Origin: an uncultured Bacteroidales bacterium
GTDB lineage: Bacteria; Bacteroidota; Bacteroidia; Bacteroidales; Paludibacteraceae
Direction: 5' to 3'
Assembly: GCA_903911085.1 (NCBI GenBank)
Contig: CAIWCC010000063.1
Location: 1 to 37,073 of the forward strand
Length of the DNA: 37,073 bases
A model generated the notes under the pieces. The model saw only the letters and a program-made list of their open reading frames with translations. It did no database searches and was not told where the DNA came from. Position 1 is the first letter of the stretch. Each line of letters begins with the position of its first letter. The position numbers were made by a program, and so were the translations under genes. Below are positions 1 through 37,073 of the stretch, in pieces.

Positions 1-237
1 AACAACCAGATTGATAAAAATGTAGATGCACCAAAATTATCAATTATCAATTATCAATTATCAATTGAAAATTTGGTGGGTAAAGCAAGTGTACGCGTAT
101 TTGATGCACTTGGACGCATGGTTGCCAATAAAACAACGAGCGACAATTCGTTGGAAATAAATCTTTCGGCAAAAGGAATGTACACAGTACAGATTGAAGC
201 CGGTGGAAAAAGTTGGATTAAAAAGATTGTGAATTAG
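1..237 (+). CDS. C-terminal end of a T9SS-sorted protein (5' truncated)
   Basis: Frame 1 is open from the first base to TAG at 235-237, giving 78 residues. The sequence from 'GKASVRVFDALGRMV' to 'GMYTVQIEAGGKSWIKKIVN' is a typical type A T9SS C-terminal sorting domain, which directs an outer-membrane-translocated protein to the cell surface or medium. The upstream functional domain lies outside the window, so the protein's role is unknown. The usual YPNP box that opens the domain is missing; in its place is 'LSIINYQLSIEN', encoded by 4.5 copies of a 7-bp repeat at 35-66. A strong terminator follows at 279-325. Confidence 0.85.
   Translation, partial: NNQIDKNVDAPKLSIINYQLSIENLVGKASVRVFDALGRMVANKTTSDNSLEINLSAKGMYTVQIEAGGKSWIKKIVN
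35..66 (+). repeat. AATTATC heptamer tandem repeat inside the T9SS domain
   Basis: Four perfect copies of AATTATC (35-41, 42-48, 49-55, 56-62) plus a partial fifth copy. Seven is not a multiple of three, so gain or loss of one unit would shift the frame and remove the T9SS signal. At the current copy number the frame is open. Confidence 0.9.
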
Positions 238-278
238 TGAAATTTATTGAAAATTAGATTGTTAGTTTGTTTAGTAGA

Positions 279-325
279 AAATCCTCAAAGAGTCAGCATT
301 TAGCTGAACTTTGAGGATTTTATTT
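279..325 (+). terminator. Rho-independent terminator after the T9SS gene
   Basis: A perfect 12-bp stem (279-290 pairs with 309-320), with a further CAGC/GCTG pairing inside, is followed by a T-rich tract (318-325). It begins 42 nt after the stop at 237. Confidence 0.85.
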
Positions 326-550
326 TATATTGTCTTCCAATTGTTCGGCATTACGCTATAATGAATAGAGATTCTGTCCAATTAAAAGTCCGTTATAAAA
401 ATCAATTTTTTGTGGAAAAAATTAGTTTTATTAAAATATAGTATCTATCTTTGGTGTCGAATTAATAAAAAAAAATCACAAACAATCCTACCTACAATTA
501 TAATGTATTAGCAGAGGGATTATGCCGATGTATTGGGTGCTTTTTCGTTA

Positions 551-745
551 GTTTTTGGATGATTGTACCAACGAGGAGATGAACAACCAATCATCCATGG
601 ATGACTGACCCAACGAGAGGATGAACAGTCAATCATCCATGGATGACTGACCAAACTAGGAGATGAACAACTAATCATCCATGGATGATTAACCAAACGA
701 GGGGATGAACAACCAATCATCCACAGATGACGACAAAAAGGATGC
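551..745. repeat. 42-bp tandem repeat with CATG-centred palindrome (array 1)
   Basis: Four units of exactly 42 bp start at GATGAAC at 578, 620, 662 and 704; a degenerate partial unit precedes them at about 551-577. Most units carry ATCATCCATGGATGA(T/C). In the third unit the palindrome reaches 18 bp (AATCATCCATGGATGATT, 674-691). A 75-residue open frame on the minus strand reads a 14-residue repeat (core 'HPWMI.CSSP'), but this follows from the period being divisible by three, and I do not think it is a gene. The array lies upstream of a GxxExxY gene and a DUF6261 gene. Confidence 0.9.
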
Positions 746-854
746 AATGAAGTACTGAAATTTCACTTATAATTCAAATATATTGTCTCTATTGTAAAAT
801 ACGGTTTACAGTTTTTTTTGAATTAGAAACTCTTTAATAAAAAAAAAGGAAAGA

Positions 855-900
855 AATAGAACACGGATTTACGCTGATTTAGCGGATTAAAAACGGATTT
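855..900 (+). repeat. Left inverted repeat flanking the GxxExxY gene
   Basis: The segment from AATAGAACACGGATTTACGC to AAAACGGATTT matches the reverse complement of 1381-1425 at about 42 of 45 positions: three substitutions and one extra A. Together the arms enclose only the 127-residue gene. Confidence 0.9.
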
Positions 901-903
901 TTT

Positions 904-921
904 ATTCCGACAAGTCGGAAT
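904..921. repeat. Short perfect hairpin upstream of the GxxExxY gene
   Basis: ATTCCGAC, AA, GTCGGAAT forms an 8-bp stem with a 2-nt centre. It lies between the left inverted repeat and the start codon at 963. It could be an operator or a cruciform; no T tract follows, so it is not a typical terminator. Confidence 0.6.
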
Positions 922-962
922 GATTAAAACCGCTAATTAATGACATCATACAACCAATTACT

Positions 963-1346
963 ATGAAACTACTACACGCAGAGATAACTGAAAAAATAAT
1001 AAAATCGTACTTTAACGTTTATAATACACTTGGTTATGGTTTTTTAGAGAAGGTTTATGAAAATGCAATGGCTGTAGAACTTCGTAAAAATGGACTTGAA
1101 GTGAGATGTCAACATCCAATTACTGTTTTATACGAAGCTGAAATAGTTGGAGAGTATTTTGCTGATATTATTGTAAACGGTGTTGTTGTAATTGAATTAA
1201 AGGCAGCAAAAGAAATTTCGGAAGTCCACGAATGCCAGTTAATCAATTACTTGAAAGCAACAAATATCGAGCTTGGTTTGCTTATGAATTTTGGAAAGGA
1301 AGCAGAATATAAACGAAAGGTATTTATGAATACTTACAAACAATGA
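963..1346 (+). CDS. GxxExxY protein, PD-(D/E)xK nuclease-like
   Basis: This 127-residue protein has the family signature G26-F-L-E29-K-V-Y32. It also has a PD-(D/E)xK-type core: D68 in 'YFADIIV', then E78-L-K80 in 'VIELKA', followed by a Q92-containing helix ('CQLINYLKA'). The family has full nuclease-like active-site residues, but I know of no firmly established biochemical role. Length is normal for the family. The gene sits alone inside 45-bp inverted repeats (855-900 and 1381-1425), so it could be the cargo or the agent of a very small mobile cassette; this is inference. It has no recognisable operon partner. Confidence 0.9.
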   Translation: MKLLHAEITEKIIKSYFNVYNTLGYGFLEKVYENAMAVELRKNGLEVRCQHPITVLYEAEIVGEYFADIIVNGVVVIELKAAKEISEVHECQLINYLKATNIELGLLMNFGKEAEYKRKVFMNTYKQ

Positions 1347-1380
1347 AAGTAGCAAAATCAATTTACGAAGTAAATTTCTT

Positions 1381-1425
1381 ATCCGTTTTTTAATCCGCTA
1401 TATCAGCGTAAATCCGCGTTCCATT
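1381..1425 (+). repeat. Right inverted repeat flanking the GxxExxY gene
   Basis: Reverse complement partner of 855-900. It begins 35 nt after the GxxExxY stop codon and could also act as a transcript-end hairpin when paired with the left arm. Confidence 0.9.
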
Positions 1426-1537
1426 AATATTTACTTAAAGTTTAAATAAAGTTTTTTAAATTTCACAAACTATCAATAATGTCTTTATAATATTACTAAT
1501 AAAATTAATTACTAACCCCAAAAAAAATTACAAATTT

Positions 1538-2263
1538 ATGAAAATTACCGATTTTAGCTTTATTCGTTTACGCAATGAAGAACATTTTCAGTTTTTTACC
1601 TCTTTCAAAGATTTAGTTTTAGTTTTTACCCCTGCGGCATTAAAAATTGATACACAGTTTAACCTCTTTCTGGCTACTTATGCCAATGAATTGGAATCGT
1701 TGAATGTGGTCAGAAAAAATGCATTTTCCGATGATTTAGTAGATGCCGATGATGAGCGCGACAATGTTTTCCGTGGCTTGAGCGATGCCGTAAAATCAGC
1801 TCTCAATCATTACAATGCCGATATACGTGCCACTGCCAAACGCTTGCAGATAGTATTGAACACCTACGGCAATTTGGCCACAAAACCTTATGATGCCGAA
1901 ACAGGAGGTTTGAATAGTTTGATAAATGACTTTACAACCACCTATAAAACCGATGTGGCAACCTTAGGACTTACAGAATGGGTGATGGAAATAGCAGCTA
2001 AAAATAAAGCTTTCGACGACCTCAAAAACAACCGTTACTCCGACGAAGCAAATAAAACCATTCTGCGCATGAAAGAAGAACGAGTAAAAACAGACGAAAT
2101 CTACCATCAAATTGTGGAACGCATCAATGCCCTGATAGTGGTGGAAGGCAGCCCTGCCTATACCGAATTTGCAGGTGAACTGAATAAACGCATCGAAGGT
2201 TACAACAATACTATTTCTATCCGACGTTCAAAAAGCAAAAAAACCACAGACATTCCCGCATAA
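1538..2263 (+). CDS. DUF6261 family protein (copy 1)
   Basis: This 241-residue, mostly helical protein has no signal peptide or membrane segment. The opening 'MKITDFSFIRLRNEEHFQFF' and the basic C-terminal 'ISIRRSKSKKT' tail match my recollection of DUF6261, a Bacteroidales family of unknown function. It shares its architecture with the protein at 35879-36670: a long helical body, a 'GLT' segment near two thirds, and an Arg/Lys-rich end. The leader is AT-rich with no Shine-Dalgarno. The basic tail could bind DNA or RNA, but that is inference. A 42-bp palindromic array lies about 0.8 kb upstream, as with the second copy. Confidence 0.75.
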   Translation: MKITDFSFIRLRNEEHFQFFTSFKDLVLVFTPAALKIDTQFNLFLATYANELESLNVVRKNAFSDDLVDADDERDNVFRGLSDAVKSALNHYNADIRATAKRLQIVLNTYGNLATKPYDAETGGLNSLINDFTTTYKTDVATLGLTEWVMEIAAKNKAFDDLKNNRYSDEANKTILRMKEERVKTDEIYHQIVERINALIVVEGSPAYTEFAGELNKRIEGYNNTISIRRSKSKKTTDIPA

Positions 2264-2282
2264 GTAAAATAACAAAAACATC

Positions 2283-2305
2283 GGGCGCAGACTTAGTTTG
2301 CGCCC
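2283..2305 (+). terminator. GC-rich hairpin after the DUF6261 gene
   Basis: GGGCGCA (2283-2289) pairs with TGCGCCC (2299-2305), 19 nt after the stop at 2263. No T tract follows, so termination is only a possible role. Confidence 0.35.
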
Positions 2306-2330
2306 CTGTTGATGGACATTAGAATTAAAA

Positions 2331-2431
2331 AACCCCCGCTGACGCGCTTCTGTGAAACGTGCCAATACATAAAAAGATAGGAAACTTTCTTTTTGAATAA
2401 CATAGGTCACTGACCTGCACTAGCGTGGGGG
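2331..2431 (+). repeat. Repeat P, copy 1
   Basis: About 100 bp. It matches 3040-3136 along its length and the reverse complement of 31277-31371 in its core (GTGCCAATAC, AAACTTTCTTTTTGAATA). It carries an AGGTCA/TGACCT hairpin (2404-2416) and its ends are roughly inverted (CCCCCGCT and AGCGTGGGGG). It starts 67 nt after the preceding gene and ends 47 nt before the next start. Confidence 0.85.
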
Positions 2432-2478
2432 AATTCTGGTTTTGAAACTGAATATTACAAATAAATAAAAATCAAATT

Positions 2479-3051
2479 ATGAGAAATTTTCGATTCTTCA
2501 CACAAAAAATTCTAGCACTATGCTTATTATTAGTAATTATCATTGAGATTATACAGAAACAGAATCCACTTGGATTATTGACTTTTCTATGTTTAATTGC
2601 GATTTTTCTTATTGAATCAACATACTATTTTTTTGAAAATGCAAACCAAGACATTCAAGTCTTTAATACCGGTAATAAATCTCAACACAGAAAGAATTCA
2701 ATTATCTTATTGATATTTAGTTTCATCGCAATTATTGCTCGTTGTTATGAAGAGGGATTTATACTTTTAGCAAATCTATCAATGGCAATATTCCTAATTT
2801 TGGGTTTGCGTGGATTATTGTTTACAAATCAGACTGTTGAATCAATAAGAGTATTTAAACAAGGAATCGAATATGGATTTTGGACAAGATTTGTCAGTTG
2901 GAAAAAGATACAAAAATACTCAACGGATTCTAATTACGTAGAAGTATATCTTGACAAGAAACAAATAACACTGAGTTTCGCTAATCAAAACGACTTGACA
3001 GCTTTTATTGATATTTTGAAAACTAAAAATATAGCACGAAACCCAGGCTGA
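2479..3051 (+). CDS. Small integral membrane protein, PH-like C-terminal domain
   Basis: This 190-residue protein has about four hydrophobic segments in its first two thirds ('ILALCLLLVIIIEII', 'LLTFLCLIAIFLIE', 'IILLIFSFIAIIA', 'LANLSMAIFLILGLRGLLF'). A soluble C-terminal part runs from about residue 125 ('GIEYGFWTRFVSWKKIQKY...VEVYL...ITLSFANQNDLTAFIDIL'). That part resembles bacterial PH-like or DUF5673-type domains, but I am not certain. Function is unknown. The last codons and the stop lie inside repeat P copy 2, so the repeat supplies the C-terminus. Confidence 0.75.
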   Translation: MRNFRFFTQKILALCLLLVIIIEIIQKQNPLGLLTFLCLIAIFLIESTYYFFENANQDIQVFNTGNKSQHRKNSIILLIFSFIAIIARCYEEGFILLANLSMAIFLILGLRGLLFTNQTVESIRVFKQGIEYGFWTRFVSWKKIQKYSTDSNYVEVYLDKKQITLSFANQNDLTAFIDILKTKNIARNPG

Positions 3052-3136
3052 CGAACTTTTGTGAACTGTGCCAATACAGAAAAAGATAGGAGACTTTCTT
3101 TTTGAATAACACAGGTCGCAGACCTGCACTAGCGTG
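3040..3136 (+). repeat. Repeat P, copy 2 (overlaps the 3' end of the preceding gene)
   Basis: This is a close direct repeat of 2331-2431 and includes the stop codon of the 190-residue gene (3049-3051). The hairpin is CAGGTC, GCA, GACCTG. Compared with copy 1 the stem is one pair longer and the loop base differs, so pairing is kept while sequence drifts. The next gene starts 51 nt downstream. Confidence 0.85.
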
Positions 3137-3187
3137 AAAAAGAATCGCTAAATCAACAACAAAACCAAAAGTATTTAACCCCAAATC

Positions 3188-3796
3188 ATGAAGAAATATT
3201 TTATTTTTACCCTTTTATTAATGTCAATTTGTGTACATCAAGTGAAAGCACAACAAGAATTTTTTGGAAAAACCAATGGTCTTACTTTAAGCGGAAGTTC
3301 TAACTTTAATTATGGTATCATTCCTAGTGTTGATTTCTATTTTAAGGATAATCTGATTATTTCTGGTTCATTAGCAAATTATATGGGTGTCACATTATGG
3401 GGTGCAGGCGTAAATTTTCTTGTTAACGGGGGTTATGAAGATAGTTCTACAAAAGGAGTTGTTGGTCTGTCGTATGTTTCTGCTTCTAACTTGATAAATT
3501 TAATTGGAATGAATCTAGGCATTGTACAGCTGATTTTCAAAGAATCAAATTTCCCTTTATCGTTAAGTGCTATTGCTAACTTTAGTTTAAACAATACAAT
3601 ACTATCAACTCCTTCTCTCGATAATAGACAGTCGATTAACTTTACACCGGCTTTTGGTTATACTCAGGCTTTTTTTGCACATAATCCAGTTTATCCGGTT
3701 CTTGGAGTGAGTTATCATGTGATATTAGACTCTAGTAATTATCCGAACAGTGAAGGACCTCTTTTTGTACATATCGGGGTGAATATTAAACTATAA
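3188..3796 (+). CDS. Secreted or outer-membrane protein of unknown function
   Basis: A 202-residue protein with a clear Sec signal peptide ('MKKYFIFTLLLMSICVHQVKA', cleavage before Q-Q). The mature part is rich in alternating hydrophobic and polar strands and ends in 'FVHIGVNIKL', so a small beta-barrel or beta-sandwich is plausible. There are no cysteines in the mature part and no T9SS domain. I do not recognise the family. It follows repeat P copy 2 and is followed by a MITE-like element. Confidence 0.7.
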   Translation: MKKYFIFTLLLMSICVHQVKAQQEFFGKTNGLTLSGSSNFNYGIIPSVDFYFKDNLIISGSLANYMGVTLWGAGVNFLVNGGYEDSSTKGVVGLSYVSASNLINLIGMNLGIVQLIFKESNFPLSLSAIANFSLNNTILSTPSLDNRQSINFTPAFGYTQAFFAHNPVYPVLGVSYHVILDSSNYPNSEGPLFVHIGVNIKL

Positions 3797-3852
3797 AAAG
3801 CAAATAATAAAAATAATTTTTCAAAATAACTCCCTCTTTCTATATTCAAATT

Positions 3853-4095
3853 ATTGTTGTCCGATAAACTTTTTATTTTACATCTAAAAAACCGCTTCCA
3901 ATAATGCATTTAGATAATGTCGCCACGATGTGGCTAAGATTTTGTTTTTGAATATTTTCTACCATAATTTCGTCCCGATAGGACTTTTTATTAATAGCTT
4001 CAGAGAAGCGACATTATGGTAGTCAATGGATTAGAATTGCCAATAAGCTCCATCGGAGCGACATTATTTTTATTCTATTTTTATCGAACACCAAT
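3853..4095. repeat. MITE-like element, copy 1 (243 bp)
   Basis: The ends are imperfect inverted repeats, ATTGTTGTCCGATAAA (3853-3868) and TTTATCGAACACCAAT (4080-4095), matching at 14 of 16 positions. Inside are four small hairpins: GCCAC/GTGGC, GTCC/GGAC, GCTTC/GAAGC and GCTCC/GGAGC. Each hairpin is flanked by ATAATGTCG/CGACATTAT or a near variant. No transposase lies within. Related copies are at 8473-8666 and 36947-37073. Confidence 0.85.
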
Positions 4096-4173
4096 GTATT
4101 CAACTATAATGTAGAAAGCAAAGCGTTCCGTTTGTGCGGGTATTTCAGTATAGAATTTATTAAATCAAATATT

Positions 4174-6408
4174 ATGTCACATTTTAAAGTTCTTTTCTTA
4201 TCACTTTTTCTAACATTAAACTGTCATGCCCAGTTTAGTAAGCAATCTAAATGGATTACTCCTGCCACCAATAATAGTATTCAAAATCAGTGGCTTATTT
4301 TCCGAAAAAGCTACACCGTTGCAGAGCCATTAACCGAAAAATTAGTTGCTAAAATTTCTGTCGATTCTAAATACTGGCTGTACATCAATGGTGAACTGGT
4401 GGTTTTTGAAGGTCAGTTGAAACGTGGTCCCACTCCCTCCGACACGTATTACGACGAAGTTGATATTTCAAAGTACGTCCGCAAAGGTCAAAACACGGTT
4501 GCGCTGCTCGTTTGGTTTTGGGGACGTGATGGTTTTTGCCACAAAAACAGCGGCAAGGCGGGCTTGCTTTTCGATGCCACTAATTCACAAGTTTCATGGA
4601 CTTCGGACAAAACATGGAAATTTGCGCCGCATACCTCCTTTGGCGTAACCGAAAAACCATTTCCCAACTATCGGTTGCCGGAGTTTAATATTCACTACAC
4701 TGCCAATCCGAAAAACAACGGTTGGATGATGCCCGAATTCGTTGAAACAAACTTCAAGGCAAGTGTTGAAGTAGGTGCTGCTGGTTGCGCGCCTTGGAAT
4801 AAACTGTGGAAACGTCCTTTTCCGCAATGGAAAAATACGGGAATTGTGGCGTATACCAATGTGCAGCCAACTCCTTTTGTAACGGATGGCAAACCGCTGA
4901 AAATGAAGCTTCCTGCCAATTACACCGTTACGCCTTATTTCAAAATTGAAGTGCCCGATTCGGGCATGTTGATAGACATACGCACCGACAATTACAAAGG
5001 CGGAAGCGAATACAATGTTCGCACCGAGTACGTTAGCTACAAAGGCATTCAGGAATTTGAAACGCCGGGATACATGAATGGTCACGAGGTTATTTACTCC
5101 TTTCCGGCAGGTGTAAAAGTGTTCAGTCTGGGTTATCGGCGTACTTCTTTTCCCACCGAACATACCGGAAACTTTCTATGTGACGATGAGGCTTTGAATG
5201 CGCTCTGGCAAAAATCATTGAACACCATGGATGTGAATATGCGCGATGCCATTCAAGACCCTGACCGTGAGCGGTCGCAATGGTGGGGCGATGCGGTAAT
5301 TATTCTTGGCGAAATTTTCTACACTTGCGACAGCAATGGCGTGAGTGCTATCAAAAAATCCATGTCCAATTTGGTAGAATGGCAACGTGCCGATAGCTCG
5401 ATGTATTCTCCCATTCCTGCTGGTAGTTGGGGCAAGGAACTTCCGCAGCAAACGCTTGCCAGCATAGGCAAATACGGTTTTTGGAACTATTATCGTTATT
5501 CTGGTGACACGGAAATGATTCGTTACCTCTATCCTCACGTAAAAAAATATATGGATTTGTGGAAAACAGACAGCACCGGACTGGTGGTTCATAGGCTGGG
5601 CAAAACGCCAAAACTAACCAAAGATTTGTTTTGGGATTGGACGGATTGGGGAACCAATATTGATGTTGCACTTTGCGAAAATGCTTGGTATTATATGGCG
5701 CTTGAATCGGCTGCAAATATGAGCAATCTGCTGGGCAAAAAAGATGAAAGTAAGAATTACCGCCAACAAATGCAGCGTTTGAAAGCAGCTTACAACAAAA
5801 CCTATTGGAACGGAAACGCTTACCGCTCACCAGCCTACAAAGGTCAAACCGACGACCGTGGCAATGGACTTGCAGTTGTGGCCGGAATTGCTGACAAAAA
5901 GAAATGGCCTGCGATGCGTGCGTTGTTCGACACCACATTTTTGGCTGGCCCATATCTGGAAAAATACATACTTGAGTCGTATTTCATTATGAACGACGCA
6001 CAAGCTGGTATGGAACGCATGAAAAAACGCTATGAACAAATGATACAATCGCCAGTATCTACACTTTGGGAAGGCTGGAAAGTGGGCAGTGGAAGCTACG
6101 GTGGTGGTTCATACAATCACGGTTGGTCGGGTGGCCCGCTTACGCTTATGTCGCAATATATTGCGGGCATTCAACCGGCAAATGATGGTTTTTCAGAATT
6201 GATTATTCAACCACAAATGGGAAATCTGAAAAATATTACATGTACCGTTCCTCATTCGTTGGGATTAATTGTAGTAAAACTCAATAAATCAGACAATAAA
6301 CTGGATGCAGAAATCACTTTGCCCAAGGGATTAAAAGGTGTTTTTCAATGGAAAAATAAGAATATTAAACTCAAAGAAGGTTTGCAAAAAGTGAGTTTTG
6401 GTATTTAG
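4174..6408 (+). CDS. Alpha-L-rhamnosidase, GH78 family
   Basis: This secreted enzyme is predicted to release alpha-L-rhamnose. The frame is open from 4132, but ATG at 4174 starts a clean signal peptide ('MSHFKVLFLSLFLTLNCHAQ'), giving 744 residues. An N-terminal beta-domain precedes an (alpha/alpha)6 barrel. The family-type catalytic region is 'DPDRERSQWWGDA' (about residues 362-374), and the C-terminal 'LWEGW...YNHGWSGGPLTLMSQYIAGIQP' is characteristic of GH78. It is first of three + strand hydrolase genes facing the SusCD operon, so it probably acts in the periplasm or on the surface on the imported glycan. Rhamnose linkage cannot be told from sequence alone. Confidence 0.87.
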   Translation: MSHFKVLFLSLFLTLNCHAQFSKQSKWITPATNNSIQNQWLIFRKSYTVAEPLTEKLVAKISVDSKYWLYINGELVVFEGQLKRGPTPSDTYYDEVDISKYVRKGQNTVALLVWFWGRDGFCHKNSGKAGLLFDATNSQVSWTSDKTWKFAPHTSFGVTEKPFPNYRLPEFNIHYTANPKNNGWMMPEFVETNFKASVEVGAAGCAPWNKLWKRPFPQWKNTGIVAYTNVQPTPFVTDGKPLKMKLPANYTVTPYFKIEVPDSGMLIDIRTDNYKGGSEYNVRTEYVSYKGIQEFETPGYMNGHEVIYSFPAGVKVFSLGYRRTSFPTEHTGNFLCDDEALNALWQKSLNTMDVNMRDAIQDPDRERSQWWGDAVIILGEIFYTCDSNGVSAIKKSMSNLVEWQRADSSMYSPIPAGSWGKELPQQTLASIGKYGFWNYYRYSGDTEMIRYLYPHVKKYMDLWKTDSTGLVVHRLGKTPKLTKDLFWDWTDWGTNIDVALCENAWYYMALESAANMSNLLGKKDESKNYRQQMQRLKAAYNKTYWNGNAYRSPAYKGQTDDRGNGLAVVAGIADKKKWPAMRALFDTTFLAGPYLEKYILESYFIMNDAQAGMERMKKRYEQMIQSPVSTLWEGWKVGSGSYGGGSYNHGWSGGPLTLMSQYIAGIQPANDGFSELIIQPQMGNLKNITCTVPHSLGLIVVKLNKSDNKLDAEITLPKGLKGVFQWKNKNIKLKEGLQKVSFGI

Positions 6409-6687
6409 TTGTTCTGAATTTTACTATCTGTACAAAATCTGACATTTTAAAACAGTACCATATTTATTATAATTTCACACACCTATTAGCTGAATATGTT
6501 TTGTAATTTTACATCATCAATAAATTCAACTTGATATAGTTGAAAATCAAATAGAATGAAGGTGCTTTTGCACATTAATTTTATTCAAAAAAATATAGAT
6601 TACATTTTATCCAATTACTTAGCAGTAGACCGATATTACATTTCTTTTTTAACACCATAAAACATATCAATAGAATCAAGAAAATCA

Positions 6688-8451
6688 ATGAATAATACAG
6701 CCTTAAAAATCACATTTGCATTACTAACAATATGCACAATTAACGTATCATCACAATGGTCACTCTCCAATCAACCCGCAACACCTAAAGTTACAGCACC
6801 ATACTCGGTTTTGCCAGCTGATCCAGCAAACTACACCGAGCAAAAAATGGATTTCCCCATTGCCAACGGGGCTAACGCGCCAACATGGGAATCGATTAAA
6901 CAAAATTATTCGGGCACACCGGCCTGGTTTCGCGACAGCAAATTTGGCATTTTCATTCACTGGGGACCGCAAGCATCAGGCCGCAGTGGCGACTGGTATG
7001 CCCGCAACATGTACAAAGAAGGCCACAGAGCATACAACAATCACTTGAAAAACTTTGGTCATCCTTCGGAATTTGGCTACAAAGATGTGCTTAACGCTTG
7101 GAAAGCTCCCAAATGGGATGCAGCAGCCTTGACAAATGCTTTTTACAATGCTGGAGCACGGTTTGTAATGGCTGTAGGCGTGCATCACGACAATTTTGAT
7201 ATGTGGAACTCAACCTACCAACCATGGAATGCGGCCAATATTGGTCCGAAAAAAGACATGATTGGAGCTTGGAAAGCTGAAACTAAAAAGAGAGGCATGA
7301 AATTCGGCATCACTTTTCACCACGAGTACACTTGGTGGTGGTGGCACAATGCTTATGGCGCAGACAAAAAAGGCGACAAAGCGGGCATTCCTTATGATGG
7401 ACACCTCACCAAAGAAGATGGCAAAGGAAAATGGTGGGACGGTCTTGACCCACGCTTGCTCTACACCGTGGATATGAGCCAATACAAAGACATAGATGTA
7501 ATTGCTTTCGGCAATAAAGGTATTTTTCAGGATCATCAGGCTTATGCCAAATGGTATGCCGAATGGTGGGCGCGACGCATACAGGATGCAGTGGAAAAAT
7601 ACGACCCCGATATGATTTATACAGACGGAAATGGCAAATGGCCTTTTAGCGGAACTCACAGTGCTTCAGGTTATATTTGCGATGCAGCATCGCGCATGGT
7701 GGCCGATTATTACAACAAAGCATTGAAACGCCATGGCAAAAACGATGTGCTTGCTTGCATAAAATTTGCCCCGAATAACCCTGCTGTGGGCATTACCTAT
7801 GAAGTAAATTTCCCAAACAAAATTCTGACCGACAAACCCTGGATAGGCGAAAACCCAGTGGGAGACTGGTATTATGCACCTGGGTACACCTACGAAGCAT
7901 CGAGCATGGTCTATAGCTTGTTGGAATATGCCTCGCGCGACGGAAATTATGCCTGTGCCGTGCCTATTACTCCCGAAGGTGACCTAGAACCAGCATGCGA
8001 AAAAATGTTGAAAGACATGGGCGCTTGGATGAACACAAATGGCGGAGGAATATATGGCAGCAAAGCATGGAAAATATGGGGCGAAGGTGAAAAAATTAGC
8101 GACCCCAAAAAACCTGAAAAAGCTCCCGAATTGCGAGTATTTCCAGGTGGAGCACTATCAAAACGCCATGCCGATTTTAAATACCAAACTTCCGATTTCC
8201 GCTTTACCGAAGGAAAAAATGGAGAAATATATGTTTGGTGCATGACAATTCCAATTGCTGGTTCAAAATTGCTCGTAAAATCATTTGGAAAAGAAGCCAA
8301 TTTGATAACAAAAAAAATTAAATCCGTTCAATTACTTGGATATAACAAAAAACTGAATTGGAAACAAACTGATGAAGGTTTGACAATACAATTCCCAGAA
8401 AAAACGGTGTTTAATTATGCTGTAGGATTTAGTGTAGTACTTGAAAAATAG
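6688..8451 (+). CDS. Alpha-L-fucosidase, GH29 family
   Basis: A 587-residue secreted enzyme with a signal peptide ('MNNTALKITFALLTICTINVSSQ'). The GH29 N-terminal motif appears as 'WFRDSKFGIFIHWG' with 'DWYARNMYK'. The conserved histidines follow in 'GVHHDNFDMWNS' and 'FHHEYTWWWW'. The likely nucleophile is D313 in 'MIYTDGNGKWP'. The family uses a retaining mechanism to remove L-fucose; the acid/base is poorly conserved and I cannot assign it. The gene lies 279 bp after the GH78 gene on the same strand; that gap is AT-rich and I see no strong promoter in it. Confidence 0.88.
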   Translation: MNNTALKITFALLTICTINVSSQWSLSNQPATPKVTAPYSVLPADPANYTEQKMDFPIANGANAPTWESIKQNYSGTPAWFRDSKFGIFIHWGPQASGRSGDWYARNMYKEGHRAYNNHLKNFGHPSEFGYKDVLNAWKAPKWDAAALTNAFYNAGARFVMAVGVHHDNFDMWNSTYQPWNAANIGPKKDMIGAWKAETKKRGMKFGITFHHEYTWWWWHNAYGADKKGDKAGIPYDGHLTKEDGKGKWWDGLDPRLLYTVDMSQYKDIDVIAFGNKGIFQDHQAYAKWYAEWWARRIQDAVEKYDPDMIYTDGNGKWPFSGTHSASGYICDAASRMVADYYNKALKRHGKNDVLACIKFAPNNPAVGITYEVNFPNKILTDKPWIGENPVGDWYYAPGYTYEASSMVYSLLEYASRDGNYACAVPITPEGDLEPACEKMLKDMGAWMNTNGGGIYGSKAWKIWGEGEKISDPKKPEKAPELRVFPGGALSKRHADFKYQTSDFRFTEGKNGEIYVWCMTIPIAGSKLLVKSFGKEANLITKKIKSVQLLGYNKKLNWKQTDEGLTIQFPEKTVFNYAVGFSVVLEK

Positions 8452-8472
8452 ATCTAATGTTAGTCTTTAATT

Positions 8473-8666
8473 ATTGTTGTCCGATAAACTTTTTATTTTA
8501 CATCTAAAAAACCGTTTCCAATAATGCTTTGAGATAATTTCGTCCCGATGGTACTTTTTATAAATAGCTTCGGAGAAGCGACATTATGGTAGTCAATGAA
8601 TTAGAATTGTCAATAAGCCCCATCAGGGCGACATTATCTTATATTCTCTTTTTATCGTACACCAAT
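8473..8666. repeat. MITE-like element, copy 2 (194 bp, internally deleted)
   Basis: Same ends as copy 1 (ATTGTTGTCCGATAAA and TTTATCGTACACCAAT). About 49 bp including the first hairpin module is missing relative to copy 1. The missing piece is bounded by ATAATGTCG and ATAATTTCG in copy 1, which suggests loss between short direct repeats. Confidence 0.85.
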
Positions 8667-8740
8667 GTTTTTTAATTATTTACAACTATTGAAAGCCTTT
8701 ATATCTAAGAAGTAGAAGCAATATTAAGTACAATTTTAAT

Positions 8741-8954
8741 CGGGGCTAGCCCCGCACCCCACTCACTTTTTTGCCTTGACGCAAAAAAGTAAGCAAAAAA
8801 AGTCAAGACTTCGCCCACTTCGCTCGAAAAATCAGTCGTTCGTAGGCTGAAAACTTTTAAACTCGTACCGACGGAATACGTCGGCACTCAAACACAAAAG
8901 TTTTCTAGGCCTACTTCACTCCATTTTTCGGCTCATTGGACGAGGTCAGTCCAA
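8741..8954. repeat. Structured element: long imperfect hairpin and smaller stems
   Basis: Perfect palindrome CGGGGCTAGCCCCG (8741-8754), then a CTTTTTTGC/GCAAAAAAG hairpin. A long imperfect inverted repeat follows (8822-8858 against 8897-8932; GTAGGCTGAAAACTTTT pairs with AAAAGTTTTCTAGGCCTAC), capped by CCGACG/CGTCGG (8868-8884). TTGGAC/GTCCAA (8936-8954) closes it. From memory, very similar sequence recurs in other Bacteroidetes; the 60-residue open frame on the minus strand is probably not a gene. Confidence 0.7.
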
Positions 8955-9079
8955 AAAGCATAAGCGCAAAACTCAGGAAAGATTTTAAAACATTAAAGTT
9001 TTCCTATTACTTATATTTATAAGTAGGATTAATTAACGTCAACAAAAATTTTATATAGTTACAAACAAATTATACCATA

Positions 9080-11419
9080 ATGAAAACCACTAGACTAACA
9101 CTCTCGTTTATTATTTTTATTTCTCTATTTAATTCTAATTTCACATTTTGTCAGGCAAATACCACACTAGACCAATACAATGTGGTATGGAATTCGCAAA
9201 GTAAAAACTCAGGCGAGTCAATGCCATGCGGTGGTGGCAATATTGGTCTGAACGTTTGGGTAGAAAATGGTGACATCCTCTGTTATTTGTCACGTAGCGG
9301 TGCTTTCGATGAGAATAATGTTTTCCCTAAACTAGGACGTTTACGTATCAAATTGTCGCCAAACCCTTTCGATGGTGGTGAGTATTTCCGTCAGGAACTC
9401 AAACTGCGTCAGGGATATATTGAGATTATAGGCAAAAAGAATGGTCAAATAGCTAATATCCGCTTTTGGGTAGATGTATTTCGTCCGGTGGTACATATTG
9501 AAACATCTGGCAATAAACCCTTTACAACCTCAGCCGAGTACGAAAGTTGGAGAACAAAAGACCGTGAATGGAATGACAAGGGCGAAGTGCGAGCCAGTCT
9601 GGCATTTAGAGATGCGCCAATGAAAGCCTACATTAGCAAAGATTCTATCAATTTTGAAGCCAAAAGCGTTGTTTGGTTTCACCGCAACAAAGAAAAAACC
9701 TTGTTCGACATTACCGTAAAACAACAAGAACTCGAGAGCATAAAAGACAAAATGTGGAATCCATTGAAGGATTTGACTTTTGGTGGAATTATGTTTGGCA
9801 CCGGACTAAAACCCGATGGAAACGGAGAAGGAAAGTATGCAACTTATAATTATAAATCGTGGAAACTAAAAAGCGAAAAGCCAACTACCAAACAGTCAAT
9901 CACCATTTTATTGCACATAGATAACAGTATCAGTTTGGACGAATGGAAAAAGAGCTTGCAGGAACTGATTAAAAATGAAAAAGAAAGCCGTAGAACAGCG
10001 TTTATTCAAACTCAGCAATGGTGGACAAATTTTTGGGATAGAAGTTACATTGCTATCAATACCGAAAAGCCCGACACAGCTTCAAAAGCATGGCAAGTAG
10101 GACGAAACTACCAACTCTTTCGTTATCAGTTAGGTTGCAATGCTTATGGTAAATATCCTACTAAATTCAACGGTGGACTTTTCACTTACGACCCAGTGTA
10201 TGTAAACAAAACTATTCCTTTTAGTCCCGATCATCGCGACTGGGGTGGTGGTACTTTCACAGCACAAAATCAGCGGTTGGTGTACTGGCCAATGCTTAAA
10301 AGTGGCGATGAGGACATGATGCCTTCGCAATTGGACTTTTACCTAAAAATGCTTCCAAATGCAGAACTACGAACTCAACAATACTGGGGTCATAAAGGTG
10401 CTTCATTTACAGAACAGCTGGAAAACTTTGGTTTGCCATTAGCAACGTCTTACGGTTGGTATCGTCCAAAAAATGTTCCGCGTGGAGTGGAGTCAAATTA
10501 TTGGTTGGAATACCTTTGGGACACTTCGCTCGAATTTTGTTTGATGGCCATCGAAATGCATAATTACAAACAAATAGATGTTACTAAATACGTACCACTC
10601 ATCAAAAGTTGTCTTACTTTTTTTGATGAGCATTATCAATATGAAGCACTTAATCGGGGTAAACAACCCTTGGATGGCAATGGAAAATTGATTCTTTATC
10701 CTGGCTCGGGTGCCGAAACCTATAAAATGGCATACAATGCAAGTTCCACCATTGCAGCTTTACAAACTGTGACAAAAGGATTGCTTGATTTGCCTGAAAA
10801 CTATATGTCAAAAGCCGAGCGCGATTATTTTTTGTCATTCCAAAAACGCATTCCTCCCATTCCTTTCCGCGAAATGCAGGGCAAAAAAACCATTGCGCCT
10901 GCTGAGGTATTTGGTCGCATTAATAACTCAGAAATCACGCAGCTTTATCCTGTTTTTCCGTGGAGGATTTATGGTGTGGGAAAACCTGATTTGGATGTTG
11001 CCGTTAATACTTGGAAATATGGTGTAGACAATGAATACCAACGAAATTTTATCAGTTGGCATCAGGACGCCATTTTTTGTGCCTGTATGGGACTCACCAA
11101 TGAAGCGCAGAAAATAACAATCCAGAAACTTGAAAATTCACCTCGGCGCTATCCTACTTTCTGGGGTCCAGGTCACGACTGGGTGCCCGACCACAACTGG
11201 GGTGGAAGCGGAATGATAGGACTTCAAGAAATGCTGATGCAAACCAATGGCAACAAAATATATTTATTTCCAGCATGGCCTAAAGAGTGGAATGTGACAT
11301 TTAAACTTCACGCTCCAACTAACACAATATTGGAAGGAGTGTTGAAATATGGCAAATTGGAATCGTTGAAAGTGACTCCAGAAGAACGCAGAAAAGACAT
11401 AGAAATAATGTTGAAATAG
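9080..11419 (+). CDS. DUF5703-domain glycoside hydrolase-like protein
   Basis: A 779-residue secreted protein (signal peptide to about residue 25, 'FTFCQA'). The N-terminal stretch 'VVWNSQSKNSGESMPCGGGNIGLNVWVENGD' followed by 'YLSRSGAFDEN' is diagnostic of DUF5703 proteins. These combine an N-terminal beta-sandwich with an (alpha/alpha)6-type catalytic-looking domain related in layout to GH95. The activity of the family is not established as far as I know. Aromatic and acidic clusters such as 'YWLEYLWDTSLEF' and 'FWGPGHDWVPDHNWGG' look like a substrate cleft. It is third in the hydrolase set; given GH78 and GH29 neighbours, an exo-acting deoxyhexosidase or related role is plausible. Confidence 0.8.
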   Translation: MKTTRLTLSFIIFISLFNSNFTFCQANTTLDQYNVVWNSQSKNSGESMPCGGGNIGLNVWVENGDILCYLSRSGAFDENNVFPKLGRLRIKLSPNPFDGGEYFRQELKLRQGYIEIIGKKNGQIANIRFWVDVFRPVVHIETSGNKPFTTSAEYESWRTKDREWNDKGEVRASLAFRDAPMKAYISKDSINFEAKSVVWFHRNKEKTLFDITVKQQELESIKDKMWNPLKDLTFGGIMFGTGLKPDGNGEGKYATYNYKSWKLKSEKPTTKQSITILLHIDNSISLDEWKKSLQELIKNEKESRRTAFIQTQQWWTNFWDRSYIAINTEKPDTASKAWQVGRNYQLFRYQLGCNAYGKYPTKFNGGLFTYDPVYVNKTIPFSPDHRDWGGGTFTAQNQRLVYWPMLKSGDEDMMPSQLDFYLKMLPNAELRTQQYWGHKGASFTEQLENFGLPLATSYGWYRPKNVPRGVESNYWLEYLWDTSLEFCLMAIEMHNYKQIDVTKYVPLIKSCLTFFDEHYQYEALNRGKQPLDGNGKLILYPGSGAETYKMAYNASSTIAALQTVTKGLLDLPENYMSKAERDYFLSFQKRIPPIPFREMQGKKTIAPAEVFGRINNSEITQLYPVFPWRIYGVGKPDLDVAVNTWKYGVDNEYQRNFISWHQDAIFCACMGLTNEAQKITIQKLENSPRRYPTFWGPGHDWVPDHNWGGSGMIGLQEMLMQTNGNKIYLFPAWPKEWNVTFKLHAPTNTILEGVLKYGKLESLKVTPEERRKDIEIMLK

Positions 11420-11490
11420 TTGGTAATAAAAGAATTGATATTTAACTATAATAAACGTAATTTTCTGAAATATTCTATAGCCACACAATA

Positions 11491-11527
11491 GAAAAAATGA
11501 GAAGCTGCCCTTATGAGACAGCTTCTC
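11491..11527 (-). terminator. Terminator of the susCD operon
   Basis: GAGAAGCTG (11499-11507) pairs perfectly with CAGCTTCTC (11519-11527). Read on the minus strand, the stem is followed by a T run (complement of 11492-11497). It lies 35 nt past the susD stop, between the convergent gene sets. Confidence 0.85.
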
Positions 11528-11561
11528 GATCAAACAAACAGAAAAAAATTTAGATATATAA

Positions 11562-13052
11562 TTAATAACCAGGATTTTGCCAAAGTATTTTTGTGTCTTG
11601 ATATCTGTTTAATTCATCAAAAGGAATTGGAAACAGAATTTGATGCTCTTTCATGCGAAAAGTACCACCATCTTGAGCTGGTTTCGAAAGAAAATTATTC
11701 ATAACTGTCATTGCAGTACCCCAGCGAATTAGGTCGAACCAACGCAAACCTTCAAAAGCAAATTCTACACGACGTTCCTGCATAATTGCATTTCTGAATG
11801 CTGTTTGATCTGGCGTAGTGGTTGCTGTTAATGCCGTCAGACCTGCACGTTTACGCACGTCATTGATAATTTTAAACGCTTCTCCTGTAGATGAATACCC
11901 TTCCTCATTAAGCACTTCAGCATACATAAGTTTAACATCGGTATACCGAAGAACAGGTATGTTAACACCCCAATCATTATTTGCTTTTGGAGGAGTTACA
12001 TCTGCGTAATGAAATTTTCGAATAAAATAGTTCTTTGTATCGGTAATACCATTGTATTTGATATTGGTAACACAAGAAATATCTTTACGAAGATCGCCTG
12101 TTTCATAAGCCAAAATCATATCTTCAGAAATCATTGGCGCAGAACTAAATCCATAAATTGACACAGTAGGATTAAGTCCTCCTTCGGGTAACATACCTGA
12201 TGTTAATTGCTGACCTTCACCTAGTTGTCCACCCATAAATTGGATTTCCCACAATCTTTCTACGCCATTTTCCTTACTTTCACTAAAACAGTTTTTGTAG
12301 TCTGCCTCCATGTTAAATAAACCGGAATTTATAATTCCTTCCAACAATGGTTTTGCTTTGGCATATTCTTTTTTGAACATATACATGCGGGAAAGAATTC
12401 CCATTGTAGAATATTTTGTTAACCGACCTAAATCTTTTCCAGTCCATTTAGCCGAAGGCAGTAATGCAATAGCGCCAATGAAATCTTCTTCAGCATAAGC
12501 AAATGTTTCTTGTTGAGTAGAACGAGCTATCGTTTTAGTTTCCTCTACAGTTGTTACTTTTTTAATCAAAGGAACGCCACCATACTCCCAACCTAACATC
12601 CAATAGCTGAACGCTCTATGCGCCATCGCTTCTCCCTTTATGTACTTTTTTAAATTTTCGTTGGTAAAAGTAATATTGTCAATCTTGTCCAAAATCACAT
12701 TACAACGATTGATAATACGGTAATAGGAAGCATAGTTACCTGCATGTGTACCGTTGCTGGCATCGTCTATAAAACGCTCAATACCACCGATATATCCTGG
12801 AGGGCTTTGTGGAATAATGACATTGCTTTCATCCGAACGCATTAGCCACATATACACAGTTCCAGTTGTATTTGACTGATACATTGATTGATGTGCTGCA
12901 TAAACTCCGGCAATGGCCTGTTCAAAATCAGATTGAGATTTATATCCACCCGATTCACTGTAGGTAGAATCAGGAATTACGGTTAAAAAATCCTGACATC
13001 CGACAAAAGTAAGTACTGCAAAAAGCAGAATTGTTTTATATGTTAGTTTCAT
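11562..13052 (-). CDS. susD: SusD/RagB family glycan-binding lipoprotein
   Basis: A 496-residue lipoprotein with signal and lipobox ('LFAVLTFVGC', C19). It contains the SusD TPR-like helical region and typical elements such as 'GDLRKDISC', 'RYTDVKLMYAEVLNEEG', 'INDVRKRAGL' and the C-terminal 'ERRVEFAFEGLRWFDLIRWG'. SusD proteins cap the SusC barrel and bind the incoming oligosaccharide at the cell surface. It starts 11 nt after the susC stop, so the two are co-transcribed. The usual C-terminal end ('LPIP..E......L.QNPGY') is present and the length is normal. Confidence 0.95.
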   Translation of the reverse strand: MKLTYKTILLFAVLTFVGCQDFLTVIPDSTYSESGGYKSQSDFEQAIAGVYAAHQSMYQSNTTGTVYMWLMRSDESNVIIPQSPPGYIGGIERFIDDASNGTHAGNYASYYRIINRCNVILDKIDNITFTNENLKKYIKGEAMAHRAFSYWMLGWEYGGVPLIKKVTTVEETKTIARSTQQETFAYAEEDFIGAIALLPSAKWTGKDLGRLTKYSTMGILSRMYMFKKEYAKAKPLLEGIINSGLFNMEADYKNCFSESKENGVERLWEIQFMGGQLGEGQQLTSGMLPEGGLNPTVSIYGFSSAPMISEDMILAYETGDLRKDISCVTNIKYNGITDTKNYFIRKFHYADVTPPKANNDWGVNIPVLRYTDVKLMYAEVLNEEGYSSTGEAFKIINDVRKRAGLTALTATTTPDQTAFRNAIMQERRVEFAFEGLRWFDLIRWGTAMTVMNNFLSKPAQDGGTFRMKEHQILFPIPFDELNRYQDTKILWQNPGY

Positions 13053-13063
13053 GTTTTCTTATT

Positions 13064-16000
13064 TTAAAATGTTATATTTAAACCTAATGTATAACGTTTA
13101 GAAAGTGGATAGGTAGTATAATCCACACCTGCTTGAGTTGTTTCATTTCCGAAGCTATTCGATTCAGTGGTAACTCCTGGATATTTATCGAAAAGAGCAA
13201 GATTATCAACGGAGAAATATGTTTTTGCTGCTTTTACTAGCCCTTTGCCCAAAATGTTTTTTGGAAAAGTATAGCTCAACGTTATATTTTTGATTTTCAA
13301 GAATGAAGCATCATAAATTCTCAAATCGCTATTGTTATCATTCTTTCCAGAGAGTCGGTTTTCGGTTACTCCATCCCACGACATATCTACTCCAGCAGGA
13401 ATTCCAATAAGTGGGTTTTGACCAGCTCCATATATTGCTTCGTAATCAGGTTTCCAACTGTGTATCCATCTACTTAGTTGATTTAAATTTTGAGTGCCTG
13501 CATCCATTTGACGTTGACCTAACCAGCAAATTTCTCCACCAATTTGTCCTTGTAAAAGTACACTTAATTCAAAGTTTTTGAATTCGAAACGGTTGGTAAA
13601 ACCAAATATTAAATCGGGTAAATTAGTTCCATAGGGCACAAGGTCGCTCGAATTGATTACTCCATCGGCTTTATCTAAAACTCCATCACCATCCGAATCA
13701 ATAGTAGGTTGATCAATATATTTTACGTTGCCTGGTACTTGCCCTGTCATTATGGGTACCAATGCACTATTGGTGCTACTAAAATCGGTTGGCATTAACA
13801 AACCATCGGTTCGGTAAACATAAAACTGGCTAACAGGACCACCTACTCGGGTTATAAATTGGGCGTCCCAGTTTCCAGTAATAAACTGTTGAACTCCTCC
13901 CATGTCGATAACTTTATTTTGGTTGGCCGAAAGATTAAGAGAACTGCTCCATTTAAAAGCACCTACTAAGTTGCGAGTGTTAAGGTCAATTTCCCAACCA
14001 TTATTCTGAATTTCCCCCAAATTGGTACGAAAGCTACTGAATCCTGTGCTATATGGAACTGGTGAGTTGAATAGTAAATCTGTAGTATTGTTAATGTAAT
14101 AGTCCAAATTTAACTGAATTCTGTTTTTTAGAAACGATACATCAAGTCCAAAATCTTTAGTGGTGGTCGATTCCCATTTGAGGTTGTCATTACCAATATT
14201 GTTTGGCGCCAAACCAACTTGAATTGCATTGTTCCAAGCCGTATTATCTACTTTAAGTAATGACATGTAGTCGTAATTTCCAATTCGGTCATTCCCGGCT
14301 TTTCCCCATGATGCGCGAACTTTAAATAGTGATAGCCAATTAATTTCTTTCATAAATGATTCTTCATTCAATTTCCAACCTGCAGATGCCGATGGAAATG
14401 TTCCCCATTTATTATTCGCACCAAAACGAGATGAACCGTCACGTCGAATACTGGCATTTAACAAGTATTTATCTTTATAGCTGTAACTCACGCGACTAAA
14501 ATACGAAGCTGTTGTATTGCGATCTTTATAAGAGTATGCACGAGTTGGCGTGGTAGCCACATTCATTGTTCTAATCAATGAATTAGGAAAACCAGTTGCA
14601 GTTGCTGAGAGGTTAAATGACTTATGCTCATCAATACTTTGACCCAACAATATGTTGAAAGAATGGTTTTTTGCAATAATGAAGTCATAATTTAGAGTGT
14701 TTTGCAAAGTCCAATCGTTCCAACGAGACATATAGCTATTTCCCGATGGAATAGTACTTCTTTCAATTGCTGGATAGAAATACTCATATAACTCTGTTAT
14801 ATAATCATAGCTGTATTGTGACTTAAAGTACAATCCTTTCATTATTTGATATTCAGCCCAAATAGAGGAATTGATTTTTCCTTTCTCTGTATTATCAGTC
14901 ATGGCTTTTAATCTTTCTACTGGATTGGTGTAAATTGTTGCAAATTCAGTAGGATAACCAAAATCAACTGTTGCTTCGTTCAGCTGTATAATTGGAGATT
15001 GCATAAGGGCATGATGTATTATGGTCTCCTTACCTTGGGTGTTTTGATCAGCTTGATTTGAGTAAGTTGGAGCTATATTTAATCCTAGTTTCAATTTATC
15101 GCCAACATTCAGGATTGAATTGATACGGAAATTTAATCGATTATAAAATGTATTCTTTATAATTCCGTCTTGTCTGAGAAGTCCTCCAGAAATGTAAATG
15201 CTTCCTTTATCAGTTTTTGAAGATGCAGAAACTTGATAACTTTGTATAGGCGCTCTTTGGGTTATTTCTTTTTGCCAATCAACATAAGGGCGTGAACCAT
15301 CTGTCCATGAGCTAGGAATTTGTAATGAAGCAGGTCGGCTCGACATTGGGTCACTCATCGATTTACCTTGACGAATGTAGGCTTCATTACGGGCAAAAAT
15401 TTGATAAGCTACCCATTCGTCACCATTCATAAAATCCATCATCTTTACTGGATCCTGCACTCCATAATATGCGTCTACTGATATGGCGGTAGAACCAGTT
15501 CCTTGTTTGGTTTCTATTAATATAACGCCATTTGCACCCCTCGAACCATAAATGGAGGTTGCAGACGCATCTTTTAATACTTGTATGGAGGCTATATCAT
15601 TGGAGTTTAGGTCTGTCATATTATCGCGTGGCACCCCATCAATTACGTATAATGGTGAACTATTTCCATTAATAGTGTTTATGCCACGAATTTTGATACT
15701 TAAATCAGCTCCTGGAATTCCGGTAGTATTTTGTGCCCTAACTCCCGAAAGCTGTCCAGCCAATGCTTCGCCTACACTTACAATTGAACGATTTCTAAGA
15801 TTTCTGTCATCAATCTTTGCAATGGAAGTAGTAAGGTTCGATTTTTTTTGTGTTCCATATCCCACTACAACCACCTCATCCAATGTTTTGTTGTCTTCTG
15901 TCAGAGTTATTTTAATTTCTTGCAAGCTGTTAACTGATACTTCTTTGGCTAAATAACCTATAAAAGTTACCTTCAAAATAGCATTTCCATCTGAATTTAG

Positions 16001-16456
16001 AATAAACTTTCCATTAATATCCGAGATGGTTCCAATGGTAGTTCCTTTTACAACGATACTTGCGCCAATGATGGCTTCGCCTTTTTCGTCAGTTACTAGG
16101 CCATTTATTTTGATTGATTTTGTAGTGGCAACTTTTGTTTCATCACTATTTTTTTCGATTAGGTACAATTTTTTGTTCTTGATTTCGAAACCGATATTTG
16201 TGCCAGCTAATAGCTGTTTCATAGCATCTTCTACTTCAACAGCGCTGACGTTAATGTTGACTTTACGGTTTAAATCAACGAGTTGTTCGCTGTACACTAA
16301 TGATAATTTTGTTTGCTTTTTGATAGCACTTAACACTTTCTCGAAGGATTCATCCTGAAACGAGAGTGTTACTTTCTGAGCAGAGGCATTCAACGTGAAC
16401 ACTGTCAGAAACATGCATAGCAGAATTGATTTTGCTATGAATCCTCTTTTTTTCAT
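13064..16456 (-). CDS. susC: SusC/RagA TonB-dependent transporter with STN domain
   Basis: A 1130-residue outer-membrane importer. In order: a signal peptide; an STN signalling domain (about 30-105, 'VTLSFQDESFEKVLSAIKKQ'); a carboxypeptidase D-like regulatory domain (about 118-190, 'INGLVTDEKGEAIIGASIVV'); a TonB-box region ('LDEVVVVGYGTQKKSNLT'); a plug with 'LYVIDGVPRDNM' and 'ASATSIYGSRGANGVILIETK'; and a beta-barrel ending in 'RYTLGLNITF'. The extra STN domain marks transducing transporters that signal to a FecR anti-sigma factor, and both fecR and an ECF sigma gene lie directly upstream. It has its own probable promoter (16502-16532), separated from fecR by a terminator. Confidence 0.96.
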   Translation of the reverse strand: MKKRGFIAKSILLCMFLTVFTLNASAQKVTLSFQDESFEKVLSAIKKQTKLSLVYSEQLVDLNRKVNINVSAVEVEDAMKQLLAGTNIGFEIKNKKLYLIEKNSDETKVATTKSIKINGLVTDEKGEAIIGASIVVKGTTIGTISDINGKFILNSDGNAILKVTFIGYLAKEVSVNSLQEIKITLTEDNKTLDEVVVVGYGTQKKSNLTTSIAKIDDRNLRNRSIVSVGEALAGQLSGVRAQNTTGIPGADLSIKIRGINTINGNSSPLYVIDGVPRDNMTDLNSNDIASIQVLKDASATSIYGSRGANGVILIETKQGTGSTAISVDAYYGVQDPVKMMDFMNGDEWVAYQIFARNEAYIRQGKSMSDPMSSRPASLQIPSSWTDGSRPYVDWQKEITQRAPIQSYQVSASSKTDKGSIYISGGLLRQDGIIKNTFYNRLNFRINSILNVGDKLKLGLNIAPTYSNQADQNTQGKETIIHHALMQSPIIQLNEATVDFGYPTEFATIYTNPVERLKAMTDNTEKGKINSSIWAEYQIMKGLYFKSQYSYDYITELYEYFYPAIERSTIPSGNSYMSRWNDWTLQNTLNYDFIIAKNHSFNILLGQSIDEHKSFNLSATATGFPNSLIRTMNVATTPTRAYSYKDRNTTASYFSRVSYSYKDKYLLNASIRRDGSSRFGANNKWGTFPSASAGWKLNEESFMKEINWLSLFKVRASWGKAGNDRIGNYDYMSLLKVDNTAWNNAIQVGLAPNNIGNDNLKWESTTTKDFGLDVSFLKNRIQLNLDYYINNTTDLLFNSPVPYSTGFSSFRTNLGEIQNNGWEIDLNTRNLVGAFKWSSSLNLSANQNKVIDMGGVQQFITGNWDAQFITRVGGPVSQFYVYRTDGLLMPTDFSSTNSALVPIMTGQVPGNVKYIDQPTIDSDGDGVLDKADGVINSSDLVPYGTNLPDLIFGFTNRFEFKNFELSVLLQGQIGGEICWLGQRQMDAGTQNLNQLSRWIHSWKPDYEAIYGAGQNPLIGIPAGVDMSWDGVTENRLSGKNDNNSDLRIYDASFLKIKNITLSYTFPKNILGKGLVKAAKTYFSVDNLALFDKYPGVTTESNSFGNETTQAGVDYTTYPLSKRYTLGLNITF

Positions 16457-16501
16457 GTAATTGTGATTTTAAAGTTAGTTTTTTTATTGAATTGTAATAA
16501 G

Positions 16502-16532
16502 TAAACACACCACTCAAAAAAAGGTATGAGTT
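16502..16532 (-). promoter_or_regulatory. Probable ECF-sigma promoter of susC
   Basis: On the minus strand the sequence is AACTCATACC, 15 nt, TGTTTA. The same two boxes with the same 15-nt spacing lie upstream of fecR at 17641-17671, although the spacers and flanks differ. The downstream box is 45 nt before the susC ATG. The shape fits a -35/-10 pair for the ECF sigma factor encoded nearby; the assignment is inference. Confidence 0.65.
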
Positions 16533-16540
16533 CGGATCAA

Positions 16541-16592
16541 AAAAATAACCTGTAGAAAATACAATTTAATATATTGTACTGCCTTACAGGTT
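16541..16592 (-). terminator. Terminator between fecR and susC
   Basis: AACCTGTA (16547-16554) and TACAGGTT (16585-16592) form a perfect 8-bp stem with an inner TACAAT/ATTGTA pairing. On the minus strand it is followed by a T run (complement of 16539-16545). It ends the fecR transcript, so susC depends on its own promoter. Confidence 0.8.
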
Positions 16593-16622
16593 AAAAATAT
16601 TACTACTTATTTGTTTTTTTTC

Positions 16623-17609
16623 TTAATTCTTTGAGGATATATTATAGGTGTTATCCATATTACGAACAAATTTTATTCTGGAAACTTTTTGAAGATCAGT
16701 AACAATTTCATCTATATTTATTTTACTAGTAGAAATGCTAAATCTATTGCTTAATAAGTTGCTGTCTTTTACTGTAAACTGTACTTCATATTGTCGTTCT
16801 AGCGTTTTAATAATATCCTTGAGCGGTGTACGGTAAAAATTCAAACTTTTTGTGCGCCATGCAGTGTATAAACTCATATCTGCTGTTTCTGTTATTTTAC
16901 AAATTCCAGACGATTTATCATATTCGGCATTTTCACCTATCTCCATTGGGTATGTTTTATTACCATTGTCAGTAATATTTACACTCCCCTCTTCGAGTGC
17001 TACTCTGATTTTCAAGTCATCCGAATATGCTTTAGCATTAAAATGAGTACCTGTTACTTTAACTTTAATGCCTGCTAAATCGACCTCAAATGGACGGGTA
17101 ATCTCTTTCGCTACCGAAAAATATGCTTCTCCAGTGAGTTTCACTTTCCGACTAAAGAACCCGAATGTTTTTGGATATGACAAACGAGAACCCGAATTGA
17201 GTTGTACCTGAGTGCCATCCTGTAATACTATATTCAGCTGTTCGCCAAAGGGAACTACAAATTCTGCCATTTCTTCGGACTGAAAAAGCCCCGAACGATT
17301 GGCTAAAAAAGTAAATGCACTAGCCAATAGCAAAAATGGAATAATAACAGCCGCCGCTACCCGGAATCGGAATGTGCGAACCCGCATTTTAAGTTGTGAC
17401 AGGAATCGAACTTTCATCAGATTGGAAGGAATTTCGTTATCTAACCATTCATCTAAAATTTTTTCATTCAGCAAATAAGATTCGCGATCGTATCGTTGCG
17501 AGAAATACTCTTGTCCTTCGTCTGTTGCAAACCAAACTGCCACCCGACGCGCTTCGTCGGGTGTAGCAGTTTTCGAAAGCACCTTGTCAATAATCTTTGG
17601 ATCCATCAT
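16623..17609 (-). CDS. FecR-family anti-sigma factor, DUF4974 C-terminal domain
   Basis: A 328-residue inner-membrane regulator. A cytoplasmic N-terminal part binds sigma ('DKVLSKTATPDEARRVAVWF'). One membrane segment follows at about 84-104 ('VAAAVIIPFLLLASAFTFLA'). The periplasmic FecR domain comes next ('VPFGEQLNIVLQDGTQVQLNSGSRLSYP', 'VKLTGEAYFSVAKEITRPFEV', 'VKVTGTHFNAKAY'), then DUF4974 at the C-terminus ('FYRTPLKDIIKTLERQYEV'). It should hold the sigma factor inactive until SusC's STN domain signals substrate. The start could be either of two adjacent ATG codons. The promoter-like motif at 17641-17671 sits just upstream. Confidence 0.94.
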   Translation of the reverse strand: MMDPKIIDKVLSKTATPDEARRVAVWFATDEGQEYFSQRYDRESYLLNEKILDEWLDNEIPSNLMKVRFLSQLKMRVRTFRFRVAAAVIIPFLLLASAFTFLANRSGLFQSEEMAEFVVPFGEQLNIVLQDGTQVQLNSGSRLSYPKTFGFFSRKVKLTGEAYFSVAKEITRPFEVDLAGIKVKVTGTHFNAKAYSDDLKIRVALEEGSVNITDNGNKTYPMEIGENAEYDKSSGICKITETADMSLYTAWRTKSLNFYRTPLKDIIKTLERQYEVQFTVKDSNLLSNRFSISTSKINIDEIVTDLQKVSRIKFVRNMDNTYNISSKN

Positions 17610-17640
17610 GTTGGATATATATATAAAATACCTAATCTAA

Positions 17641-17671
17641 TAAACAGTTGTTGAGCTAAAAGGTATGAGTT
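17641..17671 (-). promoter_or_regulatory. Probable ECF-sigma promoter of fecR
   Basis: Minus strand AACTCATACC, 15 nt, TGTTTA, identical in both boxes and spacing to the site upstream of susC. The downstream box lies 31 nt before the fecR start. This implies that the anti-sigma factor and the transporter are co-induced, while the sigma gene itself (gap of 272 nt) may be expressed separately. Confidence 0.65.
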
Positions 17672-17881
17672 GAAAGACATTTTATTTATAACGAATAAAT
17701 TAATCTGACATTATAACTTTAAATTATCTCATCTACTTGATTTTAAGTAGTTGGAATTATTTAATGATATATATGTTATTTCATAAGACTTTCATATACA
17801 ACGTCTTAGTAGTTGTAAATTGTTCATTATTGATTGTTAATTACTTAAGTCTTTGTTCTTGGCTCTTTATTCTTCTGAACT

Positions 17882-18472
17882 TTATAATTGCATAAAATAT
17901 TTTATTGCCAAAACAATCATCAACAGTTTGTCCAATTGTATTCGTAGCAACTTAATAACCTGCGTATAATGCGATTTTACAGTTGGAACTGAAATATTCA
18001 ACGCATCTGCCACCTCCTGATTTGTCAAGCCTTGTTGAATTTTCAATAAACAAACTTCCTTTTTTTTAGGAGGCAGTTGATCAATGAGCTTATATAAATG
18101 TGTTTTAAAATCGGCATCTTCAAAGTTGTTTAGAAAACCACTTTCAATTTCTTCGTTAAATTGTGCCAGTTCGTAGTTTTTCTGAATTACTAGATTATTA
18201 TGCCTGATTTCATTCAGAATATAATTTTTCAGAATTGTAAATAGCAAATTTTTGATACCTGCTTTGTAATCGAACGTCTCACGTCCCTCCCACAATCGCA
18301 TAAAAGTATATTGCACCGCATCTTCGGCATAAATATCCGACATTAAATACCGACTTGCCAACACATACAAATAACGGTGATAAGTCTCGAAAACAGCCGA
18401 AAAGGCTTTCTCGTTTCCATCACGTAATTGAATTAGCAATTCGAAGTCGATATGAATGTGATTTTTTTGCAT
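17882..18472 (-). CDS. ECF (extracytoplasmic function) sigma factor
   Basis: A 196-residue RNA polymerase sigma-70-family factor of the Bacteroidetes ECF type. Region 2 runs from 'NEKAFSAVFETYHRYLYVLA' through 'EDAVQYTFMRLWE'. Region 4 is the helix-turn-helix 'LTNQEVADALNISVPTVKSHYTQVI'. It has no region 3, as expected. With FecR and STN-SusC it forms a trans-envelope signalling chain controlling this locus. I see no copy of the susC/fecR motif in front of it, so it is probably not self-activating. Confidence 0.95.
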   Translation of the reverse strand: MQKNHIHIDFELLIQLRDGNEKAFSAVFETYHRYLYVLASRYLMSDIYAEDAVQYTFMRLWEGRETFDYKAGIKNLLFTILKNYILNEIRHNNLVIQKNYELAQFNEEIESGFLNNFEDADFKTHLYKLIDQLPPKKKEVCLLKIQQGLTNQEVADALNISVPTVKSHYTQVIKLLRIQLDKLLMIVLAIKYFMQL

Positions 18473-18676
18473 GTACTATAAATAAGAGGGTGCAAACTTA
18501 CAATTTTTTTTTAATTTTTCAGTATTGCACAGAAATGTTGTCTTTTATTCATATTCTAATCAATTCAAGACCTTAAGTAAGTGTTAATTTAGTATCAAAT
18601 TTTAGAAATATGAATGCAGATCTTCATGTGTGTTAAATTGGTATTCCCTATATTTATCTCTTTATTTTGATGTGAA

Positions 18677-18762
18677 TAATTAGCTACACTGACCGTTGGC
18701 TCTCACCCAACAGTTCCAAACTTTGCTTTGCTAATCAAAATATCCGTTAGGGTAGGGCAGAG
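18677..18762 (-). repeat. Repeat Q, copy 1 (downstream of the LRR gene)
   Basis: Shares AATTAGCTAC.CTGACCGTT, CTCACCCAACAG and CCAAACTTTG blocks with 28759-28850, and parts with 22291-22380 and 24776-24840. It lies about 30 nt downstream of the LRR gene stop. The rest of the 18473-18790 gap is AT-rich and shows nothing else I can support. Confidence 0.75.
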
Positions 18763-18790
18763 AAGCATTATACTTACATTCTCATAATTG

Positions 18791-21700
18791 TTAGTAGTTT
18801 TTCACCACTTTTTGTGCCAAAACTCCTCCTTTAGAACTCAATCTCACAAGGTAAATTCCCTTTGGAAATGCATTGAGAGAAATAAATTCATTATCTAAAA
18901 CTGATTTTGAAACAATCTTTTTTCCCGACATATCTACTATATCCATCTCTGATTTTCCCAACATTCCATTGATATAAAAGCCTTCTGTAAAAGGGTTAGG
19001 ATACAATTTGATTGTACTTCCATTCACAACAGGTGTTGCAGTAGTCATTTCCACGATATTCTGAAAATCTTTCCATCCAGTGGCTGCCTGATAAAGTGAT
19101 TTTGTACCAGAAGGAACGTAAAGGACACATTCTTTTGTGTTTATCATAAAAAAAGGCCCGGTTTGAGATAAAGGTACAAGCGTATGTGAATAAATACTGG
19201 TTAATCCACTACAACCCGAAAGTGCACCCATTTGCATTGTTGTAACCGACTGAGGTATTATCAGCGATGTAAGGTTAACGCAAGTATATATTGACTGAGT
19301 AACAATTCTAGTCACTGTGGAAGGTATAGAAAACACTCCGGTTTTTGAAATTGGACAATGGTGGAGTATTGTTTGGTTCTTATTGTACAGCACACCATCT
19401 TTTGCGGAATAGTTAAGATTATTATCATCAACTGTAATAAAACCAGTTGAACCTCTGAAAGTATAACCTCCTACCGACACAACTGATGCCGGAATACTAA
19501 TTGTTTGTAAACCTTTACAATTACTAAATGCATAATCACCTATTGAGGTTAGAGAATTTGGAATTTCGAGTGTTTTTATGCCCGAACATCCTAAGAAAGC
19601 TTCACTTTCTAAAGTAGTTACAGAGCTTGGTATTGTAATTGACATTAAGCCGCTACAATTATAAAAAGCTCCCATACTTATGTTTTCTACTGAAGATGGC
19701 AAGTCAACAGCAGTCAATTTATCGCATGCCCTAAAAGCATAATAATAAACAGTAGAAACAGAGGATGGAATATTATAATTACCTGCTTTAGAAATGGGAC
19801 ACTGAATCAAGGTTGTTTTGTTTTTATTAAACAGAATTCCATCCTGACTTGAATAATTCTGATTGGCAGGGTTTACTGTTATTAAAGCAGAACAATAAGA
19901 AAAGGCAGATGTACCGATGCTCGTAACAGATGATGGAATAACAACAGAAGTTAAAGCTCTACAGTATTTAAAGGCATGATCACCAATCCATGTCGTTGAC
20001 TCAGGAATATTTATGGTATTTAAAGTAGCACAGTCTGAAAAAGCCGAAGTGCCAATATCATTCACTGTGGATGGCAATATGATGGTTGACAGCTCTTTAC
20101 AGCTCTGAAATGCAAAGCCATGTAAAGATTTCAATTGCGAGTTAATACTAACATTACTCAACTCACTACATCCCGAAAATGCATAATCACCAATAATATC
20201 TACCTTTTCAGGAATCACTATATCAGTCAAAGATATGCAATCCATAAAAAGTCCAGATGGAACAACAGTTAATGAAGATGGTAAAGTGATAGATTTTAAA
20301 CTCTTACAACCTTGAAATGCTGAACTTCCAATTAATGATAGTGATGGTGGAAGATTTACATTTGTGAGCGAAGTACATTCAAAAAATGTAAGTGCACCAA
20401 TTGAAGTTACTGAAGACGGAATGGTCACAGTAGTTAATTTCGGACATGATCCAAAGGCAAAGTCACCAATACTAACGACACTGGTAGGAATACTAACTGT
20501 GCTTAAACCCAAACAAAATCTGAAAGACATGGACCCGATAGATGTAACTGAATCAGGAATTGAAACATTGGTAAGACCTGCACATTGCATAAATGCATTA
20601 TCATTTATGGTTTTTAATGATTTTGGTAAATCAATGGTTGTAACGCCACTACAATAAGCGAAAGCATTGTTGCCAAGCGAAGTTAGCGTTGCAGGCAGCT
20701 TGATGGATGTTATATCTTTAAAGTTATTGGCAAAAGCATTGGTTGGCAATGATGTCAAACCGTCGGAAATTGTTAACGACCGCAATTCTGTAGAATTAGG
20801 AAAAATGCTTTTACCGGCAGCATCATTTCCAAAAGGAGTTGTAACCGAAGTTAGACCTTTACAACCGGCAAAAGCACCTGTTCCTATTGTAAGTACAGAT
20901 GCCGGAATAATCACAGAGCTCAATCTGGAACAATTGTAAAATGCGTTATTTCCAATCTTTGTTACCGTGGCTGGGATGGTATATTCACCCGTTTTTAAAA
21001 AAGGAAATTGAATTAAAGTGCTAAATGTCTTGTCGAATAACACACCATCCAAGGTTTGAAAATTGGGGTTGGTTGCCTCCACTGTAACATTTTTACAACC
21101 ATTCAATGCATTTGTACCTATCGATGTTAAAGTTGATGGGATAACAATAGATAGTTCTGGACAAAAATAAAAACCCGAGCTGCCTATCGTTGTTAGTGTT
21201 GCTGGTATATTTACAGCAGTTAATGCCAGACAAGCACTAAATGACGAGTTTCCAATTTGAATAAGGCCGGCAGGAAGTTCAACTGAATTCAATGAAACAT
21301 TGTAACTAAATGCATAATCGGCAATAGAAATCACAGTAGACGGAACAGTATAGTTTCCGCTTTTATAATTAGTACACTGAAGCAACGTTGTTTGTAATTT
21401 ATTAAACAAAACGCCGTCTAAGCTGGTATAATTAATGTTTTCGGAAGCCACCGTTATGGCAGCGGCACTGTTGGCAAATGCTGCAATTCCAATAGTTGTA
21501 ACCGCTGTTGAAATATTTATGCTCGATAAATTCAGTGTGCCATAAAATGAGAAATTTCCAATGCTAGTAACAGATGGCGCTATTACTACTGTAGTTAATC
21601 CAGAACAATTATAAAAAGCTCCTTCAGCAATTTTGGTCGTAGATGGTGGAATATTGACTGATGTTAACCCTGTACATCCGTAAAAAGAACTTGAACCAAT

Positions 21701-22081
21701 GGTTTTTAAAGAGTTTGGAAGTATAATAGTTTTGAGAGTAGTTTTACCTATATATGGATTTAGAGTGCAAAACGAATAAGTGGGAAGTTCGTTGGCGGGA
21801 TATGAGGCTGAACCAACCGTACCTGTTGTTCCAGCAAATGCGTTTATTGTAACAGCACTAATATCCAAATCGGAAAGCAAGGGCATGCTATCACGCATCG
21901 TTTTAAAATCGCGCGCATCAATTAACCCAGTAATTGTAAGATTTGTGACTGTGCTTTTTTCGTTCACAGTAAGCGAAGATTTTAAACTACCGCTCGAAAG
22001 CAGATTGATGGTTTTTGAAACCTGCGCCGAAGCAGTATTTGCTAAAAATGCAAACAAAAAAATGACAAACAGTTTTTTCAT
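18791..22081 (-). CDS. BspA-like leucine-rich repeat protein with T9SS sorting domain
   Basis: A 1096-residue secreted surface protein. It has a signal peptide ('MKKLFVIFLFAFLANTASAQ'), then nearly 900 residues of about 23-residue BspA/TpLRR repeats of the form 'LTSVxIPSSVTSIGxxAFxxCSG'. Four copies of an insert of the type 'NYSxxDGVLFNKxxTTLIQC' interrupt the repeats. The C-terminus is a type A T9SS domain beginning at 'IKLYPNPFTEGF' and ending 'GGVLAQKVVKNY'. Such proteins are usually adhesins or surface recognition proteins; the ligand cannot be inferred. Repeated units make it a candidate for length variation by recombination. Confidence 0.93.
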   Translation of the reverse strand: MKKLFVIFLFAFLANTASAQVSKTINLLSSGSLKSSLTVNEKSTVTNLTITGLIDARDFKTMRDSMPLLSDLDISAVTINAFAGTTGTVGSASYPANELPTYSFCTLNPYIGKTTLKTIILPNSLKTIGSSSFYGCTGLTSVNIPPSTTKIAEGAFYNCSGLTTVVIAPSVTSIGNFSFYGTLNLSSINISTAVTTIGIAAFANSAAAITVASENINYTSLDGVLFNKLQTTLLQCTNYKSGNYTVPSTVISIADYAFSYNVSLNSVELPAGLIQIGNSSFSACLALTAVNIPATLTTIGSSGFYFCPELSIVIPSTLTSIGTNALNGCKNVTVEATNPNFQTLDGVLFDKTFSTLIQFPFLKTGEYTIPATVTKIGNNAFYNCSRLSSVIIPASVLTIGTGAFAGCKGLTSVTTPFGNDAAGKSIFPNSTELRSLTISDGLTSLPTNAFANNFKDITSIKLPATLTSLGNNAFAYCSGVTTIDLPKSLKTINDNAFMQCAGLTNVSIPDSVTSIGSMSFRFCLGLSTVSIPTSVVSIGDFAFGSCPKLTTVTIPSSVTSIGALTFFECTSLTNVNLPPSLSLIGSSAFQGCKSLKSITLPSSLTVVPSGLFMDCISLTDIVIPEKVDIIGDYAFSGCSELSNVSINSQLKSLHGFAFQSCKELSTIILPSTVNDIGTSAFSDCATLNTINIPESTTWIGDHAFKYCRALTSVVIPSSVTSIGTSAFSYCSALITVNPANQNYSSQDGILFNKNKTTLIQCPISKAGNYNIPSSVSTVYYYAFRACDKLTAVDLPSSVENISMGAFYNCSGLMSITIPSSVTTLESEAFLGCSGIKTLEIPNSLTSIGDYAFSNCKGLQTISIPASVVSVGGYTFRGSTGFITVDDNNLNYSAKDGVLYNKNQTILHHCPISKTGVFSIPSTVTRIVTQSIYTCVNLTSLIIPQSVTTMQMGALSGCSGLTSIYSHTLVPLSQTGPFFMINTKECVLYVPSGTKSLYQAATGWKDFQNIVEMTTATPVVNGSTIKLYPNPFTEGFYINGMLGKSEMDIVDMSGKKIVSKSVLDNEFISLNAFPKGIYLVRLSSKGGVLAQKVVKNY

Positions 22082-22220
22082 TTAGAAAGGTATTTTAGTG
22101 TGAGTAATATTATTTTATATACTTTTTAAAATTATACAAATTTAGTTACTCACATCTAAAATGACTGTTTTAGATGTATCTTTTAGCATTCGTTTTGTGA
22201 CATTATTAAAACAAACAACA

Positions 22221-22275
22221 TTCCCCATAGCGAACCCTCAGTTGTTTATGTTCGGCGAATGGCTTTTCCATTGCT
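22221..22275 (-). repeat. Repeat R, truncated copy
   Basis: TTCCCCATAGCG and GTTCGGCGAATGGCT blocks match one end of the full R copies (for example 30121-30175). The long hairpin is missing. It lies upstream of the LRR gene, next to repeat Q copy 2. Confidence 0.6.
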
Positions 22276-22290
22276 ATTGAGGATTAGAAA

Positions 22291-22380
22291 TAATTAGCTA
22301 CGCTGCCCGTTGGTTCACACCCACGAGCAACGCGCACTTTCTGAACATCTAATCAATTATATAACAGATTGGACAGGAGA
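22291..22380 (-). repeat. Repeat Q, diverged copy 2
   Basis: TAATTAGCTACGCTG.CCGTTGGTTC and CACCCACGAGCAACG correspond to the Q core; the far part has diverged. It lies downstream of the glycine-rich protein gene (stop at 22440). Confidence 0.6.
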
Positions 22381-22439
22381 GAATTTTTTTTAGTGCTTAA
22401 CTTTTATATTAAGCACCTTGTTTGTCAAAAAGTTGGATT

Positions 22440-23615
22440 CTAAAGTGGATAACATATAATCACTACTCCTGAACCACCTGCAGCACCAAGCGTATAGCTG
22501 GTACTACCGCCGCCGCTGGAATAACTTGCGCCACTTCCGCCGCCACCAGTATTAGCAGTTCCTTTAGTACCCCAACCGCCGCCACCGCCGCCTAATCCGC
22601 CTTTACCTGTAGTTCCACTATAACCAGTCCAGGCACCACCGCCACCGCCTCCACCATAATATGTGGAAATGCCGGTAATATCATTTGCAACGCCATCTCC
22701 TCCATTTCCTCCCTTGGGATTCCAATTATCGGGAACACCATCAAAGCCAAAGCTAGCGCCACCGCCACCACCGCCAGCTCTAAACAGACCAACTCCACCA
22801 TTTTTGCCATTCCCCGAAGTACCGCCACCACCACCTGTGCCGCCAGCGCCTTTTGAACCGTTAATTACAGTTTCTCCTCCAAATGATGTAATTGTACTTG
22901 CTCCTACTGAAATTTTGACTGGCATGGAGCTCCCAGAGATGGCAATATCCATTTCTCTAACTTGACCGCCACCGCCGCCACCACCTACATTGTTAATAGT
23001 ATCACCGCCACCTGCACCGCCAGACCCAACCAGTAAAATACGGGCATGAGTAAGATTTGCTGGTGGATAAAAATTGGCGTCATACGTAAAAGTATGAACT
23101 GCATAGACAACACCATTACTAATGTATTGTGTCATTATTCCACCAAATCCGTTATCAATGGCTTTAGTAATAAAAGTTTGTTCGTTACCATAAGCAGTTC
23201 CTGCACTGTTAGTTGCATATGCACGAACAAAATAAGTAGTATTTGCTGCTAAATTGCTCATTGTACTTGTAAATGTGCCTGCTGATCCTGCATCAGTAGT
23301 TTTGGTAGTCAATGCCGTTGTGGGGCTGGTAATGGTGCTCCAACAAACACCCCGCTTTGTAACTGTAGCTCCACCATCATAGGTCACATTGCCTCCACTT
23401 GTGGCAGTGCTTTGTGTAACGTTTGTCACCGAAGTTGTAGTTAGCACAGGTAATTGTACTAATAGCGTTGATGTTTTAAAAGTAATGCTGTCGATGTCTG
23501 CTACGGCTCTTTTGCTAACAATGGAACCCGATTTGTAAATAAATAAAGAGTCTTGTGCATTTGATAGATTGCAGACTAAAAATAATGCTATTAAAATAGT
23601 TGTAAATGTTTTCAT
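22440..23615 (-). CDS. Secreted glycine-rich protein with Fn3-like domain
   Basis: The protein has 391 residues from ATG at 23615. A frame extension uses TTG at 23630, but the ATG has a signal peptide ('MKTFTTILIALFLVCNLSNA') and a GGAGG Shine-Dalgarno 8 nt upstream, so I prefer it. Next comes a short 'IYKSGSIVSKRAVADIDSITF' segment, then a fibronectin type III-like domain ('GVCWSTITSPTTALTTKTTD'). A long glycine-rich region follows ('GGGGGGQVREM', 'GGGGGAWTGYSG'), ending 'GSGVVIICYPL', which resembles glycine-rich autotransporter-like or collagen-like surface repeats. It lies 18 nt after the small T9SS gene, so the two form an operon. The Fn3-like domain is clearly related to that of the FISUMP protein at 24855-27512. 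Confidence 0.83.
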   Translation of the reverse strand: MKTFTTILIALFLVCNLSNAQDSLFIYKSGSIVSKRAVADIDSITFKTSTLLVQLPVLTTTSVTNVTQSTATSGGNVTYDGGATVTKRGVCWSTITSPTTALTTKTTDAGSAGTFTSTMSNLAANTTYFVRAYATNSAGTAYGNEQTFITKAIDNGFGGIMTQYISNGVVYAVHTFTYDANFYPPANLTHARILLVGSGGAGGGDTINNVGGGGGGGQVREMDIAISGSSMPVKISVGASTITSFGGETVINGSKGAGGTGGGGGTSGNGKNGGVGLFRAGGGGGGASFGFDGVPDNWNPKGGNGGDGVANDITGISTYYGGGGGGGAWTGYSGTTGKGGLGGGGGGWGTKGTANTGGGGSGASYSSGGGSTSYTLGAAGGSGVVIICYPL

Positions 23616-23633
23616 GTTTTTTTCCTCCAATAT

Positions 23634-24152
23634 TTATAATTTTACAAATTTGCTGACTTCTAATATGTTATCGTGATGTAATCGGCATAAATACAAACCA
23701 TTTTGGTATGATTCAACCCGAATATCAACTTTATTGATACCAGTTTGATTTGATATATTTTGCTGGTAGATAATTTTGCCTTGTACATTCATAATCTGAA
23801 TGAACACATTTTCAGCATTCTTAGATTCGTATTGAATCTGTAGGGAATTTCTTACCGGATTTGGATAAAGCGTCAATTTGGTATTATCCACATCTTTAAG
23901 TTCAGGTGTAGCAGTAATATTCGTAAAATTCATCGTACGAATATTTGTCAGTTTAAAATCACTGATGTTGCCACCCTTTTTCACAACCGACATGTTGCCG
24001 GTATTAAAAATCAGCCTTTTAAGTCCACTTAAAGCAAATGGGTTTTGTGAACCTAATGTCTCATTTACATTGAGAAATGTTTGCGCTTCTAGTCTGGATA
24101 TGCTAATGGCAATCAGAAGAAGGATTAATGGAGTCATCTTTTTTTGTTTCAT
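23634..24152 (-). CDS. Small secreted protein that is mostly a T9SS sorting domain
   Basis: The protein has 172 residues from ATG at 24152, which opens a signal peptide ('MKQKKMTPLILLLIAISISRLEAQ'); the longer frame to 24191 adds a polar extension that does not fit a signal peptide. Only about 70 residues separate the signal from the T9SS domain ('LTLYPNPVRNSLQIQYESKN' to 'SKFVKL'). That short segment ('LSGLKRLIFNTGNMSVVKKG...KLTNIRTMNF') is the spacer often seen before T9SS domains. So it has almost no passenger. It may be a remnant of a larger protein or a carrier for the glycine-rich partner encoded 18 nt downstream. Confidence 0.85.
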   Translation of the reverse strand: MKQKKMTPLILLLIAISISRLEAQTFLNVNETLGSQNPFALSGLKRLIFNTGNMSVVKKGGNISDFKLTNIRTMNFTNITATPELKDVDNTKLTLYPNPVRNSLQIQYESKNAENVFIQIMNVQGKIIYQQNISNQTGINKVDIRVESYQNGLYLCRLHHDNILEVSKFVKL

Positions 24153-24192
24153 AATAGTATTTTTTTTAGTGAATGAACTGAGCATTTTCAAA

Positions 24193-24775
24193 AAGAAATA
24201 TACATGGATAAAATTGGTATTATTATCGAAACAGTATTATAGAAAGGAGTCAATAGGGGGAAAATAATATTCAAACGTATTGAAATAGAGCAATGTGTGA
24301 GAGACCATCAACTACCAAGTTGCTGAAGTTACAGCCACCCTTTAAAAAGTTGAAGCGTACACCGAGAGATTAGAACAATCTTAAAAGTAGCAATTTACAA
24401 AATTGTAAACTATGAAGGTCTAGGAGTTTTAGCAGGAAAATTAGTATAAAAACTTCTTTATCAAAAAGTACTGTTTTTTATACAATCAGTTTATTGTCAT
24501 TCAGAATCAGAATTTTGGATGTCCGTCAGAATAATCATCATCGAAAATTGGGAAATGAACCACACAAAGATAGTGACTATTATATTCAAAATACTAGAAA
24601 AACAGAGAAATTTTTGTGTAAATATCTTGCCGATTGATACTTTAACAGAACAGGTTACGAAAACTGCCCTAAAATTAAAGTGCACAAGATGCTTCATTGA
24701 ACTTTAATGAAGTAATTAATTATGATTTTTCTCCGTTTTTATCGGATAAATCCTTCATATTAAATGTACAAATAA
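24193..24775. other. Long spacer without a recognisable gene
   Basis: Both strands contain only short frames (up to about 66 residues) with no signal peptide or motif I know. A decayed gene cannot be excluded. I find no copy of repeats P or R here; repeat Q begins at about 24776. Confidence 0.5.
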
Positions 24776-24840
24776 TGCTAGTTGGTGGTTGTTAGTTCCC
24801 ACCCAACAGGCTTCAAACTTGATATATCCGAAAGGAGTTT
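24776..24840 (-). repeat. Repeat Q, copy 3 (short)
   Basis: GTTAGTTCCCACCCAACAG, then CAAACTTGATATATCCG, match the core of copy 4. It begins about 14 nt after the stop of the FISUMP gene. The AATAATGCTA.TTGG sequence beside it also recurs near 28630. Confidence 0.7.
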
Positions 24841-24854
24841 AAATTAGTTTGAAT

Positions 24855-27512
24855 TTACTTAGTGAACTTTATTTGCCAAGTTTCTTCAGGGTATGTAAGA
24901 ATAAATTCAACTGAACTATAAGTGGTGGTTGTAATGACTTTCATATTCCCACTATCATCTACAAAATTCCCACTATCACCTTTAATATTTGTTGCAACAT
25001 AACCATAAGTTATTTCCCAAGAATGATTTTTCCGTACTTTAAATATACCTCCAGCTAAAAGCTTGATATTATCAGCTTTATATATAAAAACACCTGTATT
25101 TGTCGTTTGGTCTATTATGGTACTTAAAGATGCATTATAAACTAAATCCAAATCATAATCCCATGCTGCTCGTGAGCCAGAAGCATTATTGAAAGCATCT
25201 CCAATTAAACTATATTTAAATGTGTTTGGATTAGGATAAACTACATTTCCTGTTTTAGTCATCGAGAATTTCATACCAGTGTTTTTACCCCAAGTAGCAT
25301 TAACAGTATATATGCCATTGTTAGCTGGTAAAAGTTGAATATTTGAACCACCTGCAACTAAAGCACTCAAAGTTCCACCAAAGTTAGTACAAACTTTAAT
25401 AAGCGGATTCGATATTACAGTTTGTTTCCATGCTCCTGAATGACGGAATTTATAATCGCCAGTTTTTAATGTAATATCATTTATTTCAAAAACCATAGTA
25501 TCTTTACTAAACACACCTTTTGCTAACATATCATTATCCGACCAACTAAGAGGAGTTGCTCCGCCAATGATTGCCCATTTAGTTACAGGTATAATTACAA
25601 CAGATGCAGTTTGTTTGTCAACTACAACATGATATAAACCACTTACAGGTACAGTAAATGTACTACCCAAAGAATAATTCCCTTGTTGCAAACTTCCTGC
25701 CATCTCATCGTTACCTCCTGGTTGAACTACGTTAGCAAAATTGTTGCCTGCTCCATATTCATTTATATTGGTCCCTGATACTTCTGTAATTGTAAACGTT
25801 TTTCCACTTTCTAAAGCAACATATTTATCAACCAACCCATTTCTTTCAATAAAATTTTCATTTTCTAAAGGTGTTGATTTAAATTGTCCTGCAATTTCTA
25901 TACCTGGAAAAGCAGATGCATCACCAGTGATATAAAAACCGTCTGCATTTATAGGAACAGTTGTAAAACTTAACTCATTACCATAAGCTGTTCCTAAACT
26001 ATTAGTTGCATAAGCTTTTAAATAATATCTTGTAGCTTTAGTTAATCCAAATATCGTACTTGTAAATGCTCCCGTTCCCGGACCATCTGTTGTTTTACTA
26101 TTCAATATAGTTGGATTGGGAGATGTACTCCAGCAAACTCCACGTTCAGTTATTGGCTCGCCACCATCATAACTTATAAATCCGCCACCTATAGCTGACG
26201 TGGTAGAAGTGATTGATATTGTTGATGTTGTCAGAGTTTGAATGTCTTTAACACAGCGAACAGACATACCACCGCTTTTTGAGTAATCTCCTCTGCTAGC
26301 ACTGCCAAATTTTGAATATAAGTTTCGATACAATCCCATACTGTTATTATTTTCGCTATTACTCCACCAGTATCCAATTTGACCAATATCGTAAACAGAG
26401 CCGCCGTTTGTGCAAACTCCGCCCGGAAGTGCTGTAAAACCACTTTCATTGGTAGCTGTAGTATTAAGATTTCCCCAATGAATTGGTCCATCTTCTTTCA
26501 ATTTGTTTCCAGCAATGCTGTCACCTCCACAAAAATCGGTTAAAGTTGTCCACTCCGCATCGGTGGGAATGTGCCAGCCTAAAGGAGCAATTAAGCGACT
26601 ATCTTTTACAGCATACCAATTATAGAGCTTACCATAAATTGTGTTTTTACTGGTTGTGTTATATTCACAAAATGCAGCTGTAGAAAGTGAACTCCAATTA
26701 GCATCTGAAGTTTTGTTTGTAATTGCAACATTATTCCGATATTGACTTGTTTTAAGATTTTCGGCCATCCAAATTTGTGAACCGATTTTTACTATAGGAT
26801 AGTAATTTCCATCCATATCTTTACATTCAAAAAAGTGAAAATTTATAACTTTACTATTCGTTGGTACATCAGCAACAATTGTAGAAAAATTTCCAGAAAT
26901 TCCTTTGTAAATTAGACGATCACCTAACGAATAAAGCATAGTGCTAACTGAACTTTTAATCTTTTGTGGTGTATTTGAGTTCGATTTTACACTTCCAATA
27001 TAAATAATTTCGGTTTTATTTTGTGATTTCGAATGACTTATAAGTTTGGCTGTATTTGAAAATCCATTTCCATTTACCTGTATGGCATAAACTCCTTTTG
27101 GTAAAGATAATTGAAATTGATTTACTCCAGCGTCTGTATTTTTTATCACTCCTGCTAGTTTTCGTCCATCTCCTGCTAAAACATTGATTTGAGTTATTCC
27201 AGACAATTTTGAATTGAATGAAATGGTTGTATTTTCATTTGTAGGATTTGGATAAATTTTTAATGATTCATCATTCGCTGTCAATTGATTGACAGCATTT
27301 AATCCATCTGATAGAGACAAAACATTCCCTGCTGGAACTGTTACTGTAGTTCCTTTTGTAAGATTCTGAACAATAACACTTTCCACGGAGTTGCTAGCAC
27401 CAGTTGCGGTAAAAGATATTGAATAATTTAAAGCGTAAATATTCGCTGAAACGCTAAGCATTAATAATAAAGCTACAATTGAAAGAAGGGAAACAATAGA
27501 TTTGTTTTTCAT
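24855..27512 (-). CDS. FISUMP-domain protein with N-terminal T9SS-like domain and SusE/F-like C-terminus
   Basis: An 885-residue secreted protein. After a signal peptide comes a domain with 'IYPNPTNENTTISF' at about 86-99 and 'LPKGVYAIQVNGNGFSNTAKL' at about 137-157; this has the fold signature of a T9SS sorting domain but sits at the N-terminus. Residues about 229-425 are a FISUMP domain ('MDGNYYPIVKIGSQIWMAEN', 'LGWHIPTDAEW', 'GMSVRCVKD'). An Fn3-like domain follows (about 430-515, 'RGVCWSTSPNPT'), then SusE/SusF-like carbohydrate-binding repeats ('WAIIGGATPLSWSDNDM', 'YKFRHSGAWK'). A surface glycan-binding role is likely. There is no C-terminal sorting domain. Confidence 0.85.
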   Translation of the reverse strand: MKNKSIVSLLSIVALLLMLSVSANIYALNYSISFTATGASNSVESVIVQNLTKGTTVTVPAGNVLSLSDGLNAVNQLTANDESLKIYPNPTNENTTISFNSKLSGITQINVLAGDGRKLAGVIKNTDAGVNQFQLSLPKGVYAIQVNGNGFSNTAKLISHSKSQNKTEIIYIGSVKSNSNTPQKIKSSVSTMLYSLGDRLIYKGISGNFSTIVADVPTNSKVINFHFFECKDMDGNYYPIVKIGSQIWMAENLKTSQYRNNVAITNKTSDANWSSLSTAAFCEYNTTSKNTIYGKLYNWYAVKDSRLIAPLGWHIPTDAEWTTLTDFCGGDSIAGNKLKEDGPIHWGNLNTTATNESGFTALPGGVCTNGGSVYDIGQIGYWWSNSENNNSMGLYRNLYSKFGSASRGDYSKSGGMSVRCVKDIQTLTTSTISITSTTSAIGGGFISYDGGEPITERGVCWSTSPNPTILNSKTTDGPGTGAFTSTIFGLTKATRYYLKAYATNSLGTAYGNELSFTTVPINADGFYITGDASAFPGIEIAGQFKSTPLENENFIERNGLVDKYVALESGKTFTITEVSGTNINEYGAGNNFANVVQPGGNDEMAGSLQQGNYSLGSTFTVPVSGLYHVVVDKQTASVVIIPVTKWAIIGGATPLSWSDNDMLAKGVFSKDTMVFEINDITLKTGDYKFRHSGAWKQTVISNPLIKVCTNFGGTLSALVAGGSNIQLLPANNGIYTVNATWGKNTGMKFSMTKTGNVVYPNPNTFKYSLIGDAFNNASGSRAAWDYDLDLVYNASLSTIIDQTTNTGVFIYKADNIKLLAGGIFKVRKNHSWEITYGYVATNIKGDSGNFVDDSGNMKVITTTTYSSVEFILTYPEETWQIKFTK

Positions 27513-27615
27513 GATTCAGAATTTTACTGGTTAGAAATTTGTATTATTATGTTTGAGTTTATTTTGTGGGTGCAAATATAATCATAAAAATTTAATGTTT
27601 TTTGTTCTCCGTACT

Positions 27616-27816
27616 CCGTTCCCCATAGGGTAGTCCTGCGTAGTTTAAGTTCGGCTTATGTCTCTTTGCCTACGTCGCAGCTAGAAGGAAAGCTCCGCTT
27701 TCTACATTATATTTGAATATGGAAAGTAGAGCTTTACTTCCCACACGACATAGCGAAAACGCTATGCCGAACCAACAAGACCCCAAAATTCGCTACGATG
27801 AGCAGTGACACGTTAA
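27616..27816 (-). repeat. Repeat R, copy 1
   Basis: About 200 bp, matching 30121-30320 and 31880-32067. It holds a stem of about 21 bp (near 27684-27704 with 27720-27740) around an AT-rich loop containing ATTATATTTGAATA, and a CATAGCG/CGCTATG hairpin. GTTCGGC and GCCGAAC lie on either side. The long stem has several substitutions in this copy. It fills the gap between the lipoprotein gene and the FISUMP gene. Confidence 0.85.
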
Positions 27817-27888
27817 ACTAATTAAGAAAAGACTGAAAGTCATTTAATTATACATGCCAAAATAGCTCTAAAATCCAGTATCAATTAT

Positions 27889-28557
27889 TTATTTTTTAAA
27901 AACCACCTGAAATTGTTGGATTGCAAGAGTATCTTTATCTCCCATCATATCGATGCAATTATTATTAAATGTATTATTTATTGAACCACCAGATTGTGTG
28001 GAGTAAGGTTGAAAATACCAGTAATTCAGAAATGGCATTTTCAATTTGTTGCCCGACTTAGTTAGGTAAAAACATTGTTTGAAACGTATGCCGTAAGTAT
28101 CATTAGCACTATTCACGAGGAAAGTATCTCTGTAAAGTTCACTGAAACTTAACATGGCATTATAAATTGAAAGTTCTAAAGACGGATAACCATAATATCG
28201 TAATTTTGTATCAAAGGTATCCTTTGATTCAAGGTAAATAGCATTGTTTTGGTTTACAACATTCACAGCAGTATTATTTACAAATATAAACTGGGCTTCA
28301 GTTGTCGACAAAAATTTAACTTCAGCAGGTGTTATTAACATCATTTCATCCACATTACCATACATTACAGATAAAGTAGATTTATGTAGTGAGACAAAGT
28401 TGTTTATTTGACTTGAATTTATAATTTCTCCATTTCGAGTAAAAAGCTGAATACTACCCTTTTCTAAATTCGTTGCTGTGTATGTATGAGTATAATCAAT
28501 ATCGTTACTACATGATATAAGCACTACTGTGAGGTATAATAAAAAGTGATTTTTCAT
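27889..28557 (-). CDS. Putative lipoprotein of unknown function
   Basis: A 222-residue protein with a lipoprotein signal ('MKNHFLLYLTVVLISC', C16). The mature part has no repeats, cysteine pairs or domain I recognise. It is rich in Asn, Ser and Tyr and ends 'LAIQQFQVVFKK'. It lies between repeat Q copy 4 (upstream) and repeat R copy 1 (downstream), separate from any partner gene. Confidence 0.75.
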   Translation of the reverse strand: MKNHFLLYLTVVLISCSNDIDYTHTYTATNLEKGSIQLFTRNGEIINSSQINNFVSLHKSTLSVMYGNVDEMMLITPAEVKFLSTTEAQFIFVNNTAVNVVNQNNAIYLESKDTFDTKLRYYGYPSLELSIYNAMLSFSELYRDTFLVNSANDTYGIRFKQCFYLTKSGNKLKMPFLNYWYFQPYSTQSGGSINNTFNNNCIDMMGDKDTLAIQQFQVVFKK

Positions 28558-28758
28558 TGTCTATTTTTTAAGTTTTTGGGCAATTGATTGCCCCAGTTCC
28601 ACCTGATATACTTTCATTTATGTACAAATAATGCTAATTGGTTGTTGGGAACTATTTGTCAGCGACTCGGTATTCGGAGCTAATTTTTTTCTAATCCCAA
28701 CTCTTGTATTCTTAGCATTTGTAATGCGTTCTTAAAAAAACGATTTGTTTATCGGAAT

Positions 28759-28850
28759 ACAATTAGCTACGCTGACCGTTAGTTCCCACCCAACAGTGCC
28801 AAACTTTGTTCAACTAATCATTATATCCACGATCAACGGGCTGACCTTTG
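28759..28850 (-). repeat. Repeat Q, copy 4
   Basis: Most complete Q copy. It starts immediately after the stop of the propeller gene (28852-28854) and contains, on the + strand, AATTAGCTACGCTGACCGTT, CCCACCCAACAG and CCAAACTTTG. The next gene (lipoprotein) starts about 200 nt further on the minus strand. Confidence 0.75.
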
Positions 28851-28851
28851 A

Positions 28852-30039
28852 TTATAATTTAATCACTTTCTTGTTCAATATGCCTTTGGGTGTTCTCAAA
28901 CTTACAATATATGTTCCAACATGGTACTCAGACATATTTATTTCAGTTTCATTTTTGTTTAACGATTCAGAATGAACTAGTTTACCTGTTAGGTCATGGA
29001 TAGTCAATTCAGAAGATAATAGCATATTGTCAATTCTCAAATGAATTTTGTTTTTTGTCGGGTTGGGATAAAGAGTGAAATTATCAATAAAATTATTATC
29101 AATTAAGTTATTCGTATTGTTTGTGGTTAGTTTTGATAGCCCTCCATATGTTCCAACCCAAATAATAGAATTATTCTGTATTAATAAATCATGTACATAA
29201 GGACTTATTAATCCGCTTTTTGTGGTATAGTTCTCGAATTTTGAACCATCAAATTTTGATAATCCACTGTTACTACAACCAATCCAAATTTTATCCTGTT
29301 TGTCAATTGCTAATGTCCAAATATAATCGCCTATCATTCCATTGCTCATTGTGTAAGTTTTCCAAGTTGAGCCATCAAATTTTGTCAAACCTTTTCCTAA
29401 AGTACCAAACCACTTATTCCCTTTGGAATCTATTTTAATAGCACCAACATAATCAGCAGCTAAACCGTCCATAGTTGTATAGTTAGTCCATTTTGTTCCG
29501 TCAAAACAGGATACTCCTTTAGGTGTTCCAAACCATTTAGTTCCATTCTTTTCAATCGCAATTGCCAAAACAGAATTATGAATTAAACCATCAGTCATTC
29601 GGTAGTGTTGCATAGTCTTTCCATCGAATTTAACTACACCACTCGTAGTCCCAAACCATTTGTTATCATCAGAGTCAATAGCAATACTATTTACATAATT
29701 TATACCATCCTTGATTCCATAATTAATCCAAGTAGTGCCATCAAACATAGAAACTCCAGTATTAGTCCCAATCCAGATTGCACCATTCTTGTCGGATGCC
29801 AGAGAGTAAATTAAATTATCAACAAGTCCATTGTCAGTGGTATAATTTGTCCATGAAGTTCCATCAAATTTAGTCACACCATTAATAGTTCCAAACCAGA
29901 GGTTTCCAAGTAAGTCTTGTGAAATTGCATTTATACCATCTGCACCCAATCCATCGGTTTTCGTATAATTCGTAAAAGTTTGAGAAAATGAGTTACATGT
30001 ACTCAATAAAATAAGAAGATAAATAGTTAATCTTTTCAT
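28852..30039 (-). CDS. Secreted beta-propeller (Reg_prop) protein with T9SS sorting domain
   Basis: The protein has 395 residues from ATG at 30039, which begins a signal peptide ('MKRLTIYLLILLSTCNSFSQ'); the frame extends to 30135 but the extra part is lysine-rich and runs into repeat R. Seven repeats of the 'GNLWFGTINGVTKFDGTSW' type form a two-component-regulator-like propeller. No histidine kinase follows; instead there is a type A T9SS domain ('FTLYPNPTKNKIHLRI' to 'LNKKVIKL'). It is therefore a surface or released propeller, not a hybrid sensor. The binding partner is unknown. Confidence 0.9.
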   Translation of the reverse strand: MKRLTIYLLILLSTCNSFSQTFTNYTKTDGLGADGINAISQDLLGNLWFGTINGVTKFDGTSWTNYTTDNGLVDNLIYSLASDKNGAIWIGTNTGVSMFDGTTWINYGIKDGINYVNSIAIDSDDNKWFGTTSGVVKFDGKTMQHYRMTDGLIHNSVLAIAIEKNGTKWFGTPKGVSCFDGTKWTNYTTMDGLAADYVGAIKIDSKGNKWFGTLGKGLTKFDGSTWKTYTMSNGMIGDYIWTLAIDKQDKIWIGCSNSGLSKFDGSKFENYTTKSGLISPYVHDLLIQNNSIIWVGTYGGLSKLTTNNTNNLIDNNFIDNFTLYPNPTKNKIHLRIDNMLLSSELTIHDLTGKLVHSESLNKNETEINMSEYHVGTYIVSLRTPKGILNKKVIKL

Positions 30040-30120
30040 AGATTCAAAATATTTTAGTTTCAAAATATCGTTTTTTTTCTTTTTTTCAAACTTGCCCATA
30101 ACGATAGTCTGCGCAAAAAC

Positions 30121-30320
30121 TCCCCCGTTCCCCATAGCGTAATCCTGCGTAGTTTAAGTTCGGCGTTTGGCTCTTTGTCTACGTCGCAGCAAGAAGGAAA
30201 GCTCTGCTTTCTACATTATATTTGAATATGGAAAGCAGAGATTTCCTTCCCACACGAAATAGCGAAAGATGCTATGACCGAACCAACAAGACCCCAAAAC
30301 TACAATACGCCGAACGAGGT
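30121..30320 (-). repeat. Repeat R, copy 2 (overlaps the 3' end of the DpnD-like gene)
   Basis: Aligns over its full length with R copies 1 and 3. The long stem is GAAGGAAAGCTCTGCTTTC paired with GAAAGCAGAGATTTCCTTC around the ATTATATTTGAATA loop. The gene-proximal end (30300-30320) encodes the last six residues and stop of the DpnD-like gene. Confidence 0.85.
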
Positions 30321-30464
30321 ATTTACATAATCACTTTCATCAAGTATTATATCTTCCTTTTGGTATTGATTTCTTATTTTGGAAATAGCATCTTCCTCAG
30401 ATTCTGCTTCAACTTGGATTTGCTTCTGTAATGTTTCTGTAATTTCAATAATAAATGTCTTCAT
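30300..30464 (-). CDS. DpnD/PcfM-like small protein
   Basis: A 54-residue gene, translated by eye: it starts 'MKTFIIEITETLQKQIQVEA', continues 'ESEEDAISKIRNQYQKEDII', and ends 'LDESDYVNTSFGVL'. The pattern of beta-strand, 'ETLQ', 'VEAES.EEAI' and 'ILD..DY' is the DpnD/PcfM family. DpnD is encoded with the DpnI nuclease in Streptococcus; its function is not established. Here it starts 13 nt after a gene for an HTH/PD-ExE nuclease on the same strand, which suggests an operon. The last six codons and the stop come from repeat R. Confidence 0.75.
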   Translation of the reverse strand: MKTFIIEITETLQKQIQVEAESEEDAISKIRNQYQKEDIILDESDYVNTSFGVL

Positions 30465-30477
30465 TATAATCTATTTC

Positions 30478-31221
30478 TTATAAAATAAACTCAAAGTTTT
30501 GTTGCTCAATTAGATATTCATATTGTTTATTCAAAGCTTCATAATCTAAAAATGTAACTCGATTATTATTTGATAGGTCTTTAAACGAAGAATACTTTAC
30601 TTTATTTGTATATTCAATTTTTCTTTTATTATCAGCAACAATAACCATTCTGGCATATAAATCTTGAAGGTCATTGAATTTCAAAAGTGAATTTTGAATA
30701 TCTGTAGAATGTTCAACCTCAAAGAATGAATGTGGCATTTCTCTTTCATTAAACCAAATTACATCAATTGTTGAACTTCTTTGAACAAGGTGTGGATAAG
30801 TATAAGCTGGTAAGTTATTTAAGGTTCTAATATCTGCTAGTTTTGTGTTCAATAGAAAACGGTTTTTATCTTGATTTGGTACAAATGTTTTCATGCCTTT
30901 TAAATTACCAATTGTCAAAAGGAGTCCTTGAAAATATGAATGATTAAAATCAATAACTTCTTTCGAATCTTTGTTTTTATCTGTTTCTTCAATAATACCC
31001 TTGCTCTCTAATGATTTTTTAAATTCAACTAAACCATATAAGCCAGGTTTAATTTTATAAATTTTTTTATTCAATTGAACAATACGTCTAATACTTGCAA
31101 ATGGTGTATTTGTTTTCCACTCACAATCAGTAATTTTAAAAACTTCTTGATTTAATTGACCAAGTGTGGCTACACCACCAAGTTTTTCTAGAGTTAGTAT
31201 TACAGCTTCATTTTGGTTCAT
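30478..31221 (-). CDS. Winged-helix plus PD-ExE nuclease-like protein (restriction-type)
   Basis: A 247-residue cytoplasmic protein. Residues 1-65 look like the winged-helix (HARE-HTH type) domain found in restriction enzymes ('LEKLGGVATLGQLNQEVFKI', 'TPFASIRRIVQL', 'KIYKIKPGLYGL'). A nuclease-like core follows with D153 in 'TIDVIWF' and E168/E170 in 'SFFEVEHS'. The D-X14-E-X-E layout fits the PD-(D/E)xK fold in the ExE variant known from BamHI. The next gene is DpnD-like. I see no methyltransferase in the window, so it could be a methyl-dependent or orphan nuclease, a defence protein, or a relic. Confidence 0.75.
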   Translation of the reverse strand: MNQNEAVILTLEKLGGVATLGQLNQEVFKITDCEWKTNTPFASIRRIVQLNKKIYKIKPGLYGLVEFKKSLESKGIIEETDKNKDSKEVIDFNHSYFQGLLLTIGNLKGMKTFVPNQDKNRFLLNTKLADIRTLNNLPAYTYPHLVQRSSTIDVIWFNEREMPHSFFEVEHSTDIQNSLLKFNDLQDLYARMVIVADNKRKIEYTNKVKYSSFKDLSNNNRVTFLDYEALNKQYEYLIEQQNFEFIL

Positions 31222-31276
31222 TTATCCAGCAATTTTATATTTGGTTAGTTTTCCTCTTTTTTCATCATTTGCATTA

Positions 31277-31371
31277 ACCCTACGCAAGCACATGTTTGTA
31301 CCCTGTGCTATTCAAAAAGAAAGTTTCAGTATTGGCACGCGGTCAAAGAATCCCTCCAGCGAGCTGCTGAT
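31277..31371 (-). repeat. Repeat P, copy 3 (diverged)
   Basis: On the minus strand it runs from right after the stop codon of the PH-domain gene through GTGCCAATACTGAAACTTTC, TTTTTGAATAGCACAGGG and CTTGCGTAGGG. The hairpin at the end is CACAGGG/CATGTG with mispairs. As with copies 1 and 2, the next gene starts about 55 nt beyond (31221). Confidence 0.8.
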
Positions 31372-31752
31372 TTATTTTAGTACGTGTGTCGCCAAAACAT
31401 TATGAACATCATAAACATTCACAGACTTGTTGAATTGCTTCTTAATGCTTGGAACTTGCTCGCTTGAAATCCATATTTTTAATTCTGCATCTAAGTCAAA
31501 AGTTCCCGCTGTTTCGACGCTGAATCTCGATATACTTTTGTATGTAATTGATTTATATTCTACTTTACTTCCAGTTAGTCCTTGTTTGTCGATGAGAATT
31601 AGTCGTTTAGTTGTAAATATAAATAGGTCTCTTACTAATTTGAACCCAAGTTCAATTTCTTCTCCGTCAATTAGAAGTTTTCCATAATCTCTCTTTAATT
31701 CTTCTTGGCCAACAGCTCCTGCGTTACCAATTAATGCTGAAAATAGTCCCAT
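31372..31752 (-). CDS. Bacterial PH-domain protein
   Basis: A 126-residue cytoplasmic protein matching the small bacterial PH-domain family (formerly DUF1696). Signature segments are 'LIDGEEIELGFKLVRDLFIF', 'TTKRLILIDKQGLTG', 'YKSITYKSISRFSVETAGTF' and 'ELKIWI'. Such proteins form ring-like oligomers in structural studies; their cellular role is unclear. The length is normal. The stop codon adjoins repeat P copy 3, and the leader (31753-31879) is AT-rich with no clear promoter. Confidence 0.85.
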   Translation of the reverse strand: MGLFSALIGNAGAVGQEELKRDYGKLLIDGEEIELGFKLVRDLFIFTTKRLILIDKQGLTGSKVEYKSITYKSISRFSVETAGTFDLDAELKIWISSEQVPSIKKQFNKSVNVYDVHNVLATHVLK

Positions 31753-31879
31753 AATTTGTGTTTTGAAGTTCCTACTCGTAAGGTTTTTCGGAATACACCA
31801 CGTTTAATAAATGGTTTCTGTTCTCCATTTTTATTTTTTTTGTCGATAACAATAAAGCAATATTCTTTTCTTTTACCTG

Positions 31880-32067
31880 TGCAGCGCACTCTGCGTAGTT
31901 TAAGTTCGGCGTATGGCTCTTTGCCTACTTCGCAGCTAGAAGGAAAGTTCTGCTTTCCACATTATATTTGAATATGGAAAGCGGAGCTTTCCTTCCCACC
32001 CGACATAGCGAAAGACGCTATGCCGAACCAACCAGACCCCCAAATTACGCTACACTGAACGGGGCAT
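31880..32067 (-). repeat. Repeat R, copy 3
   Basis: The long hairpin is 31939-31959 against 31975-31995: 21 pairs, two of them G-U wobbles. A CATAGCG/CGCTATG hairpin and the GTTCGGC/GCCGAAC pair also occur. The gene-proximal end is 2 nt from the TlpA-like gene's stop codon (32070-32072). Confidence 0.85.
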
Positions 32068-32069
32068 CG

Positions 32070-33443
32070 TTATTTTTTCTTTAATTTCAAGTTCTCCAAA
32101 TATATAAATAACTCATTACCTCTCAAATTAGTAGTTATAATTTTACCGTCGGGACCTATTAAAAATGAAGTCGGCCAGGATGGTATGTTATAGCCTTTTG
32201 CATTTGTTGTCGAGTAGCTTTTTACAATTGTTGGCCAAAACACTTGCTTCTCTGTCATAAACTGTTTTATCTTTTTGTTGTAATCATCTTCCACCACACC
32301 AAAGATTATAAGTTGATCGCTACTAAAAGTATCAAAGACTTTCCTTATATAAGGAAACTCCTGAATGCATGGTCCACAAGCTGTAAACCAAAAATCTAGA
32401 AAAACGTATTTGCCACGTAATGCATTTAATGACAGGAGTGAACCATCCCACACATTTATTCCATTGATTTCAGGAGCGAGCTTTCCGACTTGTGCTGAGA
32501 CTAGAGTGCGTGGTAATCCTGAATCAGATGTATTAGATTTACTTATTTTCTTGTCTGTGGGTTCATTCTCTCTGATTAATCTAATCTTATTCAAATTTTG
32601 TGATATTGGTTCAAATCTAAAGTCCACATTACCGATTGTTAGATATTGATTGGGTTTAATCGCTTTGTCTCTTGACAATGGTTGAAAATTAGGTCGATCA
32701 GGAAGAATAGAAATAGAATTTACATATACACTTTGATCAGTACAAATACAAATTGTTTCACCCTCGTATGACACCTTTGCATATCGAAACTGTGGAAAAC
32801 TAAATGAAACGGAAATATTGTCTTTTATATTCGATCGTCCCAACATAACTGCAAACAAGATATTCTCATTCATTACATTTTTACCATCGAAATATTCAAT
32901 AAAGACTTTTTTTGAATTTTCAACCTGCCGGGTGTAAAGGCCTTCACTTAATACGTAAAGTTCATCATCGGAGAAATCATTGTTTCCATTCGCGTCGATT
33001 ACATATTTCGGTTTGTGAAGGTTGTCAAGTCCTACGACAATGGAGATATAATTTCTGACCATTTGACTGGTCAATCTACATGTATCTGCAATAATCCTAT
33101 TCTGTTTTTTGAATTCAGTCAAAAAATCTGCTCTCGATATAAGACCGTTTCGGTAGTTCTGATAACAGAACTGACTTGGGTTTAGGATAACCGTGTACAC
33201 CTTCAAATCGGTCAATGAATCAGGTAGATGCTTTAATTTAGGATAACCTATTAAAGATATGCTGTCGAGCATGTCATTTGACGGAATACCAATCGAAGAG
33301 ACACCAAACGAGCCATACCCATCTACTTTTTCATTTAAAAGGATTTCTGTGATGCCTGTTTTATTCAGTGTCTGAATATTTTGACAATAAATTGTTGCAT
33401 TAATCAGCACAAATAAAGAAGTCAATAATAGTGTTTTTCTCAT
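32070..33443 (-). CDS. TlpA-like thioredoxin-fold protein (secreted)
   Basis: A 457-residue exported protein (signal 'MRKTLLLTSLFVLINATIYC'). About 300 residues of unrecognised sequence precede a C-terminal AhpC/TSA-TlpA-type thioredoxin domain: 'GKLAPEINGINVWDG', then 'FLDFWFTACGPCIQEFPYI' with the redox pair C356-G-P-C359, and the cis-Pro-type 'IPSWPTSFLIGPDGKI'. It is likely a periplasmic disulfide reductase or thiol peroxidase-like enzyme. Bacteroidetes have many such proteins with variable N-terminal parts. Substrate unknown. Confidence 0.88.
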   Translation of the reverse strand: MRKTLLLTSLFVLINATIYCQNIQTLNKTGITEILLNEKVDGYGSFGVSSIGIPSNDMLDSISLIGYPKLKHLPDSLTDLKVYTVILNPSQFCYQNYRNGLISRADFLTEFKKQNRIIADTCRLTSQMVRNYISIVVGLDNLHKPKYVIDANGNNDFSDDELYVLSEGLYTRQVENSKKVFIEYFDGKNVMNENILFAVMLGRSNIKDNISVSFSFPQFRYAKVSYEGETICICTDQSVYVNSISILPDRPNFQPLSRDKAIKPNQYLTIGNVDFRFEPISQNLNKIRLIRENEPTDKKISKSNTSDSGLPRTLVSAQVGKLAPEINGINVWDGSLLSLNALRGKYVFLDFWFTACGPCIQEFPYIRKVFDTFSSDQLIIFGVVEDDYNKKIKQFMTEKQVFWPTIVKSYSTTNAKGYNIPSWPTSFLIGPDGKIITTNLRGNELFIYLENLKLKKK

Positions 33444-33486
33444 GTTATTTATTTAAATTTAAAGATGTCTTTTTTTTTATAATGAC

Positions 33487-33590
33487 GACTAACGTCTGTG
33501 TAGTGCGGTCATTCTAGCATGTACTATGCAACATCACATACATCCAATTTATCAGAGTGTTGGTATTTTGTTATATTATAGATAACCCGA
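33487..33590 (-). repeat. Repeat S, copy 1
   Basis: Matches 34557-34662 over about 100 bp (TAAC.TTTGTGTA.TG, ATCACATACAT, TTATC.G.GTGTTGG.TTT, TATAGATAA). On the minus strand its start-proximal end reads GTTAGTC, 44 nt before the start of the TlpA-like gene. Confidence 0.75.
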
Positions 33591-33618
33591 CATAGCGAAT
33601 GACGCAATGCCGAACCAA
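33586..33618 (-). repeat. Repeat R, short fragment
   Basis: CCCGACATAGCGAATGACGC and GCCGAACCAA match the middle of R copy 3. It lies next to repeat S copy 1 between the PorT-like and TlpA-like genes. Confidence 0.6.
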
Positions 33619-33683
33619 GGTAGCAATTCTGTAATTTTTTAATTGTAAAAACTTTATTCTTACTCATTATAAAGAACTATAAC

Positions 33684-34502
33684 TTAGAATTTATAACCCA
33701 AAGTTATTGAGAAAGTCCGGTTATACATGCTACCATCAACTTTCCCATCCCACGCTTCAGCAGAATTCAAAAAATTAATCAAACCCAAATCATAGTTAGC
33801 GGTTATAATCCAATTTTTGTGTATTTCATAACCAATAAAGCTGGAAAAACCACCATCAAATCGTTTAACAGTTTTTTTCCAATACGGTTCTCTAATCCAA
33901 CTTGCTACGTTCATAGATGTTAACCATGTACTCTCATTAAATTTAATATCATTTTCATTAAATACATCTTTTTCTCCTATCCAATGTTTATCCGATGATG
34001 ATATTACAAATTCAGAATTCATTTTTCCGCTTATTCCATAAGCTAAGTATGGACCAATTCCAGCAATGAGTTTGTTTGAATTATTAAAATCAAAAGAAAA
34101 CTTAAAGTACAACGGAAGTTCAATATAGTATAATGAAACTTTTGATATTGCATGTAATTCCCATGTGTTAATTCCTGAAGTGGGAGGACTATTCAGTAAA
34201 GTGAAAATTTCATCTCGCATTCCTTTTACAGAGAACACTAATTCTGGCTGAATCGACAATGTTTTAGTCATAGGGAATTCTACAATCATGCCCACATTAA
34301 ATCCTGCATTATATTTATATTCAATGTTGTATTTAGCATAAGATTCGGGATGATATTCTGACAATGATACTAATGTTGTCGAAGTATTTATTCCTCCCTT
34401 AATACCAAATTGTATTTTATTTTTTGATGTATCGGCATAAGTATGTACACTTATTATTTCAAAAACGATACAGAGAGCTAATAATTTAATTGTTTTATCC
34501 AT
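33684..34502 (-). CDS. PorT-family outer-membrane beta-barrel protein
   Basis: A 272-residue protein with a signal peptide ('MDKTIKLLALCIVFEIISVHTYA') and the usual barrel pattern: 'IQFGIKGGINTSTT', 'YNAGFNVGMIVEFPMTKTLS', 'IQPELVFSVKGMRDE', 'VSLYYIELPLYFKFSFDFN', 'LIAGIGPYLAYGISGK', ending 'FSITLGYKF'. The terminal aromatic F is the standard barrel-assembly signal. Members range from T9SS components (PorT) to anonymous barrels; I would not call this PorT itself. Confidence 0.88.
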   Translation of the reverse strand: MDKTIKLLALCIVFEIISVHTYADTSKNKIQFGIKGGINTSTTLVSLSEYHPESYAKYNIEYKYNAGFNVGMIVEFPMTKTLSIQPELVFSVKGMRDEIFTLLNSPPTSGINTWELHAISKVSLYYIELPLYFKFSFDFNNSNKLIAGIGPYLAYGISGKMNSEFVISSSDKHWIGEKDVFNENDIKFNESTWLTSMNVASWIREPYWKKTVKRFDGGFSSFIGYEIHKNWIITANYDLGLINFLNSAEAWDGKVDGSMYNRTFSITLGYKF

Positions 34503-34556
34503 ATCTCAAAGTATTATAATTTTGAATTTTAAAGCAATTTTTTTTCTCACACTGCC

Positions 34557-34662
34557 GCCTAACATTTGTGTATGTGGGGTTATTCCTGTATATACTATTC
34601 AAAATCACATACATATAATTTATCGGTGTGTTGGTTTTTTATTTGTTATGTTATAGATAATC
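34557..34662 (-). repeat. Repeat S, copy 2 (attC-like end motif)
   Basis: Same family as 33487-33590. On the minus strand its start-proximal end is GTTAGGC (34557-34563), which matches the GTTRRRY core of integron attC sites, 54 nt before the PorT-like gene's start. I did not find the matching RYYYAAC core, so it is only attC-like. Confidence 0.7.
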
Positions 34663-34948
34663 AACAATATATTGTTTTACACTACTTCCCATACAGTAAT
34701 TTTCTTTTGTTTGAAAAAATATTCAATTTACTAATATTAAATCTCGTCAAAGATAAATACATTTTATTAAATATGCTAATTAATTTCAAACTAAATTAAT
34801 AATGTCAAGTAATCTTTTTTTGATGGTGGAATATGTTGGTTACAATTTGGCGTTGTGGTGCATAAATATATTCAAATTGTAATAGCAACTGAATATGTTT
34901 TAGTTTATTTTGATAGGATATTTTGTATGAAAAACTGTCTAAACCACC

Positions 34949-35394
34949 TACGGCGTACATCTACGCCGTAGTGTTTGAGTAACTTTTTTGCAGCGGCGTA
35001 CATGTACAAAACTACCGATGTTAAAATATTTTGTGTCGGCGTACATGTACGCCGCTATGTTTCAAAAATATTTTTGTACTGGCGTACATGTACGCCGCAC
35101 CCGATGTTAAAAAATATTGCCTTTTGTACATGTACGCCGAGCCCGATGTTAAAATAAAACATGCTTTTGTACATGTACGCCGAGGCCGATGTTAAAAAAT
35201 ATTGCCTTTTGTACATGTACGCCGACCCCGATGTTAAAATAAAACATAGCGGCGTACATGTACGCGGGTATGTTTGAGTAACTGAAATGTACCGGCGTAC
35301 ATGTACACCGATGGCAGATGTTAAAATAAAACATGCTTTTGTACATGTACGCCATTGGTCGATGTTAAAATAAATCATGCTTTTGTACATGTAC
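34949..35394. repeat. Tandem palindrome array, about 43-bp period (array 2)
   Basis: Eleven units. Ten contain the perfect palindrome GTACATGTAC, starting at 34998, 35041, 35084, 35126, 35169, 35211, 35254, 35297, 35341 and 35385; the first unit (34955) is a variant, GTACATCTAC. Start-to-start spacing is 42-44 bp throughout. Flanks are either GGC...GCC or TTTT...AAAA, so some sites extend to 16-18-bp palindromes (35038-35053, 35081-35096, 35381-35398). Spacers repeat too, mostly as GATGTTAAAA followed by AAACATGCTTTT or ATATTGCCTTTT. Open frames on the minus strand across the array are by-products of the repeats. Between it and repeat S copy 2 (34663-34948) the DNA is AT-rich with nothing recognised. 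Confidence 0.93.
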
Positions 35395-35400
35395 AAAAAT

Positions 35401-35878
35401 GGAGAATATTAAAATAGGTTAAGTTATTGTACCTATTTTTCTACTGAAACTGTCATTATGTCGCTTAAATTTGTCAGACAGAAGTTCGTGAATTGGATAA
35501 AACTGACATTAATGGCAAATAAATTTTTTAATTTCAATATTTATTTGTTTAAATTTATTTTTAGTTACATTGCAAATATGCATTATGTATATGATATACA
35601 GTAGTGTATGACTGAAAGGTTGGATTTATTGTAAAAATATATATGTTTTGACAATGCCACAGTTAATGTTTTAGCACCATAATTGTAAAAGTATGTGTAT
35701 AGCAGTATGCTTCAAGATAAGAGAAAGCTTGTGCATATTGATTTGCGAATGGAATGTGATATTTATCAAAGTATGTTTACAGTACTAAACTTAACAGGAG
35801 GTTTGGAATACGAAAATAGTATGGGGGATGAAGTACGGACTGGCGCAAGAACTATTTTATTTTTTATAATTTTATATC
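35401..35878. other. AT-rich leader region before the second DUF6261 gene
   Basis: No convincing gene. A 63-residue frame at 35695-35886 overlaps the DUF6261 start and has no recognisable motif. The region may hold the promoter of the DUF6261 gene, but I cannot identify a clear -33/-7 pair. Confidence 0.4.
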
Positions 35879-36670
35879 ATGAGTAAAATGATTACTCCGT
35901 TGACCCTTTCTCGGATTCCTAAATTGGAATTTCCGCGTTTAGTAAAAGGGTTTTTTGAAGTTATGGACAAATATGGTCCCGATGACCATCATGTTCGAGG
36001 TATTTACAATTTGCTAGACGAGAAAAAATCTCTTCTTGGCAGTTTGAAGTACAAGTACACAAAACTGCCACAAACTGATGAGTTGAGGGTGTTGCGTGAA
36101 AAACGCAAGGATGTGCTAAAAGCCATTCAGAAACAAAAACAATCGATGATTGATGCTAATATTGCATCAATGGCTTCGAATATGAAGTTGATTATACCGT
36201 TTCTGAATGAGTATTTTGGTAATATACTTGCCAGTAGCACCGAAGGTAGAACCACACGCATCGAACAAATGTTTGTGGCTTTGGATGCTAATGTGGAATT
36301 GAAAGCTGCCTTAACAGCTGTGGGATTGACAGTTTATATTGAGGAGCTGAGAACGGTTCAGCAACAAATAAACTTAAAAATAGTGGAACGCAGAACGCAT
36401 GTTTCGGAATTGCCTAAGATGGTAACTAAGCAGGTGAAAGCTGAATTGACTGTGGCAATTACCGACTTACGAAATGCTATTGAACTTGCTGCGAAAGAGC
36501 ATCCTGAGGTGGATTATTTACCTTTGGTGAATGAAATCAATGCGCTGTTTGTACCATTTCAGGCGAAGATAAAATCGCAAAACACCCGCCGTAAAACTGC
36601 GGTTGCAGCCTCTAAAGTGGCTGATGTTGAAAAAATCAAAACCGACGACCAAGAGTTGAAAAGTGCCTAA
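35879..36670 (+). CDS. DUF6261 family protein (copy 2)
   Basis: A 263-residue helical cytoplasmic protein without signal peptide. ATG at 35879 is taken as the start; a second ATG at 35888 would give 'MITPLTLSRIPKLEFPRLVK', which also looks like the family's beginning. The central and C-terminal parts ('GLTVYIEELRTVQQQINLKI', 'YLPLVNEINALF', then 'KSQNTRRKT') mirror those of the 241-residue protein at 1538. A basic stretch near the end could bind nucleic acid. It stands 485 nt downstream of the 43-bp palindromic array and has its own terminator, so it appears monocistronic. Confidence 0.75.
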   Translation: MSKMITPLTLSRIPKLEFPRLVKGFFEVMDKYGPDDHHVRGIYNLLDEKKSLLGSLKYKYTKLPQTDELRVLREKRKDVLKAIQKQKQSMIDANIASMASNMKLIIPFLNEYFGNILASSTEGRTTRIEQMFVALDANVELKAALTAVGLTVYIEELRTVQQQINLKIVERRTHVSELPKMVTKQVKAELTVAITDLRNAIELAAKEHPEVDYLPLVNEINALFVPFQAKIKSQNTRRKTAVAASKVADVEKIKTDDQELKSA

Positions 36671-36848
36671 CCTGCATAAACCATTCTTTTATAATAAAAG
36701 ATATTAGAACAAAGAAGAAAGATAAGACGTAGTTTATCAATACTTTACCAAATTAAAAGTGTAGGTTATAAATGACGTTTATTCTATGTAAGTGATATGG
36801 TGACAAAAAATAACCGACTTTACTTGCTATAATTGATTATTAGTGTTA

Positions 36849-36879
36849 GCCCTGCATTCCTGTTTGCAGGGCTTTTTTT
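36849..36879 (+). terminator. Rho-independent terminator after DUF6261 copy 2
   Basis: GCCCTGCA (36849-36856) pairs perfectly with TGCAGGGC (36865-36872), followed by seven T. It is 178 nt after the stop codon, leaving a long 3' UTR. Confidence 0.9.
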
Positions 36880-36946
36880 GTGTTGAATGGGCACATATTG
36901 TAAAAGTTATGGACAAAATACAATGTCGTATAAATAAAAAAGAATT

Positions 36947-37073
36947 ATTGTTGTCCGGTAAAAACAAAAGAAAAAATAATGTCGCTCCTAAGGAGCTCTG
37001 GAAATACTTGTAACTTATTGACTACCATAATGTCGCTTCTCCGAAGCTATTTATAAAAAGTCCCATCGGGACG
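36947..37073. repeat. MITE-like element, copy 3 (cut by the window end)
   Basis: It starts with ATTGTTGTCCGGTAAA and then reads in the opposite orientation to copies 1 and 2: GTCGCTCC/GGAGC hairpin, 'TATTGACTACCATAATGTCG', GCTTC/GAAGC hairpin, GTCCCATCGGGAC hairpin. The far end lies beyond 37073. Confidence 0.8.

Follow-up and report, generated by a model that had tools for sequence, protein, structure and literature searches.

Genes of the DUF6261 family in Bacteroidales are firmly linked to arrays of palindromes spaced about four helical turns apart, and gene and array together form a module that is apparently undescribed. We postulate that DUF6261 binds the palindromes of its own array on double-stranded DNA, does so cooperatively, and controls its own gene; judging from sequence comparisons, we put the probability of this reading at about one half. 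Binding of the palindromes by DUF6261 is likely in itself, and we infer autoregulation from the position of the arrays.

An array of palindromes at a contig end

The window, which is the whole 37,073-nucleotide stretch that was analyzed, is an entire contig (C63) of a source genome of 6.25 Mb in 269 contigs. An earlier, sequence-only reading of the array near its right end missed three things: the DUF6261 gene linked to it, the other array of this design at 556-738, and the membership of the array in a class. The features of the right end are as follows.

34655..34950, plus strand: left flank common to the three GTACATGTAC elements of the genome (mismatches 38/290 versus C142 and 35/290 versus C120)
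34919-34925, plus strand: promoter-like TATTTTG in the left flank of the GTACATGTAC array, recognized by eye and not the consensus
34951..35394, no strand: array of 11 palindromes (10 perfect GTACATGTAC), 42 to 44 bp apart, from a scan and tandem-repeat evidence
35395..35485, plus strand: right flank common to the three GTACATGTAC elements, with similarity weakening toward its end
35879..36670, plus strand: DUF6261 gene, 263 aa, predicted all-helical (PF19775, E 2.3e-15; model mean pLDDT 92.8)
36848..36873, plus strand: terminator-like hairpin after the DUF6261 gene (9 pairs, then a T run)

Ten perfect GTACATGTAC palindromes and one GTACATCTAC variant (at 34955) span 34955-35394, with start-to-start distances of 43, 43, 43, 42, 43, 42, 43, 43, 44, and 44 bp (mean, 43.0 bp). 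A scan of the whole window for GTACATGTAC with at most one mismatch returned 15 matches, 11 of them inside the array, while the same scan of 100 dinucleotide shuffles averaged 1.02 matches and never exceeded 5, which confirms the eleven sites at 42- to 44-bp spacing that the sequence-only reading had described. Its observations that the site flanks switch between GGC/GCC and TTTT/AAAA and that the spacers fall into about two recurring types were also borne out. At 5 of the 11 sites the flanks are mixed, with one type per side, so these sites are not palindromic beyond the core. Because the spacers recur in this way, the array lacks the unique spacers of a CRISPR array, as had been argued; Pfam and NCBIfam scans of five proteins encoded beside the array revealed no cas genes.

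The proposal that all sites face the same side of the helix holds for neighboring sites and fails for the array as a whole. The mean spacing of 43.0 bp exceeds four turns of 10.5 bp by about 1 bp per step. Unless the local helix repeat is close to 10.75 bp, this excess would add up to roughly one full turn from the first site to the last. Related arrays, at 41 to 42 bp, lie closer to four turns.

The GTACATGTAC array is present twice more in the source genome, on contigs C120 and C142, and the 28 forward matches to its pair pattern are confined to these three contigs. Similarity between the three copies extends about 290 bp beyond the array on the left and about 85 bp on the right. Mismatches between them amount to 5/220 in the palindrome core, 66/658 in the rest of the array, and 73/580 in the left flank. 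No DUF6261 gene was found beside the C120 or C142 array, and the gene at 35879-36670 falls outside the common segment. Decayed palindromes at random spacing, which the sequence-only reading had named as evidence against itself, were not what we saw: the C120 and C142 copies retain both core and spacing, and at other loci a different palindrome stands at the same spacing. The exact GTACATGTAC pair is absent from 47 other genomes of the genus.

Several other repeats were observed around these elements. Part of the left flank (34716-34855) is a dispersed repeat that is also intergenic in C93, C2, C215, and other contigs, where it occurs without arrays. REP-like palindromic repeats of the GTCCCATCGGGAC type lie at the contig end (36980-37073) and also adjoin the C120 and C142 arrays. 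Several DUF6261 genes of the source genome are located at contig ends. A DUF805 cis-regulatory RNA is found at 31765-31833 on the minus strand. In another genus, locus L026 has a short 42-bp GTACATGTAC array (1454-1652) in which each unit carries a second palindrome, TAACGTTA; no DUF6261 gene is among its listed ORFs.

DUF6261 genes of the window and the source genome

The left end of the window holds a second array of the same design, also upstream of a DUF6261 gene.

422..453, plus strand: promoter-like TTAG-N20-TATCTTTG before the second array (score 9 of 10)
556..738, no strand: second array, 42 bp x 4.4, palindrome TCATCCATGGATGA, upstream of the DUF6261 gene 1538-2263
963..1346, plus strand: GxxExxY gene (TIGR04256), located between the 556-738 array and the DUF6261 gene at 1538-2263
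1538..2263, plus strand: second DUF6261 gene, 241 aa (PF19775, E 6e-44)

The two window genes score 57.3 (35879-36670) and 150.1 bits (1538-2263) against PF19775, above the Pfam curated cut-off of 27, and are members of the family. The TCATCCATGGATGA palindrome occurs at three places in the genome, all inside its own array. Relatives of the 1538-2263 gene carry the same array 79 to 89 bp upstream without a GxxExxY gene, and for this reason we regard the GxxExxY gene as probably an insertion between array and DUF6261. The two arms of an inverted repeat (861-888 and 1391-1420) bracket it, as in a small element that has been inserted. Prevotella nigrescens likewise has a GxxExxY gene upstream of DUF6261, but tblastn finds such a gene in only 1 of 136 loci.

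The source genome has ten DUF6261 matches. Tandem Repeats Finder (TRF) detected an array at seven of them, with units that differ from one another, and autocorrelation added arrays at L020 and L021; the tenth match, L022, contains an internal stop codon and has no array. For the GTACATGTAC array itself the link to DUF6261 is weaker than for the class, because it lies 484 bp from the gene (versus a median of 107 bp for 98 upstream TRF arrays) and because two copies of it are without the gene. The nearest relatives of this locus in our set also have distant arrays, at 443 bp (L025), 654 to 855 bp (L101), and 979 to 1,034 bp (L102).

Arrays at DUF6261 genes form a class

Of 145 DUF6261 matches in the genus we took 110 (mostly the higher-scoring ones); 26 more came from named Bacteroidales records, for which 36 had been collected and 10 duplicates dropped, giving 136 distinct loci. 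The named records include Prolixibacteraceae, Tannerella, Proteiniphilum, Prevotellaceae, and Alistipes. Two loci with less than 200 bp upstream were dropped, leaving 134, and protein comparisons excluded L021, whose gene runs off the contig, and L022, with its internal stop.

With thresholds that were set after seeing the data (z 6.5 and palindrome score 6), a periodic array was present within 700 bp upstream in 111 of the 134 loci, every one at a lag of 41 to 44 or 82 to 87, and a clear palindrome (score of at least 6) was present in 56 of 104 arrays called by TRF, the other 48 scoring below. Periodicity was found in 9 of 132 downstream regions (8 at the lags of the class) and in none of 134 gene bodies. 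As a control, in 400 kb of genome G016, 5 of 214 regions upstream of other ORFs of at least 200 aa were periodic, originating from 3 arrays, and 3 of 560 tiles were periodic at 41 to 43 bp, with 2 more at 21 bp. The period by TRF was 41 in 55 arrays, 42 in 45, 43 in 3, and 40 in 1. Ninety-eight of these arrays lie upstream of the gene, at a median of 107 bp before the start codon, and 6 lie downstream.

Array unit sequences mostly differ between loci and turn over fast, while the period is constant. We counted 200 site-to-site spacings of up to 60 bp in 54 palindromic arrays, and 199 of them were 41 or 42 bp. The consensus palindromes of 64 arrays had a mean score of 5.80, versus 4.00 in shuffles, and 22 of the 64 reached p 0.05 singly. 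The usual module carries a single gene: a promoter is followed by palindromes 41 to 42 bp apart, about 100 bp of intervening DNA, and the DUF6261 gene, in many cases with a terminator behind it.

The distribution of the family is patchy: DUF6261 occurs in 31 of 48 genomes of the genus, at 0 to 21 genes per genome, and in 1 of 24 genomes sampled elsewhere in the order, in other families. Linked arrays are also found in Prevotella nigrescens and at L054, whose genome belongs to a different family of Bacteroidales. In one Prevotella nigrescens locus (L235), the annotated start of the DUF6261 gene (3812-4765) overlaps the array (3697-3845), so this gene may begin further downstream than annotated. 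Arrays of similar period without DUF6261 are present in G016 (L114, L117, L127, and L129). The one at L117 (3717-4129) has 10 units of 41 bp and lies upstream of a 229-aa ORF; we considered this ORF as a DUF6261 cousin, and profile comparison gave no support. Arrays with a 21-bp period (two helical turns) also occur away from DUF6261 in G016, at L112 (17741-18104), L114 (3231-3450), and L129 (18226-18609).

Close DUF6261 relatives rarely have neighbors in common. Among 56 pairs at least 70% identical, flanking homology was found in 7, and in none on both sides (48 were testable on both sides). By eye, similarity in several pairs starts ahead of the array and ends at an inverted repeat that closely follows the stop codon.

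Half-site similarity and DUF6261 similarity

Half-site similarity climbs with DUF6261 identity, from 0.46 (0.45 in the 15 to 25% bin) to 0.56 at 45 to 55% and 0.84 at 80% or above. Across 56 arrays, the Mantel correlation was 0.260 for pairs below 70% protein identity (reached in 0 of 1,000 permutations) and 0.171 for pairs below 50% (1 of 1,000). For spacers the corresponding values were 0.013 (304 of 1,000) and -0.017 (710 of 1,000), in a comparison of unequal sensitivity, since half-sites were compared over 11 bases as the best of two arms and spacers over about 20 bases in one comparison. Whole-unit similarity was too blunt as a measure, standing at background level below 70% protein identity. 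The GTACATGTAC array of the window falls outside the half-site test because its palindrome score of 5 is under the threshold of 6.

Two pairs of close paralogs have different palindromes. The L086 and L087 proteins, from the same genome, are 98% identical, and their arrays have the same spacers and period with different palindromes; all 6 amino acid changes fall at residues 172-192, and outside nt 510-585 the genes differ at 11 nucleotides, all synonymously. This pair suggested residues 172-192 as a specificity region, which we rejected: L167 and L168, also from one genome and 93% identical, differ in their palindromes and carry 18 substitutions, none in the matching region. A residue scan for a recognition region peaked at residue 8, which was not significant after correction (123 of 1,000). 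Because L167/L168 contradict the suggestion from L086/L087, no recognition region can be named.

For the linked protein of the window, Pfam gives DUF6261 alone and NCBIfam gives nothing; neither database recognizes a DNA-binding domain. Fold searches with the predicted all-helical model gave no clear structural match.

Proposed mechanism and alternative explanations

In the mechanism that we propose, DUF6261 would be a sequence-specific binder of double-stranded DNA, with one dimer per palindrome. Dimers four helical turns apart, on nearly one face of the helix, would assemble cooperatively, and occupancy of the array would repress or tune transcription of the module itself, which we propose because the array sits between promoter and gene. 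Repeated binding of a dimeric protein, as the sequence-only reading had suggested, is the best supported interpretation, given the rigid four-turn spacing across unrelated sequences, the lack of RNA-strand bias, the tracking of protein similarity by half-sites, and the conservation of the cores. Its further suggestion of a partition or nucleoid-organizing role gains nothing here, as no observation makes either more likely than a local effect on the linked gene.

The same arrays could instead be sites for a different protein of the host, whether nucleoid-associated, partition-like, or a global regulator, with DUF6261 as the controlled gene or as another user. Such an arrangement would account for the arrays that stand without DUF6261 at C120, C142, and the four G016 loci, and would suit a protein family without a known DNA-binding domain. 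We nevertheless consider it rather unlikely: half-sites follow DUF6261 similarity below 70% identity and spacers do not, and a single protein should not need a different palindrome for each module, as is seen within the source genome. Alternatively, the arrays might act as RNA, in a transcribed leader of repeated hairpins read by DUF6261 or by the ribosome for posttranscriptional control. Promoter-like motifs precede 13 of 55 arrays (3.2 in shuffles) and occur between array and gene in 2 of 53 (1.8 in shuffles), so many arrays are probably transcribed, and the window array folds far better than its shuffles (z -10.66). However, the opposite strand folds equally well (z -10.84), and arm pairs from 39 arrays (1,393 cells) contain nearly as many A-C (44) as G-T (47) combinations and only 6 compensatory changes, a pattern with no RNA-strand bias, though two-sided arm changes numbered 18 versus 9 expected. 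The mixed flanks at 5 of the 11 window sites would leave a very short hairpin, the rigid 41- to 42-bp spacing fits DNA turns better, and six TRF arrays are found on the downstream side of the gene. What is under selection appears to be the sequence of double-stranded DNA, and we judge control through RNA unlikely.

Least probable to us is that these are tandem or mobile repeats with no binding protein, whose regularity is maintained by unequal crossing-over and which are only carried along with DUF6261; we regard this as very improbable. Tandem repeats are common in these genomes, close relatives seldom have the same neighbors, and unit sequence changes fast, all of which speaks for such repeats. 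Against them stand a 41- to 42-bp period that stays constant across unrelated units and cores conserved between the three GTACATGTAC copies; the excess of palindromes over shuffles also speaks against them, but only about a third of the arrays (22/64) reach it singly.

Binding by DUF6261 could be taken a step further. More tentatively, and with less confidence than in binding and self-control, we speculate that DUF6261 may be a new kind of sequence-specific DNA-binding protein, all-helical and with no known DNA-binding domain, that builds cooperative four-turn arrays at its own gene. Protein and palindromes would co-diverge after duplication, so that up to 21 copies in a genome would act as relocating single-gene modules with mostly separate DNA addresses, a set of protein-DNA pairs that evolves in nature. 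Palindromes from the same genome usually differ; the separation is incomplete, because L171 and L175 in genome G040 have the same palindrome. We also looked for mutual separation of modules within a genome, and the 62 same-genome pairs were not clearly more different than others.

DUF6261 is named in one paper (PMC10376253), and a search of the literature for "PF19775" found no mention; nor did we find a description of such palindromic arrays, judged by title or the start of the abstract. A family with no function assigned so far would gain a testable role, and for each gene the linked array gives a candidate target sequence. Should DUF6261 read the palindromes, the nearly identical proteins of L086/L087 and L167/L168 are ready-made tests of specificity change, and the family would supply DNA-binding proteins that differ in their targets. 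If true, the proposal would also account for a class of regular intergenic repeats in Bacteroidales on which our literature searches turned up nothing.

Comparison with known systems

Plasmid iterons are several equally spaced sites beside the gene of the Rep initiator that binds them. DUF6261 arrays are likewise equally spaced candidate sites beside the gene of a putative binder. They differ in that their units are 41 to 44 bp and mostly palindromic, and neither Pfam nor NCBIfam finds a Rep initiator domain in the window's linked protein. In the ParB-parS and ParR-parC systems, repeated or palindromic sites are bound cooperatively and adjoin the gene of the binder. The DUF6261 arrays share the repeated palindromic sites beside a putative binder's gene, but no partition ATPase was found among the scanned neighbors of the window array (DUF6261, an outer membrane barrel, a thioredoxin-like protein, a PH domain protein, and one without a family), and genomes of the genus carry anywhere from no DUF6261 gene to 21.

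RAYTs are transposases associated with REP palindromes. There, as with DUF6261, palindromes (for REP, see PMC3733652) are tied to a gene family, with many versions per genome. The linked gene of the window is not a transposase of the RAYT (Y1) type, its only Pfam match being DUF6261, and the TCATCCATGGATGA palindrome is restricted to its own array. Controller proteins of restriction-modification systems are autoregulated through symmetric sites in the control region of their own gene. Symmetric sites in the gene's presumed control region are what we observe at DUF6261 as well (for controller proteins, see PMC8053105). In contrast to controller operators, DUF6261 arrays are longer and rigidly spaced at four turns, and the protein is predicted to be all-helical, with no recognized DNA-binding domain.
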